Below are positions 1 to 64,000 of a stretch of 64,000 nucleotides of DNA, one piece after another (positions within the stretch are counted from its first letter, which is position 1; the number at the start of each line of letters is the position of its first letter). A program made the translations under genes and the position numbers. Below the pieces are notes generated by a model, which saw nothing but the letters and a program-made list of their open reading frames with translations, had not been told where the DNA came from and ran no database searches. Origin of the DNA: Myxococcales bacterium (lineage in GTDB: Bacteria > Myxococcota_A > UBA9160 > UBA4427); assembly GCA_012959805.1 (NCBI GenBank), contig DUCN01000080.1, positions 1 to 64,000 on the forward strand, written 5' to 3'.

Positions 1-1
1 A

Positions 2-817
2 TCGCGAAGCGAAGCAAACCCTTCCCATCGCTCTTGGCTCATTCGATCCGGATTCATCAGCCACAGGTACTTCGTCTTTGAGACACTCGCAAACGTCGAC
101 ATCGTGTCATTCGCCGGACAGCTGCTCAAGACGACGGGGGCAAAGCCGCTCTTGGATGGAGACGATGGCGCCAAGCCCAAGGGGCGGACGTGGATCAGCT
201 CCGACAACCATCGCAGGGTCCCCGAGATCGCGCGACTCTGCCGTGACTCGGCTTTACCGGCGATCGCAGCGCAGCTTTTTCGCGCCAAGAAAATCACTCT
301 GATGATCGACCAAATGTTCAAGAAGGAACCCGGATCACGGATCCGCACGGCCTTTCATCAGGACGAGCCCTACTTCCATGCAGAAGGAGAACAGTGCGCG
401 TCTTTCTGGATTCCGGCCGAACGGGTCGACGTCGAGAACGGCGTAATGGGATACGTCCCGGGCTCGCATCGATGGGAGACATGCCGACCCAATCTTGTGA
501 TCAGCAACGAGCCGATTCCTGGCTCCGAGGGAAAGGTCCTACCCGATATCGAGTCTGACGAATCGGGCTTTGGTGTCGTCTACTGCGAGGCCGAACCGGG
601 CGACGTGATCGTTCACCACTACCGTACGGCCCACGGCTCAACCGGAAATACCAGCGCCACGCGCTCCCGCCGCGCCGCTGCCATTCGCTACGGGGGGGAC
701 GACATGCGATATCGCTTCAAGGCGGCCGCCCCTCCCGATTCCACAACCAGTGCCGCGCTAGAGGACGGCGACGAACTCGATTCCGTCGAGTTTCCGGTGG
801 TGTGGACGGAGCCGTAG
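2..817 (+). CDS. Phytanoyl-CoA dioxygenase (PhyH) family protein, 5' end cut by window
   Basis: Fe(II)/2-oxoglutarate-dependent oxygenase of the PhyH family, which hydroxylates acyl-CoAs or small lipophilic substrates. The frame is open to the left edge of the window, so the N-terminus is missing; a GTG at 104 is only an internal candidate. The iron-binding HxD is seen in FHQDEPYF, the distal His in TAHGSTGN, and the 2-oxoglutarate-binding Arg in the following SRRAAAIRYGG. It ends in FPVVWTEP, a normal family C-terminus. A close paralogue lies 85 bp downstream in the same direction, sharing KEPGSR-R-FHQD, so the pair is a tandem duplication. The substrate cannot be inferred. Confidence 0.88.
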   Translation, partial: SRSEANPSHRSWLIRSGFISHRYFVFETLANVDIVSFAGQLLKTTGAKPLLDGDDGAKPKGRTWISSDNHRRVPEIARLCRDSALPAIAAQLFRAKKITLMIDQMFKKEPGSRIRTAFHQDEPYFHAEGEQCASFWIPAERVDVENGVMGYVPGSHRWETCRPNLVISNEPIPGSEGKVLPDIESDESGFGVVYCEAEPGDVIVHHYRTAHGSTGNTSATRSRRAAAIRYGGDDMRYRFKAAAPPDSTTSAALEDGDELDSVEFPVVWTEP

Positions 818-902
818 TCGTCGGCACTACTCCCGGCAACCACATTCGGGGGTCTTCGCGCGTAGGCTGATCGTGAAACTGACAACCAGAAAGGCCCGCC
901 CC

Positions 903-1800
903 ATGACGCCCGCCCCCGCACTCTCCCGCCCTATCACCGACGCCGAAGTCGAAGCCTACGAGCGTGACGGTGTCGTTCACCTGCGCGGCGTCTATCCGGG
1001 GGCCTGGGTCGACACGCTTCGCAGCGCGCTCGACGAGGTGTTCGCGCGAGACGTTTCACTTTCCGGCGAAATTCTGATGGCGGGCCAGAGTGACGAAGGT
1101 GCGCGAATGGACGTCGTTCTGCTAGCGGAGCTCGCGACAAAGGTGAGACCGGGGATCGATGTGTCCGCGGACGGCGATTCGGCGGCCGCAATGAGCGGGC
1201 GCGCCATCATTGAGACCGATGTTTCGATCTGGTCGGACAAGATGCGCAGCCATAACACGGATGGGCCACTTCCCGAGGTCGTTGCGAGGCTGACACGGAG
1301 CGGGAAGGTCAACTTCTATTCCGATCAGCTCTTTCTGAAGGAACCGGGATCGCGAGTTCGAACGCCCTTTCACCAGGACAAGCCGTATTTCCTGTTACAG
1401 GGCGAAAAGGTCGCCGTGTGTTGGGTTCCCGTGGACCGGGTCGACCGGGAGAATGGGGCTATGGGATACGTCCGAGGGAGTCACCGCTGGGGCAAGACCT
1501 TCATCCCGAGCGATTTCGTCTCGCGGACGGAGTCCTTTCCCGAGTTCGAAGGCATGTCTCATGACGGTCTCGATGCGATGCCCGTGATCGAGGGGCACGA
1601 AGAGGATTTCAACGTGGTCTACTTCGACGCCGAACCCGGCGACGTGATCGTTCATCACTGGGCGACGCTTCACGGCTCATCCGGGAATGTCTCGGCCAAG
1701 AGAACTCGGCGCGCCGCCTCGGTACGGTATGCGGGTGAGGATTGCACCGTCTATTGTGATCGACTCCGGATTCTATTCAACGCGTGGACTCGGCCCGGTT
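903..1800 (+). CDS. PhyH family dioxygenase with disrupted 3' end
   Basis: Second tandem PhyH gene. ATG at 903 follows AGAAAGG; a GTG at 873 is possible. About 280 residues match the upstream paralogue: HxD in FHQDKPYF, GYVRGSHRWG, DVIVHHWATLHGSSGN and the basic stretch before RYAGED. After RYAGED (about 1742) similarity stops. In this frame no stop appears until 2966, and the frame runs antisense through the DUF1295 gene. In the +1 frame a PhyH-like tail (GLGPVQGLYPLPIV) appears from about 1770, but it also lacks a nearby stop. I infer a 1-nt indel near 1755-1775 plus loss of the original stop, or an assembly error. The given end is approximate. Confidence 0.7.
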
Positions 1801-1892
1801 CAGGGTCTTTACCCGCTGCCTATTGTTGTCGGTCGGACGTCGAGCCACCATGCCGCCGCCTCCGTACGTTCGACAGAATGCGGCGCGGAGTT

Positions 1893-2888
1893 TCAGCCCT
1901 TGCGAGGAAGCCAAGGCATCATCGCACTCACTTCATCGATGACATTTTGGAATTCCGGGCGACGCTCGAGCGATCGGACATCCATCAACCAAGAGCTGAA
2001 CCTGAAGAAGAGCGCCATGATGATCGGTCCCCCGAGCACGAGGCCCGCGTGGTCGCTCATCAGTCCTGCCGACATGGCAAATGGAATCATCGAGATCCAG
2101 AACAGGACTTCGCCGAAGTAGTTCGGGTGGCGGGAAAACTTCCACAGGCCTTCGCGCATGGCACCCCCGTTCGCGTAGGTTTCCGAGTCACGGTATTTGC
2201 GGAGCTGCTCGTCCGACACGAGCTCGATCGCGACGGCGGCGAGCGCGCCAGTCATGCCGAGGGCGTCCCAGATGCCAAGCGGTGCATGGCTAGTCGGCGG
2301 GTTGGCGAGGGCGAGAGCGGCCGGCGCGAAAGCGAAGTAGACGAGGACAGTCGGGAAAAGATGCATCCCGAGAATCGAGTTCAGCCAATAGGGCACTGGG
2401 GCGCTGCGCATCGCCTCGTAGCGCCAGTCTTCGTGAACCAGCCCGGTTCTCCACCCAGTCCAGGAATACATCGTGTGGTATCGGGTTGCCCAGAGCGCGA
2501 AGACGACCATGATGCAGATCTGTCGACTGCTCCAGGCACCGAACAGCCCGTCGCCATCCGCTGCCTTCATTGCGAGCGCAAGAAACGGTGGTGCGATCAC
2601 CCAGTACGGATCGTAGATCGAGGAGTTGTCACTGGCGATCGAGAAAATCCAGATCACGGCAGTGGCCGTGCATGTGACGGCGAGGCCGAGCCAGAGTGGC
2701 TCCTCCAAAGTTCCTTGATTCTCGAGCATGACCCAAGTGGCGACGCCGACCAGGAGTGCAGCGCTGTAGGCGGCATAGCAGCGCGATGCGGGCACTGGCC
2801 GGATTGGGGGAGGAGGAAGAGGGGGAATTTCGTCGCGACGACTGGATTCTCGCAGTGGAATCGAGGATGGCAATTCTGCGCCACTCAT
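1893..2888 (-). CDS. DUF1295 / steroid 5-alpha-reductase-like membrane protein
   Basis: Integral membrane protein of 331 residues with about seven hydrophobic segments. The C-terminal signature WKFSRHPNYFGEVLFW (about residues 252-267) is characteristic of the DUF1295/SRD5A-like superfamily, which also includes isoprenylcysteine methyltransferase-type folds. The role in bacteria is mostly unknown; lipid or sterol double-bond reduction or methyl transfer is a family-level guess. The N-terminus (about 40 residues) is proline-rich and soluble, so the true start could be further in. It is convergent with the PhyH pair, whose readthrough frame overlaps it on the other strand; this strand is the coding one because of the conserved motif and membrane pattern. 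Confidence 0.85.
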   Translation of the reverse strand: MSGAELPSSIPLRESSRRDEIPPLPPPPIRPVPASRCYAAYSAALLVGVATWVMLENQGTLEEPLWLGLAVTCTATAVIWIFSIASDNSSIYDPYWVIAPPFLALAMKAADGDGLFGAWSSRQICIMVVFALWATRYHTMYSWTGWRTGLVHEDWRYEAMRSAPVPYWLNSILGMHLFPTVLVYFAFAPAALALANPPTSHAPLGIWDALGMTGALAAVAIELVSDEQLRKYRDSETYANGGAMREGLWKFSRHPNYFGEVLFWISMIPFAMSAGLMSDHAGLVLGGPIIMALFFRFSSWLMDVRSLERRPEFQNVIDEVSAMMPWLPRKG

Positions 2889-3047
2889 GCAAAAGGTCCG
2901 AGAGCAAGAAGCAGAGCGCGCGCTGCACGGCTCGTCGGGCCGACAAGCATTCGACTCGTTGATTGAGCGGCCCGATTCGCGTGAACGGCGCTCTGAACGC
3001 GGAGCGTGTCGAACGCCAGGATACGTCGCCGGCTAAACAACCGGCGC

Positions 3048-4751
3048 CTAGGGCTTCATCTCGTAGGCGCCGTCGAGCTCCCGAACGCTCTCCCAGACGC
3101 GTCCGTAGCGGGCCGGATCGGCAATCGGTTTGCGCATCATTTCCCGGCATTGGGCCATCTGCTTCTCGGTGCTGCTGGCCTGGAGCGAGAGGGCGAGTGC
3201 GTGTTGCGCGGTGTCGCGGATCATGAAGTCGAAGATCTGGCCGACCAGATCATCGTCGACTTCGTAGACCTTGGCGTTCTCGAGGATCAGCTGGGCGTAG
3301 ACGACCATTGCGAACAGGTTACCGCCGGCGAGCAGGAAGTCGACGTCCTTCATCTGATCGGGGCCGGGCGGGTCGCTGGCCAGCAGCTCGCGAAAGGCAT
3401 CGGCCTGTTCGGCGAAGAGCGCGACGTTGGGGATACGGGCGAACTCGTCAAAGGTCTTTCGGTAGTCGTGAAACTGGATCTGGCCAAGGCCGCCGGCTCC
3501 CCCCTGGTCGAACAGGAAGTCGTCGTTGTGCGGTTGGTCCTGGCGTTCGACTTCGGGGAACTCGCCCGGGTTGAAGAAGTAGTTCGCCATGAACTTCACG
3601 ATCAGAGCGATGTTCACATGCACCGTACCCTCGAGCTTCGGCAACGCACGAATGTCGACGGCAGCCTGGCTGAAGTAGGTATCCTTCTCGAAGCCCTTGG
3701 CCGCGATGGCATCCCACATCGAATTGATCACGTCTTCGCCCTGCGTGGTGACCTTCATCTTCACCATCGGGTTGAAAAGCAGGTAACGGCGGTCTTCGCG
3801 CGAGGCACTGCGCATGTAGTCCGCGGCGCGAAGAGCGAAGAGCTTCATCGACACGAGCCGGCAGTAGGCGTCGACAAACATGTTACGCACATGCGACATG
3901 TCGGTGACCGGATTGCCGTAGAGCACCCGATTGTTCGCATGCGTGATCGCCTCGTAGAGCGCGTGGGTGCAAATGCCGATCGAGGCCCAGCCGAGGTTGT
4001 ACTTGCCGATGTTCACGGTGTTGAGCGCCGCGTTCCAGGCGTCGCGGCCGCGGTGTAGGATGTCCTTTTCGCTGACCGGGTAGTCGCGTAGCTCGAACTC
4101 AGATACGTAGTTCTGGCTGGCAACGACATTTTTCACGAGGTGATAGTTCTCGTGCTTTGGATCGGAGGCAAAGAACACATACTCGTTGCCTCCGTCGAGG
4201 CGGCCGAACGTTGATACGATCGCGGCTTCGTTGCCGTTTCCGATGTAGTACTTGCTGCCGTTGGCCTTCCAGCCGTCGCCGTCTTTAGTGAGCACCATGT
4301 CGGTCGAGTAGATGTCGGCGCCGTGCGTCTTTTCGGAGAGGCCGAAGGCGAAGATGCCGCCATCCTCCAGTGCCTGGGTAGCGCGCTTGCGGACAGCTTC
4401 GTTGGCACTCATCCAGATCGGCCCGAGTCCGAGTACCGAGACCTGCCAGGTGTACCAATATTGCAGGCCGTAGAAGCCCAGGATCTCGGCGAATTGGCAG
4501 ACGCGCCAGGTGTCCCAACGCACGTCGCCGGTATCGTCAGCGCCTTCGCCCTCAGGCGTGCACATCGTGGCGAGCAATCGGTTGTCTTTGGCGAACTCGA
4601 GGAAGTCGGCGTACCAGCCGCGGTCGTAGTAGTCCTCGAGTAGCCGTCGCTTTCCTTTGGCTTCGAAGAACTCGACGGTCTCGCGCATCAGTTCACGGGT
4701 GCGTTCGTCGTCGCTTTCGTGGCCTAGATCGTGGGGATTCAATAAAATCAT
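3048..4751 (-). CDS. Acyl-CoA dehydrogenase family protein
   Basis: FAD-dependent acyl-CoA dehydrogenase-like protein, 567 residues. The open frame extends to 4940, but the ATG at 4751 begins the conserved part (MILLNPHDLG) and has AAGAGG 9 nt upstream, so it was chosen. The flavin/substrate-contact segment FAFGLSEKTHGADIYST with KANGSKYYIGNG is the usual ACAD middle domain, and a helical C-terminal domain follows. It is longer than classical ACADs (about 380 residues), fitting the FadE-like long class. A decayed TetR gene lies just upstream on the same strand and may once have regulated it. Electron acceptor and chain length cannot be told. Confidence 0.88.
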   Translation of the reverse strand: MILLNPHDLGHESDDERTRELMRETVEFFEAKGKRRLLEDYYDRGWYADFLEFAKDNRLLATMCTPEGEGADDTGDVRWDTWRVCQFAEILGFYGLQYWYTWQVSVLGLGPIWMSANEAVRKRATQALEDGGIFAFGLSEKTHGADIYSTDMVLTKDGDGWKANGSKYYIGNGNEAAIVSTFGRLDGGNEYVFFASDPKHENYHLVKNVVASQNYVSEFELRDYPVSEKDILHRGRDAWNAALNTVNIGKYNLGWASIGICTHALYEAITHANNRVLYGNPVTDMSHVRNMFVDAYCRLVSMKLFALRAADYMRSASREDRRYLLFNPMVKMKVTTQGEDVINSMWDAIAAKGFEKDTYFSQAAVDIRALPKLEGTVHVNIALIVKFMANYFFNPGEFPEVERQDQPHNDDFLFDQGGAGGLGQIQFHDYRKTFDEFARIPNVALFAEQADAFRELLASDPPGPDQMKDVDFLLAGGNLFAMVVYAQLILENAKVYEVDDDLVGQIFDFMIRDTAQHALALSLQASSTEKQMAQCREMMRKPIADPARYGRVWESVRELDGAYEMKP

Positions 4752-4936
4752 GTTGGAAAGCCTCTTCAGTGTTTGAGTGGAGCCTAGCGCATGGACGCTG
4801 GGGGAGAGGGGCTTGGTGGGGGCTGGTTGACGGAGCGCCGGGCTCCCCCAGCCTTCTGCACCACGCTTTGCCGGAGCTTGCCAAGTTAGGTGTCCTGCGA
4901 AGCGCTTGAGTGCGCCTCCGAACCTCAACCCTCGTG

Positions 4937-5262
4937 TCACTTTTGGAACTCGACGGCCGATCCCGGACCACTCAAGACGCCGTCGACGATCACGTCGGCC
5001 AGCTCGCGGGCGAATTCGTCGAGCGCATGTCGCTTTGCAGCATCCCTCCGCCGCGGACCGCGCCGAAGATCAGATTCATCAGAATGCCGGCACACTTGCG
5101 CAGCCGTTCGGCTGGCCATGAATGTTCGGTCGCCTCGTCGATCGTGGTCTTACGGTAGCCGTATGCGATGAAGAGTTCGGTCACGGTCGGAGGGAGGTTG
5201 GAGTTGCAGATCTTCTTTTGCGAAGACTGGGGACATGGGACGAGCATGCTGCATGGAAGCAA
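4937..5262 (-). pseudogene. Remnant of a TetR-family regulator
   Basis: Reading the minus strand from 5262, a segment ending TELFIAYGYRKTTIDEA matches the helix-turn-helix start of TetR regulators. It then passes abruptly into AERLRKCAGILMNLIFGAVRGG, which belongs to a C-terminal ligand-binding domain. The frame is then lost near 5025-5050; the adjacent frame continues with ALDEFARELADVIVDGVL and a normal stop at 4937. So both ends of a TetR protein are present, but roughly the middle 100 residues are deleted and a frameshift follows. It lies directly upstream of the acyl-CoA dehydrogenase, a common place for a fatty-acid-responsive TetR. The remaining 170 bp up to 5432 hold no gene, only a small inverted repeat (CCTGCC/GGCAGG). 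Confidence 0.65.
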
Positions 5263-5432
5263 GCCTATTCCCGATCTCCCACGCGATCCTGTCTGCGTCG
5301 ACTATTGTTGTCTGGATACAGAGGCTTGATTGGAGACGTACAAGGGATTGTGCGCCTGCCTGGATCCCCGGCAGGATCGGTTAGATCATTAGTGACTCAC
5401 TACGCTGCGGTTATGAGTTCGCGGTCATGCGG

Positions 5433-6269
5433 TCATGCGGTTCCCCGGTCAGACGCTGGCTGGCCCCCGACGAGGATCGGATATTGCCGATCAGCGGCGT
5501 CGCAGGGGATGCGGGTGATTTCGGTGCCCTCCTGCTTCAGGACTTCGGCTCCGTCGGGTGCGAACTGAATGATATAGGTCTTGCGAATTCGGTCCATCGT
5601 CATGTTAGGTCCGGTTTTGTGCGGGGTCAGAGAAGAAAAGGCGACCAGGCTGCCAGCGCGAACAGGGGCGGCGATGGCCTCGTGTTCGGTCGGGTTCGCT
5701 CCGCAGTCAAAGCCCAGATCCGTTGTCTCGTGAGCCCATGTGCCTTCGCGATGGAATCCGGGAAGGACGATCGGACAGCCGTTCTCCTCATCCGCATCGG
5801 TTAATGCCAACCAACAGGTCAGGTATTGCTGCGGCTCGACGTAGGAGTATCCGTTGTCCTGATGCCATGGGAAGATATCGGCAGTGCCGGGCTTCTTATA
5901 CACTGCCTGATCCCAATAGAGTCGGACGTCGTCACCGAGCAGGTCATGAACCAGATCGCAAAAGAACGGGCTCCTCGTGATTTCCCTTGCCTTCGGTGAG
6001 CGAAGGACGGTGTGGGGAGTGAAAGTGATTTCGCCCGAGCGGGTGATGAATATCTTTCCTCCAAAATGCTCCTCGATCATCTTCTCGAGATCCCGCTCAA
6101 TGGGATCGAGTTCTTCTATCAATGCCTCGATCGTTTCCCGATCGAATACATCCTCAAAGACCAGAAATCCCTGCTCGTCATATTGTCGAGCCTGCTCCTC
6201 GTCGAGCAGCCGGAAGGGGCCTCGATGGTTTTCCCATTCGAAGGTGTGGTTGAGTTCGTGTTTGTTCAT
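5433..6269 (-). CDS. PhyH family dioxygenase (second of a coupled pair)
   Basis: Fe(II)/2-oxoglutarate oxygenase, 278 residues. The metal HxD is in FPWHQDNGYSY (about 150-160); the distal His is in SLTPHKTGPN, followed by the basic residues that bind 2-oxoglutarate (RIRKTYIIQF). The full-length domain starts DEQGFLVFEDVF, typical of PhyH. Its ATG overlaps the stop of the upstream PhyH gene by 4 nt, so the two are translationally coupled and may act on one pathway or form a heteromer. It is not a recent copy of the gene pair at the window start. Substrate unknown. A direct repeat (GCGGTCAT twice) lies right at its 3' end. Confidence 0.88.
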   Translation of the reverse strand: MNKHELNHTFEWENHRGPFRLLDEEQARQYDEQGFLVFEDVFDRETIEALIEELDPIERDLEKMIEEHFGGKIFITRSGEITFTPHTVLRSPKAREITRSPFFCDLVHDLLGDDVRLYWDQAVYKKPGTADIFPWHQDNGYSYVEPQQYLTCWLALTDADEENGCPIVLPGFHREGTWAHETTDLGFDCGANPTEHEAIAAPVRAGSLVAFSSLTPHKTGPNMTMDRIRKTYIIQFAPDGAEVLKQEGTEITRIPCDAADRQYPILVGGQPASDRGTA

Positions 6270-7063
6270 TCGTCGAGTCCAATTCCGCCGTGACGTCGGA
6301 CTGGCATCCAGTCCGTGTTAGGTGGAGTGAATCCCCACCGCTGCATGCTCTCGTCGACGGTCCCCGCGGAAGCCAGGTGATAGACCATCGCCAGGCGCGA
6401 GACTTCCGACGCGTTGTCGGTCGAGCGATGAAAGAGATGGCTATGAAAAACCAGCAGGTCCCCGGGTTGCATCAGGACGGGAACCTCGGAGGAAGTGTCG
6501 TAGTCGACGATCTCCACATAGCCATAAGATGATTCAGGGCGGGAGTCTCGAACGACCTCATGGACGGGCTCGACGTGCGAGCCTGGTACGACCCAGAGAG
6601 GCCCGTTGTCTATGTGCGCTTCGCTAACGGCTAGCCACAGCCCCACCTGGGGTGAGCGATCAAATGGGAAATAGAAGGAGTCCTGATGCCAGGGCTGACC
6701 GAGGGCCCCGGGACGCTTGGCGATGAATTGTGAAAGGAAACAATCGATGTCGGGACCGAGCAGGTCTTCACAGAGATCAAGCAGATTCTCATCCAACACG
6801 AATTCGCGAAAGAGCTTCTCGTCGCGATGGATGCGAAATAGTTTTGAGAGTTGGTCTTCGGGCTCGATCGCCGTTGCCGCGAGCCTTTGCTCCTTCATGA
6901 CATAGGCGTCACCGATCGGCTCGCCGGCGGCAGCTTGTCGAACGAGTTCGACGACGCGCATCTCCATCGCTTCGAGAACGGCCGGCGCGGCGAAACCCGG
7001 CAGCATAAAATAGCCATCGCGATCCCAGGACTCTCGCATGAGCTGCGTCATCGCATTCGGCAT
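6266..7063 (-). CDS. PhyH family dioxygenase (first of a coupled pair)
   Basis: Fe(II)/2-oxoglutarate oxygenase of 265 residues. The domain opens with WDRDGYFMLPGF; the metal motif is WHQDSFYFPF, with WLAVSEAHIDNGPLWVVPGSH as the conserved core strand and HLFHRSTDN carrying the distal His. It is the first gene of a two-gene unit with the PhyH gene at 5433-6269 (4-nt stop/start overlap). The 266 bp upstream to the next gene (7064-7329) contain no gene; the promoter of this pair should lie there. Substrate unknown: such enzymes act on phytanoyl-CoA, ectoine, mitomycin and many other compounds. Confidence 0.88.
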   Translation of the reverse strand: MPNAMTQLMRESWDRDGYFMLPGFAAPAVLEAMEMRVVELVRQAAAGEPIGDAYVMKEQRLAATAIEPEDQLSKLFRIHRDEKLFREFVLDENLLDLCEDLLGPDIDCFLSQFIAKRPGALGQPWHQDSFYFPFDRSPQVGLWLAVSEAHIDNGPLWVVPGSHVEPVHEVVRDSRPESSYGYVEIVDYDTSSEVPVLMQPGDLLVFHSHLFHRSTDNASEVSRLAMVYHLASAGTVDESMQRWGFTPPNTDWMPVRRHGGIGLDE

Positions 7064-7329
7064 GGCACGATCTCCTCGTTGGAATCAGAATCGCCGAGGG
7101 TAGACCAGGATCTAGCCAAATTTTAGTGCAGCCAAGATCGAGAGGTTCTCGAGCATTGACTTTACGAATGCATTGTGGAGCGACCCCATGGGTGGCTCAG
7201 CCGGCGTTCGCCCGAATTGTTTTTTGAACAATGGGAAAAACAGCAGAGGGAAGCAGCTTGAGAGTCAAGCGAAATCCCTAACTAAACGGCTGGTATCCAA
7301 TCTTTGGGCTTGCCAAGAAAGCCCCACCT

Positions 7330-8814
7330 CTAATGCACGTACCCCAATTCTTTCAGCCTCTTGAGCGCTTCCTCTGACATCTCCGAGCCTTCGGGCGCTG
7401 GTTCAGTAATGCGCGACGCCTCGACACGCTTCTTCATTTCGGCGGCAAAGGATTCGGCGAGATCGCTCTTGTATTTCAGTTGATCCGATCTTTCATTGGG
7501 GTCCCAACTGAGATCGTAGAGCGAAGGCGCATAGCGTTCGTACCAGACGTACTTGAAGGGGTATCGGATGAGCGATGCCATTGCCCCGAAGACTCGATTC
7601 GACTTGACGCAGAACTGTCTGACTAGGTCTTTGTCGATCGAATAGGCCTTCCCTTCCCACTTTTCGGGGACCGAGCTGAACTGATCGGTGTAGGAGGAGA
7701 AGAATGTGCGAGCGGGAGCGGCCTCCGCCTGCGTAGCGTCCATTGGGAGCAGGCGGCCCGGGAGGTCCGCAGGTCGATCGATGCCCACCCATTCAAGAAT
7801 CGTGGGCATGACATCGACGAGTCCGACCGGTGCTTTGATGACGGTGGGTTTCAGCGACTTGAGTCCGCTCACGACGAGTGGGATGGCGAGCAGGTGATGG
7901 TTGACGCTGAATTCGTGTCCGAGGAGGTGGTCCTCGCCAAAGAGTTCGCCATGGTCGGAAGTTACGAGCGTGATCAGTCGCTGGCCCCCGAGTGAATCGC
8001 GGGCGGCGGCGACGACCTCTCCCAGCTTTCGGTCGGCGTCGTGAACGCCTCCGAGGTAGAGGCCCCGTAAGACGCCGAGCTGGTCCTTTGGCGGGAGGGC
8101 ACCACAGAGAAGTGTATGAGATTTGAGAGGTCGATCGGTGACGAGATGCTTCGAAGCGCTCTCGGGAACCCAGGGATTCTCGTCATGAACTGGATACGGG
8201 GTATGGGCATCCATGACGTTTACGAATGCAAAGAAAGGTCGACTCGTGTCGCGCCCGGCGATCCAGGATTGAAAGGCTTCCGAAGCCTCCAATGTGTTTA
8301 CTTGGATGTAGTCATCGACTACGGCGAGTCCACTGGATTCGCGTACATCGAATCCGCGCAAGAGATCGAAGGCGTCACTGACGGTGATGTTCTCGGCGAA
8401 GGCGGCGGTTTCGTAGCCCGCCTCGCTGAGCTGTTCGGCGAGGGTTTCAAATTCCAGCGGCAGGCGGTTGACCCCCGGCATGGAAAGACGGTGTTGGTCG
8501 GCGGTCCGACCGGTGAAGAGTGACGCGTGCGAGGGCACGGTCCATGGCGCGCTCGAAAAGGCGCGCGTGTAGCGCACGCCTTTCTCGGCCAGACGGTCGA
8601 AGTTGGGTGTGGTGTCGGCCACGCCTCCGTACGCGGATACGGCGTCCCGGCGCACGGTGTCCATGACCACGATCAGGATCGAGGGGCGCGAGTCGATCTC
8701 GCGATCTTCTGCCATGGAGGTTAAAGGCGTGAGCAGTCCCATGATCAAGAGGAGGAGCATCGATGCCGGCCAACGAATGCCCGACACGGGGCCATTGGCG
8801 GAGTACATGAGCAT
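7330..8814 (-). CDS. Sulfatase-like (alkaline-phosphatase superfamily) hydrolase, secreted
   Basis: 494-residue member of the sulfatase/alkaline phosphatase superfamily with an N-terminal signal sequence (hydrophobic MLLLLIMGLLTPLTS). Metal-binding Asp is in IVVMDTVRRD and the second metal site in TSDHGELFGE. The nucleophile loop reads WTVPSHASLFTG: it has the C/S-x-P-S shape but Thr in place of the modifiable Cys/Ser, so formylglycine chemistry is not expected. Phosphodiesterase, phosphatase or transferase activity is possible. The ATG at 8814 has AAGGA about 9 nt upstream. It stands alone, divergent from the thiamine-binding gene; the 218 bp between their starts must hold both promoters. 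Confidence 0.85.
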   Translation of the reverse strand: MLMYSANGPVSGIRWPASMLLLLIMGLLTPLTSMAEDREIDSRPSILIVVMDTVRRDAVSAYGGVADTTPNFDRLAEKGVRYTRAFSSAPWTVPSHASLFTGRTADQHRLSMPGVNRLPLEFETLAEQLSEAGYETAAFAENITVSDAFDLLRGFDVRESSGLAVVDDYIQVNTLEASEAFQSWIAGRDTSRPFFAFVNVMDAHTPYPVHDENPWVPESASKHLVTDRPLKSHTLLCGALPPKDQLGVLRGLYLGGVHDADRKLGEVVAAARDSLGGQRLITLVTSDHGELFGEDHLLGHEFSVNHHLLAIPLVVSGLKSLKPTVIKAPVGLVDVMPTILEWVGIDRPADLPGRLLPMDATQAEAAPARTFFSSYTDQFSSVPEKWEGKAYSIDKDLVRQFCVKSNRVFGAMASLIRYPFKYVWYERYAPSLYDLSWDPNERSDQLKYKSDLAESFAAEMKKRVEASRITEPAPEGSEMSEEALKRLKELGYVH

Positions 8815-9032
8815 GAAGCAAGATCCTTCCGAAGCGGGGCGCTGATGCCTTGGCCAAGTCTACTCATCAGTGGGCGGCCTCGGAAGGGGCGAAATGAAAC
8901 GTGCGAGTGCAGCCCGTCCGCAACATTCAGACATCGGGACGACGTCGACGTCTGGGCTACTCCGTGGCCACGCTTCCGCTCGTGCTTCGTTCTGCCTCGA
9001 CCTTGGAGTCAGATCTGGTCAAAGGAGACCAA

Positions 9033-9350
9033 ATGAACGTCATCGTAGATCTATGTATTGTGCCGCTGGGCGTAGGGGTCTCACTGTCGACGTATATCGC
9101 GGCTTGTGAACGCGTCCTGGCGGAGGCCGGCCTCGAAATACGCCTGCACGCGAACGGAACCAATATTGAAGGCGAGTGGGACGATGTCTTCGCAGCCATC
9201 AAGCGTTGTCATGGGGCCGTGCATGAAATGGGCGCGCCACGGATTTCCACTACGATCAAGGTCGGCACCCGCACGGATCGCCGCCAAAGTATGGAAGACA
9301 AGGTGCGCAGTGTGGAAGCGAAGCTTGGGGAAGCGGATATACAGTCGTAG
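9033..9350 (+). CDS. MTH1187/YqgV-family thiamine-binding protein
   Basis: Small cytoplasmic protein, 105 residues, of the MTH1187/UPF0045 (DUF77) family, a ferredoxin-like fold whose members bind thiamine or related pyrimidines. Recognised by the start MNVIVDLCIVPLGVGVSLS, then GLEIRLHANGTNIEGEWDD and the C-terminal RISTTIKVGTRTD. The ATG at 9033 is preceded by AGGAG 5 nt away, which fixes the start although the frame is open back to 8901. Single-gene unit; nothing around it is linked to thiamine, so the biological role here is open. Confidence 0.88.
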   Translation: MNVIVDLCIVPLGVGVSLSTYIAACERVLAEAGLEIRLHANGTNIEGEWDDVFAAIKRCHGAVHEMGAPRISTTIKVGTRTDRRQSMEDKVRSVEAKLGEADIQS

Positions 9351-9425
9351 AGAGAATATTCCGGCTTCGCCGCCGCCGGGATGCCGTAGCAGGCAATCGC
9401 TGAGTCCCGAGATCGATCCAGGATG

Positions 9426-9857
9426 TTAGGCCCGAGTGAGCGATTGAACGTAGTTTTGGATGTTTTCGAGGTGATCTGCCGGGAGATCGCTGAAGTGCAC
9501 GCCGAAATGATGACCTTCTCTGGCGCCTTCTGTTTGATGCTTGATCGTGCCTTGGTTGAGGAAGGGACGTTCGTAGGGAAGTGTGATGACGAGTTCGACT
9601 GTTTCGTCGAGGTCGCATCCGGCGAAATCGTGGGCGACGTAGATGCCGACGCCGGTTTGACTGACGTTACGGGCATCGAGGACGTCGGGGGTCCCGCGGC
9701 CCATGACCTGGATCTCAACGGGGGCGCCGTGGCGGGGGGTGACCCGAGTGTCGGCGCGGGTTGGATTCAAGAAGGCGGCGAAACTGCGGGTGGAGTACTG
9801 GTGCCCGGTTAATTGCTCTTGACCGGATGTGACGAAGTGCGCCAAGGTCGCGCCCAT
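9426..9857 (-). CDS. PilZ domain protein
   Basis: 143-residue protein with a single PilZ domain, the cyclic-di-GMP effector fold. Basic RxxxR-like start (RVTPRHGAPVEI, about residues 38-49) and the N-x-S-x-x-G motif in ARNVSQTGVGIYV are visible, followed by LVITLPYE and a Cys-free beta-barrel end. The first Arg spacing is not perfectly canonical, so c-di-GMP binding is likely but not certain. The ATG at 9857 overlaps the ATG of the divergent YaeQ gene within the palindrome CCATGG; the N-terminal 35 residues are poorly conserved in appearance and a later start is possible. Confidence 0.82.
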   Translation of the reverse strand: MGATLAHFVTSGQEQLTGHQYSTRSFAAFLNPTRADTRVTPRHGAPVEIQVMGRGTPDVLDARNVSQTGVGIYVAHDFAGCDLDETVELVITLPYERPFLNQGTIKHQTEGAREGHHFGVHFSDLPADHLENIQNYVQSLTRA

Positions 9858-10404
9858 GGCCAGAAGCGCAACGATCTACCGGGTCCAGCTCGAGCTCTCC
9901 CATGTCGACCGCGACGTCTACGTCGAACGACAATTGACCGTGGCGTGTCACCCGTCGGAGACGATCGAGCGCATGCTGATGCGAATTCTGGTCTTTGGTC
10001 TGCGCTATACGGATGGGCTCGAGTTTGGTCGCGGTGTGTCGGCGACGGATGAGCCCGATCTTTGGCGTCGAGAGGGCGACGGGCGTGTCGCGGAGTGGGT
10101 CGAAGTCGGGCAACCCGATGGCAAACGGCTGATCAAGGCCTCTCGGCAGTCGGGGCGATGTCGGCTCTTCGTATTCGGGGAGGGCGCGCGACGCTGGCGC
10201 ATTCAACATCTCGACGACATGAAGATTCCGGATAACCTCGATGTGGCTTGGATCGATGATGAGTTCATTGCTCAGCTCGCTTTGAACGTCGAGCGCCAGA
10301 TCCGCTGGTCGATGACCGTTTCGGAGGGGACGATCTTTCTGACGAGCGGAGACGACACCTTCGATACTACGCCGGAATTGTGGGTGGGCGAGCCGCTTGC
10401 CTAG
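9856..10404 (+). CDS. yaeQ: YaeQ family protein
   Basis: 182-residue YaeQ-family protein, a PD-(D/E)XK-nuclease-like fold of unknown cellular role (E. coli YaeQ is linked to suppression of rfaH defects). Typical opening MARSATIYRVQLELSHVDR, then HPSETIERMLMRILVFGLRY and later WRREGDGRVAEWVEVGQPD, which carries the family's catalytic-like acidic residues and the K in GKRLIKAS. ATG at 9856 is chosen because it begins the conserved strand; nine further codons are open upstream. Its start codon overlaps that of the minus-strand PilZ gene, so each promoter must lie inside the other's coding region. Confidence 0.9.
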   Translation: MARSATIYRVQLELSHVDRDVYVERQLTVACHPSETIERMLMRILVFGLRYTDGLEFGRGVSATDEPDLWRREGDGRVAEWVEVGQPDGKRLIKASRQSGRCRLFVFGEGARRWRIQHLDDMKIPDNLDVAWIDDEFIAQLALNVERQIRWSMTVSEGTIFLTSGDDTFDTTPELWVGEPLA

Positions 10405-10454
10405 TGGCGATAGAACGAGCGGCGGAATGCCGGACAGGCAGGCTTGGATCCCGC

Positions 10455-11738
10455 CTACTCAGCCAAAGATTGCGCCGCTCGGAAGACCCTCAGGAAATTG
10501 CCTCCCCAGATCTTCTCAATGTCTTCTCGCTGATAGCCCCGCGCCAATAGGCGTCGGGTCACATTGAGGGCTTCGCTCGCGTCCTGGAAGCCATCGATTC
10601 CGCTGCCGTGATTGAAGTCGGTGCCTATACCGACGTGATCGATGCCGATTCGCTTCACGACGTAGTCGATGTGATCGATCATGACATCGACATCGACGGA
10701 GTCCATCAGTCCGCTGACGCTTCGAAGGAACGTCATCTGGACGGTCGTGTCTTCGATCTCCCAGTAGAGTTCGAAGGGGTAGTAGTAGTCCTCTTGAATC
10801 CCGGCGATCTTTCGTGCGGCGCGAATCTGTTCGATTACGGCCTCATCGGAAGAGTCGAAGAGATACGCCTTGAAGGGGGCAATATGAATCACGCCGCCAT
10901 TCTCTCCGATCTTGTCGATTTCTTCGTCGGATAGATTCCGGCTGACATCGGTGAGCTGTCGAATATTTGAGTGGCTGGCGATCACGGGTGCCGTGGTCAG
11001 CGACAAGACCTGCATTGCTGCCGCTTTCGAGAGTTGTGAAATGTCGATCAGACCTCCGAGTGCGTTGATTCGATGGATGGCTTGGACGCCTAGCTCGGAC
11101 AATCCGCCGTGTTCTTCCTCGGGCTCGTGGGTACCAAGTTCGCCGATGAAAAGAGGGCGCGAGGAGTCTGCAAAATCGTTATGCCCCATATGCGTGAGGG
11201 CGAAGACCCGGACTCCCGCGGCGTGGAATTCATCCAAGCCGGAGATGTCTCGGCCGAGACTACGCGCATTCTGAAAGCCTAGAATCAGCGCCCCCTTGCC
11301 CTCTGCCTGAGCCTCGAGGAGGTCGTCGGCTGAGAGCGCTAGGACCAGATTGTTGTTGGGGTCATTGGTCATCGCGAGAACCGCAGCGAGCTCTTCATCT
11401 GCTTTCGCGCGCGCTATCGCATAACCCGCTTCGTTTCGCGGTCCCGGATTCACCGCGACAGCCATGATCACCGCATCGACACCACCGGCCCGCATTTTTT
11501 TCGGCGAGACCTTGGACAGACCGTCGGGCCCGACGTAGCGAGATTCGTGCCCAGGGATTTCGATGTCGGCGTGGGCATCGAGAACGAACGCGCGTTTATG
11601 AATGGATTCGGCGGTTTCGGAATTAGACGCATCGATTGCCGCCGCGCTCGGACCGGACGAGGCTTTCATGTCATGAGAGCAGGCTGCCAAGGAGCAGAGG
11701 CCCGCGGCCAACAGTCCGGAAATGAGTACGCGCTTCAT
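10455..11738 (-). CDS. Membrane dipeptidase (peptidase family M19), lipoprotein
   Basis: Zinc dipeptidase of family M19 (renal-dipeptidase type), 427 residues, hydrolysing dipeptides or related amides at the cell surface. The leader KRVLISGLLAAG ends in the lipobox LAAC, so it is a lipoprotein. The first metal pair is in VLDAHADIE, the later His in VIASHSNIRQ, and the domain ends with IGIDHVGIGTDF. The ATG at 11738 has GAGG 9 nt upstream; the ATG two codons earlier is too close to it. Single gene between YaeQ and the NlpC/P60 hydrolase, also on the minus strand. Substrate specificity unknown. Confidence 0.9.
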   Translation of the reverse strand: MKRVLISGLLAAGLCSLAACSHDMKASSGPSAAAIDASNSETAESIHKRAFVLDAHADIEIPGHESRYVGPDGLSKVSPKKMRAGGVDAVIMAVAVNPGPRNEAGYAIARAKADEELAAVLAMTNDPNNNLVLALSADDLLEAQAEGKGALILGFQNARSLGRDISGLDEFHAAGVRVFALTHMGHNDFADSSRPLFIGELGTHEPEEEHGGLSELGVQAIHRINALGGLIDISQLSKAAAMQVLSLTTAPVIASHSNIRQLTDVSRNLSDEEIDKIGENGGVIHIAPFKAYLFDSSDEAVIEQIRAARKIAGIQEDYYYPFELYWEIEDTTVQMTFLRSVSGLMDSVDVDVMIDHIDYVVKRIGIDHVGIGTDFNHGSGIDGFQDASEALNVTRRLLARGYQREDIEKIWGGNFLRVFRAAQSLAE

Positions 11739-11885
11739 GAGCATGCACCTCGTCTGGATCGTTCGTCGTGGTTCGCAGTGGCGAACTCTAGGACAGCTCC
11801 ACGACGTTCCGCAGGGTGCGGCGCGGCTCGGAATCGATTTCACGCGTTCGGGCAAGGGGGGCGTCGCTTTCTTGCGACGTCAGGC

Positions 11886-12422
11886 CTAGTGGTTCTTGAT
11901 GAGTCGTCCGGCTCGTTTGATGCGTGGCCCCCAATAGACATGATCGAAGGAGACGACTTCGACTTTCTTCCCGCTCGAGGGTGAATGTACGAAGCGTCGA
12001 TCGCCGAGGTATATGCCGACATGGGCGTTCTTGCGGCCTTGTAAGCGAAAGAAAAGAAGATCCCCGGCTTCGAGCTTCTCGATCGAGATCGGTCGAGCAA
12101 GATCATCGAGTCGTGCGACGGAATGCGGCAACCCGGGTTGGCCGGCTCGCCCGAAGCTATAGACGACGAGTCCGCTGCAATCGAAACCCGAGGAAGGCGT
12201 CGAGCCGCCGTAGTGATAGGACGTGCCAACCATCGACCGCGCTTGACGAGCGGCGGCATCTCCGAGCGATCGGTGTTCGCTTGAGTCGGTGACTGTGACT
12301 GCCGCGACGGCGCGGCCGCGGCGCGGGCTCGCGTTGTGAGCGCAGCCGGCAAACGTGGTGACGGCGATCAAGAGAATGGTCATTGCGATCCGTGATCGCG
12401 GCGGTCGATTCAAATCGTGCAT
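11886..12422 (-). CDS. NlpC/P60 family peptidoglycan endopeptidase, lipoprotein
   Basis: Cell-wall hydrolase of 178 residues. It has a lipoprotein leader (TILLIAVTTFAGC) and an NlpC/P60 domain: catalytic Cys in GFDCSGLVVYSF, catalytic His in NAHVGIYLGD, third polar residue near FVHSPSSG. It would cleave D-glutamyl-diaminopimelate bonds in peptide stems in the periplasm. No linker or SH3 domain, so the protein is minimal, like E. coli Spr/NlpC. The start at 12422 (MHDLNRPP) gives a good basic n-region; an ATG at 12383 is an alternative. No clear ribosome-binding site at either. Confidence 0.85.
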   Translation of the reverse strand: MHDLNRPPRSRIAMTILLIAVTTFAGCAHNASPRRGRAVAAVTVTDSSEHRSLGDAAARQARSMVGTSYHYGGSTPSSGFDCSGLVVYSFGRAGQPGLPHSVARLDDLARPISIEKLEAGDLLFFRLQGRKNAHVGIYLGDRRFVHSPSSGKKVEVVSFDHVYWGPRIKRAGRLIKNH

Positions 12423-12547
12423 TATGATTGCCGTATCGGTGGGTCGCTCGGATGCTATAGCGAGTGGTTCGCCTTCTGTAGTGGCGATCGTGGGAACTTG
12501 CGCACAACCCTCCGACGCCCTGCCTAATGGGCTTCGTGTTTGGCGCT

Positions 12548-13642
12548 TCATTCGCTCTTCGACGGTTCAGCGGATGGAGGGAGGGATTGAGACGCAATGG
12601 CCTCGGCCGTCTCGCTCTCTCCACTCAGATAGGCCTCGGCCAGGAGCTCATAGGAATGCAGGCGCGCCTTGAAGTCGTAACAAATCGTGACGATGCCGAA
12701 ATGATCTGCGGCGTATTGCTGGGAAAGATCGTCAAGTTCCGCGACCACATGGGCGAGGTCCCCGGTTGTTCCGCGCATTCCCGAACTCTCGAGGAAGCGC
12801 AGTTCCTCAGGTGTGAAGACATGCTCCGAGGCTTCTTCGGGAGAGACGATGCCTTCGCGCTTCTCGTTGCGGGCCATTTGGATTCGGCCGAGCCGTAGAC
12901 TCGAAGCGTGCCATTCCGCTTCCTCTTGCGTGTCCGAACACATGACTTGAACGGCGATATGGACCTTGGGTTCTCCGCATTCTCGTGATGGGCGAAACTC
13001 TTCCCGGTAGTGGGCGACGATCGCGGGGCCCTGGCTGGCCTGACCGAAGAAATGCGCAAAGCTGAAGGGCAAGCCGCGGTGGGCGGCTAATCGGGCGGAG
13101 TCGATGCCGGATCCGAGTAGCCAGACTTCGGGGATTCCGACTGTTGGGGCGCCAGCACGAAGATCCTTGAAGGGATGATCGTCGGGGAGGCGGTCGCCGA
13201 GGAAGCCGATCAGGTCGTCGACCTGTTCGGGATAGGCGCGCACGTCGATGGGGGCGGACGGGTAGGCGAGGGCGGCGGCGGTTCGCTGATCTCCCCCCGG
13301 TGCTCGTCCCAGTCCCAGATCGATTCGCCCGGGAAAGAGCGTTTCGAGCATGCGGAAATTTTCCGCCACCTTGAACGCACTGTAGTGGGGCAGCATCACG
13401 CCACCGCTTCCAATTCGGATCCGCGTGGTGGCCGCGCCGATCTGTCCAATCATGATCTCGGGACTGGTGCTTGCGATGCTCTGAATGTTGTGGTGTTCGG
13501 CAACCCAGAACCTCTCGTAGCCAAGGACGTCGGCGACGCGCGCGAGTTCGATTGTTTCTTGGAGGGCGTCTTGTCCGGAACCGCCCTTGCGAAGAGGCGA
13601 CTGTTCGACAACGGACAGTCTGAGATTTCTGTTTGGGGTCAT
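12548..13642 (-). CDS. LLM-class flavin-dependent oxidoreductase (luciferase-like)
   Basis: 364-residue bacterial-luciferase-like monooxygenase of the MsnO8/YhbW type, using FMNH2 or F420. Recognised by RLSVVEQSPLRKGG at the start, VADVLGYERFWVAEHHN, and SGGVMLPHYSAFKVAENFRMLE, then PGRIDLGLGRAPGGD. ATG at 13642 opens the conserved first strand; the open frame upstream to 13726 has no similarity. It is divergent from the J-domain gene, with 72 bp between starts for both promoters. The C-terminal residues are low-complexity (SQSLPPSAEPSKSE). Substrate unknown; such genes are often linked to degradation of small organics. Confidence 0.9.
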   Translation of the reverse strand: MTPNRNLRLSVVEQSPLRKGGSGQDALQETIELARVADVLGYERFWVAEHHNIQSIASTSPEIMIGQIGAATTRIRIGSGGVMLPHYSAFKVAENFRMLETLFPGRIDLGLGRAPGGDQRTAAALAYPSAPIDVRAYPEQVDDLIGFLGDRLPDDHPFKDLRAGAPTVGIPEVWLLGSGIDSARLAAHRGLPFSFAHFFGQASQGPAIVAHYREEFRPSRECGEPKVHIAVQVMCSDTQEEAEWHASSLRLGRIQMARNEKREGIVSPEEASEHVFTPEELRFLESSGMRGTTGDLAHVVAELDDLSQQYAADHFGIVTICYDFKARLHSYELLAEAYLSGESETAEAIASQSLPPSAEPSKSE

Positions 13643-13714
13643 AGCCCGGACGATAGACGAGATCTTCGTGATTCCGCCTTCGGGTGGGATGGATTGCACT
13701 GCTACGGTCTCGAG

Positions 13715-14185
13715 ATGGTCGAGCAAGGCGATTCAAAGAAGTGGATGAAGTGGCTGATCCTCGCGGCTGTTTTGTATTTCGTGCTTCCCTGGGATCTCAT
13801 TCCCGACCTACTCGGCCTCGCGGGACGCGTCGACGACCTGCTTATCTTTGCCTGGCTAGGCTGGCGGTATCGAGCCGAAATCCGAAATGTTTTCGCGACC
13901 GGAGCAGCGCACGCATCGGCGGGTACGACTTCGAATTCCAATTCGGGTTCTGCTCGGGAAGAGTCATCGGGCCCTCCTTCGCCGAGTTCGTCAGACATTT
14001 TCGATCCCTACGAGATACTGGGTATCCCGTCTTCCTCCTCGCCGGATCAGATTCGAACAGCGTATCGAGCCAGAATGATGGAATACCACCCGGACAAGGT
14101 CGCTCACCTCGGGGTCGAGCTTCAGAAGTTGGCTCACGAGAAATCCCAGTCCATCGAACGCGCCTATCGACGGTTGCGGAAATGA
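13715..14185 (+). CDS. J-domain protein with N-terminal DUF1232-like membrane segment
   Basis: 156 residues with three parts: a hydrophobic N-terminus whose LPWDLIPDLLGLAGRVDD is the hallmark of DUF1232 (YkvA-like) proteins; a serine-rich linker (about 65-95); and a C-terminal J domain (about 97-156) with the HPD motif in MMEYHPDKVAHLG. The J domain would stimulate an Hsp70 ATPase near the membrane. This architecture occurs in various proteobacteria but its client is unknown. ATG at 13715 is chosen because it directly precedes the conserved region. Followed 25 bp later by a YjdM-like gene. Confidence 0.85.
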   Translation: MVEQGDSKKWMKWLILAAVLYFVLPWDLIPDLLGLAGRVDDLLIFAWLGWRYRAEIRNVFATGAAHASAGTTSNSNSGSAREESSGPPSPSSSDIFDPYEILGIPSSSSPDQIRTAYRARMMEYHPDKVAHLGVELQKLAHEKSQSIERAYRRLRK

Positions 14186-14210
14186 CTGGCAAGGCTGCTA
14201 AACAAGAAGC

Positions 14211-14549
14211 ATGGATGACGCGACGGCCTGCCCGATCTGCACGATGAATGACATTCTCGAATCCGAAGAACAATTCGAGTGCGTGACCTGTGGCCATGAA
14301 TGGGCCAGATCGACGACCGATCTAGTCGATGCAGGCGCGATCGTGGTGAAGGACTCGAATGGAAATGTTCTCGCAGATGGAGATTCGGTGACGCTGATCA
14401 AGGATCTCAAGGTGAAGGGCGGCGGCATCACCCTCAAGGCGGGCACCAAGATCAAGCACATTCGGATCGTCGACGGAGATCACGAAGTCGATTGTAAGGT
14501 CGATGGAATGGCCATCATGCTGAAGGCGCAATTCCTGAAGAAAGCCTGA
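14211..14549 (+). CDS. yjdM: YjdM/PhnA-family zinc-ribbon protein
   Basis: 112-residue protein of the PhnA/YjdM family. The N-terminal zinc ribbon has CPICTMNDI and FECVTCGHEW; the C-terminal PhnA domain is recognisable from VVKDSNGNVLADGDSV and DLKVKGGGITLKAGTKIK. Family members were first linked to alkylphosphonate use but are not phosphonoacetate hydrolases in general; the function is unclear. It ends IMLKAQFLKKA, the usual C-terminus, so the gene is intact. No phosphonate genes nearby. Convergent with the GFA-family gene 24 bp away. Confidence 0.92.
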   Translation: MDDATACPICTMNDILESEEQFECVTCGHEWARSTTDLVDAGAIVVKDSNGNVLADGDSVTLIKDLKVKGGGITLKAGTKIKHIRIVDGDHEVDCKVDGMAIMLKAQFLKKA

Positions 14550-14573
14550 GGGCGCCCATCGACTTCGGATTCG

Positions 14574-14978
14574 TTATTGGGTTTCTATCGTGTGCAGATC
14601 AGATAACTGATCGATCCACGGCAGCCTTGATCGAGACCAGACTTGCGCGACAGGCGGAAGCTCCAATCGTTGCTTCAAGGTTCCGACGCGAACACTATAG
14701 GCGGGAGCATCGTCGCCGGGCGCCGCACCCCAGACGTGCGTGCCACATTGATCGCAGAAATGCAGGGCTCGGGTCGTTCCGCTCTCCGCTGTCTTTTCGT
14801 ATTTCCGGGGCGATCCTTCGAGGAGTCGGAATTTCTCGGCGGGGACCATGACGCTCGTCCGAAAGGGGCCACCGGAGAAGGTTTGGCAATCCGAACAGTG
14901 GCAGATTCCGACGCGTTTCGGGTTGACGTCGGCTTTGAACCGAATTGCGCCGCAATGGCATTGGCCTTCGACTAGCAT
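14574..14978 (-). CDS. GFA-family zinc protein (glutathione-dependent formaldehyde-activating enzyme fold)
   Basis: 134-residue single-domain GFA/CENP-V protein. Zinc ligands are visible in QCHCGAI, GICHCSDCQTFSG and HFCDQCGTHVWG. The name comes from Gfa of Paracoccus; most homologues have no proven formaldehyde activity. ATG at 14978 is chosen because AAGGAG lies 7 nt upstream and the conserved GQCHCG follows; the open frame extends further to 15092 without similarity. Stands alone between yjdM and galK. Confidence 0.9.
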   Translation of the reverse strand: MLVEGQCHCGAIRFKADVNPKRVGICHCSDCQTFSGGPFRTSVMVPAEKFRLLEGSPRKYEKTAESGTTRALHFCDQCGTHVWGAAPGDDAPAYSVRVGTLKQRLELPPVAQVWSRSRLPWIDQLSDLHTIETQ

Positions 14979-15090
14979 TGGCACTCTCCTTGCGCGGATG
15001 GCGATATCCCTCGGCATTCGGCGTTGGGGGTAGGACGTAGAGGATCGACCGGCGAGTTGGCAATATACTGCAATAGGAGCCGAGGCTGGC

Positions 15091-16233
15091 ATGAACTTGA
15101 AGCATGAAGTCCGGAAGGAATTCTACGACCGGTATGGGTCCTGGCCGGATCTCGTCGTGCGCTCGCCCGGGCGTGTCAACTTGATTGGCGAACACACCGA
15201 CTACAACGACGGTTACGTCCTTCCGATGGCAATCGATCGCGCGGTCTGGATCGCCGTTCGTTCGCGAGAGGATCGCCGTGTTCGCGTCCACTCGTCGCAA
15301 CAGTCGGATCCTTGTGATTTCGCATTGGACGATTTTCCGAACAGTGATTCCGGCTGGTCGGAATACTTGAAGGGCATGGCGAAGTTTCTACAGGATGCAG
15401 GTCATGCACTCGTCGGTTGGGAGGGCGTGATGTGCAGCGACATTCCAATCTCTTCCGGACTCTCATCCTCCGCCGCGGTGGAGATGGCGGCCGGGCTCGT
15501 GTTCTCAGAGCTCTCGGGTTTTCCTTTCGACGGGACGGCGATGGCTCGAATAGGGCAGCGTGTCGAGAACGATTGGATCGGTGCGAAGACGGGCATCATG
15601 GATCAGGTGATCTGTGCGAATGGGCGGGAGGGGGCGGCGCTCCTGCTGGATTGTCGGGACTTGTCGAGCGAGTCGATTGCCTTACCGCCGAACACGATCG
15701 TGCTCGTCATGAATACGAAGACGAGGCATGACCATCGAACGTCTGGGTATGCGGATCGTCGGGCGAGTTGTGAGACGGCCGCGGCCTTCTTTGGCGTTTC
15801 GCATTTACGTGACCTGTCGGTCGAGGAATTTGATGTGCGAAGCCGTACGGAATCGCTCGATGCTCGCAGTCTGCAATGTGCTCGACATGTGGTGTTTGAA
15901 AACGAACGCGTTCTTGCGGCCGCCGAGGCGATGCGAAGTGCAGAAGCGGCCGACTTGGGGCGGCTCATGGACGCGAGCCATACGAGTCTGCGCGACGACT
16001 TTCAGGTCTCGACCCGTGAATTGAATTTGATGGTCGAACTAAGCCGGGCACAGCCGGGCTGCTTGGGTGCACGAATGACCGGTGGTGGATTCGGCGGATG
16101 CGCGATCGCGCTGGTTCAGACTGCGAAGGCAGAGGAGATCGCTTCGACCGTCTCCGCGAACTATCAATCCGCAACGCAGATCACGCCCGACGTATTTACA
16201 ACACGTCCATCTTGCGGTACCAGCGTCGTCTAA
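15091..16233 (+). CDS. galK: Galactokinase
   Basis: Phosphorylates galactose at C1 with ATP in the Leloir pathway. 380 residues, normal length. GHMP-kinase motifs: galactokinase signature GRVNLIGEHTDYNDGYVLP (about 28-46), ATP-loop PISSGLSSSAAVE (about 119-131), catalytic Asp in GIMDQ, and third motif MTGGGFGGCAI near the C-terminus. Followed 51 bp later by beta-galactosidase, so lactose or galactoside hydrolysis and galactose phosphorylation are encoded together. No galT or galE here, so the rest of the pathway must lie elsewhere. Confidence 0.96.
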   Translation: MNLKHEVRKEFYDRYGSWPDLVVRSPGRVNLIGEHTDYNDGYVLPMAIDRAVWIAVRSREDRRVRVHSSQQSDPCDFALDDFPNSDSGWSEYLKGMAKFLQDAGHALVGWEGVMCSDIPISSGLSSSAAVEMAAGLVFSELSGFPFDGTAMARIGQRVENDWIGAKTGIMDQVICANGREGAALLLDCRDLSSESIALPPNTIVLVMNTKTRHDHRTSGYADRRASCETAAAFFGVSHLRDLSVEEFDVRSRTESLDARSLQCARHVVFENERVLAAAEAMRSAEAADLGRLMDASHTSLRDDFQVSTRELNLMVELSRAQPGCLGARMTGGGFGGCAIALVQTAKAEEIASTVSANYQSATQITPDVFTTRPSCGTSVV

Positions 16234-16272
16234 CCCCGTGTTGCCCGTCCATGTCCGGCGTGACTGGGGTAG

Positions 16273-20185
<3,913 letters not shown>

Positions 20186-21110
20186 TGACTTTTTCTGACT
20201 TGGTTCGCCTGGAGTACCATGCTGATCACGGGGATGGAGATTCCGGTGAGCATCAGGATGCCACCCTGGATCTCTCGCGTGCTGGGTAGGTCGGAAAGCA
20301 GAATATAAGCGACGATCAGTGTCAGTGGTGGCGCAGCCAGGGTGACGAGAGTGGTCAGGCGTGCTTCGATGAATTTGGCTGAGTTCATGAGACAAAGCCG
20401 GGCCATGAAAGGGCCAAAAAAGCCAGCGAGGCCGATATAGAGTATCTGCGGCATCGAGATTCCGATGAGATCGCTCGGCAGTCCACACCAGGCAAACCAA
20501 CAGGCAAGGGAAAACCAGAGTCGCAGGGCGTTCACGGAAACGACATCGATTTGATGCACCACCTTGCGCGTGATGACGGTCATGAGCGCGAAAGAGATGA
20601 CAGAGACGCCCGCCCATGCGGCTCCGGCGGAGCGGGGGTCATGTTCCGCGAATGGGTTTTGAATCAGCATGAGTCCTCCGAGCGCGACGGCTGCGCCTAC
20701 CCAGAAGCGCCGGTCGATTCGCTCGCCAATGATCGGCCAGGCGAGCAGTGCGACGACGATCAACTCACTTCGTTGTAGGACTGTGAAGACCGCGGGGGAA
20801 AGAACTGCAATGGCGTTGGCACTCGATAAGTTCCCGACGAGCGTGCAGAGAGCGAGTGCCATCGCGATAATGAGATCGAAACGCGTGAAACGAGGCAGCG
20901 CCTTCCTTTGAATGATCGTGAGCAGGGTCGTAAAGACAGCGCCGGCGCTCAGCAGGATCAGCGTATTCGTAGCCGGTGAACCCAGGGCACTTGCGAGCTT
21001 CCACGGGATGACAAAGCCAGCGCTGGCCACGACGGAGGCGAGCGCCCAGGCGATTCCGCGGCGATAGTCGATTGGCATAGGTATTGGGGACTAACGGCGG
21101 GCAGCGAACA

Positions 21111-22832
21111 CTAGACAGCATCCGCCAGATCGTAGTCGTCACGAAGCTGTCGCTTGAGAAATTTCCCGCTCGCATTGCGCGGGAGCTTCTCGGACGCAAT
21201 CCAGATGTATCGAGGGATCTTGTATTTGGCCAAACGCGTCGCGCAGTGGGCGCGAAGTAGATCGGCCGCGTTCTCCTCATAGCGATTCAATACGAGAACC
21301 GCGGCGACCTCTTCGCCCAGCCGATCGTCGGGAACGCCGAAGACGGCGCATTCCGTGACCAGTGGATGGTCAAAGAGCGCGGATTCGACTTCGGCGCAAT
21401 AGACGTTCTCGCCGCCGCGCAAGACCATGTCCTTGGCTCGATCGACGATGAAGATAAATCCGTCTTCGTCTACTCTGGCGATGTCGCCGGTATGGAGCCA
21501 GCCATCTGTAATGGATTCGGCCGTTTCCTCTTCCCGGTTGAGATAACCGCGAATGACCTGAGCCCCTCGCACGCATAGCTCGCCAACTTCGCCTGTGGGT
21601 ACGGTCTTTCCATCCGTATCGATGCATTTCGTATCGAAGATCGGGAGCGCAGGTCCGCAGCTCGCCGGTTTGTCGACGAAAAAGTCGGCGGAATTGGCGG
21701 TGATCACACCGCAGGTTTCGGTCATTCCATATCCAGTTCCGGGACGAGCCGTCGACACCGACTTGTCGATCTTCGAGACGAGGTCGGGTTGGAGCTGTGC
21801 CCCACCACCGCCTAACGCATTCAAGCTCGAAGTGTCTCGACTTGCAAAGTCGGGATGAGCGATCAGCTCACGCGCCATTGTGGGGACGCCGCTGAAGTTG
21901 GTGACCCGTTCGCGTTCGATCAATTCGAGCGCTCGGCCAGCCTCCCACTTGTACATGTGCACCAGCTTTCCCCCAGCCATGGTCATCCCTTGGGCGATGC
22001 AATTGTTGGCAGTCACATGAAAGAGGGGAGTGCAGATCAGCGAAGTCAGTTGGCCAGTCTTCGCGTCTCGGGAGGGAGCAGCCGGCGGCGCTCCGTCACT
22101 CGCGCGCTGCATAGCCATCGCCTGAGCCACATTCCAATAGGCGAGGCTCAGAAGATTGTTGACACATCCCCGATGGGTCAGCTGTGCGCCTTTCGGTCGC
22201 CCTGTCGTACCCGATGTATAGAAGATGCATGCGTCTTCATCCGGATCGATCGCGATCTCCGGAAGGCTTGGTTCCTCCCCGACTGGAGCCACGATGGTTG
22301 CCCAGTCGATCACGTCCAACGGCAAGGGTTCTGGGACGCGAACACCAATGATCGGATACTCGGGGATCTCGGATCGAATGGCCTGAATGCGCTGTAGGCG
22401 TTCGTGATCGCAGATCAGAATTTTAGGCTTGGCGTCGTTCATGCCATAGGCCAGCTCGGGCGCGGTCCACCAAGCATTCACACCGACTGCGGCGGCGCCC
22501 ACCGAGATCGTTGCCCAGTAGGCCAACATCCATTCGGGATAATTTCGCATGGCGATCGCGACGCGGTCGCCGGGACAGATGCCGTTTTGGACGAGCCAAT
22601 GTGCGAGCTGCGCCACTTGACGATGGGCCTGTGCATAGCTCATGTGTTCGTCTTCGTAGACGAGATAGTCGGCGTCGCCGTGGGCGGCAGAGCCAAGCCA
22701 GATTTCTCGCAGAGAGTTTGGAGCGCTTGCATAGGTTTTGACGCGAACGCCGCGAACTTCGACTTCGGCGACCTCGAAAGGCGCGCCTGGGCCCGTCAGT
22801 TCTGCTTGGACTTGTCTGAGTTCGTCGTACAT
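21111..22832 (-). CDS. Acyl-CoA synthetase (AMP-binding, ANL superfamily)
   Basis: 573-residue adenylate-forming enzyme that activates a carboxylic acid to an acyl-CoA through an acyl-AMP. P-loop-like motif IFYTSGTTGRPKGAQLTH (about 210-227), later GYGMTETCGV (A5), WLHTGDIARVDEDGF (A7/A8 hinge), RGGENVYCAEVE and catalytic Lys in LPRNASGKFLKRQL. ATG at 22832 has AGGAG 8 nt upstream. A second acyl-CoA synthetase gene lies 161 bp upstream on the same strand; both have the medium/long-chain pattern but are not close copies. Chain-length specificity cannot be assigned. Confidence 0.93.
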   Translation of the reverse strand: MYDELRQVQAELTGPGAPFEVAEVEVRGVRVKTYASAPNSLREIWLGSAAHGDADYLVYEDEHMSYAQAHRQVAQLAHWLVQNGICPGDRVAIAMRNYPEWMLAYWATISVGAAAVGVNAWWTAPELAYGMNDAKPKILICDHERLQRIQAIRSEIPEYPIIGVRVPEPLPLDVIDWATIVAPVGEEPSLPEIAIDPDEDACIFYTSGTTGRPKGAQLTHRGCVNNLLSLAYWNVAQAMAMQRASDGAPPAAPSRDAKTGQLTSLICTPLFHVTANNCIAQGMTMAGGKLVHMYKWEAGRALELIERERVTNFSGVPTMARELIAHPDFASRDTSSLNALGGGGAQLQPDLVSKIDKSVSTARPGTGYGMTETCGVITANSADFFVDKPASCGPALPIFDTKCIDTDGKTVPTGEVGELCVRGAQVIRGYLNREEETAESITDGWLHTGDIARVDEDGFIFIVDRAKDMVLRGGENVYCAEVESALFDHPLVTECAVFGVPDDRLGEEVAAVLVLNRYEENAADLLRAHCATRLAKYKIPRYIWIASEKLPRNASGKFLKRQLRDDYDLADAV

Positions 22833-22911
22833 GGATTGGGCTCCTGGTTGTATAGGCCTAGTCTGGATTTAGTCTAGGTTTGTCGAGAGGCTGGGGCGAT
22901 CGAGATTTGGA

Positions 22912-23007
22912 CTATTCATCGATGGTAAGAACGAAGCCCGCGAAGTTGATTGCGGCGAACCCAAGACCAATCCCGGCCGGGGTCTGGAACCAATCAGCGT
23001 GGGTCAT
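22912..23007 (-). CDS. Possible 31-residue membrane-type small ORF overlapping the synthetase stop
   Basis: The ATG (23005-23007) lies 11 nt before the stop of the upstream acyl-CoA synthetase and reads, in another frame, a 31-residue peptide with a soluble start (MTHADWFQTP), a hydrophobic centre (GIGLGFAAINFAGFVLTI) and a TAG stop. The overlap would give translational coupling. It looks like a single membrane segment, but its length and the lack of an independent ribosome-binding site make it uncertain. The rest of the 161-bp gap to the next synthetase shows nothing else. Confidence 0.22.
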   Translation of the reverse strand: MTHADWFQTPAGIGLGFAAINFAGFVLTIDE

Positions 23008-24640
23008 CTGTTGGCTCGCTGTCGTTCATTTCGCGTAGGACCCGCTTTAGGACCTTGCCCGATGCATTTCTCGGGATCTCATCGAGGAAGACGACATCGC
23101 GCGGAACCTTGTGTCGCGCAAGATGACTTTTGACATGCTCCTTGGCTTCATCTTCGCTGAACCGTGCACCGGGATTGAGAACGACGAAAGCGATCAGGCG
23201 CTGACCGAAGGTTTCGTCGGTGGCGCCGATGACTGCCGCTTCGAGCAACGCCGGGTGGTCCGATAGAAGATCTTCCACTTCGGAGGGAAAGACGTTCTCT
23301 CCTCCGGAAACGATCATGTCGTCATCCCGGCCTTCGACGAAGAGAAGCCCGTTTTCATCGAAGTGACCGACATCGCCGATCGACATCAAGCCGTCGAGCA
23401 TCTTCTTCGTTCCGCCACCGGTGTAGCCTTCGAATTGGAGTGAGTTGCCGACGAAGACTCGCCCGGTCGTTCCATTCGGGACGGGTCGGTCGTTGTCGTC
23501 GTAGATTCGAACCGTCGTTCCGAGGGGGGGCCGACCGGCTGTGCCCGGGGCTGCTCGAAGTTCGGCCGGCAGCGCGATCGATGTGACCGAGACTTCTGTT
23601 GATCCATACATGTTATGCAGATTGTCGCCGAAGGTGTCCATCCATCGCAAGGCGAGTTCGCCGGGTAGGGCCGAGCCGCTACAGCCGACGATGCGAAGCG
23701 AGGACGTGTCGTATTTGGCAATGATGGCGGGGTCGAGGGCGAGAATGCGATTCAGCATCACGGGCACGACGGCCATGGCGCCGACTCGATGTTTCTCGAT
23801 GTCCTGAAGTACGCGTTCCGGGTCGAAGCGACGCTGGAAGACGATCGTATTGGCGAAGAGACTCGCCATTCCAAAGTTCACTAGTCCCCAGGCGTGAAAG
23901 GTCGGCGCACAGATGAGCATCGTCTCGCCGACGCGGTAGGGCATTCTTTCGAGGAAGCCGATTGCGGTCGTGGGGTCCGAACCCGCCCCGGATCGATTGG
24001 CACCTTTAGGTGTTCCGGTCGTACCGGATGTGAGGATCGTCGAACGACCAAGCTTGTCCGGTCGCGGCGGTGCTTCGGGCGCATTTTCGCGCGCGAGATG
24101 GTCCAGCGTCGGAACGACTGGGTCCCCGTCGCACCAGGAGAGGAAGCGCTGCAGCTTGTTTGCGCCCTGATCCGCGATTTCCGTGAATTCTTCGTCGTAG
24201 ATCAGCGTGCCGGCGCCTTCGCGCTCGAGTACGTCCGCGAGTTGGGGACCAGCAAATCCGGTATTGAGATAGAGGGAGTCTGCGCCGAGAATTGCTGCGG
24301 CCGATGTCGCTTCGACGAACCCTCTGTGATTGCGCGCGAGAATGCCGACGTTATGTCCGGGACCAACGCCTGCGGCACGGAGTCCCTGGGCGATCGATAG
24401 GGTTCGTGTGCGGAGTTGCGCAAAGCTTGTCGTGCCCGAATCGTCGATGATCGCCGGTTCGGCGTCGCGGAAGAAGCGCCCGCCAAAGATGCCGGATGCC
24501 GCGCTGAGTCCAGTTTCGTGAATGCCACGCGCCATCGAGATCAGAAATCTTGGGGATAGGATGCCGACATCGCCGAGCACGCCGAGCGCGTGGGTCGAGC
24601 GTTGGATCAGGCTGCGGATTGAGGGGCGAGCTGGAGGCAT
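22994..24640 (-). CDS. Acyl-CoA synthetase (AMP-binding), FadD13-like
   Basis: 548-residue ANL enzyme. TILTSGTTGTPKGANRSG is the A3 phosphate loop, followed by MYGSTEVSVTS (A5), MSIGDVGHFDENGLLFVEGRDDD (A7-A8, no single run longer needed) and catalytic Lys in IPRNASGKVLKRVL. The N-terminal 60 residues (GILSPRFLISMARGIHETGL) are typical of mycobacterial/actinobacterial-type long-chain synthetases. ATG at 24640 chosen because AGGA lies 7 nt upstream; the frame is open to 24712. It is divergent from the GH4 gene (101 bp between starts). Probably co-transcribed with the downstream synthetase at 21111-22832. Confidence 0.92.
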   Translation of the reverse strand: MPPARPSIRSLIQRSTHALGVLGDVGILSPRFLISMARGIHETGLSAASGIFGGRFFRDAEPAIIDDSGTTSFAQLRTRTLSIAQGLRAAGVGPGHNVGILARNHRGFVEATSAAAILGADSLYLNTGFAGPQLADVLEREGAGTLIYDEEFTEIADQGANKLQRFLSWCDGDPVVPTLDHLARENAPEAPPRPDKLGRSTILTSGTTGTPKGANRSGAGSDPTTAIGFLERMPYRVGETMLICAPTFHAWGLVNFGMASLFANTIVFQRRFDPERVLQDIEKHRVGAMAVVPVMLNRILALDPAIIAKYDTSSLRIVGCSGSALPGELALRWMDTFGDNLHNMYGSTEVSVTSIALPAELRAAPGTAGRPPLGTTVRIYDDNDRPVPNGTTGRVFVGNSLQFEGYTGGGTKKMLDGLMSIGDVGHFDENGLLFVEGRDDDMIVSGGENVFPSEVEDLLSDHPALLEAAVIGATDETFGQRLIAFVVLNPGARFSEDEAKEHVKSHLARHKVPRDVVFLDEIPRNASGKVLKRVLREMNDSEPTDDPR

Positions 24641-24741
24641 CGATTTTTCCTGGGAGTAGACGATGAGTCGATCTAGCCTACGGTATCGGCGGTGGGAAGC
24701 GATTGCGACCACCGTCCCGGCCCACTCACGAGGAGCAGCTC

Positions 24742-26091
24742 ATGGCGACAAGAATCGTACTCATCGGCGCGGGCAGCGCCCAATTCGGATTCGACATGCT
24801 CGGCGATTTTTTTCAGAGCGCGGTCTTGTCGGATTGCGAAATCGTATTACACGACATCAATTCGAAGGCTCTCGAACGGGTAAGCCGCGCGGGCCAGGAA
24901 TTCATCGATGCCCGTGGACTCGGCATTCAGCTCGTCGCGACGCTGTCGCGAGAGGAGGCGCTGCTCGGGGCCGACTACTGTGTCATCGCGATCGAGGTGG
25001 GAGACCGCTTCGCGCTCTGGGAACTGGATCAGAGTGTGCCGAGGCAATTCGGCTTCAAGCAGACCTTTGGAGAGAACGGCGGTCCGGGCGGGCTCTTCCA
25101 TTCGCTTCGAATAGTGCCCCCGATTCTCGAGATCTGCGCTGACATCGAGCGGATTTGTCCCGAAGCCTGGATTTTCAACTACAGCAATCCCATGAGCCGG
25201 ATCTGTACGACGGTCCATCGCGCCTTCCCGGACCTCAAGTTCGTTGGACTTTGCCATGAGATCGCTTCACTCTATGAGCATCTGCCCGCCATCCTCGACG
25301 TTCCAATCCGAGCACTCTCGTTTCGCGCGGGTGGGCTCAATCATTTCAGCGTGTTGGTCGAGGCGAGATTCAAGGACTCGGGCAAGGACGCCTATCCCGA
25401 AATCCTCGCGAAGGCGGCGGACTATTTTGAACGTGTACCGGATATGGGAAGCGTGATGAGGCGCCTGTTCGCCGCGGATGCCGGTGGGACGGTCGAAAGT
25501 GAAGCGGAATGGAGAAGTGGTGTGAGCCCGTGGGCAGAGCGCGGCGCATTTCGTGTATTGCTCGAACGCTTTCATTGCCTTCCGATCACCACCGACAGCC
25601 ATATCGGCGAATATCTGCAGTGGGCACCTGATGCTGCGGATCATCAAGCCGTCCTCGATTTCTACACGTACTACAAGAAGTGGACTCTGCGCGGTGATCC
25701 CAAGATCAAATCGACACGAAGCGAGCGGCTGGTGAAGATCATCGAAGCGATGTTGACCGATGATCGTTACGAAGAGGCCGCAGTCAACTTGCCGAACAGG
25801 GGATTCATTTCGCAGTTGCCCGATTTTATGGTGGTCGAAGTACCTGCCTGGATCGATCGTAAGGGCGTGGAGGGAATTCGTCTCGACGCGATGCCGCAGG
25901 GATTCGCGGGCCTGTTGACGAATCAGGTGGCGGTCCACGATCTGACAGCACAGGCGATCATCGATCAGTCTCGTGATCTCGTCGCCCAGGCACTACTCGT
26001 CGATCCCACGGTGGACCAGACCAAGGCGATCGAGCCCATGATTGACGCCATGATCGAACGCCAGCCCGACTTCCTCGGTTACCTGCGTTAG
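24742..26091 (+). CDS. Glycoside hydrolase family 4 (alpha-galactosidase/glucosidase type)
   Basis: 449-residue GH4 enzyme, which hydrolyses glycosides by an NAD- and Mn-dependent redox-elimination mechanism. Rossmann start RIVLIGAGSAQFGFD binds NAD; NYSNPMSR and GLCHE supply the sugar- and Mn-binding Asn, Cys and His; GLNHF continues the site. Spacing resembles MelA/AglA. ATG at 24742 has AGGAG 6 nt upstream, so 13 open codons before it are discarded. Cytoplasmic. Together with galK-lacZ about 5 kb away it suggests use of galactosides or related sugars, although sugar specificity is not readable from sequence alone. Confidence 0.92.
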   Translation: MATRIVLIGAGSAQFGFDMLGDFFQSAVLSDCEIVLHDINSKALERVSRAGQEFIDARGLGIQLVATLSREEALLGADYCVIAIEVGDRFALWELDQSVPRQFGFKQTFGENGGPGGLFHSLRIVPPILEICADIERICPEAWIFNYSNPMSRICTTVHRAFPDLKFVGLCHEIASLYEHLPAILDVPIRALSFRAGGLNHFSVLVEARFKDSGKDAYPEILAKAADYFERVPDMGSVMRRLFAADAGGTVESEAEWRSGVSPWAERGAFRVLLERFHCLPITTDSHIGEYLQWAPDAADHQAVLDFYTYYKKWTLRGDPKIKSTRSERLVKIIEAMLTDDRYEEAAVNLPNRGFISQLPDFMVVEVPAWIDRKGVEGIRLDAMPQGFAGLLTNQVAVHDLTAQAIIDQSRDLVAQALLVDPTVDQTKAIEPMIDAMIERQPDFLGYLR

Positions 26092-26104
26092 GCGATGTAA
26101 AGAC

Positions 26105-26479
26105 TCAGCCCCTTGTCACCCTGACGACTTCGTAGCGGCCGCGTTCGCCGATGAAGCCGTTGCCGATCCAGCCGGTCAGGCTGACGACGATCGCGCCGAG
26201 AAGGGCGGATCCGAAACCTGCGATCTGGAAACCGTCGAGGAACCAGGCGGCGAGGCCGATCATTCCGGCGTTGATCACCCACAAGAAAAGACCGAGAGAG
26301 AGAAGTGTAATCGGGAGTGTTAGGACGATGGCGATCGGCCGAACGATTGCATTCACGACTCCGAGAACGAGGGCCGCCCAGACGAGCGTCGCGCCATCCT
26401 GCACAGTGATCCCATCGACGAGCATCGAAGCCGCCCAGAGTCCGGCCGCCGTGATGGCCATTCGAATCAGAAATCCCAT
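26105..26479 (-). CDS. Phage-holin-like/DUF360 (YvlD) membrane protein
   Basis: 124-residue integral membrane protein of the YvlD/DUF360 group, annotated in databases as phage holin family 4 superfamily although not phage-encoded. Four hydrophobic helices; signature VLGVVNAIVRPI followed by LTLPITLLSLGLFLWVINAG is unmistakable. Function unknown; suggested roles in envelope homeostasis. ATG at 26479 is supported by GGAGG 8 nt upstream. Convergent with the GH4 gene, 13 bp apart. Confidence 0.92.
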   Translation of the reverse strand: MGFLIRMAITAAGLWAASMLVDGITVQDGATLVWAALVLGVVNAIVRPIAIVLTLPITLLSLGLFLWVINAGMIGLAAWFLDGFQIAGFGSALLGAIVVSLTGWIGNGFIGERGRYEVVRVTRG

Positions 26480-26592
26480 ACTCAAATCCTCCTTGTGAGT
26501 TCTCACCGAATCGAAGCGCCGCCGGCTACTCGGAGTCTCGGCACAAACTTGCCGATTGCAACCCATCGCAGCTCGCGCGCAGGGGAATCGGA

Positions 26593-27030
26593 CTAGCCGT
26601 CGGAGCGTTCCCCCCGGTGGGCGCGCCAGTTCCCGCTTGGGATGCGTAGGCGGCGGTTCGGCACCCGATTGTAGAAATAGACCCAGGCCTCGACGTTATT
26701 GGGCGCGACGAGCCGAATTTGTTCGCGCAGATACAAGGACTCCATGGGCTGGTTCTCGACCACTGCTTCGAACTCATCGAGGCGCGCGAGCACCCCCCCG
26801 TCGACGATCGAATAGAGTTCACCAATCACCTGGCCCACCTCGCCGCTCCCGCCACTCTGAATGCTCCCATGTCTGAGCCCTGGATAGGAGCCGAGATCGA
26901 AGAGTTCGCCGGGGATGACCGCGGGGCTCACGTAGAGGAGGCCATCGCCCACTCCCAGTTCGCTCATGCCCCCCAGTCCCTGCATGAGCGAGCCATAGAA
27001 CGCGATCGATTCTGGCTTCCGCCCACCCAA
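26593..27030 (-). CDS. Gamma-glutamylcyclotransferase (AIG2-like) family protein
   Basis: 145-residue protein with the GGCT/AIG2 fold: substrate-loop IAFYGSLM near the N-terminus, GELYSI, and the catalytic Glu in RLDEFEAV (about 80-88). Family enzymes release 5-oxoproline from gamma-glutamyl amines or peptides; many bacterial members are uncharacterised. Start is TTG at 27030 (TTGGGTGGG), 3 nt after the stop of the START-domain gene, so translation is probably coupled. No ATG precedes the YGSL motif. Confidence 0.8.
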   Translation of the reverse strand: MGGRKPESIAFYGSLMQGLGGMSELGVGDGLLYVSPAVIPGELFDLGSYPGLRHGSIQSGGSGEVGQVIGELYSIVDGGVLARLDEFEAVVENQPMESLYLREQIRLVAPNNVEAWVYFYNRVPNRRLRIPSGNWRAHRGERSDG

Positions 27031-27033
27031 GGC

Positions 27034-27441
27034 CTAGTTGGCCCCGGAGCTTGCGACCGTCGTTTGGAGATTCGTCAAGGCTTCGAAGGGGGGCGCCACG
27101 ATGCGGAGATTGATCATCCATTGCGGGATGCCTCCGCCGGGTTCCAGATGCATGGTGAAGGCGCCGTTGGTCTTCATGTCGCGATCCGCCATCGGCCAAC
27201 GCTTTGCCATCACGAAATACGGATACGACATGTCGCCCTTACGGGCAAGCAGTTTCGACTCCGAGGTGTTCGGAAACCACGTCTTGAATCGATTCGAATC
27301 GCGAAGCAGCGCGAGGATGTTGTCGATCCCGGAATCGACGCCTGTGACGCCCTTGGATTCTTTGATTTTCGAGCCAGCCACTGGTCTCGTATAGACCTCG
27401 ATCCCGTCTTTCTCTTGATCGAGCGGCCATTGGGGTTCCAC
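27034..27441 (-). CDS. START-domain protein with internal deletion
   Basis: 135 residues resembling both ends of a bacterial START (SRPBCC) lipid-binding domain: DQEKDGIEVYTRPVAGSKIKE and FKTWFPNTSESKLLA from the first half, then HLEPGGGIPQWMIN and PFEALTNLQ from the last half. The middle of the usual domain (about 50-60 residues) is missing and the join is in frame near MADRDMKTNGAF (about residues 84-95). The start is GTG at 27441. Reading back, the frame stays open through AAPAWTVEPQW, which looks like a signal-peptide cleavage site, but no signal peptide with start codon is in frame. Likely a decaying gene, coupled to the GGCT gene downstream. Confidence 0.6.
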   Translation of the reverse strand: MEPQWPLDQEKDGIEVYTRPVAGSKIKESKGVTGVDSGIDNILALLRDSNRFKTWFPNTSESKLLARKGDMSYPYFVMAKRWPMADRDMKTNGAFTMHLEPGGGIPQWMINLRIVAPPFEALTNLQTTVASSGAN

Positions 27442-27581
27442 TGTCCAGGCCGGCGCTGCGGGGTGCTTACCATCGAAGCGCGCGCATTGATGGTCCGGCG
27501 TGCTCGCGCTCGATCGAGTGAACTTCTAACGTCCAATCAGCCCGAATTTTTTTGATCGCTTACGGTCCAAATGGAGTGTTT

Positions 27582-28388
27582 ATGTCTTCTCGACTCGAAG
27601 GAAAAGTGGCCATCATTACGGGTGCGGCTCGTGGAACTGGCGAACAGACGGCTCGGCTATTTGTCGAGGAAGGTGCTCGCGTCGTGATTGCCGATGTGCT
27701 CGAAGACGAGGGCAGGGCGGTGGCCGAGGATCTGGAGGACGCTGCGCATTTCTGTCGCCTTGATGTAACCGATGAGGCGAGTTGGGCGGAGACGATCGTT
27801 ACGACCCAAACCCATTTCGGTGCGCCAACCGTGCTTGTGAACAATGCTGGGCTTCTTCATATCCAGTCACTCGTTGAAACGAGTGCAGCAGATGTCGAGC
27901 GACTCTGGCGCGTGAATGCGCTCGGCCCTTTTCTCGGAACAAAAGCGGTGGCTTCCGCGATGCATGCCGCGGGCGGTGGGTCGATCGTCAACGTGGCGTC
28001 TGTCGATGGCCTCACGGTCAAGAACGGTCTTGCCGCCTATGCGCCAACGAAGTGGGCTCTACGCGGGCTTACGCGAGTCTCGGCGATCGAGCTGGGGCAG
28101 ATGGGCATTCGGGTGAATGTCGTTTGTCCGGAAGCGGGCGGTCCGGGGATGCGAAAAGAATTCGTTCCGGAGAACATGGATCCCATGGACACGATTGCCT
28201 TCACGCACGGCGTGATTCCGTATAATCGAGAGCGCCCGGGAATCGAGATCATTCGCGATATCGCACGCATGATCCTCTTTCTCGCCTCGGACGAGAGTCT
28301 TTCATGCACGGGTGCGGACTATCCCGTCGATGCGGGTTGGACGGCCGGCAGACGACTCAAATATCAGCCGGGCTACTCAATCGAGTGA
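27582..28388 (+). CDS. Short-chain dehydrogenase/reductase (SDR)
   Basis: 268-residue classical SDR, an NAD(P)-dependent alcohol/ketone oxidoreductase. Cofactor motif TGAARGTGEQTA (TGxxxGxG), NNAGLL, catalytic Ser in NVASVDG, and YxxxK in AAYAPTKWAL; the Asp at IADVLED suggests NAD over NADP. Similar to 3-alpha/20-beta-hydroxysteroid dehydrogenase types. ATG at 27582 follows GGAG; 10 codons upstream are open from a TTG. It sits between two degraded or unrelated genes; steroid or terpenoid alcohols are plausible substrates by family only. Confidence 0.92.
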   Translation: MSSRLEGKVAIITGAARGTGEQTARLFVEEGARVVIADVLEDEGRAVAEDLEDAAHFCRLDVTDEASWAETIVTTQTHFGAPTVLVNNAGLLHIQSLVETSAADVERLWRVNALGPFLGTKAVASAMHAAGGGSIVNVASVDGLTVKNGLAAYAPTKWALRGLTRVSAIELGQMGIRVNVVCPEAGGPGMRKEFVPENMDPMDTIAFTHGVIPYNRERPGIEIIRDIARMILFLASDESLSCTGADYPVDAGWTAGRRLKYQPGYSIE

Positions 28389-28441
28389 GGACGAATACGA
28401 GGCGTATTTCCGTCTTGACGGCCCCCCGGCATGTTCCGCGC

Positions 28442-29455
28442 TCAAAGTCTGTAGATGCGCGTTGCCGTTCCCGAGAAGAGGGCGTCCTTTTCGTCTTCTG
28501 AAAGGTCCTGAACGATCTTCTTCATTCCGTTCCAGAGGACGGGATAGGAGATCGACATCTTGTCGACGGGGAAATTGCTTTCGAACATGCATCGGTCTGG
28601 TCCGAAGCAATCGATCGTATGAAGATAGTAGCGGCGCTGCGCCGTGACGAACTCATCCGAGGTCGGTGGTGTCTCGCGGCCCATCCAGCCGAATCCATTG
28701 TCGGGCATCGCCAGGCCTCCGAGTTTGGCCACGACGTTTTCGCATCGCGCGAGCTCCGCAATGTCTTTCTTCCACTGCGCATGAACTTCTTCTCGCTTGT
28801 CGGCCCAGGGCCCGACACCCAGCGGCGTCCCAAAGTGATCGAGAACGAATTGCGTGTCTGGGACTGCCCGGGCCAGGCCGATGAAGTCCTGGATCTGATA
28901 GTGGTAGTGCCATGTGTCGTAGGTATGTCCGAGCCGGCCGAGTCGCTTGATGCCATCACGAAATTCTTTTCGGGAGTAGAGGTCGGGTCTTGCACGGCCC
29001 GTCAGCATCAGACCGTCTTCCTTCTTCGCGCTCGCACCGGCATGGCGAACTCCGCGAAAGAGGCCTTGGCTCTTGTCTTCGTGGAGGTGGACGAGTTCCT
29101 CGATCGCGTCGCCTAGCATCAGGTCGATATGCGATACGAGGGCGACAATTTGAGAGCTAGCTTCGGGACTCGAAGCGGATTTTTCTGCTTCGCCTGCGAT
29201 GAACTCGACTTCGCCGAGGGAGCGAAGATGGTCTGGTCCCTCGGATCTGTATTCGGCGCCGCACTCCATGAAGATGGTCTGCTCGACGCGATGCCCGCTT
29301 CCGGTGTCGGCCCAGAGATCATCGAGGCAATAGGGCAGTGCGCCATCCACTCCCCAGAGATGATGATGGGTGTCGATGATGCGACGTTCGGGATCGACGA
29401 TTTCTTCCTGGACGAGGTCCAGCCATTGGGGCTGGATGGATTTCGATTCGCTCAT
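28442..29455 (-). CDS. Amidohydrolase 2 family (ACMSD-like TIM-barrel hydrolase)
   Basis: 337-residue metal-dependent hydrolase or decarboxylase of the Amidohydro_2 family. First metal motif IIDTHHHLWG (HxH), barrel His in FRGVRHAG, FVLDHFG, and final Asp region DRCMFESNFPVDK, which is the family's C-terminal signature. Cytoplasmic. ATG at 29455 has GGAG 9 nt upstream. Family members hydrolyse lactones (as in L-fucono-1,5-lactonase and gluconolactonase-like enzymes) or decarboxylate aromatic acids; specificity is open. A carboxymuconolactone decarboxylase relic lies directly upstream on the same strand. Confidence 0.9.
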   Translation of the reverse strand: MSESKSIQPQWLDLVQEEIVDPERRIIDTHHHLWGVDGALPYCLDDLWADTGSGHRVEQTIFMECGAEYRSEGPDHLRSLGEVEFIAGEAEKSASSPEASSQIVALVSHIDLMLGDAIEELVHLHEDKSQGLFRGVRHAGASAKKEDGLMLTGRARPDLYSRKEFRDGIKRLGRLGHTYDTWHYHYQIQDFIGLARAVPDTQFVLDHFGTPLGVGPWADKREEVHAQWKKDIAELARCENVVAKLGGLAMPDNGFGWMGRETPPTSDEFVTAQRRYYLHTIDCFGPDRCMFESNFPVDKMSISYPVLWNGMKKIVQDLSEDEKDALFSGTATRIYRL

Positions 29456-29513
29456 GGGGTCAATCTCCGGGTTGAATTCACGGGCTCAATGAGATCGTGG
29501 GATCAAGACGATC

Positions 29514-29717
29514 TCACGATTCGTTCGCGGCCGCATCTCGCTCGTCGAACACCGCTCTCGCGATCGCCATGCCTTCGACTGCCACGGGAAAGCCACCGTA
29601 GATCGCCATGTGCATGATCAGCTCCGAGATCTCGGTTCGGTCGAGACCGTTGTCGAGGCCGCGTCGGATATGAATCTAGCGTTCGGCGAACTTCAGATTT
29701 TCTTCTGGGGTGGCCAT
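29514..29717 (-). pseudogene. Carboxymuconolactone decarboxylase family remnant with in-frame amber codon
   Basis: Minus-strand reading from ATG 29717 gives MATPEENLKFAER, then TAG (29676-29678), then IHIRRGLDNGLDRTEISE and LIMHMAIYGGFPVAVEG to a stop at 29514. The second part is the C-terminal half of a CMD/AhpD-like domain. The N-terminal half with the CxxC-bearing helices is absent, and an amber replaces what is probably Gln (CAG to TAG). Only 67 codons remain of a usual 120-130. Adjacent to the amidohydrolase and the selenoprotein gene. The remaining 116 bp to 29833 look non-coding and probably carry the selenoprotein promoter. Confidence 0.6.
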
Positions 29718-29833
29718 CGTCAGTCTCCTTTGCCCGAGTTCGGGAGGGGCAATCTTTGATAAGATCCGAAGCGAATTCAGGAATGTCGATCCGGCGAGTT
29801 GCCGGGACCGAAAGCTTCATCAGGAGACAGAGC

Positions 29834-30754
29834 ATGGCGAATGAATCAGCGGGGCGCGACAGCTCGATCGAAGGCAGCGAAGGCGGCTCAGTCGACCCAT
29901 GGCGTTTCGCCGGCAGTTTTCTCAAAGGTATTCTCAGCAAGTCGATCCCCGATACGCCGAGTCATGCGGCCATTCCCTGGAGCCCGATGACCAAGCCTCT
30001 GGCGGAGGCCAAAGTGGCGCTTCTCTCGACTGCGGGAATTTCGATGAAGGGAGACAGGTCCTTCGACATGGAATGCGAACGACAGAATCCGACGTGGGGT
30101 GATTCGAGTTTCCGGCGACTCCGTGCGGATGCGACTTCGGACAACATCGAAGTGAATCATCTTCATATCGACACAGGCTATATCCAGCGCGATTTGAACG
30201 TTGCCCTTCCACTGGATCGGCTTCGCGGATTGGTGGCGGAGGGTCATGTCGGTTCGATGGCCGAGACGCACTATTCGATCATGGGATTTCAGGGGGCTGA
30301 TTCGAGCCGCCTCGAAAATGAAACGGCGCCGGCCATTGCAGAAAATGTGAAAAACGAGGAGGTCGATCTGGTTCTCCTCGCCCCGGTCTGACCGGATTGT
30401 TGCCGGTCCGTGGGACTGGTCGCCAGGAAGATCGAAGAAGCCGGAATTTCGACCGTCACGCTCAACATGATCTGGCCGTATCAGAGGCTCGTGGGCATGC
30501 CGCGTGTCGCGGCAATCGAGTATCCCTTCGGTCGCCCCTTTGGCGACGTGGGCGATGCGTCGACGCAGCGAGAGGTGTTAGTCGCCGCACTAGCTTTCGC
30601 AGAGGAGGCTGGTCAGCCGGGACAGATCAAGCATCTCCCCTTCCGATGGCACCAAGAGCCTAAAGACACCAAATGGCACCCGTCAGCGCCGTCTCCGATC
30701 ATCGCCATGATGCAGGCTCGCAGGGCAAAGCGGGAAGCCAAATTCGAAGGCTGA
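29834..30754 (+). CDS. GrdB/PrdB-family reductase selenoprotein (in-frame UGA = Sec186)
   Basis: Member of the glycine/sarcosine/betaine/D-proline reductase selenoprotein B family (PF07355-like), whose proteins reduce C-N bonds or related substrates with a Sec/Cys. ATG 29834 has AGGAG 7 nt upstream. Codons 1-185 give KVALLSTAGISMKGD, LHIDTGYIQRDLNVALPLDRL, SMAETHYSIMGF and VDLVLLAPV. A UGA at 30389-30391 follows, and the same frame continues PDCCRSVGLVARKIEEAG to a stop at 30754. Family members have V-C/U-P-x-C-x-x-x-V-G-L-V-A-R at this point, so UGA sits exactly at the redox residue. A SECIS-like hairpin follows. Read through, the protein has 306 residues, a full-length family member. Metabolic role unknown. 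Confidence 0.82.
30403..30419 (+). promoter_or_regulatory. Bacterial SECIS-like hairpin after the UGA codon
   Basis: CCGGTCC and GGACTGG form a 7-bp stem (one G-U pair, extendable by another G-U) around the loop GTG. The loop begins 19 nt after the UGA at 30389-30391 and has G first. These features match the general bacterial SECIS rule: a stem-loop 16-37 nt downstream of UGA with a G in the first two loop positions, recognised by SelB. Seen by hand pairing only. Confidence 0.6.
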
Positions 30755-30880
30755 GCGAGTCTCGGGGTCGCGTAAATTTTGCAAAATTCCCGCGGGCTCT
30801 CTAAAGAGATTCCCTGATTCGGCCGATCTCTTTTAAGCACCGTTGCGTCCATATCCCGCAGCGACTGAGGGAGGTCCGCC

Positions 30881-32746
30881 ATGCCGATCCGCACACGGCT
30901 CAGTGTCTCAAATTGTTCTTCTTCGATCTCTCGCGTGATCTTCCTCGCGCTGATCCTTGCGCTTTCGGGCTGCGTTGGAGGTGCCTGGAAAACCACGCTC
31001 GAAGAAGACACGCCGGCCGCCTACTACCGATTCATGCGCGAGCACGGCGATTCGAAATACGCGGTCCAGGCCCGCGAGCGATTGGATTTTCACAAGCTGA
31101 AGAGGAACCCGAGCCTGTCCGGCTTCGATGCCTTCCGGAATGAATTCCCGGGCAGCGATCTCATCGTCCAGCTTCACCCGGCACTCGAAAAGCCGGCTTT
31201 TGAAATGGCTCGGGCACAGGGGACATCCGCTGCCTACCGAGAATTTCTTGCCGGCTTCACGGGGGGCGCATTCTCGAACCGTGCGGAGGGCAATGCCGTC
31301 TATGTTGAGTCGAGCGGGTTCGGCGGTGACGCAGCATTGCTTGCGTCTTTTTCCGAGCGCTATGCGGAAAGTGATTTTGCAGCGGAGGCTGTGCGCACGG
31401 TGAAGGCGGTGGCCGAGAAACGCGCCGGCCAATTCGATCAGATTGGTCTGGTTCTCAAAATCGCGAGGGGAACGCCCGAGGCGAATCGCGTACGAAAGGC
31501 ATTGGTCGACCGCATCCAGGAAATGATGGAACGCGTTGGGATTTCGCTCGTCGAGATTCCAGATGTCATTCCGGCAGGCCAGGCTTCGCGCTATCCGGCG
31601 GCACGGCTTGAAGTGTCCCACGTGGAGCGCGAAGTCGGGCGCCACGTCAGCGCGGGCGAACTCGCACGTCCGGCGCTGCTGGGCGAAACGGCGATCGTAT
31701 TACGGGACAAGCCAGACGGAGTCGTCATCGCATCGCGCACCTTCAACATTCGGGTCGAGGACAAGGCGCATGTGCCTGGGACATCCGTTCTCTTCTCGGC
31801 GGTGTCACCTAAATTTTGGGATGAGTTCTTCGTTCCGGTTGCACGTTGGCGCAATAACCGATCGATTCGCCCGGCGCTTCCGCTGGGGCGGGCGATCATT
31901 GACCTCGACGGTGTAGGCGATCGAGTCGTCGTGCTCTTCGAGGACGGCGACTTCGAGCTGCTCGGGCTCGCGGATCCGCTGAAGCCGATTCGGCTCGCGG
32001 CCTACCATCGTGGAGAGGACTATAAAAAGTGGACTGGGATTCGCATTCTCGGGGATCGTGTGGCGATCTATGGCGAAGAAGGCCTCGAGATCGTTCGCTT
32101 CACCGGTACCGGACCCATCGCAGAGAAGACCTGGACGCGCGGACAGATTGGCCGCGTTCTTTCGCTGACTTCCCTGGGCGATGAACTCGTCATCGTTGGC
32201 GCCAAGGGCATGCAGATACTGGATCTAGAGACGAATACGATCCGGCGCGTTATGCGTCGAGTTCTGAAGAGCGTTGCATCGGCGGGCGACACACTCGTCT
32301 TCGTCGATGGTGAGTCGATCTATCTCTCGACCCTAGACCTACTCGCTGAGAATCGCGTGGTTGCCCAGATGAAGCTGGGCAAGACCTTTGGCCCGAACAA
32401 CGTGCGCGTACTCGAAGGTGCTGCGATCGTGACGGGACCGGGTGGCGCCATCGTCATCGATGTTCGAAATCCCGCCAAGCCCAAGGCGTTGGCCAAGCAC
32501 CTAACACGGGATGTCGGGGATATCGTCGACGCAACACGCGTTCGTGGTCGAGTCTTCTTGGTGGGCACGCGCGGTCTTCAAGTTTTGAATCGATCGCTCA
32601 CACGAGTGGAAGAGACAATTGATGTTGGTGAGCGAAACCGCGTGACGGTGATGGGGCGACATCTTGTCACATCCGATGATTCGGGCCTTCAGGTTGTGGA
32701 TGCGACGCCATGGGCCGACGCGGGCGTCCCGGCAGCCGCGCGTTAG
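30881..32746 (+). CDS. Lipoprotein with C-terminal LVIVD-like beta-propeller repeats
   Basis: 621 residues. Signal peptide with lipobox LALSGC (Cys about 31), so anchored in the outer or inner membrane. The N-terminal 170 residues are helical repeats of about 35 residues (AAYYRFMREHGDSKYAVQAR-type), TPR-like. From about residue 335 short repeated blades appear (VVVLFEDGDFELLGLADPLKPI, VIVGAKGMQILDLETN, AIVIDVRNPAKPKAL, FLVGTRGLQVLN), like LVIVD-repeat propellers. ATG 30881 has GGGAGG about 7 nt upstream. No enzymatic motif; probably a protein-interaction or surface scaffold. Single gene. Confidence 0.8.
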   Translation: MPIRTRLSVSNCSSSISRVIFLALILALSGCVGGAWKTTLEEDTPAAYYRFMREHGDSKYAVQARERLDFHKLKRNPSLSGFDAFRNEFPGSDLIVQLHPALEKPAFEMARAQGTSAAYREFLAGFTGGAFSNRAEGNAVYVESSGFGGDAALLASFSERYAESDFAAEAVRTVKAVAEKRAGQFDQIGLVLKIARGTPEANRVRKALVDRIQEMMERVGISLVEIPDVIPAGQASRYPAARLEVSHVEREVGRHVSAGELARPALLGETAIVLRDKPDGVVIASRTFNIRVEDKAHVPGTSVLFSAVSPKFWDEFFVPVARWRNNRSIRPALPLGRAIIDLDGVGDRVVVLFEDGDFELLGLADPLKPIRLAAYHRGEDYKKWTGIRILGDRVAIYGEEGLEIVRFTGTGPIAEKTWTRGQIGRVLSLTSLGDELVIVGAKGMQILDLETNTIRRVMRRVLKSVASAGDTLVFVDGESIYLSTLDLLAENRVVAQMKLGKTFGPNNVRVLEGAAIVTGPGGAIVIDVRNPAKPKALAKHLTRDVGDIVDATRVRGRVFLVGTRGLQVLNRSLTRVEETIDVGERNRVTVMGRHLVTSDDSGLQVVDATPWADAGVPAAAR

Positions 32747-32758
32747 AGGTTTCGGCTA

Positions 32759-33044
32759 GGCGGAGTTCACGGGTCGACGGCCGGAGCGAGCCATTCGCGA
32801 CACGCTCCTGCACTACGAGGTTCGACTCCAGCGGATCGATCGCGGGTTGCGACATCTGGCTGCGATGGGCCAGGACGTGACGGCTTTCGAGATTTGGAAG
32901 GCGTTATTTCCGTCTTATGCACCGGGCCAGGAGATGCGATCGCAGATGCTCATGTTGATCGGTGCGCTTGATTGCCTGGAAGACGACGGCAATCTTATCA
33001 CCGAGCGTCGTCCGGACGGCGTGCTGACCCATCATCATTGCTGA
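32759..33044 (+). pseudogene. C-terminal remnant of an MBL-fold hydrolase
   Basis: Between an in-frame TAG at 32756 and the stop at 33044 the frame reads ERAIRDTLLHYEVRLQRIDRG, then TAFEIWKALFPSYAPG, MLMLIGALDCLEDDGNLI and HHHC at the end. This resembles the winged-helix C-terminal domain found after the metallo-beta-lactamase fold in LACTB2-like hydrolases (HYEVRLQRI... TA-EI). The catalytic HxHxDH domain is absent and no ATG precedes the conserved part; a TTG at 32847 or ATG at 32865 could start a 60-residue product. Likely a gene tail left by deletion. Confidence 0.4.
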
Positions 33045-33071
33045 GCGTAGGATCAGCCGCCAGTCTAGATG

Positions 33072-34595
33072 TTAGTTTGCGTAAGTCGATAGAAGGTAGA
33101 TCGAAAGTGCACGCCGGTCGTCCGGCGAGAGTGCGACGACGGGCATCGGCGGTGTAGGCGTCAATAGAAAATGGCTGAGCGAATCGATCGTGTATTTGGC
33201 GGCGAGTCCGCCGAGCGGCTTCGCCACCATTCCGGCTTCCGCGATCTCTGCAAGATGGCAGGTTCCGCAAGCGTTGCCTGCAAACAGGGTGGCACCGCGA
33301 GCTGTTTTATCTGCGAGCGTCGCCGCATCGAGGTCGGCGAGGGGATTCGAGAGTGGGGCTGCTGCGGGGCGACTGAGCTGGGTGTTCGGCCCACCCGCGA
33401 GTGTGCCCTTCGGTGCGATTCGGTAGATGGCACCGGCGTAGTCGTCGCTGAGGTAAAAGCTTCCGTCGGGTCCCTCGATGATGTCGACGGGGCGACCGAT
33501 GACGTCATCGTTGAAATTAAAGCCGGTCATGAAGTCTCGTTCGACGATTTCGCCGTTGGCCTCCCAATGCAGTGAGACGACTTTATAACCCGAGAGTTCG
33601 GAGCGATTCCAAGATCCGTGAAGGGCGACGAGCGCCGCGCCACGCAGGCTTTCTTCGGCATCGGGGTGACGCACGAAAGTCATGCCGAGGGGGGCGGTGT
33701 GGGCTTGGAATGAATGGGAGGGCGGAATCGAGGCTGCGATGCGATCGGACTGGCCTTCGCCGAAGTGGGGATCGGGTCGGCGATTCCCGTTGGCGACCGG
33801 GAATCCGTAGAACCCGCCGCGTTCGATGCGATTGAGTTCACAGGGTGGGTAGTCATCACCCAGGAGATCGCGGCCATTGTCGGTGGCGAAGAGCTGGTCG
33901 GTTCCCGGCTGCCAGTCGAAACCGACGGAATTTCGCAGGCCCGAGGCGTAGATCTCGGCGCCTGAACCATCGACATTGAAACGCAGGATCGCCGCGCGTC
34001 GTGGATCCTCTTCTTCGCAGACATTGCAGCTCGATCCAACATTCAGATAGATCTTGTCGTCCGGGCCGAAGCGCAGCGTGCGGGACCAATGATTTCCGCC
34101 TTCCGGAATTCCCTCGACGATGCGGGTGGGTTCGCCCGCCACCGCGATGCTGTCGGGACCGGTCTCGAGGAAGCCGACCCGGGCGATTGCGCCGCCTTCG
34201 CCGATGTAGAGCTGTTGATCGCGGAAGTCGAAGCCGTGGGGTCGATCGAGGTTCTCGATCAGGATCTTGTGGCCGTCCGAGCGCCCGTCGCCGTCGAGAT
34301 CGCGAAATACATGGACCAGGCGGCCGACGCGAGGCTGGCTGACGATCAGGTCGCCGCCCGGGCTGAACCGCATGAAGCGAGCGTTGGGAAGGCCCTCGGC
34401 GAAGAGTTGAACCTCGAAACCCTCGGCGAGATGGAAGCGGCTCTGGACTGTCGCATTGCTGGGCGCGTCGATTCCGCCCCCGAACATCGAGCTGAGAATC
34501 GGGCCCTTGATGGTCATCCAGTCCGGCAGCAGCGCACTACAGGCGGCGACACCGACGATGGTGAAGAGCGCGATTCCAACGATCCAATTCCGCAT
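33072..34595 (-). CDS. PQQ-dependent sugar dehydrogenase fused to cytochrome c
   Basis: 507 residues. Lipoprotein-like leader (GIALFTIVGVAAC) then a six-bladed PQQ-sugar-dehydrogenase (sGDH-type) domain: EGLPNARFMRFSPGG, GNHWSRTLRFGPD, VGSSCNVCEEEDPRR, ASGLRNSVGFDW, HGSWNRSELSGYKV and GPDGSFYLSDD. A C-terminal mono-heme cytochrome c follows with CGTCH (about residue 430) and a likely Met ligand in TPPMPVV. The periplasmic enzyme would oxidise aldoses or other alcohols and pass electrons to its own heme. PQQ must be made elsewhere or taken up. Divergent from rplX; 281 bp between them. Confidence 0.9.
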   Translation of the reverse strand: MRNWIVGIALFTIVGVAACSALLPDWMTIKGPILSSMFGGGIDAPSNATVQSRFHLAEGFEVQLFAEGLPNARFMRFSPGGDLIVSQPRVGRLVHVFRDLDGDGRSDGHKILIENLDRPHGFDFRDQQLYIGEGGAIARVGFLETGPDSIAVAGEPTRIVEGIPEGGNHWSRTLRFGPDDKIYLNVGSSCNVCEEEDPRRAAILRFNVDGSGAEIYASGLRNSVGFDWQPGTDQLFATDNGRDLLGDDYPPCELNRIERGGFYGFPVANGNRRPDPHFGEGQSDRIAASIPPSHSFQAHTAPLGMTFVRHPDAEESLRGAALVALHGSWNRSELSGYKVVSLHWEANGEIVERDFMTGFNFNDDVIGRPVDIIEGPDGSFYLSDDYAGAIYRIAPKGTLAGGPNTQLSRPAAAPLSNPLADLDAATLADKTARGATLFAGNACGTCHLAEIAEAGMVAKPLGGLAAKYTIDSLSHFLLTPTPPMPVVALSPDDRRALSIYLLSTYAN

Positions 34596-34790
34596 TGATT
34601 CCTCTGGCGACTTGACGCCCGGTGCCTCGATAGTTTCCGGCTGAACCCCGGATGTGACCAGGATTGCCCCGGCTCATTCTCAATTTTAGCGGCGCGAGGG
34701 TACCCTAAGGACGCTCGCGCGCTCGCCGGTGAAATCGCTTTGGATCCGGTGATCCAAATGGGGAAATCACACCTTTTTCCCAAAGGGATC

Positions 34791-34820
34791 TTGACGAAAG
34801 CCCTTCTTTAGCGGATACAT
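34791..34820 (+). promoter_or_regulatory. Sigma-70-type promoter for rplX
   Basis: TTGACG at 34791 and ATACAT at 34815 are separated by 18 nt and lie 57 nt before the rplX start. This is the best promoter match in the 281-bp gap between the divergent sugar dehydrogenase and rplX; the rest of the gap (34596-34790) contains a GGATC-rich inverted repeat (GGATCCGGTGATCC) and no gene. Confidence 0.5.
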
Positions 34821-34876
34821 AGGCGCTCTCTATCCGGGCGGTAGCGTCATCGGGTACCGCCGGAGGCAATTCCAAG

Positions 34877-35206
34877 ATGCAGAAGATTCGAACAGGCGAC
34901 CTCGTTCAGGTCGTAAGTGGTGCCGGTGCGGCGAAGGCTGCGCAAGGCCGCGTGATTGCTGTCGACGCCGAGAACGGCCGTGTGCGCGTGGAAGGTGTTC
35001 GGCTTCAGAAGCGACATCTTCGCCCTGGCCGAAGCGGCGCGCGCGAAGGCGGCATCGTGGAATCCGAAGGTTATGTGGATGTATCGAACGTGATGCTCGT
35101 GCATCCCGGGGACAACAAGCCTTCACGCGTTCGCGTCGAAGAGCGAGATGGGCAGCGCATTCGCGTGTTCGCGCGAGGCGGCGATCTAGTCCCGGACCCG
35201 TCCTGA
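34877..35206 (+). CDS. rplX: Ribosomal protein L24 (stand-alone locus)
   Basis: 109-residue large-subunit protein that starts 50S assembly. KOW motif GDLVQVVSGAGAAKAAQGRVIAVD near the N-terminus, then RVEGVRLQKRHLRPGRSG and GGIVESEGYVDVSNVMLV, the standard L24 core. GGAGG lies 9 nt upstream of ATG. In nearly all bacteria L24 is in the S10/spc operon next to rplN and rplE; here it stands with rpmG and a ferredoxin, so either the operon copy has moved or this is a paralogue. A good sigma-70 promoter precedes it. Confidence 0.9.
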   Translation: MQKIRTGDLVQVVSGAGAAKAAQGRVIAVDAENGRVRVEGVRLQKRHLRPGRSGAREGGIVESEGYVDVSNVMLVHPGDNKPSRVRVEERDGQRIRVFARGGDLVPDPS

Positions 35207-35295
35207 GCCGAATGCCGCTGAATCCCGGGCCGCTGGGCATGAGCAGCTAATCGCATCCAAACGCTTCTAAGACCAGCGATAGGAACCAAACAAGC

Positions 35296-35463
35296 ATGGC
35301 GAAGAGCAAACGCGAACAGATCAAACTCGAGTCGACGGCGGGAACAGGTCACTTCTACACGACCTCGAAGAATCGCACGAATACGCCTAACAAGCTCGAG
35401 TTCAAGAAATATGACCCTGTCGTGCGCAAGCACGTGCTCTACAAAGAGACCAAGCTCAAGTAG
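35296..35463 (+). CDS. rpmG: Ribosomal protein L33
   Basis: 55-residue ribosomal protein starting [20 protein letters not shown], then [20 protein letters not shown] and ending ETKLK. It is the zinc-free (C-minus) type: the four Cys of the zinc form are absent. Normal length. It follows rplX by 89 bp and may share its transcript. L33 is often next to secE or tRNAs; the link to L24 and a ferredoxin is unusual. Confidence 0.95.
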
Positions 35464-35623
35464 TCGAGACGTTTCTGGTTTCGTCGGTTCGCTTGAGCTT
35501 GGGGCGATCGCGAAATTGGGCGTGCCTTCGCGATTCGAACAACTTGTTGCCGATGGCTAGATGACTGTGGATGGCTGTTGTGACGGCCTGTGAAACTGAG
35601 AGAAATCGAAAGAGGGATTCCGA

Positions 35624-35980
35624 ATGGCTTGGGTGATTACCCGAATGTGTCGCGACTGTGTCGATATGGCATGCGTCGAAGTCTGCCCCGTGGATTGCAT
35701 TGTCCAGCACAAGCAAAAGGGCGATGCGGCCGGTTACGAGAATCAACTCTATATCGATCCCGAAGAGTGCATCAACTGTGGTGTTTGTGAGCCGGAATGT
35801 CCCTGGGAAGCCATCTTTGAAGATGAGCAGGTCCCGACCGTTTTTGATGAAGACACGGCGCAGAATGCCAAGATCGTCGACGAGCGTGACGACTTTGAAG
35901 TTCCGGAGCGCGAGGACGTCGCTGTTCCGTCGACCGACGACATCAACAAGAATAAAGCGAAGTGGAAATACGACGCATAG
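35624..35980 (+). CDS. Ferredoxin, 7Fe/8Fe type
   Basis: 118-residue ferredoxin with two Fe-S binding clusters of Cys: [17 protein letters not shown] and [15 protein letters not shown]. The first set has the extra spacing of FdxA-like 7Fe ferredoxins (3Fe-4S plus 4Fe-4S). After residue 75 comes an acidic tail ([11 protein letters not shown]) ending KWKYDA, as in FdxA of Azotobacter type. Electron carrier in the cytoplasm. A GAAAGAGGG-like ribosome-binding site precedes the ATG at 35624. Partner enzymes are not apparent nearby. Confidence 0.92.
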
Positions 35981-36104
35981 ACGGTCGTGATGGCTCCGGT
36001 CTCACCGAAGCAATCATCGTCCGCATCAACGCCAGCGCCAATGTCGATTTCAGCGAGTCTTCTGGACTGGCTGCGCGGCTTTGCCTGAGCGAATATTATT
36101 TGCG

Positions 36105-36584
36105 ATGCCGATGAGTCCAGAAGCCGCGCAGGTGATCGAGGCGTTGCGCCTTCAACCTCATCCTGAGGGCGGCTTTTACCGCGAGATCTTCCGATCCCCC
36201 GAGCAAGTTCAGGCGGGCACACGCACGCGCGCCGCAGGAACCTCGCTCTACTTCCTCCTGCCCGAGGACGCCCACAGTGCGTGGCACGTAGTCCAGTCCG
36301 ATGAACAATGGCATCACTATGCGGGTGCGCCTCTCGAGCTTCATCTTCTTCGCGAGGATGGACACGAGGTGACCACGCTTGGGTCCCGCATCCTGGTCGG
36401 CGAACTTCCGCAGGCCGTCGTGCCAGCGGGCATCATACAGGCGGCACGACCCTTGGGCGGCTGGTCTTTGATGGGCTGCACAGTGGCGCCCGGCTTCGAT
36501 TTTGATGACTTCGAGATCAATTTGGCCGAGGATCTCCATCAGCGTTTTCCGTTACATGGCCGGCTCATCGACGAATTTCTTTGA
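36105..36584 (+). CDS. Cupin DUF985 family protein
   Basis: 159-residue single-domain cupin of the DUF985 (YML079w-like) family. LRLQPHPEGGFYREIFRS near the start and AWHVVQSDEQWHHYAG (metal/ligand-binding His cluster) then GGWSLMGCTVAPGFDFDDFE are its signature blocks. A sugar-nucleotide epimerase-like fold but catalytic function unproven. The ATG at 36105 is followed by a second at 36111; neither has a clear ribosome-binding site. Convergent with aroE; the 209 bp between them (36585-36793) have no gene I can support. Confidence 0.88.
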   Translation: MPMSPEAAQVIEALRLQPHPEGGFYREIFRSPEQVQAGTRTRAAGTSLYFLLPEDAHSAWHVVQSDEQWHHYAGAPLELHLLREDGHEVTTLGSRILVGELPQAVVPAGIIQAARPLGGWSLMGCTVAPGFDFDDFEINLAEDLHQRFPLHGRLIDEFL

Positions 36585-36793
36585 TCGGGGCCGGCCTGCG
36601 ACCCAGTTTACGCGCCCGATGATGGGAGCATCATCATCGAATGTCGCGAAGAGCTCTTCACCTCGGCAGGCAACAATAGTCCTGGAAATTTCGGAGAATG
36701 TGGCCCCGGGTAGCCCCGTTCCTCAGCTGAGCATGGCAGCGGTCATGACCATCGACATGGTTTTGAAGGAGTAGAGGAAGGGCGAGAAGGAGA

Positions 36794-37645
36794 TTAGCCG
36801 AAGGCTTTCGCCATGACTTCGACCACCCCGTCGAGATCCCGGTCGCTGGGCGGCTCTTCGAGACCTCGCGTCCAGATTCTCAACTGTTCCACAGCCTGAT
36901 AAACGAGCATCCATTTTCCGCCGATTGCGTTGGCACCGCGGGCCTCGGCATCCAGGATGAGCTGAGTGCGCTCCGGGGCATACACGACGTCCAGGACGGT
37001 CGCGGATTTCGGAATCGCGTCCGCGACAACCGGCGAGACCATCCCATTCAGTCCGACGCTCGTCGTGTTGACGATGATCTCGGGCTCGAGGTCCGTGAGT
37101 TCGTCGAGCTCGCCTGCATGGGCCGCGCCGAGATCTCGTACCAGCGTCTCCGCGCGGGCGAGCGTGCGATTGAGAACGGAGACTTCGTAGCCGCGCTGAC
37201 GAAGCCCGTACACGAGAGCCCGCGCCGTGCCGCCCGCGCCGAGTACCACGGCGATTTTGGTCGTGTCGCTCTTGCTGCCTTCGGAGCCTGTGCCGGCTCG
37301 CTCCAGGGCTCGAAGGGCTCCCAGCCAATCCGTGTTCGTGCCGATGAGACGACCGTCGGTCAAGGTGACCGTATTGATGGCGCCGATCTCGCGTGCGACC
37401 GGCTCGACTTCGTCGACGAGTGCCAGCATCGCTTCCTTGTGCGGGATCGAGACGGCAAATTGTCGCAGACCCTGATCTCGAAAACCCTTGACCGCGCTCG
37501 CGAGGTCGTCGGCCGGGACATCGTAGGCGTCATACTGCGCGTCGATACCCAGATATTGATAGGCGGCGCGATGCATCACTGGGGACTTCGTGTGGCTGGC
37601 CGGGTGCAGGACGATGCCGCATTGAATCGTTGTCGCGGCGGTCAT
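36794..37645 (-). CDS. aroE: Shikimate dehydrogenase
   Basis: 283 residues. Reduces 3-dehydroshikimate with NADPH in aromatic amino acid biosynthesis. Catalytic Lys in VSIPHKEAM, catalytic Asp in TNTDWLG, NADP loop VVLGAGGTARAL, and INTTSVGLNG; all in normal order. The ATG overlaps the udg4 stop by 4 nt, so it is the last gene of a three-gene minus-strand unit (thioredoxin-octaheme cytochrome, udg4, aroE). The grouping with DNA repair and heme protein seems arbitrary and specific to this lineage. Confidence 0.93.
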   Translation of the reverse strand: MTAATTIQCGIVLHPASHTKSPVMHRAAYQYLGIDAQYDAYDVPADDLASAVKGFRDQGLRQFAVSIPHKEAMLALVDEVEPVAREIGAINTVTLTDGRLIGTNTDWLGALRALERAGTGSEGSKSDTTKIAVVLGAGGTARALVYGLRQRGYEVSVLNRTLARAETLVRDLGAAHAGELDELTDLEPEIIVNTTSVGLNGMVSPVVADAIPKSATVLDVVYAPERTQLILDAEARGANAIGGKWMLVYQAVEQLRIWTRGLEEPPSDRDLDGVVEVMAKAFG

Positions 37646-38610
37646 AGCCGAGTGCGTTCAATGGCGGCCTGCAAGTCCTGCCAGACTGCGCGGCGCGTCT
37701 CGGTCGTGTACTGACGTAACACGTAGGCTGGATGAAGCGTCGGCATGAGAGGGATGTCTTGGTAGCTCTGCCAGGTTCCACGCAACCGCGTGATGGCGAC
37801 ATCGCGACCGAGTAGGAGACTGGCCGCGGGCTTGCCCAGTGTCACGATGACCTTGGGTGCGACGGCGCGAATCTGCCCATCGAGAAAGGGGCGGCACGCG
37901 CTGACTTCGGGGGGAAGGGGATTTCGGTTCTGCGGTGGGCGACATTTTACGATGTTGCAGATATAGACTTCGCTGCGCGGGATACCGATGCCCTTTTCGA
38001 TCATTTGCGTGAGGAGTTCGCCCGCACGGCCCACGAAGGGCAGGCCGGTCGAATCTTCTTGTTCGCCGGGGCCTTCGCCGATGAACATCAAGTCGGCCTT
38101 CGGGTTGCCCGTCCCGAAAACGATTTGACTTCGGCCCTTTGAGAGAGCGCATCGCGTGCAGTTGCCCAGATGGTTTTGAACGTCCACAAGCTCCGGCTGT
38201 CGATCACCCCACGGTACGACTTCGATTCCGGGGGTGACGTTGTCGCGGGTGACGTGAGTCGAGCGGCGTGTACCGGCACTCGAAGATGTGGTGGCCGCGC
38301 CGACAGCGCCTGCGCCGGCATCGACCGGTCTGGGCGACAGTCGAGACGGAGTTGCCTCGGTGTTTGAGGCGGCAGGTGCCGCGGTCATTGTTGACGGAGA
38401 CCGAGGCGGAACGGAAAGCGATGCCTGCGCCAAGTCTGCTCTCGGGAATTCGGAAACGCCTTCTTCCATCAACTCCCGAAGCAGTGCCCCCGCTGAAGCG
38501 ACGAGCGTGCGCGCTTCGCCTTGGGGCGTGGTGTCGCCGCTGTCTGTACTGGCGGGGCTAGCGGGGCGAGCGGTGTTGTCGGTGTTGTCGGTATTGTCGG
38601 TCCCCGACAC
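37642..38610 (-). CDS. Type-4 uracil-DNA glycosylase
   Basis: 322-residue Fe-S uracil-DNA glycosylase that removes uracil from DNA. The C-terminal 190 residues hold the domain: Cys pairs in CTRCALSKGR and CNIVKCRPPQNRNP, a fourth Cys in SACRPF, GEGPGEQEDS (active-site loop) and MPTLHPAYVLRQ. The first 130 residues are a low-complexity extension beginning with three TDN repeats and rich in Ser/Thr/Ala/Pro. The start is GTG at 38610 with GAGG 7 nt upstream inside the cytochrome gene's stop region, so translation is coupled. Also coupled to aroE downstream. Confidence 0.92.
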   Translation of the reverse strand: MSGTDNTDNTDNTARPASPASTDSGDTTPQGEARTLVASAGALLRELMEEGVSEFPRADLAQASLSVPPRSPSTMTAAPAASNTEATPSRLSPRPVDAGAGAVGAATTSSSAGTRRSTHVTRDNVTPGIEVVPWGDRQPELVDVQNHLGNCTRCALSKGRSQIVFGTGNPKADLMFIGEGPGEQEDSTGLPFVGRAGELLTQMIEKGIGIPRSEVYICNIVKCRPPQNRNPLPPEVSACRPFLDGQIRAVAPKVIVTLGKPAASLLLGRDVAITRLRGTWQSYQDIPLMPTLHPAYVLRQYTTETRRAVWQDLQAAIERTRL

Positions 38611-38614
38611 GCCG

Positions 38615-40774
38615 CTACCTCGCTTCAGTCATAGCGAGCAGCGAGAAGGCTTCGCGCAGGCGCTCCCGATCCGCCGACTCACCCTCGAGGCGCGTGGCCG
38701 CAGAATCGATCGTACCGTGTCTTTGTGCATCGATTCGTTCGTCGATCTTGAATTGGAAGCCTGAATCGTTGGCTTCGTCGTGACAGTCGCCGCAGACCTT
38801 GAGGATCACGCAGGAATCGCATTTGTCGCCGAGGGAGAGGATGGTTCCAACGCGCTTGGCCGTTTCTCCGATGTGGTCGCCACCCGGGCCGTGACATGAC
38901 TCGCATCCGACTCGGGCGAGGTCAGCGTGATCCGCGACCTTCGCCGTTGCCGGGAATCCGCCGGGCTTTCCAAAGGCCGTCGTGTGGCAGGTCAGGCATT
39001 CGGTTTCATTGGATTTTCCGGACCGTTCAAGGGTCCGGACGGAATGTCCGTGAGGGCTCGTCTCCCAGGTCGCGAACTCGGCTTGATGACAGCCCTGGCA
39101 GGCATTGGATCCCACGTAGTCCGCGGAGGTCGGAAGTAGATTTCGGATGGGTCCGGATCCTCCTAACAGGTCCGCGCGTTCGGTATCCGAGAGCGAGACG
39201 ATCTTGCGATGTGAGACGCGTGGCTGGAACTCGGCGTAGTCGAACCCGAGCGAATGTTTGGGGTTGTGACAGGTCGAGCAAACATGCTGGTAATCATGCT
39301 GCCCCGCCGCGTCGCGCGGGACGAAATTCGGTGTGAGGTGTGGACCGCCGCGACCGTGGCAGGACTCGCACCCAACATTTTCAAGGTGGGCTGGCTGGCG
39401 TCGAAAATCAAAACCGCCAGTTTCTTCAAAACCAACCACATGGCAGCCGACACAGTCGGTCCGGCGGTCGGCGGCATGCGCCACCAGGGTACTGAATGCG
39501 GTCGAATGCGCGGTGAACTGCCATGCGGCGTGTTCTTGTTCGTGGCAGACGCCGCAGACATCATTGCCGCTATAGCCCTTGGGTTCGAGCAGCATGGGAA
39601 CTCGGGCTCCGGCCGCCTTTGCGACTTTCATGCGCACTAGACCGGGATCGCGTCGATCATTCCACCCCGAGCTGCGGTGGCGAATCTGGCCTTCCTGGTC
39701 GAGGACCAGGACGACGGGCACGCCTCCGGTCACGCCCCAGCGCTCCGTCGCCTTTCCACCGGGATCGAGGTACGGGTCGAAATAATCCAGATCGAGATCT
39801 TTCAACGATTTTCGAACCGCCGAGGGCGCGTTCTGAATCGAGATCGCGACGAGCCGAGGTCGAAGCTCCGCGTCGAAGGATTCGAGGGTTGCTTTGATGG
39901 ATGCGAGTGCACGATGGCAATGCGGGCAGGTGTGCAGGAAGAAGATGACGATGGCCGCTCGCCCCTCGAGATCTTTCGTCTCGAGAACGTCGCCATTGGA
40001 CATCGACACGACGCCGAGAGCCGGCGCATGGGAGAACGCGTAGAGACTTCCCGGCGACCCCTGCGGTGGGATTGTTAGGCGAAGATTTTCTCGAAGCATT
40101 TCTTCGATGCTTCCGACGATGTCTCCGTCGAGCGGGAAATTGCGTAGCCCGAAGTCCATATAACCGTCGGCGGCCACACCGATCAGAGTACTCGGCGATC
40201 GAATTCGCAGCTTGCGAGAGATCGAGCCGCCGCTGTCGTCGAGAATTGGGAACTCCAGACCTTCCGCGGCGGCGAATTCGGCGAGGATGTTTGAGTTGGT
40301 CCCGACTCCGATTCCCACAACCTTGAAATTATGCGTCGAGGCTTCTTGCTCAATCGTTGCAACAGCGCGGCTGAGTTCTCGTGCGGGCTCGACTTCGGGG
40401 TTGAAAAAGAAGAGCAGAACCCGCTGGCCGATGAGATCGCGCATGGCTAGTCGGCTCCCGTCGAGGGTCGTTCCTTCAAAGGCGGGAATCGGTCGCTCAT
40501 TCGGATTCCGCGGCGCCTTTTCGCCTTCGGCATGGATATGGGGCGTGCTGGCCTCGCCTGAATTCGAAGAAGGCGCGCTCTTGGATTGTTCGCTGGAAGA
40601 ACTCGCGCCGAGTTCTTCGGCGGACGTCTGCGTGTTGGTGCCGCCGAGGGCGTCATCGTCGGCGCACCCTATGGTGAGAAAGGCGCAACACAGGACGGAT
40701 GAAAGTGCGAATGTGAGCGGGCGAAGGACGGGACGAATCCGGGAGAGGCCGCGAAAGCAGAAAGGCATCGACAT
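38615..40774 (-). CDS. Lipoprotein with two thioredoxin folds and an octaheme cytochrome c554-like domain
   Basis: About 719 residues (frame open to GTG 40795; ATG 40774 preferred). Lipobox LTIGC then an acidic/Ser linker. First redoxin fold (about 95-235) lacks a CxxC: its active site reads FNPEVEPAR. Second thioredoxin fold (about 250-395) has FFLHTCPHCHRAL, a CxxC like TlpA/ResA. The C-terminal 310 residues hold eight CxxCH heme sites (CGVCH, CVGCH, CESCH, CSTCH, CQGCH, CLTCH, CESCH, CGDCH) with extra CDSCV that is not a heme motif. Pattern like cytochrome c554/multiheme nitrite-type cytochromes. Periplasmic electron-transfer protein. First gene before udg4-aroE. Confidence 0.85.
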   Translation of the reverse strand: MSMPFCFRGLSRIRPVLRPLTFALSSVLCCAFLTIGCADDDALGGTNTQTSAEELGASSSSEQSKSAPSSNSGEASTPHIHAEGEKAPRNPNERPIPAFEGTTLDGSRLAMRDLIGQRVLLFFFNPEVEPARELSRAVATIEQEASTHNFKVVGIGVGTNSNILAEFAAAEGLEFPILDDSGGSISRKLRIRSPSTLIGVAADGYMDFGLRNFPLDGDIVGSIEEMLRENLRLTIPPQGSPGSLYAFSHAPALGVVSMSNGDVLETKDLEGRAAIVIFFLHTCPHCHRALASIKATLESFDAELRPRLVAISIQNAPSAVRKSLKDLDLDYFDPYLDPGGKATERWGVTGGVPVVLVLDQEGQIRHRSSGWNDRRDPGLVRMKVAKAAGARVPMLLEPKGYSGNDVCGVCHEQEHAAWQFTAHSTAFSTLVAHAADRRTDCVGCHVVGFEETGGFDFRRQPAHLENVGCESCHGRGGPHLTPNFVPRDAAGQHDYQHVCSTCHNPKHSLGFDYAEFQPRVSHRKIVSLSDTERADLLGGSGPIRNLLPTSADYVGSNACQGCHQAEFATWETSPHGHSVRTLERSGKSNETECLTCHTTAFGKPGGFPATAKVADHADLARVGCESCHGPGGDHIGETAKRVGTILSLGDKCDSCVILKVCGDCHDEANDSGFQFKIDERIDAQRHGTIDSAATRLEGESADRERLREAFSLLAMTEAR

Positions 40775-40863
40775 GGATGTCAGAATAGCAGGCACTCATT
40801 CGGTTGCGTGCGGTCTCGTCCCTGATTTGGACAGGCGCGCGATGGGTCCGCGGGCATCCGCGT

Positions 40864-41391
40864 TCAGGAGATCGCCTTTTTGCGTTCGCGGAGTTCTTCG
40901 AGCATGGCCTTGAATCCCGCGTTGCCGGCTTCGAAGGTGAGTGCCATCTGAATGTTCTGAATTGCGCCGGCGAGGTTGCCGGCCTTCAGATCCGTCTCGG
41001 CTTTTCCGTGGAATTGCCGGCCCTGAGGCGTGGCTCCGCAGCGTTCTGCCTTGCGCCGTTCGACGTGGGCATTTCGGGCTTCGGCAATTTGGATTCGAAG
41101 CGAGGTTCCATTGGCTCTTTTGTCGTCGTAGGCAAGGCGCCGTCGGGTGTCGCGGAGGACACAGTAGGCTTCCGTCACGCGCTTCGAGATCTGGCGACAT
41201 TGTTTGCGTAGATCGCCGGTCAGATCGAGATTCGCATCGGGATGAAATGTGCGGGAGCTGTTGTGAAAGGCTCTTCGAATGTCGGAAGTGCTGGCGCTGG
41301 GTTCGATGTTCAGAAGTTGATAGTAGTCAAGCTCGTCCATGATTTTGGACAACGCAGTGATCTCGAGCGCGTCGATGGTCGAGGTCGACAT
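40864..41391 (-). CDS. J-domain protein
   Basis: 175 residues. J domain at about 20-90 (DYYQLLNIEPSASTSDIRRAF with HPD in RTFHPDANLD), followed by a basic helix and a TPR-like end (KAETDLKAGNLAGAIQNIQMAL). No zinc-finger or DnaJ C-terminal domains, so a class C co-chaperone. It starts 6 nt after the stop of the DnaK-like gene, so the pair is an operon and the J domain very likely serves that Hsp70. A shorter start at MDELDYY (41340) is possible. Confidence 0.88.
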   Translation of the reverse strand: MSTSTIDALEITALSKIMDELDYYQLLNIEPSASTSDIRRAFHNSSRTFHPDANLDLTGDLRKQCRQISKRVTEAYCVLRDTRRRLAYDDKRANGTSLRIQIAEARNAHVERRKAERCGATPQGRQFHGKAETDLKAGNLAGAIQNIQMALTFEAGNAGFKAMLEELRERKKAIS

Positions 41392-41397
41392 CGGATT

Positions 41398-43356
41398 CTA
41401 TTTTGCTTCTTTCACGAGCTCGATCTCTGGACCGGCGAGGTCGGCGCCCGAGGTGTCGAATAAGCCGTCGTTACCGCTTTCGCGCTCGTCGACCGTCTCT
41501 TCGGTGAGTTGAATGAGCTCTTCATCGTCGATCTGATCGAGATCGATCTCGTCTCCGCCACCACCCATGATGATGTCGTAGGACTCTTCGGCATTTTCTG
41601 TTCCGCCGGTGGCCCGTACAGAACTCTCGGGTTCGAGATCATCCGGTCGCTCCTCGGAGAAATCGACCGAGCCGTCCCCAAACAGGGCGGATTCTTCGGC
41701 AGGGTTCGTCTCCTGAGCGGCAGCGATCGAGTCGCAGGGAGAGGCCGGAGACAGTTGAATGTGCTGTTCTCCGTCCGGGGTCGAGGGAGTGGCAACCCGA
41801 GCTGCGAGATCGCTCGCGATGATCTGATCCATCTGCGTTTCGCCAAGTCTTGAGGACAGCGTGATCTGGGTCGATGCGGCTGCCCCCGTCGTCTGGTCCG
41901 TCGCGGTCACATTCACGATGCCATCGGGATCGATCTCGAAAGTGACATCGATCTTCACGTCCGACCTCGGCGCCTTCGTGAAGCCGGAAAATTCGAATTC
42001 GCCAAGCAGCGCGTTATCTGCTGCCATGCGATGGTCACCCTGGTACACGCTGATCTGGACTGATTCTTGGTGGTCCTGGAATGTGGTGAACGTGCGCGTC
42101 TGCTCGATTGGGACGGGCGTGTTTCGTTCGATGACGGGCTCGGTCAGCCCACCGGCTACGCCGATGCGTAGGTCGAGCGGAGTCACATCCAGAAGCATCG
42201 CGTCCTTGGCCTCGCCGACAAGCGAAGCCGCATGGATGGCGGCGCCCATCGAGACGACTTCGTCCGGATCGACGTCTTGGCGCGGAGGCTGCTGGAAATA
42301 TGCTTCGACCGCTTCGCGAATGATGGGCAAGCGGGTCGGGCCGCCGACGAGAATGACACCATCGAGATCGCGGACCGTGAGATCGGACTGCTGCATCGCT
42401 TCGTCGCAGACCTTGAAGGTGCGCTGGATCAAGTCATGAACGAGTACAGCAAACTCTGCTCGCGTGATCGTATGCTCGATTCCAAGGACGGTCCCGTCTT
42501 CAGTGGTCAACACGTCTGCGATCGATATATGGACTTCTTCGTCGATCGAGAGCTGGTTCTTGGCAGTTTCAGCCGCGAGTTTCAGCCGCTCGAAAGCGTA
42601 GGGATCGTTGCGCGGATTCACGTTATGTTCCGCCACGAAGCCGTCTGCGAGGAGATCGATGATTCGATCATCGAAGTCGTCGCCACCGAGGAAGGTGTCG
42701 CCGCAGGTGGCGAGCACTTCGAAGATGTCCTTACCAATCTCGAGAACCGAGACATCGAAGGTGCCGCCGCCGAGATCGTAGACGGCCACTCGCTGATTCA
42801 TTCCCATGCCAAAGCCGTAGGCAAGTGCGGCCGCGGTGGGTTCGTTGAGGATGCGCAGGACTTCGAGGCCCGCGATGCGCCCGGCATCCTTGGTTGCCTG
42901 GCGTTGGTTGTCATTGAAATAGGCGGGGACCGTAATGACAGCCTTGGTCACGCTCTCGCCGACATGATGTTCGGCGATCTGCTTCATCTCGCGAAGCACC
43001 ATCGCCGAGATTTCCGGCAGGGAAAATTCTTCTTCGCGAATCTCGATGCGCACACCGTGATTCGGGGCTTCGATAATTTCGTAGGCGTAAACGGCCTGGG
43101 CCTTTTTGACTTCTTCCGAGAAGTAGTAGCGACCGATCAGGCGTTTGGCAGAGCTCACGGTTTCAGCTGGCGAATGGATCACCTTGGCTTTGGCCGAGTT
43201 GCCGACCTCAACGCTGCCATCTTCGTGAAAATGCACGACGCTGGCCGACGTGCGTTCCGCGAAGGCGTTGTCGAGAACTTCGACCTTGCCATCTCGCATC
43301 AGCGAGACGCACGTATTGCTGGTTCCCAGATCGATTCCAACGGCGATCTCCGCCAT
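41398..43356 (-). CDS. DnaK/Hsp70 paralogue with acidic C-terminus
   Basis: 652-residue Hsp70. Nucleotide-binding domain complete: [12 protein letters not shown]-like start (GIDLGTSN), [38 protein letters not shown], and [11 protein letters not shown]. The substrate-binding beta domain follows ([25 protein letters not shown]). After residue about 510 there is no typical helical lid; instead comes a long acidic, Ser/Glu/Asp-rich tail ([28 protein letters not shown]). It differs from housekeeping DnaK and resembles specialised Hsp70s. ATG has AGGAG 8 nt upstream. Paired with a class C J protein. Confidence 0.9.
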
Positions 43357-43644
43357 GTCGGGTGCTCCTTGTCGCGTGCGTGTGGGCGGGGCGAGTCCGA
43401 GTGACTCTGGCTCGGTCCGCTGCCATCACGACGCTCTCGCGATTTTGCGCTTCACCCACCCTTCGGGGAGGCAACGTTCTGCGCATTGCTCTCTGCGTAT
43501 CGGCCGGGCCGGAGTCCGACTGAATGTCCAGTCGCCGCGTTGGGGACGGGGAGGGCTTTCAGGCAGCCGGTGAGTGCTCGACGACGGCTCCCTGTGCTAT
43601 TTCGAGAGTTGGACGCCCGAAATGGGCCATTTTCAGGAGATTTG

Positions 43645-44391
43645 ATGTCCGGTCATTCAAAATGGTCCACGATCAAGCGAAAAAAGGGGGCGCTCGACGC
43701 GAAGCGGGGAAAGATCTTCACCAAGCTGATTCGCGAGCTGCAGACCTCGGCGCGAATTGGCGGGGGCGAACCCGACTCGAATCCCCGGCTTCGGCTCGTC
43801 ATCGACAAGGCCAAGGCCGCCAATATGCCCAAGGACAATATCACCCGGGCGATTCTCAAGGGGATTGGTGGGGGCGAGGGCGAGGCCTTCGAAGAAGCCG
43901 TCTACGAAGGCTACGGACCCGGTGGGACCGCGATTCTGATCGAGACGCTCTCGGACAACAAGAACCGAACCGTCGGAGATGTCCGGCACGCGCTCTCCAA
44001 GAATGGGGGAAACCTCGGAGCTTCCGGCTGCGTGGCCTATCTCTTTGAAAAGCGGGGTCTGCTCGTCTACGAGGGTGAGGATCTTGATTCTGATGCGCTG
44101 CTGGAGGCGGCGCTCGAAGCCGGTGCCGAGGATGTCATCGAAGGCGATGGGCTTTGTGAGGTCGTCACCGTCTCGTCTGAGTTCCATGCCGTTCAGCAAT
44201 CGCTCGGCGAGAAAAATTTCGAGGCCGCGACCGCGGAACTGACCATGCAGCCTTCGACCACCGTGAAGCTCGAGGGCAAAGAAGCGGAACAGATGCTTCG
44301 GCTGGCAGATGCGCTCGAAGATCTCGACGATGTGCAAAATTTCTACGCGAACTTCGACATCTCGGAAGAGGAGTTGGAGAGAATGGCGTAG
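43645..44391 (+). CDS. yebC: YebC/PmpR family transcriptional regulator / translation factor
   Basis: 248-residue YebC-family protein, opening [15 protein letters not shown] and ending [11 protein letters not shown]. YebC proteins act on transcription and on translation at difficult codon pairs. ATG at 43645 has AGGAG 5 nt upstream, which sets the start although the frame is open to 43486. First of the yebC-ruvC-ruvA-ruvB unit. The 288-bp gap to the divergent dnaK-like gene holds both promoters; no CIRCE element seen. Confidence 0.96.
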
Positions 44392-44434
44392 CGTTTCCGC
44401 AGGCAAGAAGCGGAGACCAAGAGAGGGGGGTGGA

Positions 44435-44980
44435 ATGCGGGTCCTGGGGGTGGATCCTGGTTCCAATGCAACCGGGTTCGGTTTGATCGAGCGAAGCGAG
44501 GGTGTGATCCGCCATCTGCGACATGGCGTGATTCGACCGCCCAAGGGCGTGGCCCTTGAGGAGCGTCTTCATTATTTGCATCGCGAGTTGAGCGAGATTC
44601 TTCGCGTCGATGTGCCGGAGGTTGCGGTGGTGGAGCGAGTCTTCCTCGCCTCCAATCCTCGTTCGGCATTGGTTCTCGGGCAGGCAAGAGGTGCGCTGTT
44701 GGCCAGCCTGGGCATGGCGGGCGTTCGGGTGGCAGAGTTGGCGGCGCGGCAGGTAAAGAAGGCGGTCACCGGGAGCGGCGCTGCGGATAAGTCCCAGATG
44801 CAAGCGATGGTGACGCGGCTGCTTTCTCTTGATGAGACTCCGGCCACTGATGCCGCAGACGCTTTGGCGCTCGCTCTGACCTACGCTCAGGCGGGCCCAC
44901 TCGCCGAGCTGCAGATCCGCGGCCGGCGACGAAATTCCAGGCGGGCGATGACACAATTCGTCCTGGGGAGAACGCGATGA
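44435..44980 (+). CDS. ruvC: Holliday junction endonuclease RuvC
   Basis: 181 residues. Resolves Holliday junctions with RuvAB. Catalytic acids: Asp7 in VLGVDPGSNATG, Glu in VAVVERVFLASN, and the Asp pair in TDAADALALAL. ATG at 44435 chosen because it begins RVLGVDPG and has GAGAGGGGGG upstream. Its stop overlaps the ruvA start by 4 nt. Start upstream frame is open to 44309 but without similarity. Confidence 0.97.
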   Translation: MRVLGVDPGSNATGFGLIERSEGVIRHLRHGVIRPPKGVALEERLHYLHRELSEILRVDVPEVAVVERVFLASNPRSALVLGQARGALLASLGMAGVRVAELAARQVKKAVTGSGAADKSQMQAMVTRLLSLDETPATDAADALALALTYAQAGPLAELQIRGRRRNSRRAMTQFVLGRTR

Positions 44981-45591
44981 TTGCGTGGCTTGAAGGAAAT
45001 CTGCGCGAGAAGGCGCCCACGAGAATCGTTCTCGATGTACAGGGCGTGGGCTACGAGCTTCTGATTCCGCTCTCGACGTTCAAGACGCTGCCGGATCTTG
45101 GAAAGACGGTCTCCCTGTTGGTCCATACGGCCGTTCGCGAAGACGCGATCCAACTCTTCGGTTTTGCCAGTGCACTCGAAAAGGAGCTCTTCCACCTGCT
45201 TCGAAAGGCTAGCCGCGTCGGTCCGAAGCTGGCGCAATCGATTCTGTCGGGCATGGAACCCGTGACCCTTTTACGCCTGTTGCGGACGGCGGATGCGAAG
45301 GGGCTCCAGCGAGCGCCCGGGGTCGGACCCAAACTGGCCGAGCGAATCGCAGTCGAGCTGCGCGATGAAGCGGAGAAGCTCGCCGGTCGAATCGGCACGG
45401 AGGGACTCGATGGCGACGTGACATCGCTCTCGGCGATCGAACCAGACGAAGAACTCCTGTCGGCACTCGTGAATCTGGGTTATCCGAGGGGGCAGGCGGA
45501 GCGGGTCGTTGAGGCCGCACTCGAAGAGGCGCCGCCGGAGTCGAGTCTGGAAGAGCTGATTCGCGTCGCACTGCGCCGCTTGGCGCCCTGA
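44977..45591 (+). CDS. ruvA: Holliday junction helicase subunit RuvA
   Basis: 204 residues. Tetrameric DNA-junction-binding partner of RuvB. N-terminal OB fold ([28 protein letters not shown]), tandem helix-hairpin-helix ([14 protein letters not shown] and [15 protein letters not shown]) and C-terminal RuvB-binding domain ([19 protein letters not shown]). Coupled with ruvC by ATGA overlap. Confidence 0.97.
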
Positions 45592-45610
45592 CGAAATCGA
45601 TGGGGGGGAG

Positions 45611-46639
45611 ATGAGGTTGGAGGAGCGAGGAGAACTCAGCCTGGGCCAGCAGCCCGAGGAGCGCAGCGCCGAGCAATCCCTTCGGCCACAGAGTCTGGGC
45701 GAGATGATCGGGCAGTCTCGATTGCGCGAGAATCTGAGCGTCTTTGTTCAGGCTGCGCGAGATCGCGGTGAGCCGCTTGATCACGTTCTGTTTCATGGGC
45801 CGCCGGGATTGGGGAAAACTTCGCTTGCCCGGATCGTTGCGAATGAACTTAAAGCCCAGTTTCGTGCGACGAGTGGGCCGGCGATCGAGCGTCCCGGCGA
45901 CCTCGCAGCCTTGCTTTCAAACGTCGAGGCGGGGGATGTTCTCTTTATAGACGAGATCCATCGACTGTCTCCTGCCATCGAAGAGATTCTCTATCCGGCG
46001 ATGGAGGATTTCCAGCTCGATCTCTTGATCGGGGAGGGACCGACGGCCAGGTCGATTCGCCTCGACCTGCCGAAATTTACGCTCGTTGGGGCCACGACGA
46101 GGGCGGGGCTGCTGACCTCGCCGCTTCGCGATCGCTTCGGTTGGTCGGCTCGGCTGGAGTATTACCCCGTTGATGACCTCGAACAGATCGTGACGCGTTC
46201 GGGTGGGCTGCTCGGATTGGAGCTCGAGGGGAAGGCCGCGCATGAAATCGCGCGCCGCGCTCGGGGAACGCCGCGAATCGCGAACCGCCTATTGCGCCGA
46301 GTGCGGGATTTCGCCTCGGTTCGCGATGGTGATGCTAGGCGAGTGAAGCTCGATACGACGCGATTTGCATTGGGGCGGCTCGGGGTGGACGAAGCCGGTT
46401 TCGATGGACTCGACCGCTCCTTTTTGCTGACTCTGGTCGAGAAGTTCGGTGGGGGGCCGGTCGGACTCGAGACGCTGGCCGCGGCCGTCGGCGAGGACAA
46501 GGGAACCCTTGAAGACGTTGTTGAGCCGTATCTGATTCATTGCGGATTCTTGACGCGAACACCGCGCGGTCGGGTGGCGACGCCCCATGCCTACGCGCAT
46601 CTCGGAGTTCCTGCGGCACCAGGATCTGCTTCGCGTTGA
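45611..46639 (+). CDS. ruvB: Holliday junction helicase RuvB
   Basis: 342-residue AAA+ branch-migration motor. [15 protein letters not shown] opens the domain; Walker [15 protein letters not shown], Walker [11 protein letters not shown], sensor 1 VGATTRAG, winged helix with [14 protein letters not shown] at the end. GGGGGAGATG places the start near 45611. Last gene of the ruv unit. Its final 25 codons are overlapped on the opposite strand by a GST relic. Confidence 0.97.
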
Positions 46640-46928
46640 CATGTCCGCGAAAGCTTTCGTGCCACCGAGCAATGTGTTCGCAGTCGTTCAGATTTTCTAG
46701 GTTCGCTAGGCGGCCGAACTGAAATACGGCGGCGAGGGTGCAGTCTACGGTGCTGGTCGTATCGCCCTGAAGAAAGGGCCTCCCGTCGGACAACAGGTCA
46801 TTGATCAGCGCGAAGTGGGCGGGTAAGCGCGCTCGTGCGTGGGCGGCCACTCTCGGATTCGGAAGTCGCCCGAGCGGAGACGCCGTTGCGTGCACAATTT
46901 CCGAGATCGGGATCGCCGCTTGAATCAT
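46614..46928 (-). pseudogene. C-terminal half of a glutathione S-transferase
   Basis: Minus-strand frame from ATG 46928 encodes about 105 residues typical of the all-helical GST C-terminal domain: ARARLPAHFALINDLL, GRPFLQGDTTSTVDCTLAAVFQFGRL split by normal spacing, and EHIARWHESFRGH. The N-terminal thioredoxin-like, glutathione-binding domain is missing upstream, and the frame then runs antisense into ruvB without a stop until 46335. A half gene left by deletion is most likely. No known function expected. Confidence 0.55.
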
Positions 46929-47099
46929 CTGGGGGCATGGCCGGTCCTTTCGGTTCGTCCGCCCGTTCGCGGTTGCTTCACATGGGCGCGCCGATCGGCA
47001 TGTGGCCGGCGATGTTTTGGACTATAGAATGGCCCGGGCACCCGTGGACATTCCAGCCTGAGGGTGCCGTTCTACGCCAACGCGAGAAGGAAAAAACCG

Positions 47100-47591
47100 A
47101 TGTCCCATGCGAAGTCTCAATCCGAAGGGAGTGTGGTGGCTCTGCGCAGTGAACGAGTCGCTTTCATTCAGGCGTGTTGGCATCGGGAGATTGTCGACCA
47201 GGCGCGTGACGCCTTTATGGATGCCATGGAGGGAGTCGGCTATGACCGGGATCATGTGGATCTCTTCGAGGTTCCGGGGACACTCGAAATTCCATTGCAG
47301 GCCAAACGCTTGGCTGAGACGGGGCGCTACTCGGCGATCGTGGCGACCGCTTTCGTCGTCGATGGCGGAATCTATCGTCATGATTTCGTGTCCGGCACCG
47401 TCGTCGAAGCCTTGATGCGAATTCAACTGGACACCGGTGTGCCCGTTCTCTCTGCCGTCCTCACGCCGCAGACATTTCACGACCATGAAGAACATCGGAC
47501 TTTCTTCAAGGAGCACTTTAAGGTCAAGGGTGCCGAGGTGGCCCAAGCCTGTGTTCAGACGATCAAAAATCTGGCGTCCATCGGGAACTAG
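47100..47591 (+). CDS. ribH: 6,7-dimethyl-8-ribityllumazine synthase (RibH2 type)
   Basis: 163-residue lumazine synthase, penultimate enzyme of riboflavin synthesis. VAFIQACWHREIVDQARDAF, DLFEVPGTLEIPLQAKRLA and the C-terminal LSAVLTPQTFHDHEEHRTFF carry the substrate-binding loops; the HDHEEH segment and Phe-rich end match the RibH2 (decameric, Brucella-like) subtype rather than the icosahedral type. ATG at 47100 follows GAAGGA; the frame is open 12 codons upstream. Stand-alone: no ribA/B/D/E beside it. Confidence 0.93.
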   Translation: MSHAKSQSEGSVVALRSERVAFIQACWHREIVDQARDAFMDAMEGVGYDRDHVDLFEVPGTLEIPLQAKRLAETGRYSAIVATAFVVDGGIYRHDFVSGTVVEALMRIQLDTGVPVLSAVLTPQTFHDHEEHRTFFKEHFKVKGAEVAQACVQTIKNLASIGN

Positions 47592-47606
47592 CCGCGACGT
47601 CCATTC

Positions 47607-47840
47607 GTGATGAAGCGATTACTGAGGATCGCGGTACTTGGCGGGGCGGCTCTGCTCGCAATCCTGCTTGTGCTTGTGCTTGTGCTTGCATTGATCGGTT
47701 TGATCCCAAAGATGAACGCGGGGTCGTTTTCCTTGGTTTCAGCAGGGAGATTTTGTCCAACCAATTCGAGGCTGCGGCTGCGTCTTCGGCAGCAGCATTC
47801 TTTCGCTGCTGTTTCTTGCGTTCGGTCGTCGCGCGTGTGA
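47607..47840 (+). CDS. Short hypothetical protein with one N-terminal membrane helix
   Basis: 77 residues: MKRLLRIAVLGG start, then a long hydrophobic stretch (ALLAILLVLVLVLALIGLIP), then about 45 basic residues with no similarity I know. The helix contains a short tandem repeat at DNA level (GCTTGT x3 near 47668). It looks like the 5' part of a gene (a signal-anchor) whose remainder is lost; the following 145 bp to 47985 hold no credible gene. Low confidence that it is translated. Confidence 0.25.
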   Translation: MMKRLLRIAVLGGAALLAILLVLVLVLALIGLIPKMNAGSFSLVSAGRFCPTNSRLRLRLRQQHSFAAVSCVRSSRV

Positions 47841-47985
47841 TGAATGCAGAGATTCCGTCATGGCCTTTGCGGCTGGCTTCTTGTGCTGCATCTGGGGCCG
47901 GCAGCTGGACGCCGAATTGAACAGACGCGATGATCTTCATGAGACTGACGGGTCGGGTTGCTCGGATACGGAGCAAGGTCGGAGG

Positions 47986-49623
47986 CTATTTCGAAGTCGT
48001 CCGCATGCTGGACGGGGTGCCCGGAAGTCGTCCGGCGTTCTCTAGTACGATGAGCGGTTGGTTTGGATCATTGTCTGTAAAGGCGATGATGTCGTCGAGG
48101 CCGTCTCCGTTCAAGTCGGCGATTCGACTCTCTCCGCTATCGAGGCCGACGGCCTGTCGGCCCTTCGCCTTACCAAAAACCGGCTCGCCGGACTCGCTCG
48201 ATCCGATCCGGAACGAGATCTCATCTTCGCCACGTGCGACGAACATGTCCTGAACGCCGTCGCCATTCCAGTCTCCGATACTGGGAATTAGACCCGACAT
48301 GCTGCTGTCTCCAAAATTGAGACTGAATGAGAATTCGTCCTTGAAGATCGTCCGCGTGCCGTCGAGAGAATCGGGATCCAGAACTAACACCCGGACCTGG
48401 GTCTTGGCCTTGCGAGTCACGAGAATTCGCATCATCTGCACGATGCCGAAATCCATGGTGGTCTCGATCATTTCCTCGACACCGTCCCCGTCGAGATCCA
48501 CAAAGCTGAATCCGGAAAGTCCCCCCTCGGTTTCACGAACCGCGTCTGGCGTATTCGCGAGCGAGGCACCCGTCCCGTCATTGATCTGAATTCGCGTACT
48601 CGAGCGCCCGTTCATGAGGCCGCCAAAAATTGTATTCAAGAGCAGGTCGGCACGGCCGTCGCCGTTCAGGTCTCGGGCGAAGTAGTTGTTGACCGTCGCT
48701 TGATGGCGCCGTTCGACATCTGCATCAAAGGGAATGACATCGATCCGCCGGCTAGGCTCGCTGGGCAGGCCATCGGGCCCGATGTGATAAATCCAGATTC
48801 CCCAGCGAGAGAGCGCGAAAAGATCTGGGCGACCATCGCCATTATCATCGACTCGGGAGATCGCCGGCCAGGTCACCTCCTGAATCATCCATTTCCAGAC
48901 TGTCGCCGGCAGGAAGGGCGAATAGGTGATGTAGCTGGCGTAGATCGGCATCTCGATTTTGCGTGCCTCGCCCGTCTCGAGATCGAGGAGCCAGGCGCCA
49001 CTGAGCGCTGGAATGAGCGCTGTCGGCCTTGTGTCATCGTTCCAATCATCGACGATCGGGAGGCGCCCGATCTCCCAGGGGCGCGGTGGCAGGGGGAGGC
49101 CCCCTGGAATGGCCAATTCTCGAATGGGCTCTCCGGTCGAGCCGAGAGATTCAATCTCCAATCCGGCGGCTGAAATTGTCAGTAATTGAGGGCCCTGGCG
49201 ACCCGGAACAAGGGCCACGTCGACGAGGACCGTCGCATCCGACAGGCGGCGCTTCACGATCCGGGGATCCTCTGGATCCAGCGCTGACCCGCAGGGCATC
49301 CAGGTCATCCATTTTTGTTGACTCGGCGGGCCGCCGTCGGTGCTCAGAACCAGCAGATCCGTCCGCTCGCCCGCACACTCGCTCACGCCCAGAGGCCAGA
49401 CCTGTCGCACGAGCCCCTGGATCTCGTGGCGATGAGCTGAAAAGGGAGCGGAATCCTCCGCTCTGGTCTGAAGGGAAATTGAGAGGAGGCCCACTCCGAG
49501 GGCTATGGTGGCCCACTGCCGGAGCCGCCGGACTCGTCGTCGGCTCTGGCCGATCCCTTGGATTTGTCTGCGGCGAGCCACGCGACAGAGCATAAGCGAG
49601 GGATCAGCCAATGCTCGTCGCAT
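47986..49623 (-). CDS. Secreted FG-GAP/VCBS-repeat protein
   Basis: 545 residues, exported: a basic, Arg-rich start and a hydrophobic segment WATIALGVGLLSISLQTRA at about 37-55. The rest is a seven-bladed FG-GAP-type beta-propeller with calcium-binding loops in DDNGDGRPDLFAL, DLNGDGRADLLLN, DLDGDGVEEMI, DWNGDGVQDMF and DLNGDGLDDIIAF. No catalytic domain. Such proteins bind carbohydrates or proteins at the cell surface. ATG at 49623 is a long way before the helix, so a later start is possible. Confidence 0.85.
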   Translation of the reverse strand: MRRALADPSLMLCRVARRRQIQGIGQSRRRVRRLRQWATIALGVGLLSISLQTRAEDSAPFSAHRHEIQGLVRQVWPLGVSECAGERTDLLVLSTDGGPPSQQKWMTWMPCGSALDPEDPRIVKRRLSDATVLVDVALVPGRQGPQLLTISAAGLEIESLGSTGEPIRELAIPGGLPLPPRPWEIGRLPIVDDWNDDTRPTALIPALSGAWLLDLETGEARKIEMPIYASYITYSPFLPATVWKWMIQEVTWPAISRVDDNGDGRPDLFALSRWGIWIYHIGPDGLPSEPSRRIDVIPFDADVERRHQATVNNYFARDLNGDGRADLLLNTIFGGLMNGRSSTRIQINDGTGASLANTPDAVRETEGGLSGFSFVDLDGDGVEEMIETTMDFGIVQMMRILVTRKAKTQVRVLVLDPDSLDGTRTIFKDEFSFSLNFGDSSMSGLIPSIGDWNGDGVQDMFVARGEDEISFRIGSSESGEPVFGKAKGRQAVGLDSGESRIADLNGDGLDDIIAFTDNDPNQPLIVLENAGRLPGTPSSMRTTSK

Positions 49624-49802
49624 TCAGGGCGATTCCATCTTGACCCGAGTCCACACTGGGGACTTACCTCCGATGCTCCGTTGGCCGATACGAGGAGCGG
49701 AACCTGTCATCGGGCGGATCGGACGATTTCGTTCGAATGACGTTGTTCCAGATCGATCTCCAGTCATGGAAATCGACGCTAAACATGGGATGAGTCGAGA
49801 TC

Positions 49803-52418
49803 GTGCGTATTCTGGCCAGAATTGTCGTGCTGCCCTTTGCGGTTTTCTTCATTGCGTTGGGGGGCTTCGGTCTCCTCGCAAGCTCCGGCACCAAGACCGA
49901 AACAGCGGAGCAGACCCGGCGTCAGCTGCAGACCCTCAATCGGTGGGCCATCGAACAGGGCGTCGACGTGCCGCGAGACTTTTCGGTGACGACTGAAGAA
50001 TGGGTGGCGGAAACCTTTCTGAGATTTGTCTTGCTTCCACTTGGCCTTGTTTCGATTCTATTCGTCGTGGGATTGCTTGGCCGAAAGAGTGAGCAGCCGG
50101 CGGAGGCGAAGGATCCGAAGGGCACCGAAGCAACGCCCACGACAGATAAGCGTGCGGCCAAGCGAATTCGAAAACAGGCCAATGCCCTGAAGAAAAAGGG
50201 CGAGATCATCGAAGGCGCCGAGCTTCTCTGGGATCACGAACAGCATGATGCCGCTGTCGATTTTTTCATCGAAGCGGGGGAGTTCGTTCGTGCAGCCGAG
50301 ATTCGCCACGACCAGAATCTTTTCACCGAGTCCGCGGACCTTCATTTCCGGGGCGAGAATTATGAGTCGGCGGGGTCGATCTACGGCCAACAGGAACAGT
50401 GGTCGAAAGCCGCCGACTGTTACATGAAGGCGGATCTGAAGAGCGTTGCGGCCGAGATGTTCGAGAAGGCCGAGATGTTTCGACAGGCCGCGGACTGCTA
50501 TCGCGAGACCGACTTCATGCGACACGCCGCTGCGATGTTCGTGAAATGCAAGAACTGGCGGGCTGCAGGGGAATGTCTCGAGACCGTCTTCATTGACGAA
50601 GGTGGCAAGTCGACGATGGACCCGAAGAAGGCGGCCGAGCTTTCGAAACTCGTCCGTCAGGCGGGCAAGCTCTTCTTGAAGGCGGAGGATGTGGAGAAGG
50701 CATTCGAGATATTTGAACGCGGGGGCTGCGCGCTGGAGGCGGCGGAAGTCGCTCAAAGTCTCGGGAATCATGAAGCCGCAGCACAGCATTTTCGATCTGC
50801 CGGCAACATCGAGCGGGCGGCCGAAGCGCTTCGTGAGTCCGGATCGGTCGCAGATGCAGCGCGACTTCTCGGCCAACATCTGCGCGATGGTGGAGAAAGC
50901 GAACGGGCGGCCGTGCTCCTCGAAGAGGCCGGTGATGACCTCGAAGCGGGCGATCTCTACCGAAATCTCGAGCAATTCGAGAAGGCTGCCGAGTGTTATC
51001 AGCGCCAACATGGATTCATGCAGGCGGCGGAGATGTATCAACTTGCGGGCGATCGCGAGAACGCCGCCGGCGCATTTGAAAAGGCAGGGCGGTTCACCGA
51101 AGCGGCTGAGTGTTTTGCGCTAGTGGGAAATCCCGCACGCGAGGCCGAGCTTCTTGAGAAGGCCGGAGATTTCTTGCGAGCGGGTGAGATCAATCATGAG
51201 CATGCCTTGGACGAAGAGGCGATTTTGGTGCTTCAAAAGGTTGTTCAGGAAGACGAAGAGTTCGCGCGAGCGGCGGCCATTCTGGGTGACATCTTTGCGG
51301 CTCGTGGCCAGTTATCTCTCGCGGTCACGAAGCTTCAGCAGGCGATCGGTGATACGGAGCTAACACGCGACAGTGTCGACGGGTATTACAAGCTGGCGAC
51401 GATCTATCAGGAAGATCAGAAGCATCGCGACGCCGTGGAGATCTTCGAGAAGGTCATGGCCTTCGACTATCACTATCGGGATGTCGAACAGCGGCTGGCT
51501 GAGACGAGGGCTCTGCTCAGTGAAGAGGAACCACTCGGTGTGACCCATCAGGGTCGCGGCGACGGGACAGCTTCGGGGGCGGAGTCGGGCGGATCGGCGG
51601 AAGACAACCGTTATCAGATCGTCGGGGAACTCGGCCGCGGTGGGATGGGCATTGTCTACAAGGTCAGGGACATCGTTTTGGATCGTTTGGTCGCCTTCAA
51701 GGTTCTGCCTCAGACGCTGACCGAAAATCCGCAAGCGATCGCAAATTTCATGCGTGAAGCCCAGGCCGCCGCGAAGCTGAACCATCCCAATATCGTGACC
51801 GTCTACGACACCGGCGAGCAGCAGGGCCGCTACTACATTGCGATGGAGTATGTCGAGGGTACGACGGTCAAGGAAATCCTTCGGCGCCGCGGTGTCATCT
51901 CCCCCTCAGGCATTCTTCATGTTTTGGTTCAAATCTGCGAAGCGCTCTCGTACGCGCATGAAAAGAAAGTCGTGCACCGCGACATCAAGCCGGCCAACGC
52001 GATGTGGACTCGGGACAAGAAGGCCAAGCTGATGGATTTCGGTCTGGCGAAGGTGATCGAAGAAGCGCGCAACCAGACGACCGTTGTGGCGGGCACGCCT
52101 TACTACATGAGTCCCGAGCAGACCCTCGGCAAGAATATCGATCATCGCACCGACATTTATTCGCTCGGTGTTTCGATCTTCGAAATGGCGACGGGCACCG
52201 TTCCCTTCAAAGAAGGTAATATTCCCTACCACCATGTCCATACGGCGCCGCCGACGATCTGTGAGATTCGCCGCGATCTCCCCGAGGCCCTCTCTGGCAT
52301 CGTCGCGCGATGCCTTGAAAAGGATCCTGGGAACCGCTTTCAGTCCGCGGGCGAAATCCTGACCGAAGTTCGCCAATCGCTAGTGGGCTCGATCAAGGGC
52401 GATTCGACCGTATCCTGA
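49803..52418 (+). CDS. Membrane TPR-repeat protein fused to a C-terminal Ser/Thr kinase
   Basis: 871 residues with an unusual order. Two N-terminal membrane helices (about 3-27 and 70-92), then about 450 residues of TPR-like helix pairs (repeats such as ENYESAGSIYGQQEQWSKAADCY and FMQAAEMYQLAGDRENAAGAF), a linker, and a Hanks-type kinase (about 605-860). Kinase motifs: GRGGMGIVYKV, Lys in VAFKVLP, HRDIKPANAMW, DFGLAKV, and GTPYYMSPEQ. All catalytic residues are present. The start may be GTG at 49803. Most bacterial kinases put the kinase N-terminal, so this arrangement is reversed. Probably senses at the membrane through the TPRs. Stands alone. Confidence 0.88.
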   Translation: MRILARIVVLPFAVFFIALGGFGLLASSGTKTETAEQTRRQLQTLNRWAIEQGVDVPRDFSVTTEEWVAETFLRFVLLPLGLVSILFVVGLLGRKSEQPAEAKDPKGTEATPTTDKRAAKRIRKQANALKKKGEIIEGAELLWDHEQHDAAVDFFIEAGEFVRAAEIRHDQNLFTESADLHFRGENYESAGSIYGQQEQWSKAADCYMKADLKSVAAEMFEKAEMFRQAADCYRETDFMRHAAAMFVKCKNWRAAGECLETVFIDEGGKSTMDPKKAAELSKLVRQAGKLFLKAEDVEKAFEIFERGGCALEAAEVAQSLGNHEAAAQHFRSAGNIERAAEALRESGSVADAARLLGQHLRDGGESERAAVLLEEAGDDLEAGDLYRNLEQFEKAAECYQRQHGFMQAAEMYQLAGDRENAAGAFEKAGRFTEAAECFALVGNPAREAELLEKAGDFLRAGEINHEHALDEEAILVLQKVVQEDEEFARAAAILGDIFAARGQLSLAVTKLQQAIGDTELTRDSVDGYYKLATIYQEDQKHRDAVEIFEKVMAFDYHYRDVEQRLAETRALLSEEEPLGVTHQGRGDGTASGAESGGSAEDNRYQIVGELGRGGMGIVYKVRDIVLDRLVAFKVLPQTLTENPQAIANFMREAQAAAKLNHPNIVTVYDTGEQQGRYYIAMEYVEGTTVKEILRRRGVISPSGILHVLVQICEALSYAHEKKVVHRDIKPANAMWTRDKKAKLMDFGLAKVIEEARNQTTVVAGTPYYMSPEQTLGKNIDHRTDIYSLGVSIFEMATGTVPFKEGNIPYHHVHTAPPTICEIRRDLPEALSGIVARCLEKDPGNRFQSAGEILTEVRQSLVGSIKGDSTVS

Positions 52419-52604
52419 GTACTGTCTATCAGACGGCACGCTCTTCCTTCGTTGTCGGTTCGTGACGATCCGTGACTCTCCGTCAGCTCTCTGTCTTCAC
52501 TCGATCGTCATTTGCGATGCGAGAGGCGCGGATGCGGCAAGAGTTCGGGCATCACGAGGCCGAATCGGCAGAGAAGAGCGTGACCTAACAACTCGGGAGC
52601 CATC

Positions 52605-53516
52605 GTGAATCAGTCGACGATCGCGCGCAAAGTCGTATCCGCGGGACTGGGTCTTCACAGCGGCGAAGACGTTGAAATAACGCTTCTACCAGCGCCCGTT
52701 GAGTCCGGCATCGTCTTTGTCTTGCGGGGTGCGGGAGAAGGCGATGGTGAAGGGGAGGGCGACGAATATCGTTCGTCTGAAATCGAGGTTCCAGCCGATA
52801 TTCGAAGGGTCTATTCATCCTCACGCGCGACGACACTCGCCACTGAAGGCTATCCGAGCGATGGCCGACCACCGCCACACATCGCAACCGTGGAACATTT
52901 ACTGGCAGCGATCTTCGCACTGGATATCCAAAACCTTCGAATCGAAGTATTCGGATCAGAAGTTCCGATCATGGACGGAAGCGCCTTGCCCTTTGTCGTC
53001 GCACTTCGCTCGGCGGGACGGGTTACGCAGGATGCGCCACGGCGAGAGTTCGAAGTCGAGGAACCCTTTGAGATCCGGGAAGGAGACCGATCGATTAGGG
53101 TCGAGCCCGCCAACGATCTCAGGATCTCGTACGGGATTGATTTCGATCATCCCAAGATTGGTCGTCAATTCGTCGAGATCCTGAAACTCGATGACAAGGT
53201 CTTCGAGCAGGAGATTGCGCCCGCGCGAACATTCGGCTTTCTGCATGAAGTCGAGGCGCTCCGAAAGGCGGGCTTGGCGATCGGTGGGAGCCTCGACACG
53301 GCCGTCGTGCTCGATGAGGAGGGGGTGTTGAACGCAGGAGGGCTGCGCTGGCCCGATGAATTCGTTCGTCACAAAGTGATCGATCTGGTGGGGGATCTGG
53401 CGCTTCTGGGCGCTCGACCCAAGGCGCATATCAAAGTCGAACGGGGAGGCCATCGCCTGCATCATCGGCTCGTCGAGGAATTGGAGACCCGGATGCGTCT
53501 TGGATCAGTCTCCTAG
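52605..53516 (+). CDS. lpxC: UDP-3-O-acyl-N-acetylglucosamine deacetylase
   Basis: 303 residues. Zinc deacetylase, committed step of lipid A synthesis, so the organism makes lipid A. Zinc ligands: His in TVEHLLAAIF, and His/Asp in FVRHKVIDLVGDL; catalytic His in GHRLHHRLVEE. FGSEVPIMDGSALPFV is the signature insert region. A short Gly/Glu-rich insertion (GAGEGDGEGEGDEY, about 43-56) is unusual. Start 52605 is GTG. Not in the usual cell-division cluster with ftsZ. Confidence 0.95.
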   Translation: MNQSTIARKVVSAGLGLHSGEDVEITLLPAPVESGIVFVLRGAGEGDGEGEGDEYRSSEIEVPADIRRVYSSSRATTLATEGYPSDGRPPPHIATVEHLLAAIFALDIQNLRIEVFGSEVPIMDGSALPFVVALRSAGRVTQDAPRREFEVEEPFEIREGDRSIRVEPANDLRISYGIDFDHPKIGRQFVEILKLDDKVFEQEIAPARTFGFLHEVEALRKAGLAIGGSLDTAVVLDEEGVLNAGGLRWPDEFVRHKVIDLVGDLALLGARPKAHIKVERGGHRLHHRLVEELETRMRLGSVS

Positions 53517-53536
53517 CGATTCATCATGGACGGGAC

Positions 53537-53887
53537 CTAGCCGGCGAAGTCTTCGAGTTCTCTCGCGACAGTGGCGGCGAGCGTCGGATCTCTGAACTGA
53601 AGGCCGACACCGGCCGTTTGCAGGTCGCCGCCCGGCTTCGGTTTGGCTGTATGGTGCCAGGTGACTTGGGCCTCGAACTCATGCAGCACCTCGCCGCCGG
53701 GGATGCGAAAGCGGACCTTTACGCTCTCCCCTCGACTCATGACCAGATCTGTTTCGAGAAACATTCCTCCGGCTCCCAGGGTCGTGGCGTAGTTGCAGTG
53801 GATTCCGGCACGCGCTTGATAGTCGACGAGAATACGGACCGTCATACGGCGATGCCTACGCGTATTCTTCAGTGTTCTCTGGGCCAT
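53537..53887 (-). CDS. PilZ domain protein
   Basis: 116-residue single PilZ domain. Basic RRHRRMTVRILVDY start (RxxxR), then TLGAGGMFLET in place of the usual D/NxSxxG, VKVRFRIPGGEV and the end VGLQFRDPTLAATV. It resembles the TIGR02266 PilZ type of deltaproteobacteria. The altered GAGG motif may weaken c-di-GMP binding. Lies directly after lpxC on the opposite strand and 27 bp before the end of a broken TPR gene. Confidence 0.82.
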   Translation of the reverse strand: MAQRTLKNTRRHRRMTVRILVDYQARAGIHCNYATTLGAGGMFLETDLVMSRGESVKVRFRIPGGEVLHEFEAQVTWHHTAKPKPGGDLQTAGVGLQFRDPTLAATVARELEDFAG

Positions 53888-53914
53888 TCGGTGTTTGCCT
53901 CGATCGAATGCTGG

Positions 53915-55847
53915 TTAGCCAGCGTGTTCCAGTCGCTCGCAGAGCATTGACGTAATTCGAATGAGTAACCGCCTGGCCGATTCGGAAGCGGATGCCCGGG
54001 TTCCGATCTCGGCACCCTCCGGCGGACATTCGGGCGGGTCCTGGCTATCGATGACCAAGAGCGCGCGCAGCATCGTGCGTAGATTGCCGCCATTGCGGTC
54101 GATCGCTTGAGCCGTCGCCATCGCACGGAGTTCTTCGCCCCATGCTTGATGATCGAAGGCTCCGATCTCGGCAAGGTTCGTCTCCTCGACGATGCGACGA
54201 ACTTTGCGCCGCGTCCATCGGCCGAGTGATTGATCAAGTCCATCGTGGAAGTGTGAATCGCCGCCATTGCCTCCCGGATCGAGGAAGAGTGCAGCGATCT
54301 CCGCGAAGAGACCGCGGCGTTAAAATGATTCAGCAGAAGGTCGCCGAAACGTGCCGAAAGACCAGCACGATTCGGCTCGTCTGCTGCGGTGGCATCGAGT
54401 GCTGATTCGAAGAGTGAGCGGAGCGCGTCCCAATCATCCGACTTGCGATGAATTCGTTCGAGCGCATCGATTACTTCGGTCCGACTCGGGTCGAGTTCAA
54501 ATACGTCTTCCACGTCGCGTGTGCACTGTCCTCCTCTCCAAGGTCTTCTTTCTGGAGTCGAGCGAGTTCAACGAGGATTTCGACTTGCAGCTCTTTTTCG
54601 ATTCCGCCGCCTAACGCGGTCAGGGTTTCGAGAATTTCCGCGAGCTGACGATTAGCTCCCGCTTCGCGCAATAGGCGGGCCTGAATCAGCAGGACGCGAC
54701 GGTCGTCCGGGCCCGTTTTCTGGCCAGCTCGGCGAATCGTTTCGAGGGCGAGCTCCGGATTCCCGAATTCCGCATGCAGTTCGGCGGCTTCGATCAGTGC
54801 GTTGCGTGGGGCGCGATCGCCCGTGAGGCCGATCAGTTTCTCGAGGACGACGAGCAGTGCGTCGCGGTCTCCATCCGCGCGCTCGACTTCCGCCACCGCC
54901 ATGAGAACCGACGTCTCTTCGGCAGACAGTTCGATGGCACGATCGATCCAGGCGCGGGCGCCGGCGCTCGATTGCAGATGGTTCAGTTGGATCTGGCTGG
55001 CTTCCACTGCGATGGCGGCGCGATGTCGTGCACCCGAGGCTAGGTCGAATCGGCGCTCGAGAAGGTCCGAGACCGCGATCCAATCCTCCTCGACGGTGGC
55101 GAGGAGCAATGCCCACTCGACGGCCGACGGCTGATAGGGGTCATCCTCAAGCGCTCGATCGAAGCATTCTCGAGCGCGTGTCGGTTCATCGAGTCGGTTC
55201 GCGTAGATCGTGCCGAGGGTGGTCCAGACGGGAGCGCGCTCGGGGCCGCGAAGTCGCTCGGTGAGTCGTGTCAGGACGTCTGCCGCTTCGCTGTAGCGCT
55301 CTGCTTCTTGATGGAGGGCGGCCAAGCCTTCGAGTGCGGCGGGGAAATCGGGATCGGCTTCGAGCGCGCGATCGTAGGCATGACGCGCCTCCTCCGAGTC
55401 GTCGAAGTGTCGCTGCCAGACTCGCCCCAATTCGGTCTCGAAAGCCGCCCGGTCATAGGGGGGCATCAAGGTCGTACTTTCGAGCTCCGCGATCTGGAGC
55501 ACGAGGTCCCATTTGGCTTCGCGTTCATGGATTCCGCGCAGCTGGCGCAGTGCCCATCGGTTGGTCCGGTCGAGCCGCGCGAGCGTCCAATAGACTTCGG
55601 TCGCGGCTTCGATGTCGAGGATGCGTTCCTCGAGAATCTGGCCCAGACGAAAGAGCAAAGGCGCTTGCTTTGCATCGTCGGCTGCAATCTCGGGCGCAGC
55701 GATGCGCGCGCGGTAGACCTCGGCCAGGGATTCCCAGTCGCCGTCTAGGAAGAAATGCTCCTCGAGTGCTTCGAAAGTCCGGCGGTCGCTGGAATTGCCT
55801 GCGAGGATCTGTTGCTGTGTATCGAGCCCTGTAGCCAAGATTCCCAC
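53915..55847 (-). pseudogene. TPR-repeat protein gene broken by two frameshifts
   Basis: The minus-strand frame starts at ATG 55847 and gives 440 residues of TPR repeats (EEHFFLDGDWESLAEVYRAR, AHYAY-type AYDRALEADPDFPAALEGLA, ARECFDRALEDDPYQPSAV). Near 54506 a single-base loss ends the frame; the next frame continues DVFELDPSRTEVIDALERIH and LSARFGDLLLNHFNA, until a second loss near 54316. The third frame then reads RGLFAEIAALFLDPG, RKVRRIVEETNLAEIG, EELRAMATAQAIDRNGG and a stop at 53915. All three pieces join into one coherent protein of about 640 residues. Either a recent pseudogene or two assembly errors. Function unknown. Confidence 0.75.
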
Positions 55848-55970
55848 TCCCGGACCTGTGTCGGGGGTTTCCCGGACTCTCTATCGACACAGAGTGGCTC
55901 GTGCTTGATGACCGATTTCGCTTTGTGAATCAGCTCAGTTGCCCGGATAAGCGCGGGCGGGAGAGTGTTC

Positions 55971-56459
55971 GTGAAATGGACGATTAGTAGTGTGAAACCC
56001 CCATATGGAGTGGCCGCTCTTCGGGCGATTCATGCGATCCAGGAAGCCGGATGGACGCAGGCCCAGCTCCAATCAAGCCTGATGGGAGCATCCGCTCGCG
56101 TTCGAGTCGCCGTGGACTCGGACTCGGACTTGATCGAAGGCGCCAACGCAATGGCTCCAGACATTCTGGGATTCGTGCTGGCACGGCGAATTGCGGACAG
56201 TCTGGAAATCGACCTTGTGGCGGTGACTCCATCGAAGCGTCGGCTGGGAATCGGACGGTCGCTCTTGAGCCGGCTAATCGAGGCGGAGAGTCGAAGCGGG
56301 CTGGGTGAAGCCCGCCTCGAATTGGCGTCCTCAAATGATCCCGCCAGAGCCCTGTACCAGGGACTTGGCTTCGTGGTCGTGGGCAAGCGTAAACGCTATT
56401 ACCCCGACGGCGACGACGCTTTGCTGCTGTCGCGCCGCAATGTCTCTGAAATTCCCTGA
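55971..56459 (+). CDS. GNAT acetyltransferase (RimI-like)
   Basis: 162-residue GNAT, likely N-terminal or small-molecule acetyltransferase. Acetyl-CoA loop in VAVTPSKRRLGIGRSLL (R/Q-x-x-G-x-G/A), preceded by LGFVLARRIADSLEIDLV and followed by LELASSNDPARALYQGLGF and KRKRYYP, a RimI-like end. The start is GTG at 55971, 7 nt after GGGAG; a GTG two codons upstream is too close to it. 4 nt before the likely pyrK start, so it is part of the pyr unit. Confidence 0.87.
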   Translation: MKWTISSVKPPYGVAALRAIHAIQEAGWTQAQLQSSLMGASARVRVAVDSDSDLIEGANAMAPDILGFVLARRIADSLEIDLVAVTPSKRRLGIGRSLLSRLIEAESRSGLGEARLELASSNDPARALYQGLGFVVVGKRKRYYPDGDDALLLSRRNVSEIP

Positions 56460-56463
56460 TCAC

Positions 56464-57381
56464 ATGGAGTGCGCAGTCTCGATGAGCGATGCAACGACCA
56501 AAAGCGCAAGCGCGACAAGCATCGAGAACAAGGCGGATCCGATTCGTGGCCATGCACGAGTCGTGTCGAATGAGGAGGAGGGGCCCGGACGACGACTCCG
56601 CCTCGCCGTCCCCGATTGGCCGGGATCGATTCCCGGACAATTCGTGATGATCGGTGCGGGCGCCGAGGCCGGGGTACCACGACGGGATCCACTGCTGCCT
56701 CGCCCCATGGCCATCTATCGAGAGTTGGGATCATCGGGGGTAAGAGCGTCGGCGGAAGGCGAGATCGAGCTGCTCTATCGTGTCGTTGGGCGCGGAACCC
56801 AGCTCTTATCCGAGGCGAGAGAGGGGGAATCGATCAAGGTCGTAGGTCCTCTCGGGCGCGGCTTTCCGCTTGATCGGCCGGCCGTTGCGTCGGTCGACGA
56901 GAGCGGATCGAAAGCGATTCTCGTCGGAGGGGGAACCGGCATCGCGTCGCTCTATGAACTGGCTCGGGCGCTGATTTCCCGTGGTCGGTCCGTCGTCGTG
57001 ATTCTCGGTGGGCGTAGCGCGGGGGATCTCATGGGTCAGCGCGAGTTCGAAGCCCTCGACGTTCAGCTGATCTGCACGACGGAGGACGGCAGCGATGGTG
57101 TGCACGGGCTCGTAACGACCCCGCTCGCCGATGGCCTAACAAGTGGCGAGCGTGGGGCCACGGTCTACGCGGTCGGGCCGACGCCGATGATGAAGGCATG
57201 TGCCGCGCTCGCGGCCACGAATTCTGTTGATTGTTATGTCTCCCTCGAGAATCCGATGGCCTGTGGATTTGGTGTTTGCTTGGGTTGTGCGGCTCCACGA
57301 GCCGAAGGTGGCTTTTTTCTGGTTTGCCGAGCCGGTCCTGTATTTTTGGCAAGGGAGATTGATTGGGAGGGGCTGCCATGA
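56464..57381 (+). CDS. pyrK: Dihydroorotate dehydrogenase B electron-transfer subunit
   Basis: 305-residue flavoprotein that passes electrons from the PyrD subunit to NAD through FAD and a 2Fe-2S cluster. FAD-binding part RRLRLAVPDWPGSIPGQFVMIG and RPMAIYR; NAD loop ILVGGGTGIASLYELA; C-terminal cluster Cys in CGFGVCLGCAAP and FLVCRAGP. ATG 56464 gives a 4-nt gap to the GNAT stop; ATG 56482 (with GGAG 12 nt upstream) is an alternative. Stop overlaps the pyrD start (ATGA). A normal partner of class 1B PyrD. Confidence 0.92.
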   Translation: MECAVSMSDATTKSASATSIENKADPIRGHARVVSNEEEGPGRRLRLAVPDWPGSIPGQFVMIGAGAEAGVPRRDPLLPRPMAIYRELGSSGVRASAEGEIELLYRVVGRGTQLLSEAREGESIKVVGPLGRGFPLDRPAVASVDESGSKAILVGGGTGIASLYELARALISRGRSVVVILGGRSAGDLMGQREFEALDVQLICTTEDGSDGVHGLVTTPLADGLTSGERGATVYAVGPTPMMKACAALAATNSVDCYVSLENPMACGFGVCLGCAAPRAEGGFFLVCRAGPVFLAREIDWEGLP

Positions 57382-58304
57382 CCGAAGCGATTGATGAGAG
57401 CGTCAATTTTGCAGGGATCGTGCTGCGTAATCCCGTGTTGACCGCCTCTGGAACTTTCGGATACGGGACAGAGTTCGCCCCTTTTCTCGATCTCGAGAAA
57501 ATCGGTGGCTTTGTCGCCAAGAGCCTCACCCTCGAGCCGCGATTCGGAAACCCGCCGCCGCGGATTGCGGAAACGCCCGCCGGAATGCTGAATGCGATCA
57601 GCATCGAAAACGTTGGAGTGCGTGCTTTTCTAGAAGAAAAGCTTCCAGCTCTGCCCGACGGCGTGGTCGTCATCGCGAGTGCGTTTGGAACAGAGCCTTC
57701 GGTTTACGCGGAACTCGCAGCTCGGGTATCGGAACATCCGAGGATTTCGGGGATCGAGATCAATGCATCCTGCCCGCATGTGAAAGCCGGTGGGATCGAA
57801 TTCGGCCAGGACCCAAAGCTTCTAGGCGAGCTCGTGCGTGAGGTGCGACGCGCGACAACGCGCCCGCTGCTCGTGAAGCTCTCGCCCAACGTCACGCACA
57901 TAGCAGACATGGCGCGAGTTTGTGAGGCCGAGGGGGCCGATGGGATTTCGCTGATCAATGCGGTTCAGGCGATGGAAGTCGATGTCGAGACCCGTCGTCC
58001 CGTGCTCTCGAATATTCTGGGCGGCTTGTCGGGGCCGGCGATTCGACCGATCGCGCTGCGAATGGTCTGGCAGGTCGCGCAGGCGGTCGAAATCCCGATC
58101 TGTGGAGTCGGAGGAATCATGAATGCGGAGGACGCCATCAAGTTCATGCTCTGTGGGGCCACCGCGGTCCAGGTTGGAACGGCGAACTACCTCGACCCGT
58201 CGTCGGCACAGCGAATTGCGGTTGGAATCTCAGAGTACGCACGCAGTCATGGATTCAAACGAGTTGCGGATCTGACGGGAGCCCTCGAGACCCCTCGGGA
58301 ATGA
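57378..58304 (+). CDS. pyrD: Dihydroorotate dehydrogenase, class 1B catalytic subunit
   Basis: 308 residues. Oxidises dihydroorotate in pyrimidine synthesis. Conserved FMN-site: TASGTFGYG, FVAKSLTLEPR, ISIENVG, and the catalytic Cys in EINASCPHVKAGG (class 1 base), then GGLSGPAIRPIALRM and GVGGIMNAEDA. ATG at 57378 with GGGAGGGG just upstream; the frame is open 5 codons before. Coupled to pyrK. Confidence 0.95.
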   Translation: MTEAIDESVNFAGIVLRNPVLTASGTFGYGTEFAPFLDLEKIGGFVAKSLTLEPRFGNPPPRIAETPAGMLNAISIENVGVRAFLEEKLPALPDGVVVIASAFGTEPSVYAELAARVSEHPRISGIEINASCPHVKAGGIEFGQDPKLLGELVREVRRATTRPLLVKLSPNVTHIADMARVCEAEGADGISLINAVQAMEVDVETRRPVLSNILGGLSGPAIRPIALRMVWQVAQAVEIPICGVGGIMNAEDAIKFMLCGATAVQVGTANYLDPSSAQRIAVGISEYARSHGFKRVADLTGALETPRE

Positions 58305-58469
58305 GTGGCGAAAATCGAGTCTGAGTTGCCATTGTTGCCCCGTTCACTTAATTTGCGCGGGCTCTTGCGGTCGTAACGGCTTCCTGGGCAGAGCTTTTCG
58401 GGTCGATCGGCGTGACGGCATCGGGGTAGGCGAAGTTCCGGTGGCCTGACGGCGGTTCGAAACCGCCGG

Positions 58470-58498
58470 AAAAGTGGGCGTTTCGTCCGCTTTTTTTT
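58470..58498 (+). terminator. Strong intrinsic terminator / probable rimP leader attenuator
   Basis: AAAAGTGGGCG and CGTCCGCTTTT form an 11-bp stem (two G-U pairs) around TTT, with a run of eight T. It lies between pyrD and rimP. The GTGGGC...U-tract form resembles rimP leader attenuators known from other bacteria, so it may act both to end pyrD and to control the rimP-nusA-infB operon. Just upstream, 58451-58467 is another perfect hairpin (GGCGG TTCGAAA CCGCC). Otherwise the 361 bp from 58305 to 58665 have no gene I can support. Confidence 0.75.
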
Positions 58499-58665
58499 GT
58501 TTTGGAGCCAGTAGTTATGGTCGTTAACGCGCAGCCATGTTTTATTGATCGCGAACGCTATGGCACATGAGCGACCACAAATTTGAGCAAGACAAGAAGT
58601 AGAGGCAACAGGAAGCAAGATCACACAGCAAGCGCGGCCAAGGCCGAGCGAGAGAGGACCGACGC

Positions 58666-59193
58666 ATCTATCGAGACATTCCGGAAGAGCTCCGATCGCT
58701 GATTGAGCCCATTGTCCAAGACCACGACTGTGAATTGGTCGACGTCGAAGTGGCGAAGAATCGCGGAATGGGGCTGGTCCGAATCACAGTCGACCATCCC
58801 AGTGGTGATGGTCGAGTTGAGATCGAGCGCTGCGTTGCAATCTCCCGAGAAGTCGAAACGTTGCTCGATGCGGCGGACCAGATGATGGGTGCGTACAAGC
58901 TGGAAGTGACCTCACCAGGTTTGGATAGGGTGCTGGGTCGAGATAGAGATTTTGTCGCAGTGATTGGTCATGAGATCAAACTGCGTGTGGGACGCCCGAT
59001 CGAAGGGCGGAAGCGTTTTCGCGGTCAGCTCGTTTCATTCGAGTCGGGTGCGCTGAACATGAAGGTTGATGGGGGTTCGGTCTTGATCCCCATCGAGGAT
59101 GTAGAGAAGGCCAATTTGATTTATGAGTTCACGAGTGCTGACTTCGCCAAGGGAGCAGCACATCGCAACTCGAGCCAGTCGGGCGGGGAATGA
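58666..59193 (+). CDS. rimP: Ribosome maturation factor RimP, non-AUG start
   Basis: Assembly factor for the 30S subunit. The domain is complete: EELRSLIEPIVQDHDCELVDVEV, GLVRITVDHPSGDGRVE, LEVTSPGLDRVLGRD and LIPIEDVEKANLIYEF. However, the first conserved residues precede the only TTG (58735), and no ATG, GTG or TTG lies in this frame between that TTG and an in-frame TAG at 58600-58602. An AGAGAGG sequence sits 8 nt before ATC at 58666, giving a 175-residue protein of normal size if ATC (or ATT at 58678) is used. An ATG at 58567 is in the same frame but 11 codons before the TAG. The TGA stop overlaps the nusA ATG. Confidence 0.8.
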   Translation: MYRDIPEELRSLIEPIVQDHDCELVDVEVAKNRGMGLVRITVDHPSGDGRVEIERCVAISREVETLLDAADQMMGAYKLEVTSPGLDRVLGRDRDFVAVIGHEIKLRVGRPIEGRKRFRGQLVSFESGALNMKVDGGSVLIPIEDVEKANLIYEFTSADFAKGAAHRNSSQSGGE

Positions 59194-60584
59194 TGCTGGG
59201 CTTGAATCTCAAGCGAGAGATCGATCAGATCGCCAAAGATAAAGGCATCGAGGCAACCGAAATCACGGGTGCCCTCGAAGAAGCCATGCGCCAGGCCGCG
59301 CGAAAGCGTTTCGGTCAGGACAAAGAGATCGAGGCGAAATACAATGACGAGATCGGCGAAGTCGAGCTCTTCGAATTTCGCGAGGTTGTCGACGCGATTA
59401 CGGATCCGGAGACACAGATTCTTCTCGCGGAAGCGCAGCGCGACTACGACCCGGAAGTCGAAGTCGGCGACGAAATCGGTGTCAAACTCGATACTTCGGG
59501 ATTTGGCCGAATCCTCGCACAGGCCGCGAAACAGGTCATCATTCAGCGAATTCGTGAGGCCGAGCGGGACAACACCTTCGACGAGTACACGGGTCGTCAG
59601 GGCGAAGTCGTCAACGGCATCGTTCGCCGCTTCGAGAAGGGCGCGATCATCGTCGACCTTGGTCGCGCCGAAGCGGTCATTCCGGCGAAGGAGCAGGTCC
59701 CACGCGAAAGCTATCGCCCGGGTGATCGCATTCGCGCCTATGTCGTCGAGGTCAACAAAGTCGCCAAGGGCCCGCAGATCGTTTTGTCTCGTGCTTCGAT
59801 CGACTTCCTGATCAAGCTCTTCGAACAAGAAGTGCCGGAGATGTACGAGAAGATCGTCTCGATCGAATCCGCTGCACGCGAACCAGGTGGTCGCTCCAAG
59901 ATCGCCGTCGTTTCACGAGACAGCGATGTCGATCCGGTTGGTGCTTGTGTCGGAATGAAGGGAAGTCGCGTACAGGCCGTGGTTCAGGAGCTTCGTGGCG
60001 AGCGAATCGACATCGTTCCGTGGAGTCCGGATACCCCACGTTATGTCTGCAGTGCGCTGTCGCCCGCTCAGGTTTCGAAAGTCATTATCGACGAAGCTCA
60101 GAAGTCGATGGATGTGATCGTTCCCGACGACCAGCTCTCACTCGCGATTGGTCGTCGTGGTCAGAATGTTCGACTTGCGGTTCAGCTGACTGGGTGGCGC
60201 ATCGACATCAAGAGCGAAACGAAGATGCGCGAGATCGCGGAGTGGTTGTCGAAGGCGGTTTCCGTCGTCGAGGACTGCGGTGATCCTGAAGCGGACCTTT
60301 TGCTTCAACAGGGAATTACGTCGCTCGAAGATCTGTCGGAATGCGCGAATGAAATGTTGTCCGTGCTGCCGGGGATCGATGACGCCGGCGCCGAGAGGAT
60401 CAAGGCGCGCGCAGCCGAGCTGGTCGGTGAGAAGGTGATCGCTGACGAAGAACGAGCGCGGCTCGAACTTGAGAACCAGGCGCGGTTGAGAGCAGAAGCC
60501 GAAGCGGCTACGGCGGAGAGTCGTGCGGCGGAGAGCGAGGAAAGCTCGCCCGCGGCAGAGCCGGCCACGGACGGCGAAAAGTGA
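59190..60584 (+). CDS. nusA: Transcription termination/antitermination protein NusA
   Basis: 464-residue NusA. N-terminal RNA-polymerase-binding domain (EITGALEEAMRQAARKRFGQ), S1 domain (GRQGEVVNGIVRRFEKGAII), two KH domains (KIAVVSRDSDVDPVGACVGM, ALSPAQVSKVIID, LAIGRRGQNVRLA) and a C-terminal helix-hairpin-helix (LPGIDDAGAERI). Ends with an acidic/Ala-rich tail. ATG overlaps rimP's stop; two ATGs in a row (59190, 59193). Followed by infB; the 164 bp between show no ylxR. Confidence 0.97.
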   Translation: MMLGLNLKREIDQIAKDKGIEATEITGALEEAMRQAARKRFGQDKEIEAKYNDEIGEVELFEFREVVDAITDPETQILLAEAQRDYDPEVEVGDEIGVKLDTSGFGRILAQAAKQVIIQRIREAERDNTFDEYTGRQGEVVNGIVRRFEKGAIIVDLGRAEAVIPAKEQVPRESYRPGDRIRAYVVEVNKVAKGPQIVLSRASIDFLIKLFEQEVPEMYEKIVSIESAAREPGGRSKIAVVSRDSDVDPVGACVGMKGSRVQAVVQELRGERIDIVPWSPDTPRYVCSALSPAQVSKVIIDEAQKSMDVIVPDDQLSLAIGRRGQNVRLAVQLTGWRIDIKSETKMREIAEWLSKAVSVVEDCGDPEADLLLQQGITSLEDLSECANEMLSVLPGIDDAGAERIKARAAELVGEKVIADEERARLELENQARLRAEAEAATAESRAAESEESSPAAEPATDGEK

Positions 60585-60748
60585 GTGAGACATACGTAGG
60601 TCATGAAGATTAGGTCGAGCCCAAGCGGATGATCGCGAGATCGACTGGTACAACAACACCGATACAACTAACGGCAATAGCGGCAACGACAGTATGACCT
60701 GGAATCAGGTAGAACATCTAGGCCACCAACGGACGCACGCAGGGATCG

Positions 60749-63253
60749 ATGGCAAATATCAGGGCATACAAGCTCGCTGAAGAACTTGGAATAGACCGCA
60801 GCGAGTTTGTCGACGTGGCGGGTACGCATGGCGTTGAGCTGAAGAGTGCGATGGCTTCGCTCAACGAAGCTACGGTTGAATTGCTGCGCGAGAAGATCGC
60901 CGGCACGGCACCCAAGAAGCGCGAAATGGACGAACGACGTCTTGAGAGCAAAGGTGGGATGACCGTCGTGCGCCGTCGACGGAAAAAGGCACCTGAGCCA
61001 GAGCCAGAACCTGTCGTTGAGGCGCCGCCGATCGAAGAAGTGGCTGCGGTCGCGGCCGCCGAGGTTGTTGCAGCCGAAGTAGGCGCCCCAACATCCGAGG
61101 TGATGGCGGGAGCCGATGCGGCCGCATCACCGACGACACCTGCAACACCAGGATCGCCCGATTCGACTTCGGCCGCGACACCAGCTGGGACTGGCAAGAC
61201 GGCTTCTCCCGCGAAACCAGGATCGCCGGCTGCGCCGCGCGACGGTCGCACGGCTCCCGGAACTCCGGAGAGCCCAGATCGAAAGGGTAAGCAGCGCAAG
61301 CGTGTCCGTGAAGTCGTCAATCTGCAGGAGCAGGAGCAATTCGCCAAGCAGATTACGAGTCGTGGCTCTGGCCAGCGCCGTGTCGTCACAACCGCCCCGC
61401 GCTCGGCCGTCAACCCGCGTGCCCGACGTCGCGATAAGCTTTCACCGAAGCCGACGTCCGCCTCGATCGAGGCGAGCAAGACGCGTCAGGTGAAGGTTTC
61501 CGGCGACATCAGCATCGGCGAGCTTTCGAAGCAGTCCGGTCTCAAGGCGCCCGCTATTCAGGGCAAATTGATGGCGCTTGGCATCATGGTTTCCGTCAAT
61601 CAGAGAATCGATTTCGAGACGGTGCAGAAGATTTCAGGAGAGATGGGTTTTGAAGCGGCGGATGTTGGTTTCAAGGAAGAAACCTTCCTCGAAACGACTC
61701 CGGGAGAAGTGAACGAAGGGACGGTCGAGGCGAGTGAAAACCTGAAGCTCCGCCCACCGATCATCACAGTCATGGGTCATGTCGATCACGGCAAGACCTC
61801 GCTACTCGACGCAATTCGGAAGACTCAGGTCACCGAGGGCGAAGCCGGTGGAATCACGCAGCACGTCGGCGCCTATCAAGTGACAGCGAATGGTCACGAC
61901 CTCACCTTCATCGACACGCCCGGCCATGCCGCGTTTACGGCCATGCGCGCGCGTGGTGCAGCGGTGACGGATCTGGTGGTTCTCGTGATTGCTGCCACCG
62001 AAGGCGTGATGCCGCAGACCGTCGAGGCGATCGAGCATGCGCAGGCCGCCGGTTGCCCGATCCTGGTCGCCGTCAACAAGTGTGATCTTCCGGAAGCAGA
62101 CCCCGAGAAGGCTCGGCAGCGACTGACCGAGCATAACCTTGTACCGGAAGATTTCGGTGGCGATGTGATTTGTGTGAACGTGTCGGCCAAGACCGGCGAT
62201 GGGATCGATCAGCTCCTCGAGATGCTCGCACTTCAGGCCGAGGTCCTCGAATTGCGCGCCGACTCGACGAGGCGAGCGAGCGGTGTCGTGTTGGAAGCCC
62301 AACTCGACAAGGGTCGTGGCCCGGTGGCGACGATCATCATTCAAAATGGCACGCTGAAGAAGGGCGATTCTATTGTCGTTGGAACGACCTGGGGCCGAGT
62401 GCGCCAGATGCGCGACGACAATGGCGCCAACATCAGGGAGGCGGGGCCTTCGACTCCGGTTCAGATTACCGGGCTCTCGGATGTGCCGTCCGCGGGTGCC
62501 GCGTTCCACGCAGTGGAGAGCGACCGAGTCGCCAAGCAAATCATCGATCATCGTGAAGATCAACTTCGTGGGAAGACGAGTTCCCCGAAGCCACGACTCA
62601 CGCTCGATGAGTTCTATGCGCAGTCGAGCAGTGAGGGTCCCAAGGAACTGTCGGTGGTTCTCAAAGCGGATGTTCAGGGATCTTGTGAGGCGGCGCGTGA
62701 CGCACTCGAAAAGTTGTCGACCGACGAAGTCAAACTGCGGGTGATTTCGTCCGGCGTTGGAGCCATCGTCGAGAACGATATCAACCTTGCCTCGGCCAGT
62801 GGCACCATCGTGCTCGGATTCAACGTTCGTCCGGATCCACCGGCGCGTAAGCTGTCGGACTCTGCGAATATCGAAATCCGTACGTATACGATCATCATGC
62901 AGATGCTCGATGACGTGAAGGCTGCGATGGCGGGACTTCTGCCGGCGATCGTGACGGAGAACATGCTAGGTCGGGCCGAAATTCGGGAGACCTTTACGAT
63001 TCCGAAGATTGGTACGATTGCCGGTTCCCTTATCTTGGAAGGCAAGTTCATTCGAAATGCCCATTGCCGTGTCGTTCGTGACGGCATCCAGGTCTACACC
63101 GGGACGGTAGGCTCCCTGCGACGATTCAAGGATGACGTCAAGGAAGTCATCAATGGCATGGAATGCGGTATAGGCGTTGCCACGTACAACGATGTCAAAG
63201 TGGGCGACGTGATCGAGGCGTTCGAGTTGAGCGAGAAGCCAGCGGTGCTCTAG
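60749..63253 (+). CDS. infB: Translation initiation factor IF-2
   Basis: 834-residue GTPase that places initiator tRNA on the 30S subunit. N-terminal domain ([20 protein letters not shown]), long Ala/Pro/Glu-rich linker (about 85-190), then G domain: [12 protein letters not shown] (G1), [12 protein letters not shown] (G3), NKCDLPEAD (G4), SAKTGDG (G5); the C-terminal tRNA-binding domains end [17 protein letters not shown] 60749 is preceded by AGGGAT. Part of the nusA-infB-DUF503-rbfA unit. Confidence 0.97.
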
Positions 63254-63405
63254 GCGACGCGCTTTGCGCGTCGGGCTCGCCACCGCCGATTGAGCTTGAT
63301 TCAGGGGAATTCCGCAATTGGCTAGCCGGAAGAACCGGCAAGAGCCGTGATCTCTCGTTTGTTTCAGTGTCTCGGTTGGCGGACCGCTTGGCTTTGGGTG
63401 GCGCG

Positions 63406-63804
63406 ATGATTGTTGGCGCGGCGGTGATTGAAATCCATGTTCATGAGTCCCAGTCGCTGAAGGCGAAGCGCGGGGTCGTCCGGTCGATCGCGGGGCGGCT
63501 GCGCAACCGATTCAACGTGTCGGTGAGTGAGGTAGGGGGTCAGGGGACCTGGCAGCGGGCTGTGATTGGATTGTCGATGACGGGCTGTGATGAAATCCCA
63601 CTTCGTCGCGCGCTGGAGAAGGCTGTTCGATCGGTAGACGCGATGCATCTGGCCGAAGTGCTTGGAAGCGAGATTGAAATGGTCCGGCTTCCGATCTCCG
63701 AAACCCGACTTCCTGCTGGTGAGTTTGATGAGGCAGGGGATCAGGAAGACGATTTGCCGTGGGCCCGTGATCTAGGCGAGCGGGGAATGGAAGAAGGGGA
63801 GTAA
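63406..63804 (+). CDS. DUF503 family protein
   Basis: 132 residues. DUF503 is commonly found between infB and rbfA in several phyla; function unknown. Recognised by GAAVIEIHVHESQSLKAKRGVVRSIAGRLRN-type core (seen as IHVHESQSLKAKRG and RLRNRFNVSVSEVG), ending in an acidic tail beyond the domain. ATG at 63406 matches the first strand; upstream frame to 63163 overlaps infB without similarity. Coupled to rbfA by 5 nt. Confidence 0.92.
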   Translation: MIVGAAVIEIHVHESQSLKAKRGVVRSIAGRLRNRFNVSVSEVGGQGTWQRAVIGLSMTGCDEIPLRRALEKAVRSVDAMHLAEVLGSEIEMVRLPISETRLPAGEFDEAGDQEDDLPWARDLGERGMEEGE

Positions 63805-63809
63805 TCAGC

Positions 63810-64000
63810 GTGGCCGATTCGGTTCGCATTCGACGCGTAGCGGAGGAAATTCGCGGTCAGTTGTCGGAGATCTTGCGCGAAGAGGTTCGCGATCCAAGAT
63901 TGAACATGGTGACGATTACGCGCGTAAAGTTGGCCTCGGATCTCGGGGCAGCAACGATTTTCTATAGCCCGCTCGGGGAGGATCCCACGGCCGATCGCGC
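63810..64000 (+). CDS. rbfA: Ribosome-binding factor A (partial, 3' end beyond window)
   Basis: GTG start at 63810 preceded by GGGGAG 8 nt upstream. Reads ADSVRIRRVAEEIRGQLSEI, then EEVRDPRLNMVTITRVKLAS and ATIFYSPLG, the classic RbfA N-terminus. Cold-shock 30S maturation factor that binds the 16S rRNA 5' helix. Only the first 63 codons are in the window. Confidence 0.9.
   Translation, partial: MADSVRIRRVAEEIRGQLSEILREEVRDPRLNMVTITRVKLASDLGAATIFYSPLGEDPTADR

Follow-up and report, generated by a model that had tools for sequence, protein, structure and literature searches.

The stretch of Myxococcales DNA analysed here (64,000 nucleotides of contig DUCN01000080.1; the window) includes a gene predicted to encode a PrdB-like selenoprotein (Table 1). 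A single reading frame extends from its ATG to its terminal TGA with an internal TGA as the sole interruption, and the residues around the latter are LLAPV-U-PDCC-RSVGLVARKIEEAG. An earlier note on this DNA had described two halves of one protein lying in one frame and split only by UGA, and also a fitting ribosome-binding site; the frame agrees, and an AGGAGA is suitably placed before the ATG. A scan of positions 29400-31000 gave no match to a sigma-70-like promoter. Without read-through the product would be a 185-residue piece, and an open stretch of 120 codons follows the TGA. In a 22-row alignment (the window gene with all but one of the 22 homologous loci found in named genomes) there is conservation on both sides of the TGA, and many of the residues after Sec186 are invariant, including G221, P223, R224, A226, A227, E229, P231 and R234. 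Third codon positions take more than half of the post-TGA changes in nine of nine pairwise comparisons, the same as they do of the pre-TGA changes. Judged by these comparisons, the stretch past the TGA is coding and under conserved constraint.

Table 1. Features of the locus, in window coordinates
Feature	Position	Strand	Details	Basis
Amidohydrolase (PF04909), divergent upstream neighbour	28442..29455	-		Pfam match
Putative ribosome-binding site AGGAGA	29822..29827	+	6 nt 5' of the ATG	Reading of the sequence
Predicted PrdB-like selenoprotein CDS	29834..30754	+	306 residues, Sec at residue 186; stop TGA 30752-30754	Frame, TIGR04483, alignment
In-frame UGA, candidate Sec codon	30389..30391	+	U186 of UPDCC, UxxC redox motif	Homologue column
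Codons of Cys189 and Cys190	30398..30403	+		Cys189 column conserved among homologues
Bacterial SECIS hairpin (candidate)	30402..30420	+	8-bp stem 30402-30409/30413-30420, loop GUG 30410-30412	
Downstream neighbour, 621 aa	30881..32746	+	No Pfam match at E <= 0.001	

The UGA codon and the selenocysteine machinery

Homologous matches re-read from fetched DNA number 141, including those from eight plasmid records, and all except L031 and L158, which stop short, span the site. At the Sec column 137 of these 139 have TGA and two have TGC, counts in which some genes figure twice (the window gene is also L032, for instance, and L033 is also L082). The flanking residues had earlier been claimed to match a column occupied by Cys or Sec, and they do; a sense codon other than Cys or Sec, which was to count against selenocysteine, is found in none of the 139. 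Both TGC relatives are annotated as single full-length proteins. The 22 loci from named genomes were found with six peptide patterns that exclude the Sec site, and all 21 that span it have TGA. A search of 282 genomes of the phylum gave matches in 54; exactly one TGA is present in 106 of the 108 matches involved, TAA and TAG are absent from every one, and the remaining two are partial and without a stop. The TGA is shared across assemblies that include records named Myxococcota, Binatota and Gammaproteobacteria, and the genome of the window itself carries three such genes, each with one TGA.

That genome (an assembly of 4.46 Mb in 136 contigs, 90% complete) has selA (521 bits), selB (281 bits) and a tRNA-Sec with anticodon tca (68 bits), all over their cut-offs. 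The search for sel genes that the earlier note had called for thus succeeds for these three but not for selD, for which nothing in this 90%-complete assembly is over cut-off (best 69.6 of 125 bits). A gap in the assembly would be the likeliest reason, since selD is over cut-off in 22 of 25 genomes (the window's own counted among the 25), including eight of eight genus-mates. Of the 21 genomes of named relatives, 20 have a tRNA-Sec above the cut-off, with best scores of 63-74 bits; the exception is genome G020, that of locus L029, where none reaches it. The selD genes have features of their own. Ten of the matches over cut-off (L159-L161 and others) have one internal TGA, and selD there therefore looks like a selenoprotein gene itself; in seven of the eight genus-mates the open frame that includes selD is 774-821 codons long and free of TGA (395 codons in the eighth, G197), which suggests a fused form.

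The hairpin downstream of the UGA

A stem of 7-8 bp with a GUG loop at bacterial SECIS distance had been proposed from the window alone, and it is upheld: the stem has 8 bp, 18 nt separate the UGA from the loop, the calculated energy is -11.3 kcal/mol, and the pairs covary among homologues. The published bSECIS model specifies a loop of 3-9 nt with G in its first two positions, an upper stem of 4-16 bp, a spacing of 16-37 nt and an MFE <= -7.5 (PMC13188914), and the values for the window hairpin lie within these limits. Of the 1854 TGA trinucleotides of the window (both strands, any frame), the one at 30389 alone is followed by a seven-pair stem with a GU loop in exactly this register, and 20 first-order random windows together have four such combinations, a mean of 0.2. 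Because the region is also coding, the hairpin was tested against synonymous recoding; 2.75% of recodings of the window's own peptide retain all seven core pairs and 1.25% yield an equally stable hairpin. Across 100 distinct 36-mers of the UP type described below, representing 37 distinct peptides, 678 of 700 core cells are paired, with 108-277 of 700 pairing in slid registers and a mean of 462 (maximum 495) in 2000 synonymous recodings; all seven pairs are present in 82 of the 100 versus a recoded mean of 4.7 and maximum of 12. Covariation in 84 distinct 33-mers is seen at pair 14-30 (CG 55, TA 18, GC 6), pair 17-27 (GC 70, CG 6, TA 5, AT 2) and pair 18-26 (TA 33, AT 31, GC 17), and RNAalifold recovers the same stem unprompted, at -9.8 versus -0.06 (minimum -1.9) for 200 column shuffles. 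These SECIS counts omit seven UGTC-type sequences (five PrdB and two GrdB), which show 3-6 of the seven pairs in that register. The 'QCQL' homologues L027-L029 have the TGA and only 4-5 of the seven pairs, and may use a shifted or bulged SECIS.

Folding of 30389-30440, also suggested in the earlier note, gave a divided answer: folded by itself, the fragment has another hairpin as its lowest-energy structure (z = -0.21), but the seven inner SECIS pairs have a probability of about 0.59 within it. That probability is about 0.94-0.98 once the UGA and from none to about ten of the following bases are omitted, a test made because a paused ribosome would cover them, and it is 0.002 in a naked 201-nt piece. 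An Rfam gathering search of the window gave no match.

That the TGA is an ordinary stop, a sequencing or assembly error or the sign of a pseudogene, with the hairpin there by chance, is scarcely credible and was rejected on the evidence of the site, of conservation and of covariation, for though a GTG-start ORF of 114 codons does begin just past the TGA and the small fraction of recodings with an equally stable hairpin could be cited in its favor, the same TGA is present in many assemblies, the matches from the phylum have no TAA or TAG, and there is coding constraint beyond it, family-wide covariation and full-length Cys versions. The in-frame UGA is almost certainly read as selenocysteine.

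Family placement and the search for a pyruvoyl partner

The TIGR04483 (PrdB) match of the window protein extends across the TGA (residues 47-273; E 2.4e-48) but scores 164.6 bits versus the PrdB cut-off of 300, with a true PrdB control (L038) at 423.7 bits. With TIGR01918 (GrdB/GrdF/GrdH) the score is 61.9 bits versus a cut-off of 65.45, profile positions 215-411 being matched. Within the GrdB/PrdB family of the earlier assignment the protein is closer to PrdB than to GrdB, but it does not reach the cut-off for PrdB itself. PF07355 (GRDB superfamily) gives 47.1 bits with a cut-off of 22; its match, residues 42-183, stops just before the Sec, so this model, though proposed earlier for confirming the Sec column, cannot test it, but TIGR04483 and the homologues do cover the column. 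The Sec is in a UxxC motif (U186-P-D-C189), of which Cys189 is likely the resolving cysteine, Cys being present at this column in 94% of 128 UP-family rows, in five of five PrdB rows and in both GrdB rows. The GrdB motif is UxxCxxC (PMC13188914); residue 192 of the window protein is Ser, so that motif is absent, and the length is 306 versus about 430. There are no solved relatives by sequence or profile at E <= 1.

A tree of 135 rows, made by a quick method with two GrdB as outgroup and omitting L157 (114 aa) and the duplicates L032, L082 and L010_2, sets five true PrdB (SH-aLRT 90) apart from the UP rows (93), which number 128 and include the two Cys rows; these supports are moderate since the method was quick and neither branch is starred. 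The motifs divide in the same way, with U-G-T-C in the five PrdB rows and U-P in the UP rows, and D120, P126, E201 and R224 are invariant in both sets. Sec is present in 126 of the 128 UP rows. The window gene groups in a clade whose U-P-x-C-C members come from records labelled Myxococcota, Binatota and Gammaproteobacteria. Over the columns retained for the tree, family proteins of same-family and same-order genomes are identical to those of records placed among the myxococcotes (L026 and G086, L012 and G100), which points to a myxococcote host. Matches are common near the window's own genome (the sample had 59 genomes of its class, and 47 have one) but scattered outside the class (7 of 223 genomes, with 208 unlisted genomes taken as outside it). 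As read from these genomes, the UP family (motif U-P-x-C) is large, partner-less and nearly always Sec-containing.

The two paralogues in the genome of the window fall in subfamilies other than that of the window gene. L033 (contig C110, 1378-2193, plus strand) has a TGA and matching hairpin with the motif UPLDHQ, and so is without the usual cysteine three residues past Sec; it sits between an acyl-CoA-dehydrogenase-like ORF and, on the opposite strand, a molybdopterin-oxidoreductase-like ORF, both named by eye. L034 (contig C42, 1363-2265, minus strand) likewise has TGA and hairpin, with UPVCHQ. The two Cys versions, Haematobacter WP_035710215.1 and Roseomonas WP_207415257.1, are encoded on alphaproteobacterial plasmids and named 'glycine/sarcosine/betaine reductase selenoprotein B family protein'; they are full-length relatives in which Cys (TGC) takes the place of Sec, and they group with the L034 subfamily and not with that of the window gene, so that a Sec/Cys exchange lies there. 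The richest genome, G164, has six UP genes and one GrdB-type gene, L143, with UGTCTRC and a TGA, at the start of its contig C42.

PrdA and GrdE belong to PF09338, and no match to this family was found in the window's own genome, in any of 21 genomes of named relatives (those of the named set of loci except L031) or in any of 53 genomes of the phylum with a match. The latter two sets make up 74 homologue-bearing handles, some of them the same genome reached in two ways. Nor is there a match in G164, of the same class, despite its GrdB-type gene, or on the two alphaproteobacterial plasmids with Cys relatives, for which the search covered the plasmids. The plasmid search took in five of the eight records L037-L044, the prdB-bearing L040 and L041 not being among them, and the three prdB-bearing records given as positive controls (L037, L038 and L039) all match. 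Since the pyruvoyl family is absent from all the homologue-bearing genomes searched, it is unlikely that the proteins of this genome and its relatives are the two-subunit proline reductase. That the protein nevertheless serves a genuine D-proline (or glycine-type) reductase as its Sec subunit, the partner being divergent or in an assembly gap, is improbable. PrdB is the best profile match, the four residues invariant in both UP and PrdB rows are shared, and a partner outside PF09338 is conceivable, but the score is far from that of a true PrdB, gaps in assemblies cannot account for the absence of PF09338 from the window's genome and also from all 74 further handles when the controls match, the motifs differ, and the seven window neighbours scanned include no prd-type genes. 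Identity as a true PrdB or GrdB was accordingly rejected on score, partner and motif.

The lack of prd-type neighbours and of any recurrent cluster bears out the earlier remark that there is no classical Stickland cluster here and that the substrate is open. Only in the close relatives L011, L014 and L026 does a neighbour family keep a fixed position, so beyond these no neighbour names the substrate or reductant, and the attempt to derive a substrate from gene neighbourhood was given up; one neighbour ORF family is present at 7 of the 22 loci, at varied distances. Next to L024/L025 and L030 there are ORFs that by eye resemble LLM-class oxidoreductases, but these are too few to serve as a substrate clue. 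Elsewhere in the window, 38615-40795 (minus strand) encodes a 726-aa protein with two AhpC-TSA/Redoxin stretches and cytochrome c554-type domains. A COX1-type oxidase is encoded in the genome, and an oxygen-using lifestyle is therefore likely; the host bacterium probably uses oxygen.

The main reading, to which a probability of roughly 0.85 is given, is that the UGA at 30389 would be decoded as Sec by way of the hairpin 11-29 nt downstream together with SelA, SelB and tRNA-Sec, in a UP-family member that adjoins true PrdB from outside and has no PF09338 pyruvoyl partner.

Possible function and comparison with known systems

For PrdB and GrdB it is proposed that the Sec selenolate attacks a Schiff-base substrate on a carbonyl group (pyruvoyl for PrdB), with subsequent cleavage of the selenoether by a thiol (PMC10298544). 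As no pyruvoyl (Schiff-base) partner was found for the window protein, no carbonyl activation of its substrate would be needed, and therefore D-proline or glycine is unlikely. The favoured interpretation is a selenol/thiol reductase that acts alone and has a substrate pocket of its own, because UP proteins keep Sec and Cys without a partner and FarB, considered below, is proposed to act without pyruvoyl. The selenolate of Sec186 would attack either a polarised C-X bond, as in PrdB/GrdB-like chemistry, or an S-, Se-, N- or O-linked oxidised group, Cys189 would free the product as it forms a selenenylsulfide with the Sec, and the enzyme would be reset by a dithiol system of the cell. The mechanism in this wording is tentative, its chances being put clearly below even, and the resolving step would not be universal since paralogue L033 is without the UxxC cysteine.

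The main rival, judged only a little less likely, is a thiol-type redox protein without C-X cleavage, in which Sec and Cys would act on disulfides, sulfoxides or peroxides and give stress protection in oxygen-exposed cells. The thioredoxin-like redox arrangement of UxxC, the terminal oxidase encoded in the genome and the lack of a recognised metabolic gene cluster beside the gene would all suit such a role, but by sequence the family is that of PrdB/GrdB and not thioredoxin, the strong conservation of many residues outside the redox site speaks for a small, specific substrate, and the L033 subfamily does without the UxxC Cys. The stand-alone reductase can be placed in a wider proposal, possible at a little under even odds, that UP proteins are a separate kind of selenoenzyme which would carry out PrdB/GrdB-type cleavage or another selenol-driven reduction alone, with no pyruvoyl partner, in oxygen-using bacteria, with several substrate-specific paralogues per genome and Sec kept almost always in this lineage, the abundant marine 'proline reductase' selenoproteins being largely this enzyme and no proline reductase. 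In the Global Ocean Sampling (GOS) data Cys members outnumber Sec members in most selenoprotein families (PMC2398784), and set against this norm the near-constant Sec of the UP rows in this lineage points to a reaction needing selenium chemistry. Across paralogues the covarying hairpins make up a clean collection of SECIS variants that occur naturally in the lineage.

Among known systems, PrdB (TIGR04483; Clostridia, Enterococcus, Ligilactobacillus) is similar to the window protein in its single-domain length, in UxxC, in having a UGA-encoded Sec at this column and in several shared invariant residues, and with Terrisporobacter PrdB there is 37% identity over 80% of the query. The two differ in motif (U-G-T-C-H in PrdB versus U-P-D-C-C), and the window protein has about half the needed score, a separate branch and no PF09338 partner. 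The five PrdB genes have 3-4 of the seven pairs in the SECIS register of the window gene, with a 7-bp stem in another register in L038 and L041. With GrdB/GrdF/GrdH (PF07355, TIGR01918) the homology is to the C-terminal half of GrdB, with Sec at the same column; the GrdB profiles have 431-435 positions and are matched only from about position 208 onwards, and unlike GrdB the window protein is without UxxCxxC and no GrdE partner was found for it. FarB of monofluoroacetate-reducing Synergistota is a GrdB-like selenoprotein for which selenolate attack on C-F has been proposed, and its partner FarE is unable to form the pyruvoyl group (PMC10838667). FarB, as described there, does have that partner and an operon, whereas no PF09338 protein was found for the window gene.

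UP-type genes are present in two single-cell genomes named uncultured proteobacterium, AG-453-E14 and AG-365-F14 (L024 and L025), which we take to be marine. Most of the PrdB genes of marine surveys are probably UP genes as well. Since 2005 surveys of sea water have listed 'proline reductase PrdB' as one of its abundant selenoproteins (PMC1088965, PMC2398784, PMC9402790), an odd setting for an anaerobic Stickland enzyme, and since such genes have been catalogued for so long the kind of selenoprotein is already known. The Sargasso Sea set had 42 Sec-containing 'proline reductase PrdB' genes and one Cys homologue (PMC1088965), and the GOS set 235 and 110 (PMC2398784), the latter number being a caution against over-reading the retention of Sec. 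Anaeromyxobacter dehalogenans is also listed with a PrdB selenoprotein (PMC1794560). Like the window gene, the marine-survey and Anaeromyxobacter/Geobacter 'PrdB' selenoproteins have Sec and UxxC; the marine ones were named proline reductase, and the available text of those surveys does not discuss the absent partner. A literature search in which subscription journals were little covered found no paper treating a partner-less PrdB-like selenoprotein. What stands out here is the partner-less UP family as distinct from proline reductase, and its real substrate thereby becomes a concrete, testable question.
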